From a bacterium (GTDB lineage: Bacteria > Planctomycetota > Planctomycetia > Planctomycetales > Planctomycetaceae): a stretch of DNA of 64,000 bases. The stretch lies in assembly GCA_016125225.1 (NCBI GenBank), contig WGME01000007.1, forward strand, positions 1 to 64,000, written 5' to 3'. Under the pieces are notes generated by a model. That model did not search any database, had not been told where the DNA came from, and was given only the letters and a program-made list of their open reading frames with translations. The translations under genes were made by a program, and so were the position numbers. Positions within the stretch are counted from its first letter, which is position 1, and every line of letters starts with the position of its first letter. Shown piece by piece: positions 1-64,000 of this stretch.

Positions 1-356
1 CAGGCGAGGGATTCAGAGACTCACTCGTAGCGAAGACTGTCGGTACCGACAGAGGTCCAACTCACGGCTGTGCCGCAGCGGGCAGGGTGAATGATATCGC
101 CTCAGCCCCAACCGTCAACCGTCCCGTCAAGAATTTTTGAAGGCTCAGTGAAATTCTTCTCATGCCAGCAACCGTATCTCGATAAACCCCAGAGAGTTGA
201 GTCACGACGGCTACGCTAGAGAGTGGTCCATTTCGCAAAAACGCGGAACATTTCGGGAATATCTTGGTCGCTGCGTGATCTCATCAAAAGTGATACAGCG
301 GCGACGTGGTCGCGGCTGCGAGTTTGATGTCTATGAATTCTCGAAAGATGCCCGAA
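1..356. other. Gene-free left edge
   Basis: No convincing coding region is seen before the small lipoprotein gene. The stretch holds a perfect 16-bp palindrome (37-52) and otherwise nothing recognisable. It is presumably a 5' regulatory region plus whatever gene end lies left of the window. Confidence 0.5.
37..52. promoter_or_regulatory. Perfect 16-bp palindrome, possible operator
   Basis: CTGTCGGTACCGACAG is fully self-complementary with no spacer, the form expected for a dimeric regulator's site. No adjacent promoter or gene start is seen, so its role is unassigned and it could be chance. Confidence 0.3.
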
Positions 357-605
357 ATGAAGAAGTACGCTGCCGCCGCTTTACTGTGTGCCATGGCTGT
401 TGGTTGCGGCCAACCCGCTCCTGCTCCGGCTCCTGAAACGCCAGCTCCTGAAATGTCGCACGCCGAACATGGCGAAATGAAGCCGGCCGAAGCTGCTCCG
501 GAACAACCTGCTGAGCCTGCTGCTCCTGCCGAAGCAGCTCCTGCTGAGCCCGCCCCCGCCGAACCGGCTCCTGCTGAGCCGACTCCTGAGGCCAAGCCTG
601 AATAA
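357..605 (+). CDS. Small Ala/Pro/Glu-rich lipoprotein
   Basis: An 82-residue protein of unknown function. The start at 357 is chosen because it begins directly with a signal peptide: Met-Lys-Lys, a hydrophobic Ala/Leu stretch, and a lipobox ending AVGC (Cys at residue 18), so the mature protein should be a lipid-anchored envelope protein. After the Cys the chain is low complexity, with tandem APAEP-type repeats and a short MSHAEHGEMK segment holding two His. Met at 348 is an alternative start. The gene is monocistronic, with a strong terminator 53 bp after the stop. Short Pro/Ala/Glu lipoproteins of this kind are common in planctomycetes, but no role can be given. Confidence 0.7.
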   Translation: MKKYAAAALLCAMAVGCGQPAPAPAPETPAPEMSHAEHGEMKPAEAAPEQPAEPAAPAEAAPAEPAPAEPAPAEPTPEAKPE

Positions 606-658
606 TGTTTGCCAGCTTGGACGTCAGGGCTTTGGCCCAGTCCACAAGCTTTCTCAGA

Positions 659-702
659 CCGGATAGTTCCCGACCAACAGGGAACTATCCGGTTTTTGTT
701 TT
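659..702 (+). terminator. Rho-independent terminator
   Basis: A perfect 13-bp stem (659-671 with 680-692), 8-nt loop, then TTTTTGTTTT. It ends the transcript of the small lipoprotein gene. Confidence 0.9.
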
Positions 703-792
703 GGAGATTTCTTCATCACCGGCTTGAGTGAAGACTCAATTCTGCGGCATCATGTGTGTGCCCGCGCTCTCCTTTAGCCCGGATTTCTGATC

Positions 793-1893
793 ATGCCGCA
801 AGCCCTGATTGGTGCGTCAAAAGCCGATCTGGACACTCCCGTCCTCTGTCTCGATGTCGAACAATTCGCCCGCAATGCGCAGCATATGGCCGAGGTTGTG
901 ACGTCCTCGAAAAAGCTGTGGCGCCCCCATTCCAAAGGACATAAATCCCCCGCAATTGCCTGGCATGAACAACGCCTCGGCGCGAAGGGTGTTACCTGTG
1001 CAAAGCTCGGTGAAGCGGAAGTCATGGCTGCGGCGGGTATCACGAATATCCTCGTCGCAAATGTCATTGCTGGAGAACGTAAGGCCGAGCGTTTGGCCGC
1101 CTTATGTCGCTGGTCCGACCCGACCATCTGCTGTGATCACTTCACCCAGGCCGAGCAGATTTCACAGGCCTGCCAGCGAGTCGGCACCCGCTGCCAAATT
1201 TTGGTGGACGTGAACATCGGGATGAACCGGACGGGCATCCGTCCCGGCAAAGATGCGGTGGAACTGGGGCAAGCGATCGATCAGCTGCCGGGCTTAACGC
1301 TCCTCGGCATCATGGGTTACGAAGGCCATCTCTTAAAAATTGCTGACACTGCGGAGAAAACCCGGCAGATCCGTGAGGCCATCAGCATTCTGGAAAACGT
1401 GCAGGGCATGTACCAGCGCAGTGGTTTGCGCTGCGATGTGGTCAGTGCTGGCGGTACGGGCTCGGTGCACATCACTTCGCAATGTCCTGCCGTGACTGAA
1501 CTTCAAGCGGGCGGCGGTATCTTTGGCGACCCATTCTATACCGGCAACTGCGGTCTCACGGGTTGCGAACCCGCATTGACGGTGCTGGCCACAGTCGTGA
1601 GTCGCCCCCATTTGCAGAGGGCGATTCTGGACGCGGGAAGGAAGACCGTGAATCCTGACCTGCAGATGCCTGTGTTGCGCGGTTATCCCGATGCGGAAAT
1701 CAAGTCGTTGAGTGCCGAGCATTGCACCATCGAACTGGGGCCGGAATCGCAAAATCTGCGAATCGGCGACCAGGTTGAACTGGTGGTGGGTTACGGCGAT
1801 CTCACCACCGTGTTGCACGATGATTTTTACGTGTTTCGCGGTGAGCGGCTGGAAGCGATTTGGCCCATCTCCGGTCGTGGTCGCCTGCAGTAG
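793..1893 (+). CDS. PLP-dependent D-threonine aldolase / D-serine dehydratase-like enzyme
   Basis: A 366-residue fold-type III PLP enzyme (alanine racemase N-terminal TIM barrel plus C-terminal beta domain) of the D-TA/DSD1 family, which cleaves or dehydrates D-3-hydroxy amino acids. The motif RPHSKGHK (residues 44-51) carries the expected PLP lysine, K48. The barrel contains the VNIGMNRTG segment, and the C-terminal domain ends in the typical WPISGRGR. At the divalent-metal site, where the family usually has His-x-Cys or His-x-Asp, this protein has Y334-G-D336. This may define a subfamily with altered metal use, and the substrate is therefore uncertain. It stands alone, with the large PQQ gene starting 90 bp downstream on the same strand. 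The ribosome-binding site is weak. Confidence 0.8.
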   Translation: MPQALIGASKADLDTPVLCLDVEQFARNAQHMAEVVTSSKKLWRPHSKGHKSPAIAWHEQRLGAKGVTCAKLGEAEVMAAAGITNILVANVIAGERKAERLAALCRWSDPTICCDHFTQAEQISQACQRVGTRCQILVDVNIGMNRTGIRPGKDAVELGQAIDQLPGLTLLGIMGYEGHLLKIADTAEKTRQIREAISILENVQGMYQRSGLRCDVVSAGGTGSVHITSQCPAVTELQAGGGIFGDPFYTGNCGLTGCEPALTVLATVVSRPHLQRAILDAGRKTVNPDLQMPVLRGYPDAEIKSLSAEHCTIELGPESQNLRIGDQVELVVGYGDLTTVLHDDFYVFRGERLEAIWPISGRGRLQ

Positions 1894-1983
1894 ACATCGC
1901 CGTCGCTCGACCAATCGCGGGGGGGGCATGCGAGGAAAACTTCAACCCAGAGAGACGAAGACGCTGTAGGGAAGAGGGAAAGA

Positions 1984-4900
1984 ATGACACGCATGCGTCT
2001 TACTTCGCTCATGGCCCTCGTTTTCTGTGGCCTTGTGTCACAAAGCCCGGCCCAATCTTCTACCGAAGCCAGCGTCGCCGGACTGCGATTGCCTGTCGAT
2101 CGGAGTTCTCAGGAACGCTATCAAACGGCTCTGAGAGCATTGGAGCAGGGCCAAATGGCGGAAGCGCTCGTGTGGCTTGAACGTTTGCGGAATGATGCCT
2201 TGGTCGCCACCACAGATGGTGCCGTCGCGGGGAATGTTTTGGCGGAACGGCTGATTGAGCAGGCGACTCCTACTCAACAGACGTTGTTACGGACCGGCAG
2301 CGACACTCAAGCACAACAGGTCTGGAACGACTGGCAAGCATCTCCTTCACTGGATGGCCTGAAAGCGTATCTCTGGCGGTACGGATCGACGGAAGCAGGA
2401 GTTCGCGCCTGGTGCCGTCTCGGTGCCTGGCTGATGGATGAGCGGGAGTTTCAGCAGGCAGAAATGGTGTGGCAACATGTCCTGCGACATCCTCGAGGCG
2501 GACAATCTGCAAAGGATCTTGCCGACCGTTGCCTGCAAGCATGTCAGATGGCGATTACTACGCAGGCCGAACCATCTGTGGGCAAGAACATACCCACTGC
2601 GGAACTCACTCGCCCGGGCTTGCGTCCCTTCAGTGAGCATTCGCTGAGTTTGCCGCCTCTCTTGCAGGATTCCTGGCGGAACTGGCTCAGTGAAATGGAA
2701 GCGCAAGGGACCGTTCCCTGGTCCGCGGCGCAGCCACTCATTGTGGGCAACCGAGTCATCGTTCGGCACAGCCTGGGGTATGCGGTGCTCGATGGAACAT
2801 CTCTGAAACCCCTCTGGCAGTTGTCGCTGGAAAACTGGGACTGGCTCCAGAATAACCCGGGTTATCTGGAGAATAACGGGTTCCGCCAAACCCTCTTCGA
2901 CCAGTTTGGCCGGAAACGGCTGAGTGATGGATTGATGCATGGTGCCAGCTCAGACGGACGGCAGTTGTTTGTCATTCTGCCGCGGAAGGAATCGCTGGAG
3001 CAGAGCACTCCTTTGGGGGCCTTTCCGAATCAGCAGGCTCGCGATGGGCAACTGGCTCCCTTGAATTATCTGGCCGCTTACGACCTGTCCACGGGGCAGC
3101 TCAATTGGCGTGTGGGAGGGGAATCGGCTGGCCCGACCTATCCCTTCGGCGATGTCTATTTCTGTAGTTTGCCTTGCGTCGTGGATGACCTTGCCTTTGT
3201 TCTGGGGCAACAGAAAACGGAGTTGCTGCTGTTTGCGATTCGCATCAAGCATGGCGATCTGGTGTGGAAGTTAACGCTCGGCGATGCACCTCGTACGTTG
3301 GCAGCTGACCCGGCTCGGCAACGCATCAACTGCCAGCCAACATGGCATGACGGGTTACTGTATTGCCCGACCGCAACAGGGGCCATGTTTGCCATTAACG
3401 TCGTGACCCAATCGGTCGATTGGGTCTATCGATATGAGTTGTCATCGCGTGAACGGGTACAAGCGGGACGGACCGAAAATACGTCGTTTCTGCGCGATGA
3501 CTGGTGGACCGGTTGGAAGCGACCGCAGCTTCAATTTCAAGGGGCTGTTGCCGTACTGACGTCTCCGGAATCCGACGAACTACATGGCATCGAAGCACAC
3601 TCGGGGCGTCTGCTCTGGAAGCAACCGCGTGGCCAGGGACTCGTGACATTCCCGGGGCTGGCGGGCCAGATTCTCGTGCAGGAGAAGTCGGCTGTCCGTG
3701 CGTATGACTGCCTCACGGGTCAACAGACCTGGCGAACCGTGCTCGATGAGTTTCTCGGTCATGGGGCCATTGTCGGCGAGTCGATCGTTTTGCCGATCAA
3801 AGAAGGGGCTTGCCAGGCAGTCCGTTTACAAGATGGTGTGGCCCTGGCCGTTGATTGGCCGGGGCGGGACCTGGGCCATCTGCAGCCGTTTGGTAAGTAC
3901 TGGCTGTCGACCTCATTCGACGCGCTGACGCTCTGGCCCGATATGACAGAAGATGAACCCGCCGCCGTTGCCAAAACCACGGACTCAACAGAGAAACCGT
4001 GGGACACCGCTTGCCGGCAGTTCTCACTCGGCCAATGGGCCGCGGCCTCAAAAACATTGAGTGGACAAAACGCAATCGATGCTGCGGAGCTTTCCCGGCT
4101 GATGGCCCGCGAACATCTTCGCCAGCAGACCACACAACATCAGACACTGCCCACCGGCAGTCATGCCGTGACAGAGCCGGCGATTCAGATGTTGGAAGAC
4201 CAACTGATGGAGGCCCAGAACCTATTGATTCAAGGTCGTCAGGACGAGGCCGTATCGCTGCTGTTACAAACGATTCAGTCGGCCCCTCGGCGTGGTGCGA
4301 TTCGGTTCGCGGGGCCGCAACGCTGGGTGCGTCCCGACCTCGCGGCCGTCGGGCTTTTGACTTCGCTCTGGGAACAAACGGGGCGGGCTAGTGGTTCCGT
4401 CGAACAACAACTGAAGCAACATTGGCAAAAGTCCGCTGCCAGTTCCGATCCCTTTGCCCTTCCGAAACTGGTCGACACATGCCAGCCCATGGCTTGGACC
4501 GATGAGCTTCTGGTGGCTGGGGGAGATGCGGCCTTTCTCGGGCAGCCCTTGCAGGCCCGCGAGTTGCGGTTGCTGAAGGCGGCTCAAACCGTGTCTGCAC
4601 CCGAGAACGTTGCCATCTGGGATGAACTGGTCCGTCAGATGCAACAGGCAGGATTCGAGCAGGACGCCGCAGACTATCGACGAGTGGCCCATCCAAAAAC
4701 TGCAATGCTTAGCCAACGGACTTGGCCGGAGCGACCGGTCGAGATTGAGCGCAAAAAGGAAAAGAACGACAATGTCCATTACTTCCCTGTTCCGTTGGAT
4801 CTGTCGTCGACCCCGTTTTTCGATCGTCTGGATGTCTCCATTGAACGCATGGGACGCCGGGTGCGGTTGGCGGGGGCTGGTCTGGCGGGGAGTTGGGAAA

Positions 4901-6141
4901 TCGCTTTGCCGCCTTCACCCTCGCCCTTTCGTCATTTGCAGCAACATGTGAATGGCTGGGGCCGTGGCCGCGTGCTGGTTCTGCGGGTGGGGTTTGAACT
5001 TTTTGGCCTCGCCCCGGTGGACGATCGCGGAGACCCGGCCGCCAAGGTGCTTTGGCATCTGGACTGCTTGAGTGGCACGACATTAAGCCCCGACCAACTG
5101 CGTCTCGATGTCATCCCCGCGGTGCCGGGTATTCGTGACGAAGAGTACCGTGTGATCGATCCCTTCGGCCGCGTGGTAGCCCAGGTGGGGCCGGTCTGTC
5201 CCGACTATCTTTGTTACACCGATAAAGGGCAATTGATTTCGATCGATCTTGCCACCGGCCTGCGTCGCTGGGTTCGTTCCGATCTTGACCCCGGCACAAC
5301 GGTGACAGGCAATGGCGAATACGTCTTCCTCTGTACGCCCGCTCTGGAACGCATCGAATGCCTGCGTGCTTGCGACGGGTCTACTTTGTCGGTTTCAAAA
5401 TTCTCGCTCGACTTGAGTCACACCCTGCGGCTGTCCGATGGCCTGATCTGGACTTTATCATCCACCCAACCGGCCAAGCTGAGTTGTCAGCGATTGTTGG
5501 ATCAGCAGGTCGTGTGGGAACAGCACCTTTCGCTCGGTTCCGCCGTGGCATTCCTCGATGACCAGCATCTCGCCTGGATAGAAACCAATGGCAACCTGAC
5601 GATTCTTGATGGTGACCTTGGCACACAACGGGCCACATTATCTCTACGAGATGTTCCCGCCGATATGGATCGTGTGGTGGCGTCGCGTGATGGTGACCTG
5701 TGGTTTCTGGCGGTTTCAACACGTGTCCCGCAACAGGCGGGGCTGCAGTTGCAGCAGTTGCGGAGTGGTTATCGTGCGGCGTTCATGACCGGCACTCTGG
5801 CCGCGATCGACCGCAATGCCCCCCGTGTTCTCTGGCAACGCACGCTCGATCGGGAACCCGTCGCAGCCGATCAACCGCGAGCCGTTCCGGTATTAATCCA
5901 GAACTATAAGTTGCCGTCACCCGATCTGCAGGCCGGGCAGATGACCGATGGACAAGTCCGGCTGATCGATAAGTATTCGGGGGCCGTGCTGTTCGATCAC
6001 CGCAGTCCCGACTTGCTGGGTTACGCTGCGCTCACGGCCGATCGTCATCGCGGTGTCATTCATCTGGCCCTGCAACATGAGACGGTGCAACTGTGGTATG
6101 CCCCACGCCCACCGGCTCCGGCCTTGCCTGACGAACCGTAA
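1984..6141 (+). CDS. Large secreted PQQ/BamB-like beta-propeller protein
   Basis: A 1385-residue protein with a Sec signal peptide (about residues 1-25, cleavage near SPAQS) and a good SD (AGAGGGAAAGA) just before the ATG. Residues about 35-200 look helical, TPR-like. From about 240 to 650 there are repeated PQQ/WD-like blades with the pattern A-x-D-x-x-T-G-x-x-x-W (for example AYDLSTGQLNW, IEAHSGRLLW, AYDCLTGQQTW). A helical linker (about 670-920) follows, then a second blade set (about 950-1370; SIDLATGLRRW, AIDRNAPRVLW). It is presumably a periplasmic or outer-membrane-associated scaffold rather than a quinoprotein enzyme, because no dehydrogenase active site or Cys-Cys pair was seen. It converges on smc with a 23-bp gap. 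The function is unknown; similar giant propellers are frequent in planctomycetes. Confidence 0.75.
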   Translation: MTRMRLTSLMALVFCGLVSQSPAQSSTEASVAGLRLPVDRSSQERYQTALRALEQGQMAEALVWLERLRNDALVATTDGAVAGNVLAERLIEQATPTQQTLLRTGSDTQAQQVWNDWQASPSLDGLKAYLWRYGSTEAGVRAWCRLGAWLMDEREFQQAEMVWQHVLRHPRGGQSAKDLADRCLQACQMAITTQAEPSVGKNIPTAELTRPGLRPFSEHSLSLPPLLQDSWRNWLSEMEAQGTVPWSAAQPLIVGNRVIVRHSLGYAVLDGTSLKPLWQLSLENWDWLQNNPGYLENNGFRQTLFDQFGRKRLSDGLMHGASSDGRQLFVILPRKESLEQSTPLGAFPNQQARDGQLAPLNYLAAYDLSTGQLNWRVGGESAGPTYPFGDVYFCSLPCVVDDLAFVLGQQKTELLLFAIRIKHGDLVWKLTLGDAPRTLAADPARQRINCQPTWHDGLLYCPTATGAMFAINVVTQSVDWVYRYELSSRERVQAGRTENTSFLRDDWWTGWKRPQLQFQGAVAVLTSPESDELHGIEAHSGRLLWKQPRGQGLVTFPGLAGQILVQEKSAVRAYDCLTGQQTWRTVLDEFLGHGAIVGESIVLPIKEGACQAVRLQDGVALAVDWPGRDLGHLQPFGKYWLSTSFDALTLWPDMTEDEPAAVAKTTDSTEKPWDTACRQFSLGQWAAASKTLSGQNAIDAAELSRLMAREHLRQQTTQHQTLPTGSHAVTEPAIQMLEDQLMEAQNLLIQGRQDEAVSLLLQTIQSAPRRGAIRFAGPQRWVRPDLAAVGLLTSLWEQTGRASGSVEQQLKQHWQKSAASSDPFALPKLVDTCQPMAWTDELLVAGGDAAFLGQPLQARELRLLKAAQTVSAPENVAIWDELVRQMQQAGFEQDAADYRRVAHPKTAMLSQRTWPERPVEIERKKEKNDNVHYFPVPLDLSSTPFFDRLDVSIERMGRRVRLAGAGLAGSWEIALPPSPSPFRHLQQHVNGWGRGRVLVLRVGFELFGLAPVDDRGDPAAKVLWHLDCLSGTTLSPDQLRLDVIPAVPGIRDEEYRVIDPFGRVVAQVGPVCPDYLCYTDKGQLISIDLATGLRRWVRSDLDPGTTVTGNGEYVFLCTPALERIECLRACDGSTLSVSKFSLDLSHTLRLSDGLIWTLSSTQPAKLSCQRLLDQQVVWEQHLSLGSAVAFLDDQHLAWIETNGNLTILDGDLGTQRATLSLRDVPADMDRVVASRDGDLWFLAVSTRVPQQAGLQLQQLRSGYRAAFMTGTLAAIDRNAPRVLWQRTLDREPVAADQPRAVPVLIQNYKLPSPDLQAGQMTDGQVRLIDKYSGAVLFDHRSPDLLGYAALTADRHRGVIHLALQHETVQLWYAPRPPAPALPDEP

Positions 6142-6164
6142 GTCTGAACCGCCGCTGTCCCATG

Positions 6165-9100
6165 TCATGCCGCAGCGGTTCGCCGGAAGTTGCCATCGTC
6201 GGTGATGTCATCAAACCGGACCGACATACGTTTCGACACTCCGGACTCTTCCATCGTGACACCATACAGCACATCCGCGACCAGCATGGATCGCTTGTGA
6301 TGGGTGATCATGATGAATTGCGTGGTGTTCTGGAATTCCCGTAACACGTTGGCAAAGCGGTCGACATTCGCCTCATCCAGTGCCGCATCGACTTCGTCCA
6401 AGATGCAGAACGGGCTGGGCTTGGCCTGGAAGATCGCCATGATCAAGGCGATCGCAGTCATCGTTTTTTCCCCGCCACTCAGCAGTGAGAGTCCACGCAA
6501 TTCCTTACCGGGAGGCCGCGCTGTAATTTCGATGCCACATTCCAGCATCTCTTCGGGGTCTTCCAGCAGGATATCGCCTTCTCCCCCGCCAAAGACTTTC
6601 CGGAACAGGTGCTGAAAATTCTTGCGGATGGTCTGAAACGTCTCGGCAAACATCCGCCGGCTTTCCTGATTCATGCGGCGAATGATGTCTTCCAAGGTCG
6701 CTTTGGCTTCCACCAGGTCCTGCAATTGCGTACTCAACTGCAGGAAGCGTTGTTCCAGTTGTTCAAGATCGTGCAGGCTGTCGGTGTTCACGCTCCCCAG
6801 CAATTTCAGCTTCCGCCGCACCCGCGCGACATGGGCCTCGATTTCTGGCCGAACATCCGTAAATCCTCGATCATCTTCCTGATGAGAGATGAGGTGCGGA
6901 TCGATCGGAATGGTATCCGGGGTTTCATCCGCCGTTGATCCCCCCTGTTCCTCGGCCGAGCGACTATGTGGTGAACCGGGGCGTGACTGCCGCCAGAGTT
7001 GCCAGGCCGACATGTCGGTTTCCGCCAGTTCCCCCAAAGAGACCTGGTACTCTTCCTGAATTCGTTCCGCGAGGGTTTCTAACGATTGACGCAGTTCGCG
7101 TGCACGAATCTCGTCGGCATGTTGACGATCCTGCAGTTCACGTCGTTCACGACGCAGCCGTTGTTCTTGCTCGACCAACCCAGCACGCTTCTGTCGCAAG
7201 GCATCGCTTGCCCGCTGACTCTGTTGCCGCTCCCATTGCAACGATTCGGAATCGACATAGTGTTCGCTCAGCAGAGCCCGCGAGTTGAGGATCTGCCGTA
7301 CAATTTGAGACTGTTTCTGCTCGGCTTCATTCAGGCGCTTCAGCCCTTCATCACGCTGAATCTTGCGTTGCTGCCTTTCATCAGCAAGCCGCTGCAATTC
7401 GGCCCGAGTTGACTTAACACGTTCCTGATGCTGCAAGAGATTAAGTCGCTTCGTCGATTTGCTTTGTTCCCATCCCAGAGCTTTGTCACGAGCGGCTGTC
7501 CAATCGGCTTCCGCCTGTTGCACATTCATTTCTGCGGTCGTGAGTCCCAACTGAACGGTTTCCAGATTGGCGAGCGCGGCTTGCTCAACTTCCTGCAAAC
7601 GCTCGGCTTCTGCATTCGCTGACTGACGCTGCCCGGATACCTGATCAACTTCCCGACGCGCCCGATCGACGGTCTGGTCTGCCTGCTTCCAGGCCGCCAT
7701 CGCTTCGGCTAATTCGTCGTTGAACGCGTCCAGTTGCTGCTTTTGCTGGTTGAGCGCCGCATCGGCGGCTTCTGCTTTCTGCTCCAAATCCAACGCGTCC
7801 GCTTCGCGCGTGGCCAGTTCTCGTTCCAGGCGAATCAAGTCGTTGCGAATTCGACGCAATTCGCTTTTGCGTGACAGCAACGAGGTTTCACTGCGGACGG
7901 TCCCGAACTGCAAAACGCCACAGGTATCAACCAGTTCCCCCTGCAAGGTCACAAACCGCAACGGCGTGCTGACCTTCAGCGAAAGTTCTACGGCCGTTGC
8001 TAAGTCGCGCACAATCCACGTGTCAGCAAGCAATGCCGCCGCGAGTCCCGTCACGCCATGTTCCGATGCGATCAGCCGATCCGCTCGCGTGACCACACCC
8101 GGAATGGTTGAGAGATCGACTGCTGCGGACGCCTGTGGCAAGAGGTGAAGCAACTGCGAACCTTGCCAGTGATCCGGGCAAGTTAGTTCTGAAAACTGCC
8201 TGGGAATTGCTACAAATCCAACGCGGCCCGTAAGCGTGACCAAGCCTTGCGCGAGATAATCGAGCAACGGCTGAAACTTGCTCAGCACGATCAATTGCGA
8301 ACGAGTTCCCAAGGCGACTTCGATCAAACCCGCGTGCTCCAGATCGACTTCCAGCAGGTCGGCGACACTGCCCAGAATGGTGTTCCAGGGCGCGTCCTGA
8401 GAATGCTTCGCGCGATGCAGCAATTCTTTCACGCCTAAACCGAGTCCGTCCTGCCGTAGTTCCAGATCTTCCAGCAGACTCCGTCGTGCCACGGCGGCGC
8501 TGCGGGCTTCTCGGAGTTCGGCAATCTGACGTCGCAGGCGCTCAAAATCACCGGCCAACGATTGTTGAACTTCCAGCCGTTCCCGATAGACAGTTTGCAA
8601 CTGATCAACATGCTGCTGGCGGATTTCGTACTCACGCAGCAAGGCGGTCCTGGTCTCTTCAGCACTCGCAAGTTCCGCCGTCAGATCTTGCCATTGAATC
8701 TCCAGACGCGACTGAGATTGTGCGAGCCCCGCTTGCTGTGCCTGAATGGCAATCAGATTCTGTTCGACCTGGCGACGTTGTTCGACGATGGCTGTCAATT
8801 CTTCGCGGCGCTGTTCGACGATGCGTTGGGCCGCCTGCACTTGCTCATGGGCGGCCAGCAGAAGCTCGTCCTGACTGTCGACCTGCAACTGTAGGGCGTG
8901 TTCGGCAGCCAGAACTTCCTGCAAACGCTCGGTCGCCTCTGCCATCTCGACCGCAATGCTGTGTTCTCGCTGCAGCAATTGCACTTGTTGCGGCCGCAAT
9001 CGCTGCAGTTCCGTATCGAGTTCGGCCAACCGAGATGATTGGAATTTCAGGCTGGCTTCCAGGCTCGCCAATTCTTCTCGATGCAATGACCAACGTCGCT

Positions 9101-9956
9101 CGACGCCACGGGCCTGTTGATCGATCTGCTGTAACTCCAGATCGAACGCGGCTTCGTGTGAATCGAAGTTCTGCTGCTCGGCACTCAAGGCTTCTAACCG
9201 AGCTGCGATGCCCGTCAACCGTCGATCGAGTTCCTGCAACTCGCCGTTGCGGTGACGGTAGTCATCCGCAGAAAGTCCCAACCACCACGTTTTCAGTTCG
9301 GTGCTGAGTTCGCGATATTTGACGGCCTTGGCCGCCTGCCCGCGAGTGGAATTCAGCCGGGCTTCCACTTCGTCGACAATGTCAGACAGCCGTTGCAGGT
9401 TTTGAGCGACGCGTTCGAGCTTTCGTTGAGCCTCAACACGACGCACGCGGAAACGGCTGATGCCGGCGGCTTCATCGAAAACATTCCGGCGTGCGGCGGG
9501 ATTCGTCTGCAGGATCTGATCGACACGGCCCTGCTCGATGATGCAGTATGCCGCATTCCCGGCCCCAGATCCCAGCAGTAAATCGCGCACATCCTTGAGA
9601 CGCGCGGGTTGTCGATTGATGAGATACTCGGCATCGCCACTGCGGTACAGCCGGCGGCCGATGACCACTTCGCTGTCATCAACCGGGAGAATCTTTTCGA
9701 CGTTATCGATCGTCAGAAAGGCTTCGGCGAAGGTACACGGCTTCCGTGATGACGACCCGTTAAAGATGACATCGGTCATCTCTTTGCCGCGGAGACTCTT
9801 GGCACTTTGATCGCCAAGAATCCATTTGAGCGCATCAACAACGTTGCTCTTACCGCTGCCGTTCGGGCCAACCACACCAGTAATACCGGCGGAAAAGTCA
9901 AAGCGCACGCGGTCTGCGAAGCTCTTAAAGCCGTAGATCTCCAACGACTTGAGCAT
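6165..9956 (-). CDS. smc: Chromosome segregation protein SMC
   Basis: A 1263-residue SMC ATPase that forms the DNA-entrapping dimer of bacterial condensin. Walker A GPNGSGKS lies at 30-37, followed by N-terminal head motifs ([18 protein letters not shown]). Long heptad coiled coils run from about 165 to 500 and 660 to 1010, around a hinge at about 505-655. The C-terminal head has the signature LSGGEK (1159-1164) and Walker B ending DEVDAALD (from about 1186). The start at 9956 gives the canonical [13 protein letters not shown] with an AAGG ribosome-binding site; an in-frame upstream ATG would add 13 unconserved residues. A Ser/Pro/Glu-rich insert (about residues 1010-1040) sits late in the second coiled coil. 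The upstream same-strand neighbour is the FlgI-like gene, 95 bp away. scpA and scpB are not in the window. Confidence 0.95.
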
Positions 9957-10051
9957 CGCTCGACCTTCAGGCACCCGCTGACTGCAACGGGACAACTTGG
10001 AAGATGTTGCGGACCACCCGAGGCGGCATCCGCTTCTGCAACTTGATAACG

Positions 10052-11956
10052 CTATTCAGAACGAGACCGTTCCCAGAACTTCCAGAAGGGACGGGACTTT
10101 TCCTCGGTCTCTTCCGATTTGATGCTGGCCATACCATCGCGGCTGGCTGGGCGAGGTTTGTCTTCGGGTTCTTCATTCTGTCGCGGTTCATCGTTCCCCT
10201 CGAGTCGAGGGAAGATATTCGGCGACATGTGCTTCTGACCAACGGTGGCTTTGCGTGCCGGACCCTTCGCGGTTTCTGGACGGGTATAGACGCGGCCCGA
10301 TTCCGGCAAAGCGTCGGTTTCCAACTTCTCGGGAAGGTTTCGTTGTTGCGAAGCCTGTGCCAGCATGTTGACGACATCAGGATAGGTGGCACCGAGTTCA
10401 TCAACCTGCAGCAAGACTTCAGCGATGTTGAGCGAGACTTCTTTTCGCACATCGGGTTTGCCGGGAACAAACCGGGAGATGGAAATGGTCTCTGAACCGG
10501 GTTTCGCGGTCAGCATGATTTGTCGACCCGCGGAGAGAATGAGCGGCGGAACAAATTTCTGGTTTGCCCCAAACAGCACCACTTCGGGCCGGGACCGCAT
10601 CGTGCAGTGGACCAGTTCCGGTCCCTGAGTCGACAACACATGCAGGTACCACGCGGGAACTTTTTTCTCATCGGATTCGCTGGAATCGTCATCGAGACTG
10701 CGGATGCCCATCGGCATACCACGAATGAACGGGTCGTTCTTGTCGAGCGTCCACAAAGCACGGAAGGCGCCGTATCGAGTTTCTGGCAGCGGATCGCTCA
10801 TCAAGTCTCGCAAGGACAGATGCGACTGTGCATCGTCCAGGGTCGACATCGCCGCAAAGGCGAAGACGCGGAAGGCCCGCTCGTCTTTGGCCGATTCCGC
10901 CAGAGCGGGTAGCCCCGAGGCATCTTCCATATAGGCCAAGGCGGTTGCGGCGTGAAATTTGACTTCCAGCAGGGGCGACTTCAACGCCGTCTGCAACAGC
11001 GGTATCGCATCTTTGCCGATGGCTTCTAATTGCAAGGCGGCTCGCTCCGAGGTTTCCGGTGTCAGCAATTCGTCATGCAGTTTCTGCATCCGCACGCGTT
11101 GGCTGACGGTTGTTTCCCGGAAGGCGATACTGCGAATCACCTGCAGGTATCTTGGATAGTTGTCTTTGTAGCGCGGATGGACCGACAGTACGATCATCTG
11201 ATCGGTCTTGGCTTCCGCCATTGGCTTCTTGATGCCGTACTTATCGAAGTGGTGAAACCGACGCCCAATGGCATCGGCAATACGTGTGGAATTACGGATA
11301 CTGCGGAAATCACTTTGCAGGAAGATCGACAGTTCTCGCTCCTTGAGAACCTTGGCACCACCCAGGATGCGGCCGCGGCGGAGCAGCGGGTCGTCGTGCT
11401 CCAACTCCCGGCCGATGCCGGCAATCAACACCGGACCTTTGGCACGGGCATAAGGGTGCCCTTTGATGATGCCGCGTCCCGGGACAAAGGCCTGTTCGTG
11501 GAGTTCGGTTTCCATCAACCATCCGCCGGCCAGAGAAGACGCCCCTGCGGAATCGGGCAGCACGATTTCGACGTCGAGGTGCTCGCCGATGCTTAACAAC
11601 GGAGGCAAATAGGCCCGAACCAGAACCAATGCCGTATTCGGAGAACGCAGAATTTCGTTCGGATTGCGAACTTCTCGCCGCTTCATATCTTCCAGTAAAG
11701 CGGTCCGGTACATCGACGGCGCGGGATCGCCCCCCGTCCCGGACAAGCCAACCACCAACCCGACCCCTTCCAGCAGCACCGGACTGAGTCCGGCGAACGT
11801 GGTGTAGTCTCCGACGAGTGGGGTTTCCACTTCCGTACCGTATGACTCTGCGGCTGCAATTACGGTCACCGAAGGTGTGGACTTCCAGAGAAATCCGACA
11901 CTCGTCGCTAACAGGACCGCGACAAACACAGCACGTGTCGCAACTGGCGTTGTCAT
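10052..11956 (-). CDS. FlgI-like (flagellar P-ring homologue) protein with HEAT repeats
   Basis: A 634-residue exported protein with a hydrophobic signal or anchor segment (about 8-24). Residues 50-310 resemble the flagellar P-ring protein Flg[16 protein letters not shown] (64-78), a [18 protein letters not shown] segment (from 113), then [14 protein letters not shown] and a KGPVLIAG turn. Residues about 320-425 are HEAT-like alpha-alpha repeats ([26 protein letters not shown]), followed by a mixed region and a charged Pro/Glu/Lys tail. HEAT repeats are not part of flagellar FlgI, and no flagellar gene is nearby. It may be an envelope ring or scaffold protein rather than a flagellar part. ATG 11956 is preferred because the signal peptide then starts at once; ATG 11989 is possible. 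It probably shares a transcript with smc. Confidence 0.75.
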
Positions 11957-12221
11957 CCTTGACTCCGCATCGTTCACGAGAAGAAGCAAGTATTCCGGAC
12001 CCGCAATTTCTTCAAAGCTGCGGGATCACCGTTTGAACGGTACCCAGTTCCGGCGATCAGGGTCAACGGGAATCACGGCTTTGTACGACTCTGCCATGCT
12101 GAGATCATCTCAACTGACGGCGAGATCGGCGAATGTCGCCGCTGCCTGCAGATTCCTTCTTGGAATCGATCTCACTCTGGCCATTGTCGTCGAAAAGACC
12201 TCAACCGCTATCGATACGACC

Positions 12222-12263
12222 ACAAAAAAAACAGTGCCGTCTCCGATGTCGGAAACGGCACTG
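12222..12263 (-). terminator. Rho-independent terminator of the Cys-rich protein gene
   Basis: Read on the minus strand, CAGTGCCGT pairs with ACGGCACTG (12255-12263 with 12232-12240), and an inner TCCG/CGGA stem extends it. Eight T residues follow (A-run 12223-12230 on plus). It lies 38 bp after the stop at 12301. Confidence 0.85.
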
Positions 12264-12300
12264 CCTGATATGTCAGCGAACAATGATAGTTGATCAACGA

Positions 12301-12711
12301 TCAATCATCGTAATCCACAATCACGTGACCACGAGCCGAGAGGATCTCGACCTGATACTTGCCGAAGTCCATGATCAGCTTGTTGCCATTGCGCTTGCAC
12401 TTGGTTTCGTAGCACTCGCAAGGAGGCACGCAGACTTTCACGTACACGCACTTCGGAGCACAGCAGTTGCAGGGATCGTTGCACTTGCAGGGGTCTGCGA
12501 CCGCGACGATTTTTTCCACCGCACACGGGTGGATGTTCCGCAGGTCCTTGTACTTCACGCATTCGAACAGCGTGATCGGCTCCGACGTGGAATAGACAAT
12601 GTTGCCTTCCGGCATCGGGGCCAGGGGTTCCGGGGCTGGGGGCATCTGGGCATCTGCCACCACCGTCGTCAGGGCTAACACAGCCGCCGACATCCAAGCC
12701 AACAATTTCAT
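12301..12711 (-). CDS. Secreted cysteine-rich protein, function unknown
   Basis: A 136-residue protein. The start at 12711 is supported by AAGGAG nine bases upstream and by an immediate signal peptide (MKLLAWMSAAVLALTTVVADA). The mature chain has a Pro/Met-rich linker, a segment YSTSEPITLFECVKYKDLRNIHP, and then a dense run of Cys with patterns CxCxxxCxCC and CVPPCECYETKC, ending in a hydrophobic KYQVEILSARGHVIVDYD-type tail. The ten-plus cysteines suggest disulfide knotting or metal binding outside the cytoplasm. It has its own terminator and a 660-bp gene-free region upstream, so it is a stand-alone unit. I do not recognise a named family. Confidence 0.75.
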   Translation of the reverse strand: MKLLAWMSAAVLALTTVVADAQMPPAPEPLAPMPEGNIVYSTSEPITLFECVKYKDLRNIHPCAVEKIVAVADPCKCNDPCNCCAPKCVYVKVCVPPCECYETKCKRNGNKLIMDFGKYQVEILSARGHVIVDYDD

Positions 12712-13371
12712 GCGACACACTCCTTCAAAGCGACCAGAGAAACTGACCGTCGACGGCTTTCCCTGGTCTGAAATTTCATCCTGCGAAACACCCGTTCTGT
12801 CGTCGATGCTGGTCACAGTTGCGGGTTGGATTACACATCCCTGAAAAGATTCGTCCTATTTCGTTATCGAGCGGCAAAAACTGCCGATCGGTTCGCTGAT
12901 GTCCTCGAAATTCTGCCTACTAGAACTACTAGGAAAACCCTGCGGCTGCAAGTGACTACCGATAAAGTTTGTGAACACTTCCCAGTACGCATAAATTGAC
13001 AAAGCTGCTTTAACCGGTCTAGCCACCCAGCCACCCCAGATAGCAGCAATTCGCATGCCGTTTTCTGGTTTCTAAACGGTAGAAAAGTCGCGTGCGATAT
13101 GCCTTCGCTCCTTGCGTACCCAGATGCTGAGCGATAGCGTAGAACCTAGAATCTCACGATTCGAGAACCTCTGCGGTGTTCGATAAGGGCCTTATGCGTT
13201 GACCCTACAAATACTGCTCAGGGTGTCGGACTGGTTCGGCCGCGTGTATATCCGCTGAGCATCCTTGCGACGCTCGCCGGCTCACACAACCCGGGCCTTC
13301 GGCATCCACCTGAACTTTAAGGGTTCAGAACCTTAACGCCCAACGGCACATGTGGAGGTTTCTTTCTTATT
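12712..13371. other. 660-bp intergenic region between divergent genes
   Basis: No credible protein gene is seen. It must contain the divergent promoters for the Cys-rich protein (minus) and rarA (plus). Two small palindromic elements are visible: ATAAGG-G-CCTTAT (13183-13195) and CTGAAC-7-GTTCAG (13310-13328). No tRNA fold was recognised. It is unusually long for this window. Confidence 0.5.
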
Positions 13372-14694
13372 ATGGGGCTGTTCGATCGCCTGGAAGCCGA
13401 ACGGCGGCAAGCGGTCCGTCCACTCGCTGCCCGGATGAGACCGCAATCCCTCGACGAGTTCGCTGGCCAACAGCACATGCTGGCTCCCGGCCAGCTACTC
13501 CGCCGGCTGATCGATACCGATCGGATCGTCTCCGTCGTGTTTTATGGCCCACCCGGGATCGGAAAGACCAGCCTCGCGGAGTTGATCGCCAAGCACACGA
13601 ATCGACGCTTTGTCTCGGTGAATGCCGCCGCTGCCGGAGTCAAAGAACTTCGCGAGATGCTCGACCTGGCACGGTCTGATGTCGAACGCGGCGGTCGACC
13701 CTCTGTGCTGTTCATCGATGAACTGCATCATTTCAACAAGCAGCAACAGAACGTACTGCTGCCCGATGTGGAGAATGGTATCGTTTCGCTGGTGGCGGTG
13801 ACTACAGCTAACCCGTTCTTTGCCTTGATCTCGCCGCTCCTCAGCCGTAGCCAGATTTTTGAGTTGCGGCCGTTGTCGCCTACCGATGTGCGGGCCGTCC
13901 TGCTCCGGGCTTTGCACGATCAAACTCGTGGCCTCGGTTCCTATGGGATCACGGTCGATCCAGCGGCTCTCGATCTGCTGTGCGAGCGCTGTGATGGCGA
14001 TGTACGTCGGGCCTTGACCGCGCTGGAAGTCGCCGTCCTCTCACTTCCGGAAGGGGCCACGTCTCTCGATCTGGATGTCGCCGAAGCGGCCTTGGGTAAG
14101 AAGGCCATCCGCTACGATAACCTCGGCGATGAGCACTACGATGCCGCGAGTGCTTTCATCAAAAGCATCCGAGGTAGTGACCCCGATGCCGCGATTTACT
14201 GGCTGGCCCGCATGCTGGAAGCAGGGGAAGATCCTCGGTTCATAGCCCGCCGGCTGGTGATTTCTGCGGCGGAAGACATCGGTAATGCCGATCCTCGCGG
14301 ACTGATGATTGCCCAGGCGGCTGCCGATGCCGTGGAGTTCATCGGTCTGCCCGAGGGCCGCATTCCTTTGGCTCAGGCCACCACTTATTTGGCACTGGCA
14401 CCGAAATCAAACGCGGCATACCAAGCGATCAATGCCGCGATTGAAGATGTGCAACAGAACCGGTTGGTCCCCGTGCCGCAGCATTTGCGGGATCGTCATT
14501 ACCCGGGGGCCGTGCGGCTTGGACATGGCGAGGGCTACGTCAACCCACACTCCACACCTGAGGGTTGGGCCGACCAAGATTATCTGAGCGTCGATCGTGA
14601 ATACTATCACCCGACATCGCGAGGCTATGAAACCCAGATGGCGGCTCGTTTGGCGGAACTCCGTCAAAGACGTTCGCCGCCCGCGCAGGAATAA
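13372..14694 (+). CDS. rarA: Replication-associated recombination protein A (RarA/MgsA AAA+ ATPase)
   Basis: A 440-residue AAA+ ATPase of the RarA/MgsA/Mgs1 (WRNIP1) family, which acts at stalled replication forks with SSB. Walker A GPPGIGKT lies at 59-66 and Walker B FIDELH at 114-119, followed by the family's FNKQQQNVLLPDVE stretch. The sensor region and the C-terminal tetramerisation domain (YDNLGDEHYDAASAFIKSIR, SDPDAAIYWLARML) are intact, as is the terminal HYPGAVRLGHGEGYVNPH block. Length is normal. A GGAGG at 13354-13358 lies 13 bases before the ATG. The gene converges on the protease gene with only 3 bp between stop codons. Confidence 0.95.
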   Translation: MGLFDRLEAERRQAVRPLAARMRPQSLDEFAGQQHMLAPGQLLRRLIDTDRIVSVVFYGPPGIGKTSLAELIAKHTNRRFVSVNAAAAGVKELREMLDLARSDVERGGRPSVLFIDELHHFNKQQQNVLLPDVENGIVSLVAVTTANPFFALISPLLSRSQIFELRPLSPTDVRAVLLRALHDQTRGLGSYGITVDPAALDLLCERCDGDVRRALTALEVAVLSLPEGATSLDLDVAEAALGKKAIRYDNLGDEHYDAASAFIKSIRGSDPDAAIYWLARMLEAGEDPRFIARRLVISAAEDIGNADPRGLMIAQAAADAVEFIGLPEGRIPLAQATTYLALAPKSNAAYQAINAAIEDVQQNRLVPVPQHLRDRHYPGAVRLGHGEGYVNPHSTPEGWADQDYLSVDREYYHPTSRGYETQMAARLAELRQRRSPPAQE

Positions 14695-14697
14695 CGC

Positions 14698-15651
14698 CTA
14701 TTCCGGCGCGGTTCCTGCCGATTTCCGTCGGGGCGGGTCGAGATACCGATAACCCGAATTCGGGTTGTTGCGGTCAAACGCATAGGCTTCGTGATTATCG
14801 AGGAAGAGCTTCAAGTAGGCCACGGGAATCGCGAACCCCAGACCTTCAGCATTCAGCAGCTTCATGTTGGTCACGCCAATCACTTCGCCGCGGGCATTGA
14901 AGAGCGGGCCGCCGCTGTTACCCGGGTTGATATCGGCCGTGGTCTGAATATAAACCAGCCCGCGAATGTTGCGGTTCTTGGTGCTGATAATGCCTTGCGA
15001 AATGGACCGCACGAGTCCCAGCGGGTTGCCGATTGCGAAGACATCTTCGCCGTTTTGCAGTTCTCGTTCTGGTGCAAGGAAGACCGGTTTGATGGTCAGT
15101 TCCTTCTGCGGAGGGATCTGCAGCAACGCCAGGTCAAAGAACGGATTCAACGCCACGATGCGGACATCATCGATCCGCCGGCGATTGAATTCGCCGTTGG
15201 TCCCCCGATGAAAAATCGTCACGGCAATCTTGGTTTCCTTCTCGACGACATGGTAATTCGTCACGCAGAAGCCCGATTCATGCACGATGAAACCGGAACC
15301 CAGACCGCTCGGCGTCTGCACCAGCACCACGCCTTCCCCGTACTCCTCGGCGAGTTCACGAATGCTTTTCCGGGTCAGTGTGGCTTCGTGATAGAGATGA
15401 TGGCTTGATGAGGTGGCTGCCGGGGTGGCTTCAATCTCTTCCGACTGGGTGCGAGATTCGATCTGCCCCAAAGGGACACGGATCACATCGATGCCGATAT
15501 CGACATAAAGCGCGTCGGCCTGTTCCTTGAGAATATCGCCTTCGAGACTATGCCCGCTCTTCAGGCGGATGACTTCAGCGGTGACAGGATGCGACAGCGT
15601 GAGCGTCACCAAGGCCACCAACAATCCCATGCGCATAGTGATCCTCTTCAT
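14698..15651 (-). CDS. Secreted trypsin-like serine protease (HtrA/DegP-type, no PDZ)
   Basis: A 317-residue exported protease. From ATG 15651 the signal peptide is [21 protein letters not shown] short N-terminal domain follows ([15 protein letters not shown]), typical of planctomycete secreted proteins. The chymotrypsin-fold domain carries the full catalytic triad: H134 (NYHVVEK), D173 (FFDLALLQI) and S246 (NPGNSGGP). Unlike DegP it ends shortly after the protease domain, with no PDZ domain, so it is probably not a classic cage protease. It starts 7 bp after the cytochrome gene's stop on the same strand, implying one transcript. Longer in-frame starts would add a basic, non-signal N-terminus. 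Confidence 0.85.
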
Positions 15652-15658
15652 CGCGGCC

Positions 15659-16726
15659 TCAACCATTTCCGTAACTGGCATGGCACTCGGCACAGGCCTT
15701 CGTGACTTTGTTGATGGCATCCTGGAATTTGGGATACGACTTCTCTTCGACCGACAGCGTGGCCTCTTTGGCTCCGTCCACCAGGCTTTTCGCGAAGTTT
15801 GCGTAGTCTTCTTCATCGGCGGATGTGTAGCTGTGGTCGGAAATGATGGTGCCGAGCACGGTGATCATTGTCGATTCCTGACGAATCTGATCGAGTTCTT
15901 TATTGAAGACCGACTCGCTGTTGATGTTGGCCCGCATCCATTCCGAGGCCTTTTCGATCCGCTTCATGACTCCACTACGATCTGCGGCCTCACCAAACGG
16001 CAGCATGGCCGGGGGATCACCCGCGTCGGCGGGGACATTTCCATTCAGAACGGCTTGAATCCCTTCCGCAGCCGACTGCGAGGCATCGTAGCTGTCCCGT
16101 CCCAGGGCATTGGCGGCGGCATGGAGTTTCTTGCCGTATTCCCGGGCAAAGCGGGAGTTCTGCTTCCAGGAGACGCTATCGGGATGCAAGGCCACCAGTT
16201 CCGCCAACGCCGCAATCATGGCTCCATCGACCTGCAGATCTTTATAGTTCCCATTGTAGGTCCCTTGGGATTGCAGGGACGCGGTGAGATGATTGCGAAT
16301 CCGTTTGGTTTCGTCGGTGATCTGCTCCATGGTGATCAGCGATTTCCAATCGATCCCACCGCCGTTTGATGCTGTCGGAGGGGCGGCTGCTGGCGTTTCC
16401 GTTGTCATGGCTGGCGTGGTCGGTGTTGCCGGGCCAGTAGTACCGGCTACGGCAGCATTGTTGGAAGCGATCGCCAGGGGATCATCGAAAAACACATCAT
16501 ATGGAATGTCATCGATCCACTTTTTACCACTGGCATCGACGCGGACGTGATCATTCGTGGCAGGTGCCGTGGTCGCCGTCGCCGCTGGGGTGGCTGGAGA
16601 GGTTGCAGCGGGCGACGCGGTTGTTGGGGCAGGAGCAACGGGCGGCGCGGAGCCTCCACAGCCTGATGCGGTCATCAGTCCCACCGCGCACAATCCACTA
16701 AGAACCCATGGCGGGCAGTGTGTCAT
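15659..16726 (-). CDS. Lipoprotein with C-terminal c-type haem motif (cytochrome c'-like)
   Basis: A 355-residue protein with a lipoprotein signal (lipobox around TASGC, Cys at about 23), an Ala/Pro/Thr-rich linker to about residue 60, a central Pro/Thr/Ala linker (about 90-120), and two helical stretches. The only Cys-x-x-Cys-His is at the extreme C-terminus (CAECH, 345-349). This placement is typical of cytochrome c' and of related cytochromes in which one four-helix bundle ends in the haem site. It is presumably a periplasmic-facing, membrane-anchored haem protein; the redox or gas-binding role is unknown. A good AAAGGTGA ribosome-binding site precedes the ATG. It is the first gene of a probable two-gene unit with the protease. 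Confidence 0.75.
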
Positions 16727-16970
16727 TTTGTCACCTTTTTCCTCAACGCGTGTCGGTCACGCTGAAACCTCTCTTCAGCTTATCGCACGATCCGCATGGG
16801 GGGCAATCGCGACGGCCTTTGAATTGTGATACCGCCGTGTAAGGAAATGATCTGGACAGGTATTAGGGATAGCCCACCGCGAAAACTCTGCTTATGAGAC
16901 AGACCGCGATGACCTAAGACTTCAGTGGTTGGCAACGGATTCTCAAGCACCAATACCGAAAGACTTCCCC

Positions 16971-17456
16971 ATGCTGAAGACGGAAATCACCATCAATCAG
17001 TTTCAAATTCAGCAATTTGAAGCCATTTTTGCTGATATTCCGGAAGGGAGTTTGTATCGACCGGGAGCTGGCCATTTGCACCCGCCGGTGTGGATTGCGG
17101 GGCATCTCACAATCGTCGCCGAACTGGGACAAAAAATTTTAGGGGGCGATTTTTCGCATCCCCGGTGGATTCCGCTGTTCGGTATGGGGTCGACCGATCA
17201 AATTCCCGAATCCGTGGACATCAGTAAAGGGGAACTGATGCAGGCAGTCCGTGCGGAATATGGAAAACTGCAGGAACTCTGTGGTCAAGCGACCGCGGAA
17301 AAACTCGACCGTCCGCATGGGATCGCGGTATTTGCCAACACGCCATTACAGACCAACCGCGATGCCCTTGCGGTGATGCTGACGAACCATTTCGGCTTTC
17401 ATTTGGCCCAATTGTCGTCCTGCCGCCGCGAAACTGGATTGAGCCATCTCTTTTAG
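16971..17456 (+). CDS. DinB-family protein
   Basis: A 161-residue cytoplasmic protein of the DinB/YfiT four-helix superfamily. Three His in the expected positions could bind a metal: H45 (WIAGHL), H140 (TNHFG) and H144 (FHLAQLSSCRRETG). The C-terminal H-x-x-x-H-x-x-Q-L-x-x-x-R pattern is the family hallmark. Family members include bacillithiol/mycothiol-dependent transferases and hydrolases, but the actual reaction cannot be told. ATG 16971 is chosen to fit the helix-1 start; the ribosome-binding site is weak. It is divergent from the cytochrome gene and convergent with the hydrolase gene. Confidence 0.75.
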   Translation: MLKTEITINQFQIQQFEAIFADIPEGSLYRPGAGHLHPPVWIAGHLTIVAELGQKILGGDFSHPRWIPLFGMGSTDQIPESVDISKGELMQAVRAEYGKLQELCGQATAEKLDRPHGIAVFANTPLQTNRDALAVMLTNHFGFHLAQLSSCRRETGLSHLF

Positions 17457-17482
17457 GTTCGACATGATCCACGTTACTGAGC

Positions 17483-18847
17483 TTATGGGGATTTCAGTCC
17501 GGCCGTGTTGACTGCGATCACCCTGTACTTGTGCTCTGCCCCTGATTGTGCGGTAGTGTCCGTGAATTCCATGGGGACCAGTGGCTGGGTTGGTGTGTCG
17601 CTGTATTGGAGGTTCTGAAACAGCGGACGACCGAACGGGTTCTTCGCCTGCTCGGGAACCTTCGCCAGAAACTGGCCATCGCGTTCGATGATGAACTCGG
17701 CCAGTCCGCTTTCCAGGTCGGCTTCTACAGTCCACGTCAATTTGTTGCCTGCGACTTGCAGATCAGACGGTGCCGGTGGCGGAGTGATGTCGGACACCAC
17801 CGTATCTTTGACGTACTCCATCCAGGACTTCGCGATCATCGCATTGGGCAACCAACCAGCCTGGAGCGGGTCGGTGGTGAATTGCGATTGAGCGACGGCT
17901 TCCGTGCCGGTGATCGGGGCCAGCCACGCCGTGTCAGCCGGCATCTCGTTCATCGGCCCATCGACCGATTTCGGCAGACGTAGCTGCAGACAGGCATCCA
18001 ACCAGGGGATGGCCAGGTAACGCTGATTTCCACATTCATGGGCCGTGAGTGGATCGATGGCCACTCCGACCAGTCCACCCTGGCTTCGCACCGTATGAAA
18101 GAACGTTTCATTCGCGGGCCAGACGCCGGCAAAGCGTCCCTGTTTATCGGCGACGCCTTCATTGACGCCCAGGTTGCACATCAACGGCACCTGGAGCGCC
18201 GCATTGGGCAAGGTATGCGCTTTGATCGAGGTGCGATTCGGGTCTTCTTTTAACAGTGGAACTCCCGATCGCAACCAGGCCGCCGCCACACGTTCGGGGT
18301 ACAACATCACCATGCCCCCGGCCCAGTGTCCGCCGCCACTATGCCCCCACAAGGCCCAGGGAACCGTGGACAACTCCGCGTGCCCCGATTGCTGGCCCAG
18401 GTCTTTGAGGCACGTTTGAAAAGCCGCCGCCGACCCATTGCGCGGATCGCACCACATCTGGCAGTCAGCTTTATCAGGCTGTTCATACGACGGTGCCAGT
18501 AACGCACAATCATGGTGTTTCGCGAGGGCCTGCCAGTGGAGATCGTAGGCCCCGGTCAGCCCCGATCTGCACGAGCCTTCTCCGCAACCATGCTGGTGCA
18601 CAATGACGCCGCGTAAAGTTTTGACATTCGGCGGAATCCAGACGGTGTAGTTCACCGGATAGATGAGTTCACCGGGGGCAGTCGACGCTTCATACCGGAC
18701 GCGATAGTACGGCGGATCTGCTGCCGGGTAGACATCGTATGGCGGTTGCTGAGCCACCGCGGTAAGAGTCAAAGCCATCAGCACCGCGGCGATGCCCCAC
18801 GGTAAACGGCAGATCTTCAAGGTTCGAATCAGAGCGGCATAAGACAT
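17483..18847 (-). CDS. Secreted alpha/beta-hydrolase with C-terminal Fn3-like domain
   Basis: A 454-residue exported protein. The start at 18847 has GGAG eleven bases upstream. The signal peptide covers about residues 10-33 (ends AVAQQ). The core is an alpha/beta-hydrolase with oxyanion segment VHQHGCGEG and nucleophile elbow GHSGGG (S170). The candidate His is in [10 protein letters not shown]. Several cysteines in the N-terminal half suggest disulfides. From about residue 355 there is a [17 protein letters not shown] linker leading to a fibronectin-III-like beta-sandwich ([15 protein letters not shown]). It is probably an esterase or poly-ester/carbohydrate-esterase-like enzyme; the substrate is unknown. 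It lies 47 bp downstream of the DUF1080/esterase gene on the same strand, so the two may be cotranscribed. Confidence 0.75.
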
Positions 18848-18894
18848 TTCGAAAGTCACTCCGCAGAGGAATTCTCAAGGGGGATAAGCACGGT

Positions 18895-20454
18895 TCACTT
18901 CGACGATGTGGGTTTCAGATGTCGATCCAGGAAGTCGAGCACCAGAGGACGCAGATCCTGCTGTTTGGGTTGCAGATGAAACGTGTGTGGTGCCCCTTCA
19001 ACAATCACCAGTTCGTGTTCCACGCCGGCCTCTTTCAAGGCGGCTGCGAGGTTCTCCGATTGCTCAACTGGCACCGTGGTGTCGGCCGTGCCATGCAGGA
19101 TCAGAAATGGTGGGTCTTGCGCATCAATGTGAGTCACCGGCGAAGCCAGCTTGTACAACTCGGGGGCTTCCACTTGAGTCTTGCCCAGCATCCACAAAGC
19201 ACTCTTGCTGTCGCGGACTTCACTGGCTCCATAGAGCGGAATGGCACACTGCACCGCACACGAAAACTCACCCCACGGTTCTGCCGGATCGAGTCCGTCA
19301 GCTGGTCCACTCAACGCGAGGAGCGAGGTCAGATGCCCGCCCGCCGAACCTCCGATGACGCCAATATGCTCGGAATCAATCTGCAAGCGATCAGCGTTGG
19401 CTCGTAACCAGCGGACTGCCGTTTTGCAATCGTAGATATTCTGCGGCCATGACGGAGCCGATTCGGTTGCTAGCAGATAGTCGATACTCAGGCCGACATA
19501 ACCATGCAAGGCGAGCGTGATACCGATGTTCAATTCGCGGGCCGCATCTCGCTTGCCCCCGGTCCAACCGCCGCCATGAATGATGACCACGGCGGGGGAA
19601 CGAACTTCCGGGCCTCGGTTCAATGGGAGATATAAGTCGGCCAGTTCGATACGACCATCGGCCAGATAGCGCACGCCGCGCTCAATCAACACTTTGTTGG
19701 CGTGTGTCTTTTCCTTTTGTATATCGGCTGCCGCTAGAATCTGCTGGGCTTCGTCAGCGCCGATGTCCCGTACGAAGAGATTCTTCCAACGGATTTCTCC
19801 GCCGTGTGTCTGCAGCATCACAGGACCACGGGATGGTAAGGGTTGTGAACGGTCGTCATAGTTCTGCATGACGGCATCATCGACGACGAGTTTGTCATTC
19901 AACCACACCCAGGTTCGCGCACCAATCTGCCGAATGCGGAAGGTGTTCCACTCTCCGAAGGGTTTATCGGCCACGACCAGCGGATCGCGTCCGGGTGTGC
20001 GCGGAATATTGTTGAACAATCCCCCCGAACCCCGATTCGGATTCCTGTCGGGTGCGGAGTGTAGACTCGGTTGATTGATGTCCCAGATCTGCACCTGTGG
20101 CAGGCCACGTAGATAGATGCCGCTGTCGGCCTTTGCGACGGTTTTGTAATCGATGAAGAGTTCGATGTCGCCCAGATTTTCTTCCGTGGTCGCGTACGGG
20201 CCATGGCCATCGTTCACCAGTTCGCCATCCTCGACACGCCAGTGATCGGCGAATTCGTCCCGCATTTTCTGCAGGGCAGCTGCCTTCTTTTCGCCTGTCA
20301 GCTTTGCGACGGAATGGGGATTCAACCCATACCAGCCGGTCAGATCTTTGCCGTTGAAAAGGGCCCGGAAGCCTTCGGGGGGCATCGGTTCTGCAGCAAA
20401 TGACAGCGGGGCCAATCCCGCGATGAACATCCAAACGGCAATCCGGGTCAGCAT
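18895..20454 (-). CDS. DUF1080 (3-keto-disaccharide hydrolase-like) fused to BD-FAE-type esterase
   Basis: A 519-residue exported two-domain protein with a signal peptide at 1-21 (ends LSFAAE). Residues 28-232 are a DUF1080 jellyroll: FRALFNGKDLTGWYG, a SGIYLRGLPQVQIWD strand, GEWNTFRIRQIG, and a terminal GEIRWKNLFVRDI. DUF1080 proteins include 3-keto-disaccharide hydrolases. Residues about 255-515 are an alpha/beta-hydrolase of the hormone-sensitive-lipase/BD-FAE type, with HGGGW (293-297), GGSAGG with nucleophile S370, D458 (HGTADTTVP) and H490 (or H493). The two halves occur separately in most proteins; here one chain could deacylate and cleave a modified saccharide. Substrate unknown. Confidence 0.8.
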   Translation of the reverse strand: MLTRIAVWMFIAGLAPLSFAAEPMPPEGFRALFNGKDLTGWYGLNPHSVAKLTGEKKAAALQKMRDEFADHWRVEDGELVNDGHGPYATTEENLGDIELFIDYKTVAKADSGIYLRGLPQVQIWDINQPSLHSAPDRNPNRGSGGLFNNIPRTPGRDPLVVADKPFGEWNTFRIRQIGARTWVWLNDKLVVDDAVMQNYDDRSQPLPSRGPVMLQTHGGEIRWKNLFVRDIGADEAQQILAAADIQKEKTHANKVLIERGVRYLADGRIELADLYLPLNRGPEVRSPAVVIIHGGGWTGGKRDAARELNIGITLALHGYVGLSIDYLLATESAPSWPQNIYDCKTAVRWLRANADRLQIDSEHIGVIGGSAGGHLTSLLALSGPADGLDPAEPWGEFSCAVQCAIPLYGASEVRDSKSALWMLGKTQVEAPELYKLASPVTHIDAQDPPFLILHGTADTTVPVEQSENLAAALKEAGVEHELVIVEGAPHTFHLQPKQQDLRPLVLDFLDRHLKPTSSK

Positions 20455-20730
20455 GGGAATTCACTCCGGTGGGTGGTCAGCACGGCTCAAAATTCCGTGT
20501 TGGTTGCAGGCGGGCTTGCAGGCAACGTGTGGCAGTCTCCGTGAACCAGAAGAGTCTACCGATCCGTCAGTGATTCATAAACCCTTTCGCATGTCTTCGC
20601 CATCAGGACGAAACCGCGATCATAGTTTCAGTGGCAGCGAGGCAGGTCCGTCCCCTATAGTCTGTGCCTCACCGCGCACACCACGAATCGACACTTGGTT
20701 GAGACGTCGAAGTCAGGAAATCGGAAACCG

Positions 20731-21408
20731 ATGAGAAAGTTTGCTGCTGAAGTTTTGGGAACTGCGATCCTCGTCTTTTCCGGCTGTGGAGCCATCGTGA
20801 TCAACAGCGTTTCCGAGGGCACGGTGACGCATGTGGGCATCGCGCTCACCTTCGGACTGGTCGTCATGGCGATGATTTACAGCCTGGGTGATGTCTCCGG
20901 GGCGCACATGAATCCCGCCGTGACTCTGGCCTTCTGGACAGCCCGTCGCGTGAACACCGCTACGGTGGGGCCGTATTTGATCGCACAATGCCTGGGCGCC
21001 ACGGCGGCATGTGTTCTGTTACGGATTCTCTTTCCGGATCATCCCACATTGGGGGCCACATTACCGGCAGGATCGTGGTGGCAATCCTTCGTGCTCGAAG
21101 TGGTGCTCACGGCGATTCTGATGTTTGTCGTGCTCAATGTTTCCACGGGGGGGATGGAAAAAGGAATCATGGCCGGAGCCGCCATTGGTGCGGTGGTGGC
21201 CTTTGAAGCCCTGTTCGCCGGACCGATCTGCGGGGCTTCGATGAACCCCGCACGATCTTTAGGTCCGGCGGTTGTCAGCGGCCGCGTCGCGGAACTCTGG
21301 ATCTACTTGCTGGCTCCCATTTTAGGGGCACAGCTTGCCGTGCTGGCTAACCAGATCGTGCGGCCCGACCAGCCGGAGCAAGCCCCGGCTGCAGAGCCCG
21401 CTATCTGA
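20731..21408 (+). CDS. MIP-family channel, NIP-like aquaporin
   Basis: A 225-residue, six-helix membrane channel. Both NPA boxes are intact: SGAHMNPAV (NPA 61-63) and GASMNPARSLGPA (NPA 172-174, selectivity Arg R175). The segments GLVVMAMIYSLGDVSGAHMN and AGPICGASMNPARSLGPA match the pattern of plant NIPs and bacterial NIP-like channels better than AqpZ or GlpF. The helix-2 filter position that is often Trp in NIPs is F41 here. Possible cargo is water, glycerol or small metalloid acids, but none can be asserted. The start is set by a GGAAACCG leader and by the first membrane helix; upstream in-frame codons would add a charged, unconserved stretch. No ars genes are adjacent. Confidence 0.85.
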   Translation: MRKFAAEVLGTAILVFSGCGAIVINSVSEGTVTHVGIALTFGLVVMAMIYSLGDVSGAHMNPAVTLAFWTARRVNTATVGPYLIAQCLGATAACVLLRILFPDHPTLGATLPAGSWWQSFVLEVVLTAILMFVVLNVSTGGMEKGIMAGAAIGAVVAFEALFAGPICGASMNPARSLGPAVVSGRVAELWIYLLAPILGAQLAVLANQIVRPDQPEQAPAAEPAI

Positions 21409-21420
21409 CGTCGTCCAAGA

Positions 21421-22251
21421 TTAAAGCGAGCCGTTGGAAAAACGATCGGGGCTTTGCATGAACCGGCGTTGACGGTCGCGATCCGCAAAGAACCACAGAC
21501 GGTTTTTCCAGAGGACTCCGACACGTGGGTCACCCGGTTGCTCCTGGTGCTCTTCGCGGCTGGTCACCAGGCATTTCCCATTGCCCACCGGCCAGTAACG
21601 CTCGGGGTTCAGCAGAAATTTATCGCGATGCTCGGCCGAGTAAAAGCAGATGCGGACGCCGCGGTGTTCTGCCGGGTAAGCATCGACGCCCCGACGCAAT
21701 TTATTGTCGTCGAGCAGGCTCACCAGGCAGAAGCCCCCGAATTCAAACGGGCTGGCATTGGTCGGAAAGAGTGCCGAGACGGCCGGGAATTCATCGATGT
21801 CGCCCGGTTTGACCCCACTGACGGTCAGCAGTTCACTATGAAACCCACTCGAAGACTGAAAGCCGACCCATTGCTTGAGGACCTTGCCGTCGGCATCGAG
21901 CACCATCGTTGTTGGAAACGCGGTCACACCATAGCGGGAGACCAGATCCGAACGCTTGTCGCCATCGATGACCACGCCGATGAAGCGAGATTCCACCAGC
22001 CGTGAGACTTGCACCTCGTTCAAGGTCAACTGCTGCATCTGACGGCAGGCACCGCACCAGACGGCGGAGACCGTGGCTAGCACTGGCTTTTTTTCTTGCC
22101 GTGCTGTTTCCAGGGCGGCTTCGAAATCGGACCGCCAACCAGGAATGGTGACCTCGGCTGAGAGAGTTGTGGTGGTTAAGACAGCTAAGACTCCGGCTAA
22201 CCAAAAGACACTGGCCCGTGACGCGAACGCGTCAACCGTGCGACACTCCAT
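21421..22251 (-). CDS. Exported thioredoxin-like protein with two YHS-like modules
   Basis: A 276-residue protein. ATG 22251 has a GGAG ribosome-binding site 6 bases upstream and gives a signal peptide (about 8-33). A thioredoxin-fold domain of the thiol-disulfide/DUF255-like type spans about 38-145, with active site WCGAC (65-69), the cis-Pro segment YGVTAFPTTMVLD and a following GFQSSSGF. Residues about 165-276 hold two short modules of YHS character: ICFYSAEHRDKFLLNPERYWP, and LWFFADRDRQRRFMQSPDRF. YHS domains are linked to metal handling. It is probably a periplasmic thiol-redox protein tied to metal or copper proteins. It converges on the aquaporin gene with 12 bp between stops. Confidence 0.8.
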   Translation of the reverse strand: MECRTVDAFASRASVFWLAGVLAVLTTTTLSAEVTIPGWRSDFEAALETARQEKKPVLATVSAVWCGACRQMQQLTLNEVQVSRLVESRFIGVVIDGDKRSDLVSRYGVTAFPTTMVLDADGKVLKQWVGFQSSSGFHSELLTVSGVKPGDIDEFPAVSALFPTNASPFEFGGFCLVSLLDDNKLRRGVDAYPAEHRGVRICFYSAEHRDKFLLNPERYWPVGNGKCLVTSREEHQEQPGDPRVGVLWKNRLWFFADRDRQRRFMQSPDRFSNGSL

Positions 22252-22514
22252 CTTGTTCTCCAAAGACGCCGTTCTCTGTGAGGGCACGAGAGCTGTGCCA
22301 GCACCATCATCTCGAGGAGAAACCACATCCCGTCGTGGAACCTCCCACCTCTGACTTGGCGAATCAGGGGTCAGTATTCCGATTCGGCAGACTTTGCCGG
22401 TCTTGCCGGATCGGTGAATACCCTAACCAAGTTGGCGGGGATTCGCCAGCAACGGAGCAACCAGGCAACCGACCGGGCTGTTCGGGGTGTTTGGCGAGAA
22501 TGGGGGCCGTGGTC

Positions 22515-22763
22515 TCAGAGGATCCACAGCCGGATGTACCAGTTGACGAGTTCGCCTAATGGCGGAATCAGGTCACACAACAGAACCAGTGGGAAATAGA
22601 ACACGACCCACCACTTCGAGCCATCGACGTATGTCGCTTCGAACCAGTACCAGAAACAAGGGCCGATCGACAGCGTGTAAATCACGAAGAATACAGACAT
22701 ACGGAACACCGCCCGCCGGAGCCATTGGCCCCAAGTCCGCACGGCAGGTGGTGGGTTGCTCAT
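22515..22763 (-). CDS. Small membrane protein, function unknown
   Basis: An 82-residue protein with about two hydrophobic helices (VFFVIYTLSIGPCFWYWF and WWVVFYFPLVLLCDLIPPLG) and a short polar, Pro-rich N-terminus. It is rich in aromatic residues. ATG 22763 is chosen; a TTG codon at 22799 would extend it by 12 residues. It lies 71 bp downstream of the alcohol dehydrogenase stop on the same strand as that gene. No family recognised. Confidence 0.55.
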   Translation of the reverse strand: MSNPPPAVRTWGQWLRRAVFRMSVFFVIYTLSIGPCFWYWFEATYVDGSKWWVVFYFPLVLLCDLIPPLGELVNWYIRLWIL

Positions 22764-22834
22764 CACTCGACGATATCGTTCGGCCCGGTTCGTGGTCAAT
22801 CTGCGACTCCACCAACCGGGGATTTTGGCACAAG

Positions 22835-23860
22835 TCAGTCAACTTCGATCATGGCCTTAATGACCCCGGCTTCCGGCTGAGTAAACAGCGGGAAATCGGT
22901 GATCACGGAATCGAAATTCGTGTTGTGGGTGATCCACGGGTCGGTGTTGATCTTTCCCGTTTCGATCAGCTCGATGATGCGATCGAAATCCTGTGGCATC
23001 GCATTTCTGGAGGCCAGCAGTGTCATTTCCCGGCGGTGCATCAAGGGGTGTGGGAACGTCACGTTATCGGTCGTGATGCCGACGAAAACCAGTTTCCCCG
23101 TGTGTCCGACGTAGTTCAACGCATTGGACATCGAACGGGCATTCCCGGTCGCGTCGATGACCAACGTCGGCAAATGACCGTCGGTCAAAGCCCGCAAGGC
23201 GGCTTCTTCGCTGCCATCTCCCAGGAATTTGACCGTGTGAGGCACCCCCATTTGTTCGCGGCAGAATTTCAACCGCGACTCGACCATATCCATCACGATC
23301 AGGTTGGCCCCGGTCAGTTTGATGAATTCCATCGTCGACAGACCAATCGGCCCGGCACCGATCACCAGGACATTTTCTCCCGGTTGCGGGTCGCCTCGTT
23401 GAACCGCGTGGTAACCAATCGCCAGCGTTTCCACCAAAGCCAGTTGTTCCCATGCCAGCGATTTGGCTTTGTGCAGTTTGCGGGCCGGTAATGTGAACAG
23501 CCGTCGCAATCCCCCATCAATATGGACGCCGAGCACCTGCAAATCTTCGCAGCAGTTGCCGCGATTTCTCTGGCTGGCAAAGCTGCCGAGATTATTGATG
23601 TAAGGTTCGACCGAACAGCGATCGCCCGGTTGAACGTTGGAAACTCCCTCGCCGACAGCGACGACTTCCACACCCAGTTCGTGCCCCGGAATACGTGGGT
23701 AGCTGAAAAACGGCATTTTCCCGAGATAACCGCTGATATCAGTGCCGCAGACACCCACGCGGTGCACGCGAACCACGGCCTCCCCGGCCGCTGGCTCATT
23801 CGGCTCGGGGATATCAATCATCCGAAACTGTTTGGGGTGCTCAAGTTGAATGGCGCGCAT
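22835..23860 (-). CDS. Zinc-type alcohol/polyol dehydrogenase (MDR family)
   Basis: A 341-residue medium-chain dehydrogenase/reductase. Catalytic-zinc ligands are in place: C38 (GVCGTD), H60-E61 (PGHELGVEV) and E144 (LVETLAIG). The Rossmann nucleotide-binding motif is GAGPIG (168-173), with an acidic residue at the end of the second strand (MDMVES), which suggests NAD. The structural-zinc loop normally has four Cys; here only a CC pair (103-104) remains in NLGSFASQRNRGNCCEDLQV, so structural zinc is probably absent. Sorbitol/galactonate-dehydrogenase-like enzymes are the closest type; the substrate is not predictable. A LysR-type regulator lies immediately upstream on the same strand. Confidence 0.85.
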   Translation of the reverse strand: MRAIQLEHPKQFRMIDIPEPNEPAAGEAVVRVHRVGVCGTDISGYLGKMPFFSYPRIPGHELGVEVVAVGEGVSNVQPGDRCSVEPYINNLGSFASQRNRGNCCEDLQVLGVHIDGGLRRLFTLPARKLHKAKSLAWEQLALVETLAIGYHAVQRGDPQPGENVLVIGAGPIGLSTMEFIKLTGANLIVMDMVESRLKFCREQMGVPHTVKFLGDGSEEAALRALTDGHLPTLVIDATGNARSMSNALNYVGHTGKLVFVGITTDNVTFPHPLMHRREMTLLASRNAMPQDFDRIIELIETGKINTDPWITHNTNFDSVITDFPLFTQPEAGVIKAMIEVD

Positions 23861-23974
23861 CGTGAAATCCGGAAGCCCATGGGGTCAATCGTGTGATTGT
23901 GTTACACCATCAGCATATCTTATGTCCAGAGATTCAGATACCGAAGTCGCAGGCGAGCCCTTGGGGACGGTGTG

Positions 23975-24868
23975 TCATTCCATCGGTTGTGCTGTTTGCA
24001 GCAGGGCGAGAACGCCCGGATGTTTCGGCCGTCGCTCGCAAGTAATGGCCCACAACTGCTGTGGCAAGGCGGGCAACTGCCCTACAGTTGAGACCCCAGC
24101 CCGTGCGAGAAGATCGTCTGTGACTGCCGCGGGAACTGGAAAAAGTCCTTGTCCCGCCATTCCCATTTCCATCAGCAGGGCCAGATCATCGTATTCCGCC
24201 ACAATCCGTGGGCTAACCTGGTGTTCGCGGCACCAGGCATCGAATGCTTGCCGCAGGACATGGCCGGCCGTTGGCAAAATCAGGGGAGCATCGTTCAACG
24301 TGCGAGGAAAGCTGCGGCGATAATGCTCGGCAAACGTTTCTACGCCCAGGAATGTCGTGACACACTCCTCCACCAGATGAGCGTGAACCCGTAAATGAGG
24401 GTTCGCCGTGGGGACGGTTTCTGTCAGCACGAGATCCAACTGATCGATCGCCAGATCGGCCACGAGGTTGAATAGGAGGCCAGATCGGCACGTCATCTGA
24501 AAGGATTGCGGTAACGCTAAAAGGTTGCGCAGGCAGCGCTGCGTCCACAGAGTTGAAAGCCCATACGAAATGCCGATGGCTAACCGCTGGGGTTGCCCGG
24601 TCGAGCGTCCTTTCAAATCATCGACCAGTTCCTGACCCTTGGCGAAAATCTCATCCGCATATCGAAAGACTCGGCGGCCGGTCTCGGTCAATTCCAGCCG
24701 CCGACCTGCCTTTCGAAATAACGACCTTTGCAGCGACTGTTCCAGCTTTTTGAGTTGCGTGCTGAGGGTTGGCTGTGTCAGCCCGACCCGTTCACAAGCC
24801 GCGGCAATGGTCCCCTCTTTTGCGACCAGCCAGAAGTAGTAGAGATGATGAAAGTTCAAGTCATCCAT
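23975..24868 (-). CDS. LysR-family transcriptional regulator, NhaR-like
   Basis: A 297-residue regulator. The N-terminal winged helix-turn-helix begins MDDLNFHHLYYFWLVAKEGT, the NhaR-type variant of the LysR domain, with the recognition region GLTQPTLSTQLKKLEQSL. The C-terminal two-lobe effector domain runs from about residue 90 to 290. NhaR in enterobacteria senses sodium, but no Na+/H+ antiporter is nearby here. The next gene downstream on the same strand is a zinc alcohol dehydrogenase, a candidate target or cotranscribed partner. ATG 24868 aligns with the family start; the codon three residues upstream is the alternative. Confidence 0.85.
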   Translation of the reverse strand: MDDLNFHHLYYFWLVAKEGTIAAACERVGLTQPTLSTQLKKLEQSLQRSLFRKAGRRLELTETGRRVFRYADEIFAKGQELVDDLKGRSTGQPQRLAIGISYGLSTLWTQRCLRNLLALPQSFQMTCRSGLLFNLVADLAIDQLDLVLTETVPTANPHLRVHAHLVEECVTTFLGVETFAEHYRRSFPRTLNDAPLILPTAGHVLRQAFDAWCREHQVSPRIVAEYDDLALLMEMGMAGQGLFPVPAAVTDDLLARAGVSTVGQLPALPQQLWAITCERRPKHPGVLALLQTAQPME

Positions 24869-25029
24869 AGCTCGCAAAGCATAGTGATCCCCTGAAAGGG
24901 CGGCAAATCCTCGGGGGATCTCGTTCTCGAACGGAGTATCGCATCAACGGGCAACTTGTCAGGTTTCAACGGATGTGTCACAGTGAGTCGTTGGTCGACC
25001 AGATCCCACATTCTTGCCGGAGAACTCCG

Positions 25030-25497
25030 ATGTCAGTCGCACCGATTCCCGCAGGTTATCATGCGGTAACACCTTATCTGGTGATTCCCGGAGCGGACCG
25101 GGCGATTGAGTTCTACAAGCAGGCGTTCGGGGCGACTGAACGGCTGCGTTTGCAGATTCCGGGCGGACCCGTCGGCCATGCGGAACTCGAAATCGGCGAC
25201 AGTGTGATCATGCTTGCTGATGAATTTCCGCAGATGGGTATTGTTGGTCCCCAAGCCGGACAACGTCCGCCCGTCACCCTCTGCCTGTATGTCACAAATG
25301 CCGATGCCATATTCGCCAAAGCGGTCGAGGTTGGTGCCACGATCGATCGGCCAATTCAGGATCAGTTTTACGGCGACCGCTCGGGGACCGTCCGTGATCC
25401 GTTTGGCCACTACTGGACGATCGCCACCCACATTGAAGACGTCCCTCAGGAGGAAGTGCAGAAGCGGTTCGAGGCGATGATGAGCCAGGCGGAATAA
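25030..25497 (+). CDS. VOC-superfamily (glyoxalase/PhnB-like) protein
   Basis: A 155-residue protein of the vicinal-oxygen-chelate fold, with two beta-alpha-beta-beta-beta modules. The first carries TPYLVIPGADRAIEFYKQAF and GHAELEIGDSVIMLADE; the second carries VTLCLYVTNADAIFAKAVEVG and YGDRSGTVRDPFGHYWTIAT. This arrangement is typical of PhnB/YycE-like proteins rather than glyoxalase I. Possible roles are dioxygenase-like, resistance-like or unknown. ATG 25030 has GGAG seven bases before it; upstream in-frame codons lack family similarity. Confidence 0.85.
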   Translation: MSVAPIPAGYHAVTPYLVIPGADRAIEFYKQAFGATERLRLQIPGGPVGHAELEIGDSVIMLADEFPQMGIVGPQAGQRPPVTLCLYVTNADAIFAKAVEVGATIDRPIQDQFYGDRSGTVRDPFGHYWTIATHIEDVPQEEVQKRFEAMMSQAE

Positions 25498-25542
25498 CAC
25501 AAGTCGCAAGCCGCTCGGCATTTTTATTTTCGAGTCACAATT

Positions 25543-25848
25543 ATGATTATCAAAAGTGTTAACGCCATCACTGTCGGCAAACTGTTCAGTGTGTTCGGTT
25601 GCTTCTGGGGGCTGATGGTCTCAGTTGCGGAAGTCATCCAGCTTAAATCGCGGGTCGGACAAATACCGGGGGTGAGCTCGACTGTGAGCTTGGGAATCAT
25701 TCTGGGAATGCCGTTTGTTGGTGTCATTCTGGGATTTCTCGCCGGCTGTATTTACGGGCTACTTTTCAACATTGCCCTCGCAATTACGGGAGGCTTGCGA
25801 ATTGTCACGGTGGAGGACGAGCCGCCTCAGAGCGACAGTTCTCATTAA
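25543..25848 (+). CDS. Small two-helix membrane protein, DUF3566-like
   Basis: A 101-residue protein with an N-terminal hydrophobic segment (ITVGKLFSVFGCFWGLMVSV) and a second long helix (GIILGMPFVGVILGFLAGC and onward). The region between is polar, and a short acidic tail ends it. The opening KSVNAITVGKLFSVFG and the closing alanine/glycine-rich helix followed by GLRIVTVE resemble the DUF3566 type of small membrane proteins, but the match is by eye only. Function unknown. Confidence 0.6.
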   Translation: MIIKSVNAITVGKLFSVFGCFWGLMVSVAEVIQLKSRVGQIPGVSSTVSLGIILGMPFVGVILGFLAGCIYGLLFNIALAITGGLRIVTVEDEPPQSDSSH

Positions 25849-25916
25849 TTCTGAAGTTTCGTTGAAGTACGGTCTCCTTCACGTTAGCATCCCCCAAACG
25901 CTGGGATGCCCGACAC

Positions 25917-26924
25917 ATGAATACCGTGCCACCGACCATTGCTCCAGGCTGGACCCGGCCGCATTTGCTCGGTTTGGAAGAGCTGTCTGCGGCTGAGATT
26001 GGCCACATTCTTGATACCGCTTTGGAATTCAAGCGGTTGCACACCATTGGCGAGACAAAACTCGCGACGCTCAAAGGCGTGACGGTCGGCAACCTGTTTT
26101 TTGAGCCGTCCACCCGCACCAAAACCAGCTTCAGTCTGGCCGCGAAACGCCTGAGTGCCGATACCGTCGATTTCTCCTCGGCGGGCAGCAGCCTGTCCAA
26201 GGGGGAAACCTTCATCGATACGGCCCGCAACATCGAAGCCATGGGCGTGCCGGTGATGGTGGTTCGGCACAGCACATCCGGTGCACCCTACCTGCTCACC
26301 AAGCACGTCAACGCCTCGATTATCAATGCGGGCGACGGCACCCACGAACATCCCACGCAGGGCCTGCTCGATATACTGACTATTAAGGAGCATCGCGGGA
26401 CCATCGCCGGGTTAACAGTGGTCCTTGTCGGCGACATTCTGCACAGCCGCGTGGCTCGGTCCAACATTTGGGGACTGACGAAGCTCGGGGCCCGCGTGAT
26501 CGTGTGTGGACCGGCGACGCTCATCCCGCCCTATATCGAACGTCTGGGCGTTGAAGTCCGCTATCGACTCGATGACGCGCTCGAAGAGGCGGACTGCATC
26601 AACCTGTTGCGAATTCAAGCGGAACGCCAGCGAAGTGCGTTCTTCCCCTCGATTTATGAGTACGCCCACTTCTATGCCATGAACGGCAGCCGTGTAAAAC
26701 GGGCCAAAGATGACGTGCTGATTCTGGCACCGGGGCCCATCAACCGTGGCGTGGAACTGACGCCCGATGTCGCCGATGGCAGCCGGAGTGTCATTCTCGA
26801 TCAGGTCACCAACGGGTTGTTCATTCGCATGGCTTGCCTGCATTTGTGTTATCACGCCCGGAATCAGGCACCGATGGTTCGTCCGGGAATTTCGCCGATC
26901 GTGACAGGAGCCAGCCTCCGATGA
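25917..26924 (+). CDS. pyrB: Aspartate carbamoyltransferase catalytic chain
   Basis: A 335-residue ATCase catalytic chain, which makes N-carbamoyl-aspartate from aspartate and carbamoyl phosphate in pyrimidine synthesis. The carbamoyl-phosphate loop [12 protein letters not shown] is present (STRTK 65-69), as are the SSLSKGE 80s-type loop (from about 91), HPTQ (145-148) and the aspartate-domain GPINRGVE. No regulatory PyrI is seen. The stop codon overlaps the next start by four bases (ATGA at 26921-26924), so translation of the dihydroorotase-like gene is coupled. This arrangement matches the pyrB-pyrC' type of Pseudomonas, in which ATCase needs a non-catalytic dihydroorotase homologue for assembly. 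Confidence 0.95.
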
Positions 26925-28201
26925 GTACGCTGCTCCTGAAACAGGGCCGGATCATTGACCCCGCCAGTGCTTATGACGCCGTGGGGGATGTGCTGATTCG
27001 TGATGGCCTCATCGCGGAAGTCGGTACAGTCAGCACGATTGCCGACTCGACGATCGATTGCTCGCGGATGATTGTCTGTCCGGGACTGATTGAGTTGCAT
27101 GCCGGAGTTCGCGATCCAGGGTTTGAAGAAGACGAGACGACGGTTTCGGCGACTGCCGCCGCTCTGGCTGGTGGTTTCACCTCGATCGCGGCCTATCCCG
27201 ACACGCAACCCGTCGTCGATAACCGGGCCGCTGCGGAGTACGTGATTCTTCAAGCGGCCCGCGCCGGAAACTGCCGGGTCTTCCCGCTGGGAGCCGTCAC
27301 CCGAGACAATGCGGGAGCAGAACTCGCTGACCTGGGGCAACTCGCCGACGGGGGAGCTGTTGCCTTCACCGATGCCAAGCATCCCATCCAGAGCGCAGAG
27401 ATTCTGCGGCGGGCTTTGGAATATGCCCGGATGTTTGAACGGCCGATCTTCACCCATCCGCAAGATGCCACCCTGACCGCCAACGGCGTGATGCACGAGG
27501 GATATTATTCGACTCGACTCGGTCTGCGGGGCATGCCCGCCGCCGCCGAAGAAATTATGGTCAGCCGCGACATTGCACTCGTGGAATTGACCCGCGGCCG
27601 CGTGCATCTGATGTGTGTTTCGACGCGGAATTCCGTCGAACGGATTCGCTCGGCGAAAGAGGACCAGTTAGGGGTGACCGCCGATGTCGCGATTCACAAT
27701 CTGTTGCTGACCGATGAGGCTTTGCAAACATACGACTCGAATTACAAAGTCGATCCCCCCTTCCGCAGCAGCGAACATGTCCAAGCCTTGGTCGAGGGTC
27801 TGCGGGATGACACGATTGATGCTATCACTTCCGACCACCAGCCCTATGCCAGCGAAAAGAAAGATCGTGAAATCGATCAGGTTCCCTTCGGCATTGTGGG
27901 TCTGGAAACGCTTCTGCCGCTTTCGATTCGGGCCCTGATTGAACCGGGGCATCTGACCTGGCCGCAGTTGATCGCCAAACTCACCTGGGGACCGGCGCAG
28001 ATTCTCGGATGGCAGAATCGGGGCACATTAGCCAAAGGAACGCCCGCCGACATTACCGTGATCGATCCGGAATATCGCTGGACCATCGATCCCGCACGGT
28101 TTCGGTCGCTCAGCCGGAATACACCCTTTGCGGGCTGGGACGTTCGCGGCCGTGCTCACCTGGTTCTCGTCGACGGTGAAGTTCGTTACGCCGCCGAATG
28201 A
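26921..28201 (+). CDS. Dihydroorotase homologue with degenerate metal site (PyrC'-like)
   Basis: A 426-residue amidohydrolase of the type I dihydroorotase family. The overall fold motifs are kept: [45 protein letters not shown] and [11 protein letters not shown]. Metal and catalytic positions are not. The first HxH is H60-A-G62, the HIxHxST segment is HLMCVST (C232), the PHH motif is IHN (259-260), and DHAPH has become DHQPY (D305 kept). D151 and H179 remain. Loss of two or more zinc ligands argues against dihydroorotase activity. Coupled to pyrB by a 4-bp overlap, it most likely acts as a structural ATCase partner, as PyrC' does in Pseudomonas. A true catalytic pyrC should then exist elsewhere in the genome. 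Confidence 0.85.
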
Positions 28202-28235
28202 ATTGACCAATTCTCAGTTCTGAAATGGGAATATC

Positions 28236-28676
28236 ATGGCGAGGACGAAGGCTGATCGCGGGATATCCATTTCTGTTATGACGCTACTAGTGGGGATCGT
28301 GCTGGCGTATTTGCTTTGGGGCGTAGCGGCTTCGATGTACGATGTCAGCCTCGGCAATCAATGGGTGCTGGCACCGGTCGATTCGTCGGTCAGCATCCGG
28401 CGGGCACGTCCGAATCCGATCGTGATTTTTGTCGGCGGGTTATGGGCCTTCTTCTCGACATCGATCCGCTACATCCCCAGCTGCCCGTGGGTCTTGAGCT
28501 ATGTCATCACCCAGCGGACCTGGTTCGCCGTGGTGGCCGTGCTGGTGGAATGTGGCGTCGTCGCTTTTGGTCTCTTGATGAAAACCTTGGAAAAGTCTCT
28601 CGAAAAAACCGGCGGACACGGCATCAAAAAAGGCAAACGCCCGGCTGCCATTCGCACCCCGAAGCCGCTTGACTGA
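28236..28676 (+). CDS. Integral membrane protein, function unknown
   Basis: A 146-residue protein with a basic N-terminus and about three hydrophobic segments (SVMTLLVGIVLAYLLWGVA; NPIVIFVGGLWAFFSTSI; TWFAVVAVLVECGVVAFGLL), then a Lys-rich tail (GIKKGKRPAAIRTPKPLD). It follows the pyrB/pyrC' pair by 34 bp on the same strand and could share its transcript, but nothing links it to pyrimidine synthesis. No family recognised. Confidence 0.6.
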   Translation: MARTKADRGISISVMTLLVGIVLAYLLWGVAASMYDVSLGNQWVLAPVDSSVSIRRARPNPIVIFVGGLWAFFSTSIRYIPSCPWVLSYVITQRTWFAVVAVLVECGVVAFGLLMKTLEKSLEKTGGHGIKKGKRPAAIRTPKPLD

Positions 28677-28695
28677 GACGGAGCACGGTCGGGCA

Positions 28696-29949
28696 TCAGG
28701 TCACCGTCTGCGTGCCCTCAACTGCCTCATCTGGTACGAGCCAGATCGCGAGCACTCCCAGTCCGTAAATTAACGAACAGATGGTTCCCACTTGCGGATA
28801 GCTTCCACCGAGTCTCGTAAAGAGACTGCCCGCGAGAAAGATGCCCGCAGCGGTGGCAAACCGACCCGAGTTGAAGGCCAGGCCGCTACCTGTTGCCCGT
28901 ATGCGAGTGGGGAACATCTGCGGCAGAAAGACCGCCAGCCAGCCAAAGAACAGCGTCGCGACGAAGCCTTGCGCGAAGACCACCGGATGAAAGCTCGGTT
29001 GCAGCGGTGACGTCCATTGGAACATGGCGATCGTCAACAATGTCGTCCCGATACTGATCAGCAGATAACTGATGCGGCGGCCCATCCATGAGGCAATCTG
29101 AGCTCCCATGAAGCTGCCGAGCGTGGCCCCCAAGGCCCACCAACCCTGAGTGGCGGCTTTGTAACCCGGCTGCGAGGCCCCGGCGACTTTGTCTGACCAC
29201 GGGATCATCCACTTACTGGCGGCCCAGGCACCCACAAGGGGAATCGAGGCAATGAGAATGGCCGTTACTGTGATTCTGAGTAACTCCGCTTGAAACAATT
29301 CTCGTATGGGCGGCGCAGGCTTCTTCGTCGTATGGCGATTGGCCAGCCATGTGGGTGACTCGGGTAAAGCGACCAGCACCAGCACGCCGAGAATCGCGGG
29401 CCCACCGCCAACATAGAACAGCCACCGCCACGAATCGGGCGTCACAGGCCAGATTCTGACCATTTGTGATAGCAAAAGTATGCCCGCATTGAGGCCCGCG
29501 CTCATCACTCCGGAGACAAACGGTCGCGACGCCGTTGACCAGCATTCCGAGACGAGCGCCATTCCGTTTGGCCAGACTCCGCCGACGCCTAGTCCCACCA
29601 GAAATCTCAAGGCCAGCATCTCCTCCTGAGTCCGAGCCCAAGCACCGAGTAACGCAAACACCGAATAGCATAAAATGCTGATGCCCATCGCGCGACTGCG
29701 ACCAATGCGATCGCCAAGATTCCCCAGGATAATGCCGCCAATCGCCGCCCCCAGCATCAGCGCCGCCGTGAAGCGGGCAAACCAGTCACCCCCTGAGGTG
29801 GGTGTGTAGGCGTCTCCCAGCAGACTTTTCGAGACGGACAGCGACGCGACCGGCATCAACCCCAGTTCGATGCCATCAAAAATCAAACCGAGAGAAGCGG
29901 CAACCAACACCGCCACGCGCGCTCCGAGTGAAAGTGGCGTCGGTGTCAT
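28696..29949 (-). CDS. MFS transporter (sugar/acid:H+ symporter type)
   Basis: A 417-residue protein with 12 predicted membrane helices. The loop 2-3 signature is GNLGDRIGRSRAMG, and helix 4 has FLVGLGVGGVWPNGMALVSE. The helix-1 motif GLIFDGIELGLMP is characteristic of the aromatic-acid/metabolite:H+ symporter branch. A cytoplasmic central loop and a second GxxxGRR-like motif (SWMGRRISYL) separate the two halves. The gene overlaps the upstream dehydrogenase gene by four bases (ATGA, 29946-29949), so the two are translationally coupled: uptake of a carboxylate or hydroxy acid and its oxidation is a plausible pairing (inference). Confidence 0.8.
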   Translation of the reverse strand: MTPTPLSLGARVAVLVAASLGLIFDGIELGLMPVASLSVSKSLLGDAYTPTSGGDWFARFTAALMLGAAIGGIILGNLGDRIGRSRAMGISILCYSVFALLGAWARTQEEMLALRFLVGLGVGGVWPNGMALVSECWSTASRPFVSGVMSAGLNAGILLLSQMVRIWPVTPDSWRWLFYVGGGPAILGVLVLVALPESPTWLANRHTTKKPAPPIRELFQAELLRITVTAILIASIPLVGAWAASKWMIPWSDKVAGASQPGYKAATQGWWALGATLGSFMGAQIASWMGRRISYLLISIGTTLLTIAMFQWTSPLQPSFHPVVFAQGFVATLFFGWLAVFLPQMFPTRIRATGSGLAFNSGRFATAAGIFLAGSLFTRLGGSYPQVGTICSLIYGLGVLAIWLVPDEAVEGTQTVT

Positions 29950-30815
29950 GCGGGCGGACTCCTCATGGCTTCAATTACGGCACTATTATCGGCATCACCA
30001 AAGCCCAACCCTTCGGCCCGTTCGAGTATCAGGCGATGGGCCTCGGTCAAGCTCAGCGTGACATCGTGTGCAGCGGCGGACTCCAGCATCAGCCGAACAT
30101 CTTTGAGATGCTGCGAAAGTTTGGCCTGCACGGAATATTCCGCGTCGATCATCTTCAGGCCTTTCGCATCCATCTGACGGGAATAGGCCGGGCTGCCCTT
30201 CAACACATCCAGCGTGGCTCGTTCATTTAACCCCATCAATCGGGCCAGCACCAAACCCTCGGCAAGAGCGGCACGATTGAGTCCCAACACGAGGTTCGTC
30301 ACCAGTTTCATGCGGGCCGCACTCCCGCTTTCGCCGACATAAAAAACCTGTCGTCCCAGGACTGGCCACAGTGGCTCACAACATTCATAGGCCCTGCGGT
30401 CGCCACTCACCATCACCGTGGCTTCCCCACGGCGGGTCACTTCACTCGATCCAGAAATCGGAGCATCGAGATAACCCACGCCGCGTGCCTGCAACCTGGC
30501 CGCCCATTGCTCGCTGTGCTCCGGATTGCCTGTGGTGGTATCGATCAGAATTTGTCCTGCGCGCAAGTCCGATTCATGAGCCAGGAGGACTTCAGCCACA
30601 ACATCACTGGAAAACAGGCTGATAATGACCTGGTGGCAGGTAAAGGGTCGATCGCTCCACACTGCCCCGCGAGCGATGAGCGATTCGGCCTTGTCACGTG
30701 TGCGATTCCAGACGGAAGGTTGATAACCCAGTTCCAACAGACGTTCCGTGATCGCGGTCCCCATCAGTCCCAGACCGACGACCGCCACGGATGCGTTGAG
30801 TCGCGTTTTCGTCAT
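29946..30815 (-). CDS. 3-hydroxyisobutyrate-dehydrogenase-family NAD(P) oxidoreductase
   Basis: A 289-residue beta-hydroxyacid dehydrogenase. The N-terminal Rossmann motif is VVGLGLMGTAI (GLGLMG 14-19), and WNRT follows the second strand, which suggests NADP. The family's IDTTTGNP and LDAPISGSS (substrate loop, from about 117) are present, and the catalytic Lys is K170 in SAARMKLVTN. The all-helical C-terminal domain is complete. Family substrates include 3-hydroxyisobutyrate, tartronate semialdehyde and succinic semialdehyde; none can be chosen here. First gene of a two-gene unit with the overlapping MFS transporter. ATG 30815 is preferred over GTG 30827. Confidence 0.85.
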   Translation of the reverse strand: MTKTRLNASVAVVGLGLMGTAITERLLELGYQPSVWNRTRDKAESLIARGAVWSDRPFTCHQVIISLFSSDVVAEVLLAHESDLRAGQILIDTTTGNPEHSEQWAARLQARGVGYLDAPISGSSEVTRRGEATVMVSGDRRAYECCEPLWPVLGRQVFYVGESGSAARMKLVTNLVLGLNRAALAEGLVLARLMGLNERATLDVLKGSPAYSRQMDAKGLKMIDAEYSVQAKLSQHLKDVRLMLESAAAHDVTLSLTEAHRLILERAEGLGFGDADNSAVIEAMRSPPA

Positions 30816-30932
30816 ACCGGTTCTCACAGGTCTGATTACAAGCGATCGGATGCGTATTCGAGGGGAAACACGAAGTGATGACCAGCGGTGTCTTTAGTCC
30901 GACACAGGGACTTCAGACTGGAAAAGCATACG

Positions 30933-31718
30933 CTACCGCGTCAGTTCGCGCAACTGATCCAGAAAATCGGGCGATAAGCCAGCTGATTCTCGCGGGGGCC
31001 ATTGCACGTCGTCGCCGAGTGATTTCTCGGGTCGCAGAGGCCAGTGTAGGTGCTGGCAATAAGCTTCCCAGTCACTCAACTCGGCCGGTTTGAGTAGTTG
31101 CAGCCAGTGATAGCCGAAGGCGACGTGTTCGATTTCATCTTCGTGAATCCGCCGCATCATTGCTGCACTTTTTACATCATCGACGGCGAGGAAGTAGCGT
31201 TCAAATTCCAGTGTGTGGTCGAGATTGCGGCCTTCAAACGTCAGGGGTAGGCCGGCGAGATAATCGAGGACGTTCGCGAACGACTGGGCTTTTTTCCAGA
31301 TGTAGCAGTTCACCTTGAGTTCGCCAAACTCAATCCCCAGAGACGCACACCGTTCCCGATGCATGGTAGTGTGACGTTGCTCATCGAACATCACCTTCGC
31401 CATGCCGAGGCGGAAGTCTTGGGGAGCCTGCGGAAAGGCCAGCAGCGTCCAGGCCATCACTTCGAGCGCCTGCAGTTCGTGATTGGCCATGATGTGATGC
31501 GCGATGGCCCGGCGACGAGGATCGCTGAACGTGTCAGGATGAGGCATCGCCGGGGCTTCATGACGACCCGCGAAGACGAGATTCGCAGGTCGCGTGGGTT
31601 CGGCGACCCGCAAAGGTTCACCGGGTTGATGGTCGGTGAACGGCGTCGTGGGCTTTTTCAGTTTGGCATCAAGATCGGCAGAGAGCAGCACCTGCTCAGC
31701 GAATGATCGGAGTTCCAT
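30933..31718 (-). CDS. DUF455 ferritin-like protein
   Basis: A 261-residue protein of the DUF455 family, predicted to form a ferritin-like four-helix bundle with a carboxylate-bridged di-metal site. Candidate ligands are in AHHIMANHELQALEVMAW, FDEQRHTTMH and HEDEIEHVAFGYHW, which give the E-x-x-H pairs expected for such sites. No reaction is established for the family. It is the last gene of the rimO-to-DUF455 cluster and starts 3 bp after the zinc-ribbon gene's stop. ATG 31718 lies at the conserved start. Confidence 0.8.
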   Translation of the reverse strand: MELRSFAEQVLLSADLDAKLKKPTTPFTDHQPGEPLRVAEPTRPANLVFAGRHEAPAMPHPDTFSDPRRRAIAHHIMANHELQALEVMAWTLLAFPQAPQDFRLGMAKVMFDEQRHTTMHRERCASLGIEFGELKVNCYIWKKAQSFANVLDYLAGLPLTFEGRNLDHTLEFERYFLAVDDVKSAAMMRRIHEDEIEHVAFGYHWLQLLKPAELSDWEAYCQHLHWPLRPEKSLGDDVQWPPRESAGLSPDFLDQLRELTR

Positions 31719-31721
31719 CGG

Positions 31722-31931
31722 TCACCCCCGTCCCCCTTCGCAGCACGTTTCGCAAATCGTGTGGCAACGTTCGCAAACTCGCTTCTGACGGATATCGATC
31801 AGATGGCCCCCGCATACCGGGCAGGCAGGGAAAATTAAGGTTTCGTCGATATCCGGCGCGGCAACCTCGACCGGATCTTGGGAAAGATTCGACGAATCGT
31901 TCGGCGGCGGAGGTGGGACTGCATCACTCAT
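31722..31931 (-). CDS. Small zinc-ribbon protein
   Basis: A 69-residue protein. The N-terminal half is Pro/Ser/Asp-rich and probably disordered; the C-terminal half holds CPVCGGHL, CERCHTICETCC, a tight cluster of Cys suited to one or two zinc ions. Its start overlaps the pgsA stop by four bases (31928-31931), and DUF455 follows after 3 bp, so it belongs to this operon. The role is unknown; such mini-ribbons often act as protein- or RNA-binding adaptors. Confidence 0.75.
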   Translation of the reverse strand: MSDAVPPPPPNDSSNLSQDPVEVAAPDIDETLIFPACPVCGGHLIDIRQKRVCERCHTICETCCEGGRG

Positions 31932-32527
31932 GAGATGGGTGGACTGGGTTTGAGCAATTCAATGCCACGGGCCACGTAAATCCAGCCGCTCCAGACGGTG
32001 ACGGCGACCATGACCCACAAGGAGATGTCACGCGACCACAGAATCGCGGTGTGCTGACAACGATGGTCCATTGCGATGAGGGCCAGTGTGGCCGCGACGC
32101 ATTGCAGAAACATCTTTAGCTTGCCACTGGCCGACGCGGAAAAGTCAGCCCCTTGCCGTTCCAGAAAGCCCCGCAGGCTGGTCACCAGCATCTCGCGACC
32201 GATGACGATCACCACCATCCACGGATTGACACCCGATTCCGGATAGGGCAGCAGGAAGAGAAAGACACCGCCGGTGATGAGTTTGTCCACGAACGGATCC
32301 ATGATCCGCCCGAGTTGCGTGATGAGCTGATATTTGCGCGCGATCCAGCCATCGAGAATATCGGTCAGCACGGCGAACACGAACAATCCGGCCGACCACA
32401 ACCAACCCATGCCAGCCGACATCATGCCGAACAGCACAAACGACAACCCCAACCGCGCGAACGTAATAATGTTCGGCAAGTTGAGGTTGTTTTCATTCAC
32501 ATCGGAATTGGCTTGCGATTCCGTCAC
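31928..32527 (-). CDS. pgsA: CDP-diacylglycerol-glycerol-3-phosphate 3-phosphatidyltransferase
   Basis: A 199-residue inner-membrane enzyme that makes phosphatidylglycerol phosphate, the committed step to phosphatidylglycerol. The CDP-alcohol phosphotransferase signature D-G-x2-A-R-x8-G-x3-D-x3-D is complete (D59-G60, A63-R64, G73, D77, D81). Several membrane helices surround it. The start lies 12 bp after the hicA stop, and its stop overlaps the zinc-ribbon start. rimO next to pgsA is a recurrent bacterial gene order; here hicBA sits between them. Confidence 0.9.
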   Translation of the reverse strand: MTESQANSDVNENNLNLPNIITFARLGLSFVLFGMMSAGMGWLWSAGLFVFAVLTDILDGWIARKYQLITQLGRIMDPFVDKLITGGVFLFLLPYPESGVNPWMVVIVIGREMLVTSLRGFLERQGADFSASASGKLKMFLQCVAATLALIAMDHRCQHTAILWSRDISLWVMVAVTVWSGWIYVARGIELLKPSPPIS

Positions 32528-32538
32528 CGATGTCCCTG

Positions 32539-32727
32539 CTACCGGGGAGATTGGATTTCCAGATCTCGGCAGATCTTGCGAACCAGAATGTCATTCACTT
32601 CGCGATGACGAGGAACTGATGTGACCCGCTGTTTTGCAGGATTCAGAAAGACGCTGTGGCGGCCGCCTTCGCGAAATAATTCACATCCCTGTTCCTGCAA
32701 GTGCTTGATCAGATCGACTCGTTTCAT
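32539..32727 (-). CDS. hicA: HicA-family mRNA interferase toxin
   Basis: A 62-residue double-stranded-RNA-binding-fold toxin of the HicA family. The motif EGGRHSVFLNP contains the catalytic His (H24). The downstream VPRHREVNDILVRKICRDL is the usual C-terminal helix. HicA toxins cut mRNA when not held by HicB. The start overlaps the hicB stop by four bases (32724-32727), so antitoxin and toxin are cotranslated. It lies within the rimO-pgsA cluster, 12 bp before pgsA. Confidence 0.85.
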   Translation of the reverse strand: MKRVDLIKHLQEQGCELFREGGRHSVFLNPAKQRVTSVPRHREVNDILVRKICRDLEIQSPR

Positions 32728-32942
32728 GACAAGGAGACCAGTAATGGCTCCCGCGTGACTTCGTGTCCTGCAATCTGTTTATCTGAAAGTTCCCGATTGG
32801 CCTCTAGTATCAGCTCCACAGCTTCACGGAGATTCTCACGGGCTTCATCCAAGGTATTGCCTTGAGTATTCGCCCCGGGCAATTCCTCGGCAAAAGCCAC
32901 ATACCCATCAGGGACTTTGATGTAGACTGCAGTGAATTGCAT
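32724..32942 (-). CDS. hicB: HicB-family antitoxin (short form)
   Basis: A 72-residue antitoxin with the partial RNase-H-like HicB fold: YVAFAEELPGANTQGNTLDEA, then NLREAVELILEAN. It ends soon after this domain and has no ribbon-helix-helix or helix-turn-helix C-terminus. It should therefore neutralise HicA but not repress DNA by itself, which suits a module driven by a host operon promoter. It starts 16 bp after the rimO stop and overlaps hicA by four bases. Confidence 0.85.
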   Translation of the reverse strand: MQFTAVYIKVPDGYVAFAEELPGANTQGNTLDEARENLREAVELILEANRELSDKQIAGHEVTREPLLVSLS

Positions 32943-32958
32943 TGGTGTTCCTGTCTAC

Positions 32959-34395
32959 TCACACCACCCGTACGATCGGCAACGCGGACTTGGCATCGTC
33001 AGCCGGGCGTGTTGGATCGACATCCATCGCGACGCCAATCAGGTCGTAATCGCGGCGCTCCAGAATCTCAACTGGGACCATCTGTCCCGCGGCCAACCGC
33101 TGCCCTTCGGGCAATTCGGCGTCAGAGACATAGACCGTGGCGTCAATGTCCGGGGCATCGCAGAAGGCTCGGCCGGCCCACACGCCATCACCCATCGGTT
33201 CATCAATCAGCACATCAAGTTCGTAGCCGACTAGTGAATCCCCGAAGCCGAACGCAATGTCCTGCTGCAGTTCCATAAGTTCGTCGCGGCGTTCTTCTTT
33301 GACATCATCGGGCAGATGACCATCGAGCTTCATGGCTGGCGTGCCCGGCTCCGGCGAGTATGGGAAAACGCCCATGCGTTCAAACTCGGCTTCTTCGACG
33401 AACTGTTTCAGCTCTTGAAACTGCACATCGGTTTCGCCGGGGAAGCCGACGACAAAGGTGGTTCGGAGTACAAGATTCTCGATCCGTTCCCGCAGCTTGT
33501 TGATCAGTTCAATCGTCTGATCACGATTGACCCGCCGCTGCATCCGCTTCAGCACGCTGTCGTTGATGTGCTGCAAGGGCATATCGAGGTAGGGCAGAAT
33601 CTTCGGCGACTCCGCGATGGTATCGATCAACTCATCAGTGAAGTTGATCGGATAGAGATACATCAACCGCAGCCAATCGATCCCTTCAACCTTTTCAAGT
33701 TCCTTGAGCAGATCGACCAACCGCAGCTTGCCGTACAAATCGAGTCCGTAATACGTGGTGTCCTGGGCCACCAGAATCAGCTCGCGGACGCCGTCTTTCG
33801 CAAGTTCCTGGGCTTCCTGCACCACGGCTTCAATCGGCTTCGTGATGTGCTTGCCACGCATTTTCGGAATCGAACAGAAGGTGCAAGTACGGTCGCACCC
33901 CTCGGAAATTTTCAGGTAGGCATAGTGCCGCGGCGTGATTCGCAGCCGCGAGCGATCGTCCATCGCTTTCAGTGGAGCGGGGCGAAAGAGTTCGCGCTGT
34001 TCGCGAGCCCCGCCCAGCAGATGATCTGCGACCCGGTTGATTTCATCACGACCGAACACGCCGACGATGTGATCGATCTCGGGCAATTCATCGATGAGGG
34101 CCGGCCCCAACCGCTGCGGCAAGCACCCGGCGACAATCACGCCCTTGGTCTTCCCCGCCTTCTTCAGATCGAGCATTTCGCGAATGACCGCTTTCGATTC
34201 CGCCCGCGACTGCTCAATGAAGCCGCAAGTGTTCACGATCACAAAATCGGCCCCGTCGGGGTCACTCACCAGCGTATACCCATCCAGCGCGAGCGTGCCG
34301 AGCATCTTCTCGCTGTCGACCAGATTTTTGGGACACCCGAGACTGACGAAGGCGTATGTGACAGAAGGCTTAATAGGACTCTCGAAGCCAGACAC
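32959..34395 (-). CDS. rimO: Ribosomal protein S12 methylthiotransferase RimO
   Basis: A 478-residue radical-SAM methylthiotransferase that adds a methylthio group to Asp of ribosomal protein S12. The N-terminal UPF0004 domain has the first-cluster cysteines C21, C57 and C91 (LGCPKN, NTCGF, AGCLPQR). The radical-SAM cluster is C167-x3-C171-x2-C174 (EGCDRTCTFCSIP). A C-terminal TRAM domain closes the chain. Start codon is GTG. The extended C-terminus after TRAM (from about residue 455) is planctomycete-like and somewhat longer than E. coli RimO. First gene of the minus-strand cluster rimO-hicB-hicA-pgsA-zinc ribbon-DUF455. Confidence 0.95.
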   Translation of the reverse strand: MSGFESPIKPSVTYAFVSLGCPKNLVDSEKMLGTLALDGYTLVSDPDGADFVIVNTCGFIEQSRAESKAVIREMLDLKKAGKTKGVIVAGCLPQRLGPALIDELPEIDHIVGVFGRDEINRVADHLLGGAREQRELFRPAPLKAMDDRSRLRITPRHYAYLKISEGCDRTCTFCSIPKMRGKHITKPIEAVVQEAQELAKDGVRELILVAQDTTYYGLDLYGKLRLVDLLKELEKVEGIDWLRLMYLYPINFTDELIDTIAESPKILPYLDMPLQHINDSVLKRMQRRVNRDQTIELINKLRERIENLVLRTTFVVGFPGETDVQFQELKQFVEEAEFERMGVFPYSPEPGTPAMKLDGHLPDDVKEERRDELMELQQDIAFGFGDSLVGYELDVLIDEPMGDGVWAGRAFCDAPDIDATVYVSDAELPEGQRLAAGQMVPVEILERRDYDLIGVAMDVDPTRPADDAKSALPIVRVV

Positions 34396-34524
34396 GATTT
34401 TCAGCCTGAAAATATGGGAATACGACGCGAATCATGCTGTGTTATAGCAGGTTTGCGAGTCGGAAACAGCCCGTGAGACTTGGCGTGACTTCAACCAGCC
34501 GCTGTAATGACCGCTCTTTGAGCG

Positions 34525-34562
34525 AAAAAAAGAGACCCCGCCAAGCGGAACCTGGCGGGGTC
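34525..34562 (-). terminator. Terminator downstream of tRNA-Ala
   Basis: A 10-bp stem (34534-34543 with 34553-34562, GC-rich). On the minus strand a run of seven T follows (A-run 34525-34531 on plus), placing it 118 bp after the tRNA 3' end. A shorter T-tract on the other side (ATTTTTCT) may make it bidirectional. Confidence 0.85.
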
Positions 34563-34679
34563 ATTTTTCTAATTTACGGCGATCGTTCTGCTGAACTTCC
34601 AGTGCCTGGGTCTGGAACCCAGAGTCAACCACTTGCCTATTCTAGGGGGCGAAGTCCTTTTGCCGTAGTTCTTTACAAG

Positions 34680-34753
<74 letters not shown>

Positions 34754-34980
34754 TGCTGAGACTTGGACATTCAACCAGACCCGCGTTGTGGTTGGCAGGT
34801 TCGTTGATTTCGTTGTCCGCAGTATGATCGGCGTTTTACCCGCCAGACTCAAAGATTTCCAGTCTCACGCCCCTCTGCAACCGGAGAACTCACCGGAAAA
34901 GTCACAACGGGTCTCAGAGCGAGGCCGAGATCGGCATTTTCTAGCAGTCCGACGGACCAGGGATGGGGCTGAGAGATTGT

Positions 34981-37900
34981 CTACAAGACCGTGCTGGTCG
35001 TGCTAAATCGTTCTGCTGCCAACTGTTTCACCGCTTTGAGGTCGGTTTTTCCCGTTCCGAGGAGCGGAATTTCCGAGACTTCGGCAAACGCTTCGGCATC
35101 GGGCAGCCAGAGGTTCGGCAGATCACACGCCCCTAGTTCTTTGAGGATGGACGGAACATCCTTGGATAGTGGACGGTGCAACACCACAATCCGTTCCCCT
35201 TTTTTGGGATCGGGGACGGCGGTGACGGCCAGCAGCGGGCCGGTCTCCTCGCCATGGCTCGTTTCCAGAATCCCCAACAGGCATTCTTCGATCTTGATAT
35301 GCGGGACCATTTCGCCGCCGATCTTGGAGAAGCGGCTGAGTCGCCCCGTGATCTGGATGAAGCCCTCGAGATCGACTTTGGCCATGTCCCCGGAGTTGTA
35401 CCAGCCATCGCGGATGACGGTGGCCGTTTTCTCGGGTCGATTGAGGTAACCAAGCATCACATTGGGGCCTTTGATTTCCAGCAGCCCTTCCGAGCCCTGC
35501 GGGAGAAGTTGCTTCGTATCCGGATCGACCACACGGACCAGCACGTCGGGCATGGGACGGCCGACAGTTCCCAGCTTTGTGCCGATCTGGGTGGTCATCT
35601 CGCAACGATGATCGGGAACGTTGACGGCGGCGGGGCCGGTGGTTTCGGTGGCTCCGTAACCCTCGGTCGGTACAACGTTGAACTTTTCCTGGAACTGCTG
35701 GGCCAGGTCGGGGGGCAACTTCTCAGCCCCGACGACCACGAGGTCCAGATGAGCGAATTGTTCCGGCGTGCAGCGTTTCAGGTAAGTTCGCAGGAATGTC
35801 GGCGTGGCGAACAAGATGGTGGCTTTGTGCTTCTCGGCGAGTTCCCCAATCTGCCGTGCATCGAGTGGATTGATGTGGTAGACGACTTTCGGATCGAGAC
35901 ACAGGGGCAACCACAAAGTCGCGAGGAAGCCCAGCGAGTGAAAGAGGGGAATCACGCCGAGGACGACGTCGTTCTGGTTAATTTGAAAGAGTTGATCGGC
36001 CCCATCGACTGTGGAACGGATATTCTGATGCGAGAGCACGACTCCCTTGGGTTCGCCTGTGGAACCCGATGTGAAAATGCAGGTCATCGGGTCGTTGAGA
36101 GGGACCGATGTCAAGCCGAGCCAGCGTTCGAGGATGGCAATGGGCCAGACATAGGCTCCGAGGAACGCTCGCGCTTTGTCGAAACCGGTGATCTTTTCTT
36201 TCAGATCTTCGATGAAGACGAATTCCGCTCCCAGCTCGACGGGCTTTTTCTCCAGCATCTTGCGACTGGTAATAATGTGTGTTAGCCCTGCTTCCTGCAC
36301 ACAGAACCGTAGGTCCTGTTCGGACATGGTGTAATTGAGATTCACGGTCACGCGGCGGTTCAACGTCACGGCCGCATTTACCAGGGCACAGGCCACAGTA
36401 GGAGGCAGGAAGATCCCGACACGTTCTTCGTCGGGCTTGAGGACGTTGCGTGCCAGAACCTGACGGAAGGCCAACGAGGCGGTCAGCAAGCGGCCGCCAT
36501 TCAATTCCATGCCGGATGAGTCCGCAATTTTGGATTGCGATTTCCGTCGTCGGCAGGCTCGTAGAAACATCCGGGCCGGAGTCAGTGAGTGATCGCGTTC
36601 ATAATCCACGGCTTGTAATCCTAGTTCGCGCACAGCCAGCCCGACTTGTCCGGGAGATTCGGGTTGAGGAATCGGTTGACCAAAGAGAATCGTGACGGGA
36701 TATCGCCAGGCACGTGGCCATTTCCAGAAGAATTTGCCATCGCGGAAGCTGAAGATACTCCCCCACAGGCCATGCAGGCAAATGGGAACCACCGGGGCCT
36801 GCGTTCCCTGCAGGATTTTGAGAAACCCCGGCTGAAAGGGTTGCATCTGCCCGGTTCGCGTGAGGGCCCCTTCCGCAAAGATGCAGACACACTCGCCATT
36901 ATGCAACGCTTCACGAGCCGTCTTAATCGACTGCATGAGGGCTTTCGGACTTCCATGCGCGCGGATGGGAATGATTTCAAAAATGCGGGCCAGCCAGTTG
37001 AGTTTCGGATTCTCAACGAAATCGGCATAGACGATGAAGCGCACGGGACGTGGCACCGTCACGAGCAGTAACAGCCCATCGACCCAGGTCACGTGGTTGG
37101 AAACCAGCATCACGCTGCCGGTTCTCGGAATGTTTTCCAGTCCATAAACACGCAGGCGATAGGCCACGCGGCTGAGCACCCAGGTCAACAGGCGAAACAT
37201 GGTGGCGGGAATTTGTCGCGCGATGATGATTCCGACGGGAATGGTACCTAATCCCGCCAGCAGGAAGATGGTTCCCGCCGACAGATGCAACACACCGTTG
37301 AGCAGATAGAAGACGGCGGAAATCATCAGGATGCTGAGCGAAACAACAAAATTCGTAGCGGCCAGAATCGATCCCAATTGTGCAGGTGGACTGCGATGTT
37401 GCAAGTACGCTTCCAGCGGCACGTCGAAGCAGCCGGCACTCACGCCCAAGCCGAACAATGCCAGGGCCGAGATGTAGTAGGCCGCCACGGGATTTGATGC
37501 GGACCACCAACCGGCTCCAAAGAGGACGCAACAGCAGGCCGCGATTCCCGCAGCACCAACAGGGACTATTCCAAGTTCAATCCGACCAACGGAAACCAGC
37601 CCGGCAAGGACGCTGCCTGTCCCTAACCCGGCGACCAGGATCATGCCAAAGATGCCGACATCTCGCTGACTCAACGCGAGGTCATGACGGCTGAAGGTAT
37701 CGATATTGATTTGTGCCAGGGCCGCCAGCATCCAGAAGAAGGTGATGCCGAGAGCGGTACGAAACACCACGGGGAGTGCCGCGAGGTCACGTAAACTGGT
37801 CCAGGTGTCGCTCACCAGATTCCACGACCATGTACGTTCCGGATTGACGGACGGCACTCGCCGAATCATCAGGCTGGCCAACCAACCCGAGGTCGCGGCA

Positions 37901-38508
37901 GTCATGATGACGGCCGCTGCAAGCAATAAACCTCCGGCATGAATGGGACCGTTAGCTTCAGGCTGAACATATCCCACCAGCAGATTCCCAAGAAACAGAC
38001 CAATGGCCGAGGGCACAACGAGCATCAACCCCATGTAGCCATTGGCCGTCGAGAGTTCAGAGTCATGGACGATTTCGGGCAGGCTGCCGAACTTCGATGG
38101 CGTGAATAACGCCGTCAATGCTCCCGTGGCGACCACAATCGCGAAGAGCAAAACAGGGTTCAAAGTCAGAATCGCCAGCAGTCCACAACCCAGGACACAG
38201 GCCTCCACAAACCGAAAAATCGTGATGATTTTCGCTTTGGAAAAGCGGTCGGCGAGAAACCCCGCCGGTGCCGCACACAGCAGGAACGGCAGGGTAAAGC
38301 CCGCCAATCCCACGGCGAGGGCCACGGCGTCTCCCACCAGCGGCTTGGCGATCGGAATGACCAGCCAGCGAAACGTGTTGTCATTCAACGCGGTCGTAAA
38401 TTGAACGATCAACAGCCCGAGAAAACTGCGAGACCACAACCCCTCCGGCACATGACGTGATGGAGTTGAGGCTTCCACATCGTTTTCGACGTCTTGAGTC
38501 GTTGTCAT
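34981..38508 (-). CDS. LplT-like transporter / acyltransferase / acyl-ACP synthetase fusion (Aas-type)
   Basis: An 1175-residue protein of three domains. Residues about 25-445 form an MFS transporter (NDNTFRWLVIPIAK, DRFSKAK) like the lysophospholipid flippase LplT. Residues about 450-640 are a PlsC-type acyltransferase with H472-x4-D477 (NHVTWVD) and FAEGALTRTG. Residues about 660-1170 are an AMP-forming acyl-acyl-carrier-protein synthetase with TSGSTGEPKG (813-822), the GYGATETTG block and the DGWYNSGDMA block. In E. coli, LplT and the bifunctional Aas are separate neighbours that import and reacylate lysophosphatidylethanolamine; here all steps sit on one chain in the inner membrane. No separate aas or lplT copy is nearby. 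Confidence 0.9.
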   Translation of the reverse strand: MTTTQDVENDVEASTPSRHVPEGLWSRSFLGLLIVQFTTALNDNTFRWLVIPIAKPLVGDAVALAVGLAGFTLPFLLCAAPAGFLADRFSKAKIITIFRFVEACVLGCGLLAILTLNPVLLFAIVVATGALTALFTPSKFGSLPEIVHDSELSTANGYMGLMLVVPSAIGLFLGNLLVGYVQPEANGPIHAGGLLLAAAVIMTAATSGWLASLMIRRVPSVNPERTWSWNLVSDTWTSLRDLAALPVVFRTALGITFFWMLAALAQINIDTFSRHDLALSQRDVGIFGMILVAGLGTGSVLAGLVSVGRIELGIVPVGAAGIAACCCVLFGAGWWSASNPVAAYYISALALFGLGVSAGCFDVPLEAYLQHRSPPAQLGSILAATNFVVSLSILMISAVFYLLNGVLHLSAGTIFLLAGLGTIPVGIIIARQIPATMFRLLTWVLSRVAYRLRVYGLENIPRTGSVMLVSNHVTWVDGLLLLVTVPRPVRFIVYADFVENPKLNWLARIFEIIPIRAHGSPKALMQSIKTAREALHNGECVCIFAEGALTRTGQMQPFQPGFLKILQGTQAPVVPICLHGLWGSIFSFRDGKFFWKWPRAWRYPVTILFGQPIPQPESPGQVGLAVRELGLQAVDYERDHSLTPARMFLRACRRRKSQSKIADSSGMELNGGRLLTASLAFRQVLARNVLKPDEERVGIFLPPTVACALVNAAVTLNRRVTVNLNYTMSEQDLRFCVQEAGLTHIITSRKMLEKKPVELGAEFVFIEDLKEKITGFDKARAFLGAYVWPIAILERWLGLTSVPLNDPMTCIFTSGSTGEPKGVVLSHQNIRSTVDGADQLFQINQNDVVLGVIPLFHSLGFLATLWLPLCLDPKVVYHINPLDARQIGELAEKHKATILFATPTFLRTYLKRCTPEQFAHLDLVVVGAEKLPPDLAQQFQEKFNVVPTEGYGATETTGPAAVNVPDHRCEMTTQIGTKLGTVGRPMPDVLVRVVDPDTKQLLPQGSEGLLEIKGPNVMLGYLNRPEKTATVIRDGWYNSGDMAKVDLEGFIQITGRLSRFSKIGGEMVPHIKIEECLLGILETSHGEETGPLLAVTAVPDPKKGERIVVLHRPLSKDVPSILKELGACDLPNLWLPDAEAFAEVSEIPLLGTGKTDLKAVKQLAAERFSTTSTVL

Positions 38509-38830
38509 AGCTGATTCAATCTGGAGTTTCCGACAAGCCCCAAGGCACGGGAACTGTCGCGAAATCTCTGAAAAAAGAGAAGAGCAAATGACTTACGGCC
38601 ATCGGCTCGCCCGCCGTCCCTAGTCGGTCATTACATTACGGGCGACAAAACACCTCCAAACACACGCAAAATTTGCCAAGAATTTATCGAATCTCGCAGG
38701 GAAACAATCTGGCGAATTGACGCTCTTTCAAAACGCCGATTACAATGGAGGTCCTTGTCTACGCACTGATATCGTTTCATATCGTGCATTCGCACATGCT
38801 CCGTTCGCGCTCAATCTGGAGGTTCTCATT
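38509..38830. other. Divergent intergenic region
   Basis: About 320 bp between the acyltransferase fusion (minus) and the DUF1559 gene (plus). It contains a strong sigma-70-like promoter for the plus-strand gene at 38717-38746 and an AT-rich tract (about 38640-38710). No gene is seen. Confidence 0.55.
38717..38746 (+). promoter_or_regulatory. Sigma-70-type promoter for the DUF1559 gene
   Basis: TTGACG (38717-38722), 18-bp spacer, TACAAT (38741-38746). It predicts a start site near 38753 and a leader of about 80 nt with GGAGG at 38818-38822. Confidence 0.6.
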
Positions 38831-39790
38831 ATGTCTCATCGAGGCCGTCGAGGTTTTACCCTCATTGAATTGTTGGTGGTGATTGCGATCATCGCCATTC
38901 TGATCGCCCTGCTTTTGCCCGCGGTTCAGCAGGCTCGCGAGGCGGCCCGCCGCACTCAGTGCCGGAACAACCTGAAACAGTTCGGGTTGGCGATGCACAA
39001 CTATCACGACAACTCGAACACGTTTCCGCCAGGACTTGTGGCACCGACGACCTTATGGAGCACCTGCTCGGTGATGTCGAATGGCGTCGCCGTTCCCGAC
39101 ACGAACAGCCGAATGTGGGGCTGGGGGACTTTGATTCTGCCGTTCCTGGATCAAGCTCCGCTTTACAATACGCTGAGTCCCGATGGCTGCCGCATGCCCA
39201 ATGAAAACACCCTTTACAACGGGGTCGCACTGTTGCAGCAGCCTTTGCCGGCCTACCGTTGCCCTTCCGATTCCGGCAGCAATATCAACGTCTACCATCA
39301 GAACTATGCCACGAGCAATTATGTCGTGAGCGAGCAGTTGGGAGACGTTCGGTCGAGCGTCCGGATTCGGGATGTTGAAGACGGTACCAGCAATGTGTTC
39401 ATGATTGCTGAACGTCGCTTGAAGACCGAACCCGCCGGTTCGCGTTATTCCGGAGCGATCATCTGGGGACGCTCGAACAATACCGATGCCGCGTTCAAAT
39501 TCCGTGCTGGACCACGTATTAACTTCACCCCGACTCCATTTGCGAACAATGGATTCGGTACCGATAACGGCTGTGTGCGGCACGGTGTTTCGAGCCCGCA
39601 TGTCGGTGGTGCACACTTCCTGATGTGTGACGGGGCGGTACGTTTCGTCAGCGAAAACATCGCGTTTAACCCGCTCTCCTACGACCCTGCCACTTGCGGG
39701 GCCGCACAGAACGTGGCTTTTGCTGGCCCGGCCTTCACCTATCAGAATCTCTATTTCCGGGCCGATGCTAACCCCGTCGGCGATTTCTAG
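38831..39790 (+). CDS. DUF1559 domain protein with type IV pilin-like N-terminus
   Basis: A 319-residue planctomycete-type protein. The prepilin peptidase motif [21 protein letters not shown] (from about residue 8) and helix [20 protein letters not shown] open the chain. The DUF1559 (formerly SBP_bac_10-like) region follows, with MHNYHD, the CPSD tetrapeptide and, near the end, a terminal [21 protein letters not shown] block. The signal is probably cut before Phe and the helix kept. Dozens of paralogues occur per planctomycete genome; function is unproven (pseudopilin-like envelope protein). Start 38831 is supported by GGAGG 8 bp upstream. A terminator follows, and a lipoprotein gene comes next. 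Confidence 0.9.
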
Positions 39791-39809
39791 TCCGGCTTGC
39801 TGCGGACCA

Positions 39810-39840
39810 ACGGGCTGAGTTTCGATTCAGCCCGTTTTTC
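39810..39840 (+). terminator. Rho-independent terminator after the DUF1559 gene
   Basis: ACGGGCTGA (39810-39818) pairs with TCAGCCCGT (39827-39835), then TTTTC. The 67-bp space to the next start suggests partial read-through or a separate promoter for the lipoprotein. Confidence 0.85.
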
Positions 39841-39907
39841 GTTGGCTGCGCGCATCATTTGAACAACGGAACGAATAACTCGATTAGCAGGATAAAGGAA
39901 CACTCTC

Positions 39908-40336
39908 ATGCGAACGCTCGTCGCAATCATGCTGTGCGCTTTGACGATTGGCTGTGGTGGTAAAGCCTATGACGGGGCGAAGCGGTTTCCGCTATCGGGA
40001 AAAGTGACATTCGATGGCGAACCCGTGGACGGCGGAACGATCTCGTTCAATCCGGCCACTGAAAACGCGACCGATAAGCAACGCCCTTCAGGTGGGGTCA
40101 TTACCGCCGGGGAATACAGTATCCCGGAAGGGCAGGGAGTGAATGCTGGCACGTATCAAGTGGAAATCCGCTGGAGCCGACCGACGGGCAAGCAGTTCAA
40201 GGATACGCAGGACACCGGCGAAATGATCGATGAGACCAAACAGGTCGTTCCCGCCAAGTACAATACCGTGACCGAATTGCGAGCCGAAGTGGGAACGGGC
40301 AGCACGACCTTCGACTACGATCTGAAATCCAAGTAA
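39908..40336 (+). CDS. Carboxypeptidase-regulatory-like lipoprotein
   Basis: A 142-residue lipoprotein: signal peptide with lipobox LTIGC (Cys16), then an Ig-like beta-sandwich opening RFPLSGKVTFDGEPVDGGTI and continuing with SGGVITAGEYSIPE and AGTYQVEIRW. This is the small lipoprotein that regularly follows DUF1559 genes in planctomycetes; the two are presumed to act together at the envelope, but no function is proven. Ribosome-binding site AAAGGAA precedes ATG 39908. Confidence 0.85.
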   Translation: MRTLVAIMLCALTIGCGGKAYDGAKRFPLSGKVTFDGEPVDGGTISFNPATENATDKQRPSGGVITAGEYSIPEGQGVNAGTYQVEIRWSRPTGKQFKDTQDTGEMIDETKQVVPAKYNTVTELRAEVGTGSTTFDYDLKSK

Positions 40337-40345
40337 CGTTTTCGA

Positions 40346-41284
40346 TCAGGGCACGAACCGGTATTCCCCCCGGTTCTGCTCAGCCAGCAGTCTCAGCGTT
40401 TCCTCGGCGGTGATTTCGCCAAAGGCGAACGTGTGGATGCTGGTCTGCTGTTGCTTCACGCTCTGCAGAGTCCGCTTGATCCGCTGATCGAAATCGCCAT
40501 CGGTTAAAAAGCAGAGGGTGTCGGGCTGCATCCGCAAGGCGATGTCCATCGCGGCTCGTGGATCGGTCGGACCGCCGCTGGTTGGCAGTTGGGCAATCCA
40601 TTTCAGATACGGATCACGATCACCGGCCCGGGCGGGCATCCAACCGGCAGCGGGCATCGGCGTCGTCTCATTGCTGAAGAAGATCACATAGAACTGCTGT
40701 TCCGGTTTCATCTCCAGCAGGCATTTAATGAGTTCGAGTTTGAGTCGCCGCAACCGCGTTTTCGCCGGGCTGTCATGCGGATGGTTCATGCTGCGGGAAT
40801 TGTCGACGACGAACATCACGCGTCGTCCTTGCGGCGGTTGCATGCCAAAGAAGCCGGGTTGATCGCCGAGTCCCTGGCCGGGGCCATGTCCCATTCCGGA
40901 TGTCACCGCGGCGGCTTTCCCCACCGATTTTTGAGGTTGTGGGGCTGCGTCGGTTGCCGTATGGGCCGGAAGCCAGGTGACCGGAAGTTGCACCTCAGGA
41001 TCCTGAGTGAGCAACATGCTGACAGGAGTTGCCTCGCGCTTCTCCGACCCGGCTCCACCAGCGACGTTCGAGACTTCAGGCGGTTGTTCCGGCGGCAGTT
41101 CGATCTGTTCCGCCGGCTTTTCCGCAGTCCAACGAGAATCGAGTTGCCAGACTTCGACCGATTCCGCAGGTGAGAACCACCAGCAGCCAGCGGCGATGGC
41201 CAGCCCCAGATGGACCGTCAGCGACAACAGCCAGGGCTGAAGAGTAAAGCCAAGTGCGGATTCGCATCCTGTGGTTCGCGGCAT
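40346..41284 (-). CDS. Membrane-anchored von Willebrand A domain protein
   Basis: A 312-residue protein with a single membrane helix (about 17-38). A Pro/Glu-rich linker and a Gly-rich region (about 128-150) precede a VWA domain (from about 155). The MIDAS metal motif is complete in its first part, D161-N-S163-R-S165, with a Thr in SGGPTD and an Asp in LTDGDFD. The VWA domain is probably exposed on one side of the membrane and binds a protein partner through the metal. ATG 41284 is preferred, with AGGTGGTG upstream. The ends are close to the lipoprotein gene (10 bp, convergent). Confidence 0.8.
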   Translation of the reverse strand: MPRTTGCESALGFTLQPWLLSLTVHLGLAIAAGCWWFSPAESVEVWQLDSRWTAEKPAEQIELPPEQPPEVSNVAGGAGSEKREATPVSMLLTQDPEVQLPVTWLPAHTATDAAPQPQKSVGKAAAVTSGMGHGPGQGLGDQPGFFGMQPPQGRRVMFVVDNSRSMNHPHDSPAKTRLRRLKLELIKCLLEMKPEQQFYVIFFSNETTPMPAAGWMPARAGDRDPYLKWIAQLPTSGGPTDPRAAMDIALRMQPDTLCFLTDGDFDQRIKRTLQSVKQQQTSIHTFAFGEITAEETLRLLAEQNRGEYRFVP

Positions 41285-41442
41285 GGTCACCACCTGCTGA
41301 AACTGGCCCTTATCCTAACGAGTATCGTCGAAAAACACTGCTGAAATTTGCCCGTCGCCGAGGCATCGGCACGATCGAACAAATCCGCAGTTAAGTCTGG
41401 CGGCAGAATTCGGTTATGCTGCAGAGAAGTCAGGAGGAAATC

Positions 41443-41904
41443 ATGACCATCAATGTGGCTGAAGCGGCAGCAGGCATGGATCACAAGCATGAGGTATCCC
41501 ATGCCGAAGGGAACATGCCGATTGTTTTCTTTGACGGAATTTGCGGATTTTGCAACGCAACCATTAATTGGCTGCTGAATCATGACCCCCAGGGAAAATT
41601 GCGGTTTGCTCCGTTGCAGGGTGTCACCGCCGCACAATTGGTGACCACTGATGATCGGGAGCGGCTCACTTCGATGGTGTTCTGGTCAACAGATGGCGCT
41701 TTTCGAAAAAGCAGTGCCGTGGTGCGCGTGTTGTGGACGCTCGGCGGCATCTGGAGCGGATTGGGCACGTTGTTGTGGCTGATCCCTCGTCCGTTGCGAG
41801 ATCTTGGCTACAATCTGATCGCTCGGTCGCGGTATCGCATTTTCGGAAAACTTGAGGCGTGTCGCCGACCGTCGCCGGAAGAACAGGCCCGCTTCCTGCC
41901 CTGA
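41443..41904 (+). CDS. DCC-family (DUF393) thiol-disulfide oxidoreductase-like protein
   Basis: A 153-residue protein with the DxxCxxC signature in FFDGICGFCNATINW (D31, C34, C37), the hallmark of DUF393/DCC proteins with a thioredoxin-like fold. The domain starts at about residue 25; the leading 24 residues are His/Glu-rich and variable. A downstream amphipathic segment (IWSGLGTLLWLIPRPLRDLGY) is usual. Redox function is assumed. AGGAGG at 41432-41437 decides ATG 41443. The following PQQ gene begins 62 bp downstream. Confidence 0.8.
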   Translation: MTINVAEAAAGMDHKHEVSHAEGNMPIVFFDGICGFCNATINWLLNHDPQGKLRFAPLQGVTAAQLVTTDDRERLTSMVFWSTDGAFRKSSAVVRVLWTLGGIWSGLGTLLWLIPRPLRDLGYNLIARSRYRIFGKLEACRRPSPEEQARFLP

Positions 41905-41965
41905 GTTCAGCAACATCATCACCCCAAACCAACAACCGCGTGCGGGCGTTTTTGTGGAAAACTTT

Positions 41966-43624
41966 ATGTCGATTGCGAACACTTCGTCCGATGAGCCGCT
42001 GCCAGTCGTCACACGCCCCCGCCACACGCGGTGGTGGTTGGGCAGCCTGATTCTGGGCGCGGGAATGACGGCTCAGGCACTCCTCTGGATGCGGTACGTC
42101 GAAGATCCCACGTTCGCGAAAATGTCAGTCCTGTGGGTCTGGCCAGCGACGCTGTTTGCCTTGCTTCTGTGGTGGCTGTTCGCCTCAGGACTTAGCTGGG
42201 CCACCAAGTTAATTCCCCTGGGGCTGCTGGCCTTAGGTGGAGTCGGTTTCTTTTCCGTCTACCGCATCGACGGCAGCGATGGTGATATGGTTCCACGGTT
42301 GGCCTATCGCTGGGTGCCCACAGCGGAACAACAAGCCCGCGACTACTGGAAGCAGCAGACGATTCCTGAAAGTTCACCAACCAACAGCGAAACACCGTCC
42401 GAGGGGACAATCGCTGATGGCGTGGAGGCACCGGAACCCACCGCTGACGACTGGCCTGACTTTCGAGGACCGAAGCGCGATGGCATTGTTCGAGGCATCG
42501 GTTTTCGCACCGATTGGGAAAAGCGACCACCACAGGAACTCTGGAGGCACCCCGTCGGCCTCGGTTGGTCCTCGTTCGTAGTTCTCGATGACTATGCCAT
42601 CACGATGGAACAGCGGGATGAGCAGGAATCGGTGGTCGCCTACAGTTTGAAGTCGGGCGAACCGCTCTGGTTGCATGGCGACGACGTTCGATTTCAAGCC
42701 GTGGAAGTCAACGGCGGGGACGGCCCGCATGCCACGCCGGTGATCTCGGGTGACCGTGTCTTTTCGCTGGGGGCGACTGGCCTGTTGAATTGCCTGGAGT
42801 TGAACACCGGCAAGTCGCTGTGGTCCCGCAACATTCTGACAGACGCGGGGGCACCCGGCGCGGCCGTGAAGAACCTCGAATGGGGAGTTTCCGGATCGCC
42901 GCTGGTCGTCGACGATCTGATCATCACGATTCCGGGAACTGCACCGGGACGTTCAGTCCTGGCTTATGATCGCACGACCGGTGAAATCGTCTGGGCTGGC
43001 GGCACCTTCCCCGCGAGTTATGGGGGGCCCGCAGTGGCCGAATTAAACGGAGTTCGCCAGGTGCTGATTTACCACGGAACCGGCATCGCGGCCTTTGAAC
43101 TGGGGTCCGGCAAAGAACTGTGGAGCTTCCCCTGGGAAAACATGCCCAAGGTGAATGCGGCACAGCCCATGATCGTCAGCGACTCTTCCCTGGTGATCGG
43201 CACGGGCTACGGAATCGGTGCGACATTGCTGAAGTTAACCGCTGAAGAGAAGGGTCCATGGGGTGTGTCAGCCGACTGGAAAACCAATCGGCTCAAGCTG
43301 AAATTCAACGATGCCATTCTGCTGGATGGCTACATCTATGGTCTCGATGACGGCATCTTGACGTGCGTTGATGTGGCGACCGGTAAGACGAAATGGAAAG
43401 GGGGCCGCTATGGATACGGCCAGATCCTGGCCCACGAATCGACAATCCTCGCGCTCACCGAAGACGGCGATGTTGCCCTTGCCAAGGCCCAACCCACCCG
43501 GTTCGAAGAAATCGGCCGCTTCCATGCCCTCGACGGAACCACGTGGAATCACCCTGCGGTGGCTCATGGCAAGCTGTTGATTCGGAATGGATCGATGGCC
43601 GCGTGTTACGACGTCGCCCCGTGA
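41966..43624 (+). CDS. Membrane-anchored PQQ/BamB-like propeller protein
   Basis: A 552-residue protein with three N-terminal membrane helices (about 23-42, 52-75, 79-99), a Pro/Ser/Glu linker, then WPDFRGPKRDG (from 163), the signature that opens planctomycete PQQ-like propellers. Blades with A-x-x-x-x-x-G-x-x-x-W patterns (AYSLKSGEPLW, LELNTGKSLW, AYDRTTGEIVW, FELGSGKELW, VDVATGKTKW) complete the propeller. It is probably a scaffold or binding protein on the outer side of the cytoplasmic membrane; PQQ binding is not implied. Its 3' end overlaps the convergent cysteine-cluster gene by 19 bp. Confidence 0.75.
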   Translation: MSIANTSSDEPLPVVTRPRHTRWWLGSLILGAGMTAQALLWMRYVEDPTFAKMSVLWVWPATLFALLLWWLFASGLSWATKLIPLGLLALGGVGFFSVYRIDGSDGDMVPRLAYRWVPTAEQQARDYWKQQTIPESSPTNSETPSEGTIADGVEAPEPTADDWPDFRGPKRDGIVRGIGFRTDWEKRPPQELWRHPVGLGWSSFVVLDDYAITMEQRDEQESVVAYSLKSGEPLWLHGDDVRFQAVEVNGGDGPHATPVISGDRVFSLGATGLLNCLELNTGKSLWSRNILTDAGAPGAAVKNLEWGVSGSPLVVDDLIITIPGTAPGRSVLAYDRTTGEIVWAGGTFPASYGGPAVAELNGVRQVLIYHGTGIAAFELGSGKELWSFPWENMPKVNAAQPMIVSDSSLVIGTGYGIGATLLKLTAEEKGPWGVSADWKTNRLKLKFNDAILLDGYIYGLDDGILTCVDVATGKTKWKGGRYGYGQILAHESTILALTEDGDVALAKAQPTRFEEIGRFHALDGTTWNHPAVAHGKLLIRNGSMAACYDVAP

Positions 43625-43977
43625 GTTTCGGCATCCAAGCCGATTCCTCGTTCGCGTCGCAACAGCAAGCAGGATCGGCCGCCAAGTTCGTAATCTCGGC
43701 AGATTTGGGGTCGCCATTCGTAATGACGGCAAGCCCGATGATCCATGTCGTACCACAGGCAAGCTTCCTGCGGTTCCTGCCCACGAGTCAGCCCCGAAAA
43801 GTGCTCATCGATTTCCGTGATGAGTTCGCGAGGCAAGCCAGGGGGCCGTGACGGATGCGGCTCGCCGAGTCCCGGTCGGCTGGCATAGAGTAGAACTGGC
43901 GAGCCAATGCCCTGGCAGCATTGGCCACACCCTTCGCACGAGTCTGGACCCAACACCGTCAGTGCGGCTCCGGACAT
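43606..43977 (-). CDS. YkgJ-family cysteine cluster protein
   Basis: A 123-residue protein with the YkgJ/UPF0153-type cluster: CEGCGQCCQG near the N-terminus, then ACLWYD, CRHYEWRPQICRDY and a final RSC. About eight Cys are suited to bind iron-sulfur or zinc. Function unknown. Its 3' end overlaps the PQQ propeller gene by 19 bp, tail to tail, and the LRR gene ends 33 bp upstream of its start on the same strand. Confidence 0.8.
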   Translation of the reverse strand: MSGAALTVLGPDSCEGCGQCCQGIGSPVLLYASRPGLGEPHPSRPPGLPRELITEIDEHFSGLTRGQEPQEACLWYDMDHRACRHYEWRPQICRDYELGGRSCLLLRRERGIGLDAETHGATS

Positions 43978-44010
43978 CTGTGATCCCCTCTCAATCGCCG
44001 CGAACCGCTA

Positions 44011-44676
44011 TCAGTCCTTTTTCTCTTCTTTCTTATCTTCAGCTTTCTTCTCTTCCGCCTTCGGCTCGTCCTTCTTTTCCTCGGGCTTGGGTTCTTCCTT
44101 CTTCTCTGCCGGTTTAGCGAGTTCCAGCCCGCGAATGATCTGCACTTCGGGAAGGTCGGACTTGAATGCGGCCACACCAGCATCGGTTACCTGGGTTTCC
44201 CACAGGTAAAGTTTCTTCAATTTCTTGAGGCCGCTGAGTGACTTCAACCCGGCATCGGTAACGGCTGTTCCATAGAGGTTGAGATACTCCAGATTTTCGA
44301 GGCCTTTGAGCTGCTCAAGACCCGCATCGGTGATTTTGGTTTTCTCCAGATGCAGCTTGGTCAGTCCCTTTAGATCTTTGATGTGGACTAATCCTGCGTC
44401 GGTTACTTCCGTTCCTCGAAGGTTGAGCTGGGCAGTCTTCGGAAGGTCCTTGAGCGGGGCAATCTCCGCATCGGTGATTTTGACATCTGCCAGGTGCAGC
44501 GAGATATCGAGCCGCGGGTCATTCTGTGCGATTTCCAGGACCAGCCCGCCGAGTTTTTTGAGCGACGCAATCGCCTGTTCCTCGGCTGGAGTGAGTTTGG
44601 GCGCATCAGCCGCGAAACCCGTGGAAATGGTCAGTCCCAGCCAGCAGACAGCCCCGGTGAGTGCAGACAACCTCAT
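44011..44676 (-). CDS. Secreted leucine-rich-repeat protein with Lys/Glu tail
   Basis: A 221-residue protein with a signal peptide (1-23, ends GFAAD). Residues about 50-180 hold five LRRs of the cysteine-containing/bacterial type (TDAGL-x2-L-x2-L-x2-L-x-L-x-T), for example VTDAGLVHIKDLKGLTKLHL and TDAGLEQLKGLENLEYLNL. The last 35 residues are an almost pure Glu/Lys/Pro-rich tail (EKKEEPKPEEKK). It is probably an exported binding protein. Such LRRs are widespread in planctomycetes; the partner is unknown. The tail is low complexity and likely variable among strains. Confidence 0.8.
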   Translation of the reverse strand: MRLSALTGAVCWLGLTISTGFAADAPKLTPAEEQAIASLKKLGGLVLEIAQNDPRLDISLHLADVKITDAEIAPLKDLPKTAQLNLRGTEVTDAGLVHIKDLKGLTKLHLEKTKITDAGLEQLKGLENLEYLNLYGTAVTDAGLKSLSGLKKLKKLYLWETQVTDAGVAAFKSDLPEVQIIRGLELAKPAEKKEEPKPEEKKDEPKAEEKKAEDKKEEKKD

Positions 44677-44849
44677 GGTTCAACCTCTTGTTACAGTCGT
44701 TGCGGTCTCTCAGGTGATTTCCTGCAGCGAGCCCTGTTCATGGCCCGTGCATCACACCCGGTATCATACATCAGTCATCTTCGATGAACGAGCGAACTGA
44801 CGCAACTGACCCGTTTTACAGTCCCCGCCAGTTTATGCAGGGACAATCA

Positions 44850-46232
44850 TTATGGTTTGTTGCGAACCAGCAAGGCCTGATAGCCCCCATCTCCCTGCGG
44901 CCCGGGGAGAAACAGGGCTTCATCGACGAGTTGCAGGTCTGGAGTTTGTGCCATCACGCGGGCGATCACTGCCTGATTTTCATCCCGCTCGATGCTGCAG
45001 GTGGAATACAACACACGCCCCCCCGGCGATAGCCGTTGAACCGCAGCCTTGAGCAAGCCCTGCTGGATGGCGGGCAGTTCTTCAAAGTCCTGAGGCAGCA
45101 ACCGCCAGCGAGCCTCCGGTCGACGATGCAGCACTCCGGTATTCGAACACGGTGCATCCACCAGAATGGCCTCGAACGGGCCACGGGGCAAATCGTAAAG
45201 TTCTGAAGAGATGACCGCCGTTTGAATCGAAGTCAGCCCCAGTCGATCGGCTCCGCTTAAGACGAAGGCCAGACGCTCGGCGTGGACATCCGTTGCAAGC
45301 AACGAACCATGGTCGTCACGCAATTCCGCGAGATGACAGGTCTTGGTTCCCGGAGCGGCACACATGTCCCACACACGATCATCAGGATCGGGGGCCAAAC
45401 GGATCGCTGCCTGCATCGCCGTCAGATCTTGTGGCGCGAACCAGCCTTCGGCATAGCCCGGCAACTCTTCGATGTTCCCCGCTTCATGCACGCGCAAGGC
45501 GTCCAGCCCCGGCACAATTTCCGAGACGATGCCCTCGGCCTGCCAGCGCTGCTGCAGATCGGAAACACTGATGCGGCGGCGATTGATGCGCACATACAGC
45601 GCCGGCACCGAATTCACCGCCTCGGCCAAGGATAAGAGTTGATCGTGATCGAAAACCTTCGCCCAGCGCTCCACCAGCCACATCGGCAGACTGTAAGCGA
45701 GCGAGACATAGCCCGGCAGGTCCACGGCAGGGTCGGGAAAAATGTCGGCCTGAATGCGGCGATAGCGTCCCTGTCCAATCGGTAAGGCATTCGCGGCTGG
45801 CTGGTCGATCGGGTTCGGGTCGACTACCCGGCTGATTGTCCGCAAAATTCCATTGGCGAAACCAGTCCATCGCAATTGGCCCAATGAACGGGCAATTTCG
45901 ACGGTTTCATGAATCGCCGCAAAGGCGGGCACACGGTCGAGGTAGGCCAGTTGATACGCACCCAGCCACAGCAGTGTCACTAATTCCGGTTCAATACGGT
46001 CCCACGGACGGCTGATCGCGGGGCGCAGAATTTCGGTGAGGGCCAGTTGGCGGCGAACCACTCCGCAGACGAGTTCGGTAATGAAGCGACGATCGGTGGG
46101 TGGCCACGCTCCGCTGGCAAACTCGGTGGCCAACTCATCCTGCACAAAGCAGCCCGTGAGCCGGTAGCGTTCCAGAACGCGGTAGGCCAGTTCGCGCGCG
46201 GTTTTCGGAGCAAACAACAAACCGCCGGTCAT
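44850..46232 (-). CDS. rsmB: 16S rRNA m5C967 methyltransferase RsmB
   Basis: A 460-residue rRNA methyltransferase with an N-terminal NusB-like RNA-binding domain (ARELAYRVLERYRL to about residue 145) and a SAM-dependent C-terminal domain. SAM motif is CAAPGTKT (291-298), then DAPCSNTG (359-366; C362) and YSTCSI (C412), the two cysteines of RsmB-type m5C methyltransferases, C412 being the expected nucleophile. Start 46232 places NusB at the N-terminus; an upstream ATG at 46319 would overlap the aroA stop region and adds 29 unconserved residues. It lies 59 bp downstream of aroA. Confidence 0.9.
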   Translation of the reverse strand: MTGGLLFAPKTARELAYRVLERYRLTGCFVQDELATEFASGAWPPTDRRFITELVCGVVRRQLALTEILRPAISRPWDRIEPELVTLLWLGAYQLAYLDRVPAFAAIHETVEIARSLGQLRWTGFANGILRTISRVVDPNPIDQPAANALPIGQGRYRRIQADIFPDPAVDLPGYVSLAYSLPMWLVERWAKVFDHDQLLSLAEAVNSVPALYVRINRRRISVSDLQQRWQAEGIVSEIVPGLDALRVHEAGNIEELPGYAEGWFAPQDLTAMQAAIRLAPDPDDRVWDMCAAPGTKTCHLAELRDDHGSLLATDVHAERLAFVLSGADRLGLTSIQTAVISSELYDLPRGPFEAILVDAPCSNTGVLHRRPEARWRLLPQDFEELPAIQQGLLKAAVQRLSPGGRVLYSTCSIERDENQAVIARVMAQTPDLQLVDEALFLPGPQGDGGYQALLVRNKP

Positions 46233-46291
46233 AATGACGAACTCGAATTCTAGGCAGAACAGAACAACGCAATCGATGATCTCAGAAGCTG

Positions 46292-47584
46292 CTAGCTGGC
46301 AGCGAACTGGCCGTCGCACAGCTTTTTGAGGTCATCGAAATAGTTGGGATAAGTCTTCGATGTGCATTCCGGATTCCGGATCTGAATGCCGGGGGCTCGC
46401 AAACCAACCAGAGCAAAGCTCATGGCCATCCGGTGATCATCATACGTTTCAATCGCAGCGGGTTGTGGCTGACCGGGGTAAATCGTCAAACCGTCGGCGT
46501 GCTCATCCGCTTGAATTCCCATCCGCAGCAGTTCGGTGACCACCGCGGAAATGCGGTCGGTCTCTTTGACACGCATGTGTCCGACATTGCGAATGACTGT
46601 CGGACTGTCGGCAAAGATGGCCACCGCCGCAAGGGTTTGAGCGGTATCGCTGATGGCATTCATGTCGACATCGACTCCCTTGAGCGGGCCACCGATGACT
46701 TTGATGTAGTCGCTGCCCCAGACGACGCCACAGCCCATCTTTTCAAGCATGTCGACGAAGTGCGTGTCGCCCTGTAAAGCGAATTGCGATAACCCTTGGA
46801 CAGTGACTTCTCCCCCCGTGATAGCCGCAGCCGCGAAAAAGTAACTCGCCGCCGAGGCATCTGGCTCGATGTGGTAGGTCGTGCCACGATACGATTGCGG
46901 TTGGATGGTGTAGATGCCCGGTTGATTGGTCGTCACCACGACTCCAAAGCGGGCCATCACGCCGAGGGTCATATCAATGTAGGGTTCAGAGACCAAAGGA
47001 CCAGCGAGTCGGAATTCGACGGGTTGTTGAGCACACGGTGCGGCCATCAAGAGCGCACTGAGATACTGACTCGATACGCTGGTCTGCACTTTCGCAATGC
47101 CGCCGCGCAGCCGCTGGGCTTCAATGATGACCGGCGGGCAACCCGAATCGGTCTCGCAACGCGCATGAGCCCCCAGTTCGTTCAGGGCATTCAACAAATC
47201 GGCGATCGGGCGTTCCCGCATGCGGGCGTTGCCATCAAGACGATAAGTTCCCTCGCTCAGCGTGCACATCGCGGCGAGGAAGCGAATGCTGGTCCCGCTG
47301 TTTTCCAGGTATAAGTCGGCCTGTCTGACGGGAATACGACCACCGGCCCCCTGCACGATGACGGTGTTATGCTCGCGGTCCTGATCGACAGAGAGCCCGA
47401 GTCGCCGGAGACTTTCGATCATGACCTGAGTGTCACGGCTGTCCAGTACTCCCTGCAGAACCGAAGTCCCTTCCGCCAGAGCCGCGACGACAAGTGCTCT
47501 GTTGGTCAGGCTTTTCGATCCGGGAGGCTGTACGGTCCCCTTCACAGGGTTTCCTACAGGTCGGATTTCGATCACGTCGGACAT
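46292..47584 (-). CDS. aroA: 3-phosphoshikimate 1-carboxyvinyltransferase (EPSP synthase)
   Basis: A 430-residue enzyme of the shikimate pathway that joins PEP to shikimate-3-phosphate. [11 protein letters not shown] (21-31) binds phosphate/PEP with K24. Further family blocks are [28 protein letters not shown] (S3P site), [19 protein letters not shown] and the C-terminal [17 protein letters not shown] and [16 protein letters not shown]. The NSGTSIRFL segment has Ser-Gly-Thr-Ser where most AroA enzymes have N-A-G-T-A-x-R; this matches the pattern often found in class II and related enzymes. The length is typical. Upstream is a 528-bp gene-free region. Confidence 0.95.
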
Positions 47585-47839
47585 GGCGTCGACTGTTTTC
47601 GGCAGGATGTCTGGTCAAATTCCGGATCGCAAGCCGAGTCCGGGCAGTAACTTCGGTAGAGAGTACCGTAATCTGTCCCATTCTGCCACCGGACAGCAGA
47701 TCACTTTCCGAAACCTGGGTCTGAGACGCGTTTTTGCCGCCCCTACTGCTCCGGCAGGATGAGGCTGTCATCAGAAAGGCTGGCAATCCTCATTGGCTGC
47801 ATCCTAACTGACAATCGGTAGCGCCACTTCTGTCGGTTT

Positions 47840-47854
47840 CTGCCATGTTGGCAG
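47840..47854. promoter_or_regulatory. Inverted repeat upstream of groEL1, possible operator
   Basis: CTGCCA-TGT-TGGCAG, six-base perfect arms around three bases, flanked by T-rich segments (GGTTT...TTTCT). It lies 273 bp before groEL1 and in the only regulatory space available. Role inferred; no similar site was seen before groES or dnaJ. Confidence 0.4.
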
Positions 47855-47934
47855 TTTCTGACTGCGACTCATCATGTCGCGAATTCCGAGACAAGTGTAT
47901 TTATACAAATGAGTTGCAGCGATGGTTCTTGCTC

Positions 47935-47950
47935 TGGCACAAAAGGTGCT
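47935..47950 (+). promoter_or_regulatory. Sigma-54-like -24/-12 element before groEL1
   Basis: TGGCACAAAAGGTGCT fits TGGCAC-r-N4-tTGCw at all positions but the first T of TTGC, with GG and GC at the required 10-base spacing. It lies 163 bp upstream of GTG 48113 and would leave a long leader. Such a match can occur by chance. Confidence 0.35.
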
Positions 47951-48103
47951 TGTGGGGCTGACCGTGTCGCGGGGCAAGGTGTATTGCTGCCCGGCTGACA
48001 GATGAGACCGGGAGTCAGGCCGATCGAACTTGAGTGCTGGATCGGGCTGATCGCAGGTTGTACGACTTCAGTCCCGACAACATTGCATGCGATCGCTGGT
48101 TGA

Positions 48104-49828
<1,725 letters not shown>

Positions 49829-49987
49829 TCCCTGCCCGCTGCCATGCCCGCCTCACTCCAGTGCGGCCCAGACAGTGCGTCTCACACAGAAATTTGCCCC
49901 GGTTGCTCGTTGATCTCCTGAGTTGCGATCACATGGCGGCCGGTTGATCGGTAGACAACACAACATAATCAACACGGAGAGAATTCC

Positions 49988-50278
49988 ATGACGTTGAAGC
50001 CTTTGGATGACCGGATTGTGATTGAGCCGTTGACCGCGGAAGAAAAGACCGCCGGGGGCATCGTGCTGCCCGATTCGGCCAAGGAAAAGCCGCAACGGGG
50101 CAAAGTGGTCGCCGTTGGTCCGGGTCGGTTGCTCGACTCCGGCGAACGCCATCCGATCGCCCTGAGCGTGGGCGACGAAGTCCTGTTCGCCAAGTACGGC
50201 GGCACCGAAATCGAAGTCGATGGCGTCGACGTGAAGATCCTGCGCGAGCAGGACATCCTCGCCAAAGTCGTGAAGTAA
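49988..50278 (+). CDS. groES: Co-chaperonin GroES
   Basis: A 96-residue heptameric lid of GroEL. The opening [20 protein letters not shown] contains the conserved start, and the mobile loop is [15 protein letters not shown], with hydrophobic Ile-Val-Leu to dock on Gro[16 protein letters not shown] is the conserved strand pair. It lies between two groEL genes: 159 bp after groEL1 and 92 bp before groEL2, so it could serve both. AGAGAATTCC precedes ATG 49988. Confidence 0.95.
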
Positions 50279-50294
50279 TCCATCGCAATGAAGC

Positions 50295-50316
50295 CCCGGG
50301 GAAGACTCTCCCCGGG
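50295..50316. other. Hairpin between groES and groEL2
   Basis: CCCGGGGA (50295-50302) pairs with TCCCCGGG (50309-50316) around six bases. No T-run follows, so it is more likely an RNA-stability or attenuator element inside a groES-groEL2 transcript than a terminator. Confidence 0.55.
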
Positions 50317-50370
50317 TGTCCTGCGTGACCTCAATCCAACATCGCATTCAACCGCAGAGGAGTATCTCGC

Positions 50371-51990
50371 GTGCCCAAGCAATTGCTGTTCGACGATCGG
50401 GCTCGCCTCAAACTGCAAAAGGGCGTGGAGACGCTCGCGCAGGCTGTGGCAGTCACGATGGGCCCGACCGGCCGCAATGTGATCATCGACAAATCCTTCG
50501 GTAACCCCGTCGTCACCAAGGACGGCGTGACCGTCAGCAAGGAAGTCGAACTTGAAGATCCGTTCGAGCACATGGGGGCCAAACTGGTCAACGAAGTCGC
50601 TTCGAAGACCAGTGATATCGCCGGCGATGGCACCACCACCGCCACCGTTCTGGCCCGCGCGATTTACAGCGAAGGCCTGCGGGGCTTGACCCTCGGTGCT
50701 AACCCGACCGTCGTTCGCCGCGGTATCGACAAAGCCGTGGAAGCCGCGATTGCCAAGCTGGAAAGCATGGCCAAGGCGGTCAGCTCGAAGGAAGAAATCG
50801 CCCAGGTCGGCACGATCTCCGCGAACAGCGACAAGGAAATCGGCAACCTCATCGCTGATGCGATGGAAAAGGTTGGCCGCGATGGTGTGATCACTGTCGA
50901 AGAAGGCAAGGGCAACACCACCACTCTCGAACTCGCCGAAGGGATGCAGTTCGACAAGGGGTATGTTTCTCCCTACTTCATCACCAGCCCGCAGGACATG
51001 AAGGCGATTCTCGAGAATTGCTACATCCTGCTGCATGAGAAGAAGATTTCGAGCCTGCGGGAATTCGTGCCCCTGCTCGAGAAGGTCGCTCAGACCGGCA
51101 AGCCGCTGCTCGTCGTCGCTGAAGATGTCGACAGCGAAGCTTTGACCGCCTTGGTGGTCAACAAGCTGCGTGGCGTGCTCAACATCTGTGCGGTGAAGGC
51201 CCCGGGCTTCGGCGATCGTCGTAAGGCGATGATGGGCGATATGGCCATCCTCACCGGTGGCACTCTCATCTCCGAAGACCTCGGCATCAAGCTGGAAAGC
51301 GTCGAACTCGCTCACCTCGGCCGTGCTAAGAAGGTCGAAGTGACCAAAGATGATTGCACGATCATCGAAGGCGCGGGCGATTCCGCCGCGATCAAGGGCC
51401 GGGTCGACCAGATCCGTCGCCAGATCGAAGGGACCGAAAGCGAATACGATCGCGAAAAATATCAGGAACGGCTCGCCAAGCTGACCGGCGGCGTGGCCAT
51501 CATTTCGGTCGGTGCCACTACCGAAGCCGAAATGAAGCAGACCAAGGCCCGCATGGAAGACGCTTTGCATGCCACCCGCGCTGCGGTGGAAGAAGGCATT
51601 CTTCCCGGCGGTGGTGTCGCCTTGCTGCGGTGTATCGACGCCGTCAGCGAAGTGAAGGCCAAGGGTGACGAGAAGATCGGCGTCGAAATCGTCGCTCGCG
51701 CTCTCGAAGCCCCGATCCGTCAGATCGTCAACAACTGCGGTCTCGATGGTTCGGTGATCGCCGACGAAGTCCGCTCGATGGCCACCAACAAGGGCTTCGA
51801 CGCGAACTCGGGCGAATATGTCGACATGTACAAGGCTGGGATTATCGACCCCGCGAAGGTGGTCAAGAATGCCCTGCTGCATGCCTCGTCGATCGCCGGG
51901 CTGATGCTCACCACCCAGGTGCTCGTTACCCGCACCGACGAAGCCGGTTCCGACAAGAAGAAGCCCACGGTGGAAGGGGCTGTGAAGTAA
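50371..51990 (+). CDS. groEL2: Chaperonin GroEL, paralogue 2
   Basis: A 539-residue chaperonin with GTG start and GAGGAG leader. The ATP-site residues D51 and GDGTTT (85-90) and [10 protein letters not shown] are present; it also has the [21 protein letters not shown] block. Unlike paralogue 1 it has no Gly-Met tail: it ends in [11 protein letters not shown]. The two proteins differ throughout, so this is an old duplication or separate descent rather than a recent copy. It probably forms an operon with groES. The lack of a GGM tail suggests a changed cavity interior or substrate set (inference). Confidence 0.95.
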
Positions 51991-52057
51991 TAATCGAGGT
52001 GTCAAGCATCGGTTCTTAGCCGCGAGGCTACGCCGAGCGCTCGACATCTTCGAAAAG

Positions 52058-52077
52058 CCGCGACCGACGAGTCGCGG
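52058..52077. other. Small stem-loop after groEL2
   Basis: CCGCGAC (52058-52064) pairs with GTCGCGG (52071-52077), loop of 6. It precedes the main terminator by about 30 bp and has no T-run; it may protect the 3' end. Confidence 0.45.
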
Positions 52078-52108
52078 TGATTTCCGAACCGAACGGAGTT
52101 TCCCACGC

Positions 52109-52148
52109 AAGCCCGGCTTCCCCACCGCGAGAAGCCGGGCTTGTTCTT
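52109..52148 (+). terminator. Rho-independent terminator of the groES-groEL2 transcript
   Basis: A perfect 12-bp stem AAGCCCGGCTTC/GAAGCCGGGCTT (52109-52120 with 52131-52142), 10-nt loop, followed by GTTCTT. Confidence 0.8.
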
Positions 52149-52237
52149 AGTCTATGATTCAAGGAAATTGGTTAACGATATTGTCTGCTCGGGAAGGCGA
52201 GGAAACCTAAGACAACAAAGTTGATGGGAATTCTGTC

Positions 52238-52468
52238 ATGTCAGACATGCACCGGATAACACACGATCCCGCCAGTATGGGCGGCAAGGCTTGTATTCGC
52301 GGTCTGCGTGTGACCGTGAGTATGGTGCTGGGCATGCTGGCGACAGGGCATTCACGAGATGAGATTCTCAAAGCCTATCCCTATCTCGAAGCGGAAGATA
52401 TTGATGCGGCATTAAGCTACGCCGCCTGGCGTTTAGAAGAACATGAAGAGCCCTTGGTGATGTCATGA
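52238..52468 (+). CDS. DUF433-family antitoxin (VapB45-like)
   Basis: A 76-residue helical DNA-binding-type antitoxin of the DUF433 family: GGKACIRGLRVTVSMVLGMLATG, then ILKAYPYLEAEDIDAALSYAAWR. The conserved I-R-G-x-R-V motif and the Pro-x-L...I-x-x-A-L-x-Y-A ending define the family. The stop overlaps the downstream toxin start by four bases (52465-52468), giving coupled translation as in classic toxin-antitoxin pairs. The module sits between the chaperonin operon and dnaJ. Confidence 0.85.
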   Translation: MSDMHRITHDPASMGGKACIRGLRVTVSMVLGMLATGHSRDEILKAYPYLEAEDIDAALSYAAWRLEEHEEPLVMS

Positions 52469-52833
52469 CTTTGGCATTGCTGGTCGATATGAATTTATCG
52501 CCCGATTGGGTTCCCTTTTTGCGGGCAGCCGGATATCAAGCCGTGCATTGGTCCAGTGTGGGCGATCCAAAGGCAAAGGATCATGAACTCATGGCATGGG
52601 CAATAGCCAATAGACATATGGTTTTTACCCATGATCTCGATTTCGGTACGGTCCTGGCATTGACACATGGAACTGGCCCCAGTGTCCTCCAGGTGCGAAC
52701 ACAAGACTTGTTGCCAAAACATCTAGGCCCGATCGTGCTTTCCGTCTTGTCACGTTATGACCATGAATTGTCGGCTGGAGCGCTGATCGTTGTCGATGAA
52801 CAGAGATCGCGAGTGAGAATCCTGCCGATTTAA
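52465..52833 (+). CDS. DUF5615 PIN-like toxin (VapC45-like)
   Basis: A 122-residue PIN-like (Mut7-C type) protein. Acidic residues that could form the metal site are D8 ([11 protein letters not shown]), D39 (DHELMAWA) and the D-x-D-F of FTHDLDFG, matching the DUF5615 pattern L-x-D-x-N-L-x...D...T-x-D-x-D-F. With the DUF433 protein upstream it forms a predicted toxin-antitoxin pair; the RNA target is unknown. It ends 88 bp before dnaJ. Confidence 0.8.
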
Positions 52834-52921
52834 TAGTAATTGCGTCACAGTAATGCTGTATGGTCCGCACAGCGAACCTTACATGAAACGCCCAACATCT
52901 AACCCCCACGCAAAAATCATG

Positions 52922-54067
52922 ATGGCAACACAACGCGACTATTACGAAGTGCTGGGCGTGGAAAAGGGTGCCAGTACCGACGACATCAAGCGGGCCTATC
53001 GCAAGCTGGCGGGGAAGTACCATCCCGACCGCAACCCCGGCGATGCCACCGCGGTCGAGAAGTTCAAAGAGGCGTCGGAAGCCTTTGATGTCCTTTCCAG
53101 TGATGACAAGCGGGCTCGGTACGACCGCTTCGGTCATGCGGGCGTGCAAGGGGCCGCGGGACGGGCCGGTGGTGCCGGGTTCCAGGATGTCGAAGACATC
53201 TTCGAGGCGTTCGGCGGCATCTTTGGCGACCTGTTCGGTAATGCGGGTGGGCGACGCAGCAAAGGGAGTCGGGGCCGTCGGGGTGATCATCTGCGGACGG
53301 CGGTGACGATTGATCTCGTTGAAGCGGCTCTCGGTTGCAATCGCGAACTGGAAATCCGTCGCCGGGTGATCTGCACCACCTGCACCGGCAGCGGCGCCAA
53401 ACCGGGTACCACGCCCTCCACCTGCGATTACTGCGGTGGGCATGGCCAGGTGGTTCAATCGCAGGGCTTCTTCCGCGTGCAGACCGTCTGCCCCGCCTGT
53501 CAGGGAACGGGCAAGGTCATCCGTGATAAATGCGTCGACTGCCGTGGCACTCGATATGGATCAACCACGGTCAAACTCGATGTGAAGATCCCGGCCGGAG
53601 TCGACAACGACATGCAGATCCGTGTCTCCGGGGAAGGCGAACCGGGGGAGAATGGCGGTCTGTCGGGCGACCTGTATGTCGATATCCGCGTGAAAGCTCA
53701 TCCGCTGTTTCAAAGGGAAGGCCGACATCTGCTGTGCGAGGTGCCCATTACCTTCACGCAAGCGGCGTTGGGCACAGAACTCGAAGTCCCGTTGATCGCG
53801 GGTCGGCACAAACTCACCATTCCGGCTGGTACGCAGCCCGGGGAAACCTTCCGTTTACGTGGCCAGGGAATGCCCGATCCGCACGGCGGAGCCCGGGGAG
53901 ATCTCGTGGTCCGTGCGATGGTGGAAGTGCCGAAGAAACTCAACAAACGCTATGAAGAATTGCTGCGGGAACTGGCCGATATCGAGCAGAAACACGTCTC
54001 CGCACATCACAAAGGCTTCTTCGAACAGGTGAAGGAATTCTTCACCGGACACGATGGGGCCGAGTAA
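52922..54067 (+). CDS. dnaJ: Chaperone DnaJ (Hsp40)
   Basis: A 381-residue type I Hsp40 that delivers clients to DnaK and stimulates its ATPase. J domain 4-70 with HPD at 34-36 ([10 protein letters not shown]). Gly-rich region about 80-125 ([21 protein letters not shown]). The zinc-finger region has four Cys pairs: [24 protein letters not shown] and CVDCRGTR, the last lacking the usual final Gly (CxxCxGxR). Client-binding C-terminal domains are complete ([20 protein letters not shown]). Either ATG 52919 or 52922 may start; an upstream ATG at 52853 adds unconserved residues. grpE follows 69 bp later. dnaK is not in the window. Confidence 0.95.
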
Positions 54068-54136
54068 CGCATGCCATTCGGGGATCACGATTCCTGAATG
54101 AATTCCGACGATTCAAGAGACAAGAGGATCAACACC

Positions 54137-54658
54137 ATGACCGACCCCACGGCGACCCCGGAAGAGAACTCCGCCGCGCCCGAGGGCACCGCGGCCGCGC
54201 CGGCAATGACCTTGGAACAGGCGCTGGCGGAACGCGACGACTATCTCGATAAATGGGCGCGGGCTCGCGCCGATCTCGAGAACTATCGCCGACGGATTCA
54301 GAAGGAAATGGAAGAAGACCGCAAATATGCGGCCTTGCCGTTGCTGAAGGCGATTCTCCCGGGCATCGATAACCTGTATCGCGCGATCCAGGCAGCCGAG
54401 ACGTCAAAGAACATCGACGAGCTGATTACCGGTATCAACATGGTACTGAAGCAGTTCGAAGGGGCACTCACCGGACAAGGCGTCACGCCGATCGCATCGG
54501 TTGGCCTGCCGTTCGATCCGCATGTGCATGAAGCCATTGCCCAGGCCCCGTCGCCGGACCATCCACCCATGACGGTCCTGCAGGAAGTGGAACAGGGAAT
54601 TCAACTGCACGACCGCGTGGTGCGGCCGGCAAAAGTGATTGTCTCGACGAATGGCTAA
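54137..54658 (+). CDS. grpE: Nucleotide exchange factor GrpE
   Basis: A 173-residue DnaK nucleotide-exchange factor. A disordered acidic/Ala N-terminus (1-40) is followed by a long coiled coil (LEQALAERDDYLDKWARARAD and LENYRRRIQKEMEED) and the beta-wing domain (GVTPIASVGLPFDPHVHEAI, then VVRPAKVIVSTNG). ATG 54137 has AGAGGAT upstream; ATG 54098 is in frame but adds a serine/aspartate stretch. The order dnaJ-grpE is the reverse of the usual hrcA-grpE-dnaK-dnaJ. The stop codon lies in the first heptad of a repeat region (54655 on). Confidence 0.9.
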   Translation: MTDPTATPEENSAAPEGTAAAPAMTLEQALAERDDYLDKWARARADLENYRRRIQKEMEEDRKYAALPLLKAILPGIDNLYRAIQAAETSKNIDELITGINMVLKQFEGALTGQGVTPIASVGLPFDPHVHEAIAQAPSPDHPPMTVLQEVEQGIQLHDRVVRPAKVIVSTNG

Positions 54659-54738
54659 GGGCTAAGTGCTAAGAGCTAAGTGTTGGAGAGCAGACATGCC
54701 TTCTCAACACTTAGCCCTGAACCCTGAACCCTCAGCCC
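54655..54738. repeat. Inverted array of degenerate heptads between grpE and fmdB
   Basis: Four GCTAAG copies at exact 7-base spacing (54655, 54662, 54669, 54676) face four heptads of the complementary kind on the other side (CTTAGCC, CTGAACC, CTGAACC, CTCAGCC, 54711-54738). The arms form a perfect 11-bp core stem (54676-54686 with 54706-54716) and an imperfect extended stem with a 19-nt loop. The first heptad covers the grpE stop codon. Confidence 0.8.
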
Positions 54739-54749
54739 AGGAACTTTTC

Positions 54750-55061
54750 ATGCCCACCTATGACTATGCGTGCGATGCGTGTGATCATCGCTGGGAAGAA
54801 TTTCAGTCGATCACGGCCGACCCGATCAAGAAGTGCCCGGTCTGCAAGAAGGCCAAGGCCCGGCGGTTGATCAGTGCGGGTGGCGGATTCCTGTTTAAGG
54901 GCTCGGGCTTCTACATCACCGATTACCGCAGCGACTCCTACAAAAAGGGGGCCGATGCGGACAAGAAAACCACCTCGGGCGGCGAGTCGAAATCCGAGAC
55001 GAAATCGGAATCGAAAAGCACCGGCGAATCGAAAGCCAAGCCGGACAAGAAAAGCGAGTGA
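54750..55061 (+). CDS. FmdB-type zinc-ribbon protein with Lys/Ser/Glu tail
   Basis: A 103-residue protein. The N-terminal zinc ribbon MPTYDYACDACDHRWEEFQS plus CPVCKK (two CxxC pairs) is the FmdB/regulatory-protein-family ribbon. The turn GGGFLFKGSGFYITDYRS is the standard second half. From about residue 67 the chain is a Lys/Ser/Glu low-complexity tail with no fold. Function unproven; the name FmdB (formamidase regulation) is inherited from a Methylophilus gene. ATG 54750 matches the family start. Its stop lies 23 bp before the preferred yacG start; if yacG used GTG 55058 the two would overlap by four bases. Confidence 0.85.
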   Translation: MPTYDYACDACDHRWEEFQSITADPIKKCPVCKKAKARRLISAGGGFLFKGSGFYITDYRSDSYKKGADADKKTTSGGESKSETKSESKSTGESKAKPDKKSE

Positions 55062-55084
55062 CCATCTCCAGGCAAGGCAACGTC

Positions 55085-55294
55085 ATGCCCAGCCCTTCAT
55101 CGCAACCTTCGGAGCAGAATCAGGGTGCGTGTCCGATTTGTGAACGGACAGTGCCGGACACCGCCGAAGCGCAGAAATACCATCCGTTTTGCAGTCGGCG
55201 GTGTCAGCAGGTCGACCTGATGCGGTGGATCGATGGCCGGTATGCGATCGTCGATGAGCTTCCCGACGAAGACGAGTTTGCCTTCGACGAGTAA
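55085..55294 (+). CDS. yacG: DNA gyrase inhibitor YacG
   Basis: A 69-residue zinc-binding protein. The four ligands are in CPICER and CSRRCQ, spaced as in YacG, then DLMRWIDGRYAIVDE (the family's L-x-x-W-x-x-x-x-Y-x-I) and an acidic tail DEDEFAFDE. YacG binds GyrB and blocks DNA binding by gyrase. Start 55085 gives a length close to the family mean; a GTG at 55058, overlapping the fmdB-like stop, is an alternative. The short spacing indicates one transcript with the FmdB-like gene. Confidence 0.85.
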   Translation: MPSPSSQPSEQNQGACPICERTVPDTAEAQKYHPFCSRRCQQVDLMRWIDGRYAIVDELPDEDEFAFDE

Positions 55295-55336
55295 GTCGGA
55301 ATTGCAAAGATTGCCGTGGGAGCATAACGTCCCACG

Positions 55337-56359
55337 ATGAATCCTTCCTGCCACCCGCCGTGCCATTGGGATGCCCCGCTCGAATTCGAGCCGTGGCTGC
55401 GTCCGCAGGTGTGGGGCGGCCGACAATTGGCGGAATTGTTGGGAAAACCGCTGCCGACCGACGGCAACTACGGTGAGTCGTGGGAACTCTGCCCGCTGGC
55501 ACCCCATGTCAGCGCACTGCTAGGAAATCCCTCCCCCGGTAGATCATTGACGGAGATTTGGAACGACCTGCGAGCCGACTTACCATTCCCAGTCAGCGAG
55601 CAGCCCTTTCCTTGGCTGATCAAATGGCTCGATTGCCGCGACCTGCTCTCGGTGCAGGTTCATCCCGATGCCGAGCAATCGCAGCGCTGGCTGGGGGAAA
55701 TCTGTCCGAAATCGGAGACCTGGGTGATCGTGGCCGCGGAGCCGACGGCGATCATTTATGCTGGCCTCAAATCCGGTGTGACCAAGACAGACATCGAGCG
55801 GCGATTGGGGCATCCGACACTGGTAGACCTGCTGCATCAGTATCACCCGCAACCGGGGGACTGCCTCTATCTTCCCGCGGGCACGGTGCATGCGGTCGGC
55901 GGCGGTGTGGTCATCGCCGAAGTGCAGCAACCCAGCGACGCCACCTTCCGACTCTTCGATTGGAACCGCGTCGATTCCCAAGGCAAGGCCCGCGATCTGC
56001 ATTGGCTGGAAGCGGTTGACTGTCTGCGACTGCCCCAACCGCCGGTGTTACCGGTTTCCGCGCAACCGTGGTCCGTTGCTCCAGATGGCATCGGTGGAGA
56101 GGAATTGCTGTCGGTTCCGGAATTCCAACTCGATCGGCTGACCATTCATCGTCCTGCACAGATCGACCACCAGACCGTCAGTGTCTGGATGGTGCTGCAT
56201 GGGACCGGCGAGCTGACATGGGCCGTCGGACAGAAAGCGATCACTCCGGGAATGACACTACTCTTCCCGCCGCGACTCCGAGCCGTCACTTGGACGCCCG
56301 CGACTACCGGGCCGCTCACCTTGTTGCGAGTGACGCTACCGGCTCTCAATGCACGGTAA
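55337..56359 (+). CDS. manA: Mannose-6-phosphate isomerase, class I
   Basis: A 340-residue zinc isomerase that interconverts fructose-6-phosphate and mannose-6-phosphate for GDP-mannose supply. Zinc ligands are in place: Q107 and H109 (LLSVQVHPDAE), E127 (PKSETWV) and H185 (LPAGTVHAVGGG). The catalytic Arg of the family is expected in ATFRLFDWNR, which is conserved here. It is about the length of the short bacterial ManA/YvyI type. The 3' end overlaps the convergent DUF2064 gene by 24 bp. Confidence 0.9.
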   Translation: MNPSCHPPCHWDAPLEFEPWLRPQVWGGRQLAELLGKPLPTDGNYGESWELCPLAPHVSALLGNPSPGRSLTEIWNDLRADLPFPVSEQPFPWLIKWLDCRDLLSVQVHPDAEQSQRWLGEICPKSETWVIVAAEPTAIIYAGLKSGVTKTDIERRLGHPTLVDLLHQYHPQPGDCLYLPAGTVHAVGGGVVIAEVQQPSDATFRLFDWNRVDSQGKARDLHWLEAVDCLRLPQPPVLPVSAQPWSVAPDGIGGEELLSVPEFQLDRLTIHRPAQIDHQTVSVWMVLHGTGELTWAVGQKAITPGMTLLFPPRLRAVTWTPATTGPLTLLRVTLPALNAR

Positions 56360-57046
56360 CCATTGGTTCTGTGTGCGTTGGCACCAGTCTTCGATGCGGG
56401 TTCGTGGTGACTGCGGGTGGGCCGCCCTTTCCGCGGCCAGATGACCGGCGAGTGTGATCAGATCGCCCGGCACGTCGATGTCATACCACGGCGACAGCAA
56501 GCCGAGTGACCAGCCTTGCCGCTGAACCGCAGCGACAGTCTCGGCCAAGGTGGTGGACGCACTCCAAGGGACATCGCGTAACCAACCGGGAGATGTGACC
56601 CGACACCCGATCAGGTAGTATCCGCCATCGGTCGCCGGGCCGAGGACGACATCGCGATCTTCCAGCATGCGAAACGCGGCGGCGACCAGCTCCGATGGCA
56701 AGTTGGGGCTGTCGGTGCCGATCAGCACGGCATGCGTCCAGCAACTGGTGCAACCACGCATCGCCATTTCAAAAAAGGCTTCGATGCGGTCACCCAGCGA
56801 TGTGGCGGGTTGCGGCCACAATGTGTAGCGGCCGGCAGAAATCGCCTCAAAACTTTGGCGGGCATCAGCCGTGTCGGGGCTATATCCGAGAATGCGACGA
56901 TCGGCGGTCTTGCTGAACCGATCGGTCAGATCGAGCAGCGACGCGGTATAGAACTCGGTTGCAAGTTCGACGCCAATCTGGTCCGCCAGCCGCGTCTTTA
57001 CCTGCCCGGGACGAGGTTCCTTCGCGAAGAGTCCGAGGACGCGCAT
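56336..57046 (-). CDS. DUF2064 / TIGR04282-type glycosyltransferase-like protein
   Basis: A 236-residue GT-A-fold protein related to nucleotidyl/glycosyl transferases. The opening LGLFAKEPRPGQVKTRLA carries the family's Lys/Arg site; LIGTDSPNLP contains the metal-binding Asp, and GPATDGGYYLIG and PWYDIDVPGDL follow. The TIGR04282 subgroup has been linked to arsenosugar synthesis, but none of the partner genes (radical SAM ArsS, ArsM) is nearby, so that role is not supported here. Start 57046 fits the conserved N-terminus; 57112 would add 22 residues across a hairpin. The 3' end overlaps manA by 24 bp. Confidence 0.8.
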   Translation of the reverse strand: MRVLGLFAKEPRPGQVKTRLADQIGVELATEFYTASLLDLTDRFSKTADRRILGYSPDTADARQSFEAISAGRYTLWPQPATSLGDRIEAFFEMAMRGCTSCWTHAVLIGTDSPNLPSELVAAAFRMLEDRDVVLGPATDGGYYLIGCRVTSPGWLRDVPWSASTTLAETVAAVQRQGWSLGLLSPWYDIDVPGDLITLAGHLAAERAAHPQSPRTRIEDWCQRTQNQWLPCIESR

Positions 57047-57071
57047 GAGGGGGAACTCAGCAGAATGCAAA

Positions 57072-57101
57072 GAAGCCCAGGGAAAGCGTTCCCTGGGCTT
57101 C
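57072..57101 (-). terminator. Hairpin downstream of the Gfo/Idh/MocA gene
   Basis: A perfect 13-bp stem (57072-57084 with 57089-57101) around a 4-base loop, 15 bp after the stop of the oxidoreductase. On the minus strand only TTT follows, so termination may be partial. It lies just before the DUF2064 start. Confidence 0.65.
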
Positions 57102-57115
57102 GGGGTCATCACCTG

Positions 57116-58249
57116 TTAGATGTTCTTCCAGGCCATCTCTTTCGCTGAGTTCAACACGGCGTCGCAGACTTTCTGGGTTTCGAGGGCATCGCGGAAGGTG
57201 GGGCCGGTCGATTCGCCCTTGGCGACCCCTTCGAGGAAGTCGGCCACCTGATGGACGAAGGTGTGCTCGTAGCCAATCTGCAGACCCGGCACCCACCAGT
57301 GGTCCATGTAAGGATGATCGCCATCTGTGACATGGATGGAACTCCAGGCCCGCAGCGGCCCCGGCGTGCGATGGTCGAACCATTGCAACCGGTGCAGGTC
57401 GTGCAGGTCCCACTTGATCGAGGCATGTTCGCCGTTGATTTCGAAGGTGTAGAGAGCTTTGTGGCCACGGGCATACCGTGTCGATTCGAAGAGACCCAGC
57501 GACCCGTTATCGAACCGGCACAGGAAGGCACAGGCGTCGTCAATGCCCACTTTCTCAACCTTGCCCGTGAGGGTGTGTTTGCGTTCCTTGACGAAGGTTT
57601 CCGTCATGGCATTGACGGTGCTGATTCCGCCATTGAGCCAGATCGCGGTATCAATGCAGTGGGCCAGCAGGTCGCCCGTCACACCGGAACCGGCAGCCGC
57701 GGCGTCGAGTCGCCACAACGCGGCGCCACCCTGCGGCAGGTCGGCGGAAATCGTCCAGTCCTGCAGGAAGTTGGCACGGTAGTGGAAGATGCGGCCGAGT
57801 TTGCCTTCGTCAATCAGTTGCTTGGCATAGGTCACGGCGGGGACGCGGCGGTAGTTGTACCAGACGGTGTTCAGCACCTTGGCCTTTTCCACGGCCTCGC
57901 ACATCTCTTCCCCTTCGGCGACGTTCATCGACAGGGGTTTTTCGCAGAGGATCATCTTGCCATTGGCCGCGGCAGCCAGGGCAATATCTTTGTGCAGATT
58001 GTTCGGCGTGCAGATATCGATGGCATCGATATCCGACCGTTCGACCAGCTTCCGCCAGTCCGATTCGATCGACTCATAACCCCACTGATCAGCGAACGCC
58101 TTGGCCTTCTCGGCATCGCGAGCACAGACGGCTTTGAGGACCGGTGTGTATTCGAGATTGAAGAAATTCGGCACGCGGCGGTAAGCGTTGGAGTGCGTCC
58201 GCCCCATGAAACCGTAACCCACCATGCCAATCCGCAGTTGCTTCGCCAT
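57116..58249 (-). CDS. Gfo/Idh/MocA-family oxidoreductase
   Basis: A 377-residue NAD(P)-dependent sugar or inositol dehydrogenase-like enzyme. The Rossmann motif is [11 protein letters not shown] and the catalytic E-K-P is in [13 protein letters not shown]. The C-terminal alpha/beta domain has [22 protein letters not shown], with the family Asp and His (D-x3-H). The substrate cannot be told; planctomycetes have many paralogues for carbohydrate breakdown. AAGGATCA precedes ATG 58249. Divergent from the PLP decarboxylase gene. Confidence 0.9.
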
Positions 58250-58427
58250 CCGCGTGATCCTTGTCAACTTGAGAGGTCAATTGAAACGAGAGGTCAGCCG
58301 AGCCCGAACGGCGTCGGGCGTGTGCGTAGAGTGTAATCCATCATTGCCGCGATGTCTCGTGCAGGCCGTCGCGCTAAGTCCGCTCATCGAATCGCAGCCT
58401 CCCAGGAGAGATTTTCGCTCACTCGAC

Positions 58428-58449
58428 TTCTCTGCTAAAGTACAGAGAA
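58428..58449. promoter_or_regulatory. Inverted repeat before the PLP decarboxylase gene
   Basis: TTCTCTG-8-CAGAGAA, seven-base perfect arms, 33 bp upstream of ATG 58483 in the divergent intergenic region. Possible operator or 5' leader stem; unassigned. Confidence 0.35.
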
Positions 58450-58482
58450 CGTGTTGTCCCACCTGTAGAATCGGCCGCCGCG

Positions 58483-60123
58483 ATGACCGCACCGTATGAA
58501 CAACTGGTCCACCAGTTGCGACAAGCCTTCCCGCAACCTGTCTCCGATCGCCTCCACGACGCCTACTTCGTCTTCTCGTTCATGCGGGCACTCGATCAGG
58601 TTGATGCCATGAAATCGGTCTCGCCGGTGCTTGGTGGGCCGGTGACTCTCGATTACGAAGCGGCTCGTCAATCGCGCATGGCTGAATCGCCAAGCCAACT
58701 GGAGCAGGTAACCGAGGAGTTGGTGCAGCATCTGGCGGGGATGTTCATCTGGGGACATCCCCGGGCACAAATCAATGTCGTGCCCTGTCCGAGCATTCCG
58801 AGTGTCATCGGCGGGTTATTGCCGTCGATCTACAACCCGAATCTGGTGAGTGAAGAATCGTCACGACAGATTGCCGTTGCCGAAGTTGAAACCTCGGCCA
58901 TGACGGCGGCTTTGGTCGGTTACGATCCCGAACTCGCCGCGGGACTTTACACCTTCGGTGGCACGGGCACGTTGTTGTATGGCGTGAAGCTGGGCCTCGA
59001 AAAAGCCTGTCCCGGTTATGCCCGCACAGGCCGTAATGAACCGGCTTACCTGCTCTGTTCGGAACGCTCGCACTATGCGTGCCTGTCGGTCGCGAACTGG
59101 CTGGGCATCGGGCAAGACAACGTCGTGCAGATTCCCTGTGATGACGACAATGGCATGCGGACCTGCCTGCTCGAATCGCAAGCCCGCGAAATTCTGAAGA
59201 AGGGCGGTCGCATTGCGGCGATTGTCGCCACGATGGGGACCACCGATCATTTTGGTCTCGATGACTTGCATGCCATCGTCGAACTGCGGGACAAACTGGT
59301 TGATGAATTCCGGCTCGATTACCGACCGCATGTCCATGCCGATGCGGTCATCGGCTGGGCATGGGCGGTTTTCAATGATTACGATCTGGCCGCCAATCCG
59401 CTGGAGTTTCGGCCGCGTACCGTGCGGGCGTTAGCCGGGGCACGTCGCCGGATCGAGCATCTGGGCTTGTCCGATTCCCTCGGCGTCGATTTCCACAAGA
59501 CCGGCTTCACGCCCTATGTTTCGACATTGTTCCTGGTGCGCGACCGACGTGATCTGGAGTTGATCTCCCGCAAACCGGAAGAGACTCCGTACCTGTTTCA
59601 TGACGGGCATTACCACCCCGGCCGCTACACCCTGGAAACCACCCGTAGCGGTGCCGGGCCGATGGCCGCTCTTGCCAATTTACGGCTCTTTGGCAAGCAA
59701 GGGCTGCGGGCGTTGCTGGGGCATCTCGTCACCATGAGCGAAACGCTGCGCGAGCGGCTCGAAGGCTGTCCGTGGGCGACGGTGGTGAATCGCGGCAACT
59801 TCGGCCCGGTCACGTTGTTCCGGGTCTATCCCGACTCGGTCGATACCTTCACGATCCGCCAGCATGAAGAGAAGCACGCCGAAGCCCGCGAGCAACTCCG
59901 CAAACACAACGAATACAATCGGCAGGTCTTCCAACTGGTACAGCAGGAAGCGTTGCAAGGCCGCGGCGTGGTGATTTCGCTGACCGACTGCTACCGCGAA
60001 AGCGACTACGGCGAGCCGATGGTGGCCTTGAAATCGTATATTTTGAGCCCCTTTTCCGAGGAACAATACGTCGAAACCGTGCTGGAATCTCTCGCCAAAG
60101 CCCGTGAGCAATTGAAGTCCTAA
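58483..60123 (+). CDS. PLP-dependent group II amino acid decarboxylase
   Basis: A 546-residue fold-type I decarboxylase-like enzyme. The PLP lysine is K339 in GVDFHKTGFTPY, with the stacking H338. The PLP-binding Asp is in HVHADAVIGWAW (D287). TFGGTGTLLYGVKLGL and CSERSHYACLSVANWLGIG bind the cofactor phosphate. The family includes glutamate, aromatic-L-amino-acid and diaminobutyrate decarboxylases; the N- and C-terminal extensions are longer than in the AADC type. The substrate is not predictable. It ends 70 bp before the inverted repeat at 60194. Confidence 0.8.
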   Translation: MTAPYEQLVHQLRQAFPQPVSDRLHDAYFVFSFMRALDQVDAMKSVSPVLGGPVTLDYEAARQSRMAESPSQLEQVTEELVQHLAGMFIWGHPRAQINVVPCPSIPSVIGGLLPSIYNPNLVSEESSRQIAVAEVETSAMTAALVGYDPELAAGLYTFGGTGTLLYGVKLGLEKACPGYARTGRNEPAYLLCSERSHYACLSVANWLGIGQDNVVQIPCDDDNGMRTCLLESQAREILKKGGRIAAIVATMGTTDHFGLDDLHAIVELRDKLVDEFRLDYRPHVHADAVIGWAWAVFNDYDLAANPLEFRPRTVRALAGARRRIEHLGLSDSLGVDFHKTGFTPYVSTLFLVRDRRDLELISRKPEETPYLFHDGHYHPGRYTLETTRSGAGPMAALANLRLFGKQGLRALLGHLVTMSETLRERLEGCPWATVVNRGNFGPVTLFRVYPDSVDTFTIRQHEEKHAEAREQLRKHNEYNRQVFQLVQQEALQGRGVVISLTDCYRESDYGEPMVALKSYILSPFSEEQYVETVLESLAKAREQLKS

Positions 60124-60193
60124 CGGCTGATCTGCAGACATGCATGACAATCTCAGCCGTGAAATGTTTGCGAGAGGTTCTCAAATGCAATGA

Positions 60194-60270
60194 GCCGCAA
60201 AGAGGCACAAAAGACGCAAAAAACTCGCTTCAATGTTTCCCTTTTTTGTGTTTTTGTGCCTCTTTGCGGC
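60194..60270. repeat. Long intergenic inverted repeat (about 29-bp stem)
   Basis: Arms 60194-60212 and 60252-60270 are a perfect 19-bp inverted repeat (GCCGCAAAGAGGCACAAAA). With a G bulge and a G-U pair the stem runs on to 60222/60242, loop about 19 nt. It lies between the decarboxylase and the NYN gene. A-rich and T-rich inner ends could make it a two-way terminator, or it is a REP/MITE-like dispersed element. Confidence 0.8.
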
Positions 60271-60412
60271 CCTTAGTCTTATGCAATCTGAAAGCCGTGA
60301 CACGCTCTGACTTCATCCAGAGCATGGGCCTGGCACTTGGTGTTGATTCGACGTGGGTGAGAGGTGCGGGGTTTCGTCTCGTTATCTGTCGCGATCTTGT
60401 TACGATGATGGC

Positions 60413-61105
60413 ATGGGCGTGCCGTTCCTGGTGATTGATGGGTACAACCTGCTGCATGCGGCGGGGTTGGCGCGGTTGCGCTATGGGCCGGGCGATCTGG
60501 AGCGGGCTCGGCATCGGTTGCTCGCCATGTTGTGTGAAAAGCTCGATGTCGCCGAGCAGATCCGCTGCACGGTGGTGTTCGATGCCCAGAACAGCCCGAT
60601 TGATAGCGTGCGCGAGGTTCGACATCAGGAACTAAGGGTGATCTATGCCCCTGTAGGCACAGACGCTGACAGCGAGATCGAAGAGATCATCGCTCATCAC
60701 TCGGCACCCAAGCAGATGATTGTGGTGTCGTCGGATCATCGGTTGCATAAAGCCGCCCGCCGGCGTGGTGCCCTGCCCACGGACAGTGAACCGTTCTGGG
60801 AGCGGTTGCGGAAACGGGCCGATGTGCGGACGGCTTTGGTTGATGATGCGACACCAACGAAACCGACTTCAAAACCTGCTACTGTTAACCCGGTTACTGC
60901 GCAATGGCTGGCGATTTTCGGGGAAGTCTCTGTCAACGAGATTGCGGCTGAGGTGCGTGCTGAAGATCCAGCAGCGAAGGCTGCCACCGATTGGTCGCGA
61001 CATCTGGAATCGCTGCAACAGGAACTCGAACAGCCGGGCGGATTGGAACGGTTGATTGACGAACCACGACGATCTGCCCCCCGCAAAGGCCCGCAGCGCG
61101 GTTGA
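60413..61105 (+). CDS. NYN-domain (YacP-like) putative RNase
   Basis: A 230-residue protein. Residues 1-150 form a NYN/PIN-fold domain of YacP type: FLVIDGYNLLHA (D9-G-Y-N), TVVFDAQNSP (second acidic position), YAPVGTDADSEIEEI and VVSSDHRLHKAARRRGA. These Asp residues form the metal site in related RNases (Rae1/YacP in Bacillus). The C-terminal third is helical and charged, with a basic end (PRRSAPRKGPQRG). ATG 60413 fits the conserved start; 60353 would add 20 unconserved residues. The lipoprotein gene follows after 97 bp. Confidence 0.8.
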   Translation: MGVPFLVIDGYNLLHAAGLARLRYGPGDLERARHRLLAMLCEKLDVAEQIRCTVVFDAQNSPIDSVREVRHQELRVIYAPVGTDADSEIEEIIAHHSAPKQMIVVSSDHRLHKAARRRGALPTDSEPFWERLRKRADVRTALVDDATPTKPTSKPATVNPVTAQWLAIFGEVSVNEIAAEVRAEDPAAKAATDWSRHLESLQQELEQPGGLERLIDEPRRSAPRKGPQRG

Positions 61106-61202
61106 CGCCAGTGCAGGGGCACTCCAGAATACAACTTCGGTTTGTCGATGCCGCTGGAGAGATCGATCGGTCTGCAGGGCTTATTTTGAGGTGCGCTCCC
61201 CG

Positions 61203-62021
61203 ATGACGCTGAATTTTCGTCCGTGGCTGTTGGCCTGTCTGGCGGGTTTATCGCTGTGTGGCTGTGGTCAGCAAACCTATCAGGACCGCGTCAAACAAAC
61301 GGCGGCGTATTACGCTTACATCAACAAGCTGAATGCAAACGTCGGAGCGATCTGGAAAGGCAGCCCCATTGAGGAACTGCGTCTGCCGTTGCAGTTCCGT
61401 GAAATTCCCAAGCCGTTGCCCACGAAAGATCCGGATACCGGTAAACTTGTGGAAGCGGAGATCGATCCCCGGCAACCCGACTATGTCGCCCTGAAAATTC
61501 CCGGATTGGTTGCGACGTGGGAAGCACCCTTTCGCGTTCAGGTCGATGGTGCCGCCGCTCAGCGGAAAGGTTATCTGTATCTCACGACCAATGCCTTCAT
61601 GTATGCCAATGCGGATGATTCGCGAGATGCACCGGACTTCGTCAAGAACCTGCTGGCATTGATTGCCGAGAAGTTCTCGCTGACACCGCTGGACCCCGCG
61701 ACCGATTTGATCCGGGACAACTATCCCCGGAGCGCACCGTTTTATACGCCTCAGAAGGCATACGATGTTTATCACTTGCCCAAAACGCCGACCGAGATGG
61801 TGGTGATTGACGGCGTGACCTACACGATCGATGTCTATGTGCAGCACTCGGGGGCCATTGATGTTGCCATGGTCGCGGTGCTACCGGTGGGGCTGGAATC
61901 GAGTGAGAATTTGGCTGAACGCCTGCCGATGATGCTTTCCACAATGAAAATCTCAGCCCGACCGGTGCTGAACCCAGGTGGTGGCGGAGCAGCCCCGCCC
62001 CCATCGACCGGTGGCTTCTAA
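61203..62021 (+). CDS. Lipoprotein, function unknown
   Basis: A 272-residue lipoprotein: signal peptide with lipobox SLCGC (Cys about 22), then an alpha/beta region. Recognisable only as a planctomycete envelope protein: YAYINKLNANVGAIW, KGYLYLTTNAFMYAN, DGVTYTIDVYVQHSG. The tail is Gly/Pro-rich (PGGGGAAPPPSTGGF). ATG 61203 is chosen because it gives the signal at once. It converges on the low-complexity gene with a 76-bp gap. No domain family recognised. Confidence 0.65.
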   Translation: MTLNFRPWLLACLAGLSLCGCGQQTYQDRVKQTAAYYAYINKLNANVGAIWKGSPIEELRLPLQFREIPKPLPTKDPDTGKLVEAEIDPRQPDYVALKIPGLVATWEAPFRVQVDGAAAQRKGYLYLTTNAFMYANADDSRDAPDFVKNLLALIAEKFSLTPLDPATDLIRDNYPRSAPFYTPQKAYDVYHLPKTPTEMVVIDGVTYTIDVYVQHSGAIDVAMVAVLPVGLESSENLAERLPMMLSTMKISARPVLNPGGGGAAPPPSTGGF

Positions 62022-62097
62022 CTCGGGTGGATTACCCCTCCTGCCGGATGCGGCGGCCATAGCACTGCTTAAAGTGCCGTCGCACAATACTTCGGAA

Positions 62098-64000
62098 CTA
62101 CGGCTGCGGCTTGGCTGGTGGTCGCGTCTTCGAGAGATTCTTCGTGTACCGTTCCCAAGCCTGACGGTACTCCAGCGGGACCGGCGTGCGGCGACTGTTG
62201 GTTTCTTCGACTTCGCGTGACGGCTGATCTGCTCCACTGCGACGTGCCCCCGTGCGATCGAGGCTCAGCGATTTGAGCATTTCTTCAAATTGTTCGCGAC
62301 GTGCCTGTTCGACCGGAGTTTCCCCGGCCGACTGCGAGGCTTTGAGGGCGGCGTCCATCCGGCTGACGAAGCGTTCGAGTTGATCGGGAGTCCAACCGAG
62401 TTCATCGAGCAGTTTTTGATCGACGTTGCCGCGCTCCAGTCCCTCTTTCAACCGTTGCAGGACGAGTTCAGCCGCCTGCTTCTTGTATTCCAGATTGGCA
62501 GCCTCTCCCTGAGGACTGGCAGTGCCGGGACCATCTCCGGCGAGTTTGTTGCCTTGAGGTCCGGCACCATCGTCGTTCCCGGGACCTCTCATGTTGCCAG
62601 CCTGGCCTCCGCCCGCTCCACCACCACCCACGGGTGAGGCACTGGATGGGTTACCACCGCCCTGTTGACCACCGCCCTGTTGACCACCGCCCTGTTGACC
62701 ACCGCCCTGTTGACCACCGCCCTGTTGACCACCGCCCTGTTGACCACCGCCCTGTTGACCACCGCCCTGTTGACCACCGCCCTGTTGACCACCACCCTGT
62801 TGACCACCACCCTGTTGCGCGCCCGGCTTCTGGTCAACTGACTTTGACGAATCCGGGGAAGTTCCGTCTGGCTTAGTCGAGTCTGACGATGTGCCGCCCT
62901 GATCTGTGTTCTTTGGAGCGTTCTGACCACCGCCCCCTTTGGAGTTGCCGGACGATTGGCCCTTGGACGAGTCGTTGCCACTATTGGATGGTGAGGTGGA
63001 CGATGAATCCGTGGCTTTCTCTGGCGAGTTCGGTCCTTTCATTTCGTTGGAATTGGAGTCACCCGACGGGCTGTTCTTACCGGATTCACTCCCGTTGCTG
63101 GACGAATCGCCCGATGGAGAATTCGGCATCGGGGAATTCTTGCCGCTATTACCCTGCGAGCCTTTTCCGGACGCGGAGTTGCCGGTGGACTGTTGGCCCG
63201 AACCCGAGGTCGATTGTCCCCCTTGCGAGGCTTTGCCGTTTTGTCCATCGGACTTTGAAGACTGGCCGGTGGTTTGCTCGCCGGGGCGACCGGTCGATTC
63301 GCCGGGGCCGCGTTGTTGGCTGCCGGAACTCCCCTCTTGTGATTGAGCCGAGCCGCCGTTCTCTCCGGTTTGCGGTTGGTCGGAACGTTGCCCGTTTTTC
63401 CGACCGGGACCTTTCGGCGATTCATTCCCGGCATTCGGGGCACCGTCTCGCGACTCCTGGCCGCCGGGAGGGTTTTCAGTACTTTCAGCCGGGCGATCGG
63501 CTGACGGTTCGGAGGGCATATTATCGGTGGGTTTTCCGGGACGGGAAGCGTTTCCGGTTTGATTCGGCTTGGTCGCGCCGTCCGCTGTGGGTGCAGATTT
63601 GGAATCTCCGCTGGGACTATCCATGGGAGTTTCTGAGCCGGTCGATGGGGTACCGTCAGCAGTGGACTCGGTCCCTTTCGCCCCTTCGTTCCCCTTCATA
63701 GTGTCGTTCTTAGGAGCAGAGGTTCCCCCGTTCGTTTTTTCGGGGGCGGAAGAGGGGGAATCAGACGGAGTCATCGGCTCCGCCCCCTTCTTCGGCTGGT
63801 CCTGCTTCGACTGCTCGCCGGGCATGTCGCCTTTCGCTTCCGTGCCAGTCATGGACGGCTTGTCCGGCGACTTCCCGTCGGGCTTTGCCCCTGTCTGGTC
63901 CGCTGGGCGCTCTTCCCCCGGTTTGGTCATTGCCTCCCCCGATTGATCCTGAGGTTTGCCAGGATCTGGGGATGAACCCGCGGCGTCGTTCGCCTCTGGT
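62098..64000 (-). CDS. Very long low-complexity protein, 3' part (5' end outside window)
   Basis: The reading frame is open to the right edge (633 residues seen) with no convincing start: the ATG at 63930 is preceded by in-frame Pro/Asp/Ser-rich sequence of the same kind, so the true start lies beyond 64000. About 470 residues are Ser/Gly/Pro/Lys/Asp/Gln-rich, disordered. They include 11 copies of a QQGGG unit (62653-62817) and many SGNSG, PNSPS and SSNG runs. The last 150 residues are a folded helical domain (LEYKKQAAELVLQRLKEGLE, ELGWTPDQLERFVSRMDAAL, TPVPLEYRQAWERYTKNLSK). Planctomycetes have such proteins after BatA/VWA-type or MoxR clusters, but no neighbour can be seen here. Function unknown. 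Confidence 0.75.
   Translation of the reverse strand, partial: PEANDAAGSSPDPGKPQDQSGEAMTKPGEERPADQTGAKPDGKSPDKPSMTGTEAKGDMPGEQSKQDQPKKGAEPMTPSDSPSSAPEKTNGGTSAPKNDTMKGNEGAKGTESTADGTPSTGSETPMDSPSGDSKSAPTADGATKPNQTGNASRPGKPTDNMPSEPSADRPAESTENPPGGQESRDGAPNAGNESPKGPGRKNGQRSDQPQTGENGGSAQSQEGSSGSQQRGPGESTGRPGEQTTGQSSKSDGQNGKASQGGQSTSGSGQQSTGNSASGKGSQGNSGKNSPMPNSPSGDSSSNGSESGKNSPSGDSNSNEMKGPNSPEKATDSSSTSPSNSGNDSSKGQSSGNSKGGGGQNAPKNTDQGGTSSDSTKPDGTSPDSSKSVDQKPGAQQGGGQQGGGQQGGGQQGGGQQGGGQQGGGQQGGGQQGGGQQGGGQQGGGQQGGGNPSSASPVGGGGAGGGQAGNMRGPGNDDGAGPQGNKLAGDGPGTASPQGEAANLEYKKQAAELVLQRLKEGLERGNVDQKLLDELGWTPDQLERFVSRMDAALKASQSAGETPVEQARREQFEEMLKSLSLDRTGARRSGADQPSREVEETNSRRTPVPLEYRQAWERYTKNLSKTRPPAKPQP
62653..62817 (-). 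repeat. 15-bp tandem repeat, 11 copies
   Basis: The unit ACCACCGCCCTGTTG (plus strand) repeats 11 times without gaps, encoding Gly-Gly-Gly-Gln-Gln in frame. Nine copies are identical (62653-62787); the last two carry one synonymous G-to-A change each. In-frame and intact, it is a minisatellite whose copy number can change without frameshift. Confidence 0.95.

Follow-up and report, generated by a model that had tools for sequence, protein, structure and literature searches.

FlgI is known as a part of the flagellum, where it assembles around the rod with FlgH as a ring of 26 subunits. The locus described here raises the question of what a FlgI-like protein with HEAT repeats does when its gene lies beside smc and away from the flagellar genes. 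This gene, which we call flgI-HEAT, occupies 10052..11956 on the minus strand of the window, the whole stretch of 64,000 nucleotides of planctomycete DNA that was analysed (C4:1-64000). The original prediction described a P-ring-like N-terminal half followed by HEAT repeats and a charged tail, called the pairing with smc odd, and proposed an envelope ring or scaffold that uses the FlgI fold for a non-flagellar job.

Results

The gene and its immediate surroundings

The reading frame encodes 634 amino acids, with its ATG at 11956, its stop codon at 10052-10054 and a GGAG 6 nt before the ATG, so the coordinates and the strand first assigned were right. Directly downstream on the same strand lies smc (6165..9995, minus strand; first in-frame ATG at 9956), whose identity, proposed earlier, was confirmed by a Pfam SMC_N match at 6e-70. 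We scanned for terminator-like hairpins by consensus only, which yielded four sites compared with a mean of 3.0 after shuffling. By far the longest stem, with 17 pairs and a T-run, is found upstream of flgI-HEAT at 12229..12266 (minus strand). A weak 6-pair site is located at 12004-11986, and the scan found none between flgI-HEAT and smc on this strand. Given the strong hairpin upstream and the lack of one between the two genes, the pair probably starts a transcription unit.

The 17-pair hairpin comes after a gene at 12301-12816 (minus strand), just upstream of flgI-HEAT, which encodes a 171-aa cysteine-rich protein with a hydrophobic stretch and without a match in Pfam or NCBIfam. Convergent with smc, positions 1984-6141 (plus strand) encode a protein of 1385 aa, in which three stretches have PQQ/BamB-like beta-propeller matches (PQQ_2).

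The predicted fold is a complete FlgI with a HEAT insert

In Pfam, residues 49-288 match FlgI (PF02119, profile positions 3-233 of 343) with 83 bits against a cut-off of 25.3, and residues 300-364 match HEAT_2 with 33.4 bits against a cut-off of 27.7, bearing out the P-ring-like N-terminal half and the HEAT repeats of the original prediction. Both families are present in 23/23 members of an alignment of diverse homologues (A1; window protein included, FlgI at E <= 0.01), and nine of these 23 also match HEAT_PBS. An AlphaFold2 model, built from a 78-sequence alignment with the window protein first, reaches a mean pLDDT of 87.7 and a pTM of 0.84, with most core blocks at 91-98. A Foldseek search of the PDB with this model put LP-ring FlgI chains in the first four places (E 1e-12 to 4e-12) and HEAT-like designs after them, and the comparison with P-ring structures that had been called for thus came out positive. 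VIA alignment to the FlgI chains 8z5n, 7bgl, 7nvg and 7cbl gave Z 15.8-16.6 and rmsd 8.4-8.8 over 197-207 residues, pairing residues 46-280/283 of the model with 20-248 of the FlgI chain. On the strength of the PF02119 match and these alignments, residues 46-283 (11108..11821, minus strand) are assigned to the OR and IRU domains.

The next segment, residues 284-405 (10742..11107, minus strand), is predicted to be a HEAT solenoid of eight helices, or about four repeats, as judged from HEAT_2 and the DSSP of the model. Its helices at 283-404 have pLDDT of about 96-98, and alphaRep/HEAT structures align with the region at Z about 8 (VIA). Compared alone with a flagellar FlgI profile, the HEAT region matches nothing (E 0.58). 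By the published FlgI domain borders (OR 1-11 and 160-230, IRU 12-159, IRL 231-346; PMC8298488), with mature residue 1 of that work taken as chain residue 20, the insertion point is the OR/IRL border.

Behind the solenoid, residues 406-560 (10277..10741, minus strand) comprise a linker and the putative IRL domain (core about 435-548), assigned by profile-profile comparison and predicted structure. In a single profile-profile comparison based on A1, residues 430-560 align with the last third of flagellar FlgI (251-355 of 356) at an E of 9e-8 and a probability of 94, and 0/200 column shuffles score as high (maximum 25.5 versus 53.8). The profile of close relatives (A3) gives much the same alignment, with a weaker match (E 6e-4, hhalign probability 29) whose score is reached by 0/200 shuffles (maximum 27.0 versus 31.3). 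Predicted on its own, the IRL piece has a pTM of 0.84, and its best VIA rows are FlgI 7cbl and 8z5n (Z 5.7 and 5.5, rmsd 2.5-3.0, 76 residues, chain 247-365); this structural match is modest, with the unrelated YkuJ tied at Z 5.5. When only this domain served as the Foldseek query, no match had an E below 0.001, and FlgI was absent among the 50 rows listed. In four genomes of one family (f5; G002, G034, G095, G172), the match to the HEAT-type profile ends at 423-428 of 536, short of IRL.

Taken by its predicted fold, the protein is therefore a complete three-domain FlgI (OR-IRU-IRL) with HEAT inserted. The IRL domain stands between HEAT and the charged tail, which makes HEAT an insert within the FlgI fold. 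The original prediction was correct that HEAT repeats and a charged tail are both present; its arrangement of HEAT fused behind a FlgI half at the C-terminus is ruled out, as IRL comes after HEAT. Compared with flagellar FlgI (PF02119; Salmonella LP ring 7cbl, 7bgl, 7nvg; also 8z5n), the order OR, IRU, IRL is the same, with the sequence and fold match clear for OR and IRU and supported for IRL, whereas flgI-HEAT carries a solenoid of about 120 residues at the OR/IRL border. Compared with HEAT_2 and PBS-lyase-type HEAT repeats (PF13646, PF03130), the helical solenoid of about four repeats is the same, but here it is embedded in an apparently exported ring-protein fold. The fraction of the commonest residue is 0.649 in HEAT and 0.622 in the FlgI part.

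The remaining residues, 561-634 (10055..10276, minus strand), form a predicted disordered tail, charged after about residue 560, whose pLDDT is no higher than about 50 from around residue 591 on; an aromatic/basic patch ([11 protein letters not shown]) lies close to the end of the tail. Across 78 homologues, aromatics make up 11.5% of the last 16 residues versus 2.8% of the preceding 44. We rejected this aromatic tail as a second membrane anchor, as only 25/78 homologues have three or more aromatics.

Export and probable lipid anchoring

Residues 1-45 (11822..11956, minus strand) are read as an export signal and linker; here and in the relatives, the calls of export signals and lipoboxes rest on patterns and on reading by eye. 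A heuristic finds a lipobox-like Cys after a hydrophobic N-terminus in 60/78 homologues, and of 30 sequences 22 have it by pattern and five more by eye. The other 18/78 are the window protein, which has a hydrophobic N-terminus without a lipobox, and its close relatives. The window protein and most of its Schlesneria-like relatives lack the lipobox, but their N-terminus still resembles a signal or, by eye, a twin-arginine signal. These features suggest that the protein is exported and, in most relatives, lipid-anchored. FlgH (PF02107), the L-ring lipoprotein, has a lipid anchor, as PMC1586193 mentions; the two would share the probable anchor and the expected place at the outer membrane. Their folds are unrelated, flgI-HEAT joining a P-ring fold to its probable anchor.

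The host genome has a separate flagellar flgI

One other FlgI, scoring 225 bits, is encoded in the host genome (6.35 Mb, 42 contigs). It lies at C16:144905-145885, directly downstream of FlgH (C16:145993-146484) and near rod proteins, and we take it as the flagellar copy; the true flgI whose existence had been left to be checked is thus present. FlgH, the flagellar FlgI, flagellins, rod/hook proteins (PF00460) and FlhA are encoded on contigs C8, C16, C27, C35 and C37, and none of FlgH, flagellin, rod/hook (PF00460) or FlhA has a match within C4:1-64000, in agreement with the earlier remark that flagellar genes lie elsewhere. The window protein falls far below the cut-offs of the NCBIfam FlgI models, scoring 74.8 bits where one requires 300 and 44.1 bits where the other requires 557.

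flgI-HEAT and smc are a conserved gene pair

We next compared the neighbourhoods of homologous genes, using the best 80 of 429 confirmed loci, which are all fairly close and were reached with two peptide patterns from close relatives, and 20 distant loci outside the window's family, drawn from 20 of the 29 genomes there that carry the gene. By tblastn, smc was found within the fetched flanks of 77/80 close and 17/20 distant loci, 94/100 in total; it was not found in three of each set, one of them being L123, where the sequence stops 180 bp past the gene. An smc ORF follows flgI-HEAT in 71/78 cases (the window plus the best 80 of 429, less three loci without a clustered HEAT-type ORF). In 71/71 measured pairs the two genes share a strand, with a median gap of 88 bp (range -37 to 457), and five of the seven cases without an smc ORF have <2.3 kb of sequence left. 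At the distant loci, 15 of 16 measured gaps span 22-292 bp and one 2,784 bp. The next most frequent neighbour family occurs at 14/80 (best 80 of 429) and 3/20 loci. Around 51 flagellar flgI loci, where the flanks are short, no smc was found. flgI-HEAT and smc are thus a conserved gene pair, and the oddity noted originally is a recurrent one; the two genes would probably be co-transcribed.

In the phylum sample, the HEAT type occurs in twelve families and appears vertically inherited

Searching 294 genomes of the phylum with the profile gave long HEAT-type matches (at least 238 bits, over >=369 of 536 profile positions) in 43 genomes, four of which read through a stop (G185, G261, G209, G157), and the gene in pieces in three more. 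The HEAT type is thereby present in 46/46 sampled genomes of 12 families, 21 in the window's class (host included) and 25 outside it. The other 248 genomes have no long match, their best being <=105 bits over <=249 positions. FtsZ_C was found in 6/294 genomes of the phylum (families f13, f40, f66, f77) and in 0 of the 46 with flgI-HEAT; given its near absence across the sample, asking whether the gene marks FtsZ-less lineages is uninformative.

We built a tree on the FlgI part only, by a quick search and with an arbitrary root, with 30 HEAT-type rows drawn from the 46 genomes and 51 flagellar rows, one flagellar gene being included twice. A branch with SH-aLRT 99 separates all HEAT types from the flagellar rows, and the 21 class-mates group together inside this clade (support 98), which suggests vertical descent of the HEAT-type gene. 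The flagellar FlgIs of the window's family fall into two distant groups (L001 and L212 apart from L056, L057, L059, L060 and L062), hinting that flagellar gene sets, unlike the HEAT type, were replaced or transferred.

Two further observations concern single records. The MAG records L129 and L136, titled Candidatus Kuenenia stuttgartiensis, carry a HEAT-type gene adjoining smc (45% and 40% identity); these titles may be wrong, because no long HEAT-type match was seen in family f44, which may be the anammox family. A class-mate genome (G181) has a third FlgI-like protein of 629 aa with a hydrophobic N-terminus (L213:7448-9337, minus strand), in which a FlgA/SAF-type segment, by eye, is fused to a FlgI domain and no HEAT is seen; smc is absent from the ORFs listed around it.

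The HEAT type is kept where flagellar proteins were not found

In five genomes of 97-99% completeness (G247, G257, G266, G220, G127), picked for their single FlgI match, this match is the HEAT type (PF02119 E 1e-24 to 2e-11), and no FlgH, flagellin or rod/hook N-terminal domain (Flg_bb_rod) was found. Five other genomes taken for comparison all have flagellins and rod proteins. Since the HEAT type is kept in these five near-complete genomes, it serves a non-flagellar job, and this part of the original prediction stands. A sixth such genome may be G055 (84% complete).

Three of the five (G247, G257, G266) keep one FlhA/SctV-family protein; the 177 genomes with an FHIPEP match include neither G127 nor G220. 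One FlhA/SctV kept where flagellin, rod and FlgH were not found suggests a separate type III-like secretion system in the three. Two FlhA/SctV-family matches each were seen in G087, G105, G137, G283, G121 and G205.

Gene order and residues agree with this separation from the flagellum. A tblastn search with the host FlgH found flgH at 0 of the 100 HEAT-type loci, the same query matching 35/51 flagellar flgI loci. In FlgI, the lysines K63 and K95 matter for assembling the P ring on the rod (PMC8298488). Both positions are basic in 4/78 and 0/23 HEAT types versus 14/31 planctomycete flagellar FlgIs (the 30 best-scoring and the host's), and the window protein has Pro106 and Ser140 there, as mapped by eye from the alignment. 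The flagellar proteins themselves lack a basic residue at K63 in 13/31 and at K95 in 10/31; with both basic in only 14/31, the positions discriminate weakly, and their loss is weak evidence against a functional flagellar FlgI. By its scores below the NCBIfam cut-offs, the few basic rod-contact positions, the lack of flgH found nearby and the retention where flagellar genes were not found, flgI-HEAT is a FlgI homologue and not a functional flagellar P-ring protein; the lipobox-like Cys of most members and the pairing with smc are further differences.

Discussion

We lean towards a non-flagellar, P-ring-like envelope annulus whose HEAT solenoids serve as docking surfaces and which is co-expressed with SMC. 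The protein would be an ancient paralogue of flagellar FlgI that probably arose once in a planctomycete ancestor and was then inherited vertically. After export, and lipid anchoring in most relatives, it would most likely assemble as a P-ring-like annulus at the peptidoglycan and outer membrane, with the HEAT solenoids radiating from or below the ring and docking partners that are neither FlgH nor the flagellar rod. In the LP ring, OR has been suggested to face the peptidoglycan, IRU and IRL make subunit contacts, and IRL contributes the subunit-subunit beta sheet of the P ring (PMC8298488); with OR, IRU and IRL all retained, an annulus at the peptidoglycan is the most economical reading. The ability to form a ring could nevertheless have been lost, because neither the rod nor FlgH is a known partner here. 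The ring and the envelope location of the original prediction keep the standing of a plausible proposal. A two-gene operon would bring co-expression with SMC, so the structure would probably be constitutive and linked to growth or the cell cycle. SMC is cytosolic and the flgI-HEAT protein apparently exported, and the gene pair may therefore reflect co-expression only; a direct link between the two proteins is the least certain part of our account.

The main rival is a scaffold without a ring, a monomeric or small-oligomeric lipoprotein of the outer membrane whose FlgI fold would act as a peptidoglycan adaptor while HEAT binds clients. The lipobox-like Cys of most homologues fits such a protein, conservation of HEAT is no lower than that of the FlgI part, as one would predict for a binding surface, and FlgI-OR resembles peptidoglycan-binding and secretin N3 domains (PMC8298488). 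All three ring-forming domains are kept, however, IRL included, and a mere peptidoglycan binder needs no IRU and IRL; we regard the scaffold as a serious but less likely explanation. That the protein adds a further ring or a cap to the flagellar motor of planctomycetes, as the FlgI homology and the flagellar genes of the host might suggest, is very improbable. This accessory role is already contradicted by the comparative data, as the gene is kept in the five near-complete genomes without canonical FlgI, FlgH, flagellin or rod found, and the FlgH query matched none of the HEAT-type loci, though it detected only about two-thirds of the flagellar ones. Slighter still is the chance that the protein is a substitute for the P ring in a non-flagellar type III secretion system: the three genomes that keep an FlhA/SctV-family protein would accommodate it, but the two that carry the gene without an FHIPEP match already weaken it, and the recurrent neighbour is smc, not secretion genes.

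A ring of the crateriform pits is tempting. In Planctomycetia, as described for P. limnophila, these pits hold the outer and inner membranes together and carry 12-nm fibres, being numerous outer-membrane complexes of which at least some touch the cytoplasmic membrane (PMC5394234). A widened P ring would be a plausible collar for them, and all 21 sampled genomes of the window's class have the gene; the available text of that paper names no pit proteins. The distribution weakens this idea to the point where we give it little credence, since 25 sampled genomes outside the class also have the gene and, among Phycisphaerae, the available text records pits as 'not observed' in one strain and 'no' in another, two being undetermined (PMC7783415).

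The pairing with smc invites two more proposals. HAWK proteins are eukaryotic and offer the analogue for a HEAT subunit of an SMC complex. HEAT repeats and the gene pair would suit such a cytosolic subunit, yet the N-terminal signal, the lipobox-like Cys in most homologues and the building of HEAT into a periplasmic ring fold make it extremely unlikely. Alternatively, a FlgI-HEAT ring might be the outer partner of a chromosome-envelope system, marking or holding a fixed site of the envelope, be it the pole, the bud neck or a membrane junction, at which SMC-organised chromosomes are anchored or passed, in bacteria of which nearly all lack FtsZ. We consider this idea speculative and rather improbable; if it were true, the smc pairing would be functional and not incidental.

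In the literature searched, as far as its text was available, we found no description of a HEAT-containing or non-flagellar planctomycete FlgI, and we found no report of smc as a gene partner of any FlgI. The available main text of the P. limnophila essentiality study does not mention FlgI, the P-ring or SMC (PMC10632474), nor do the available parts of the Gemmata pore paper mention FlgI or the P-ring (PMC5287468); PMC1586193 and PMC12758564, in the portions at hand, concern neither a HEAT-containing nor a non-flagellar planctomycete FlgI.

For annotation, the locus is a caution that a FlgI profile match alone does not imply a flagellum. For the phylum, it would represent a complete FlgI redesigned with a HEAT insert and passed on, apparently vertically, across twelve families. 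As the two genes stay together where other gene order is lost, a link between the envelope and SMC is raised in testable form. Hosts that have unusual membranes and mostly lack FtsZ may have an uncharacterised envelope structure, for which the flgI-HEAT product, preferred here as a P-ring-like annulus, is a concrete candidate.
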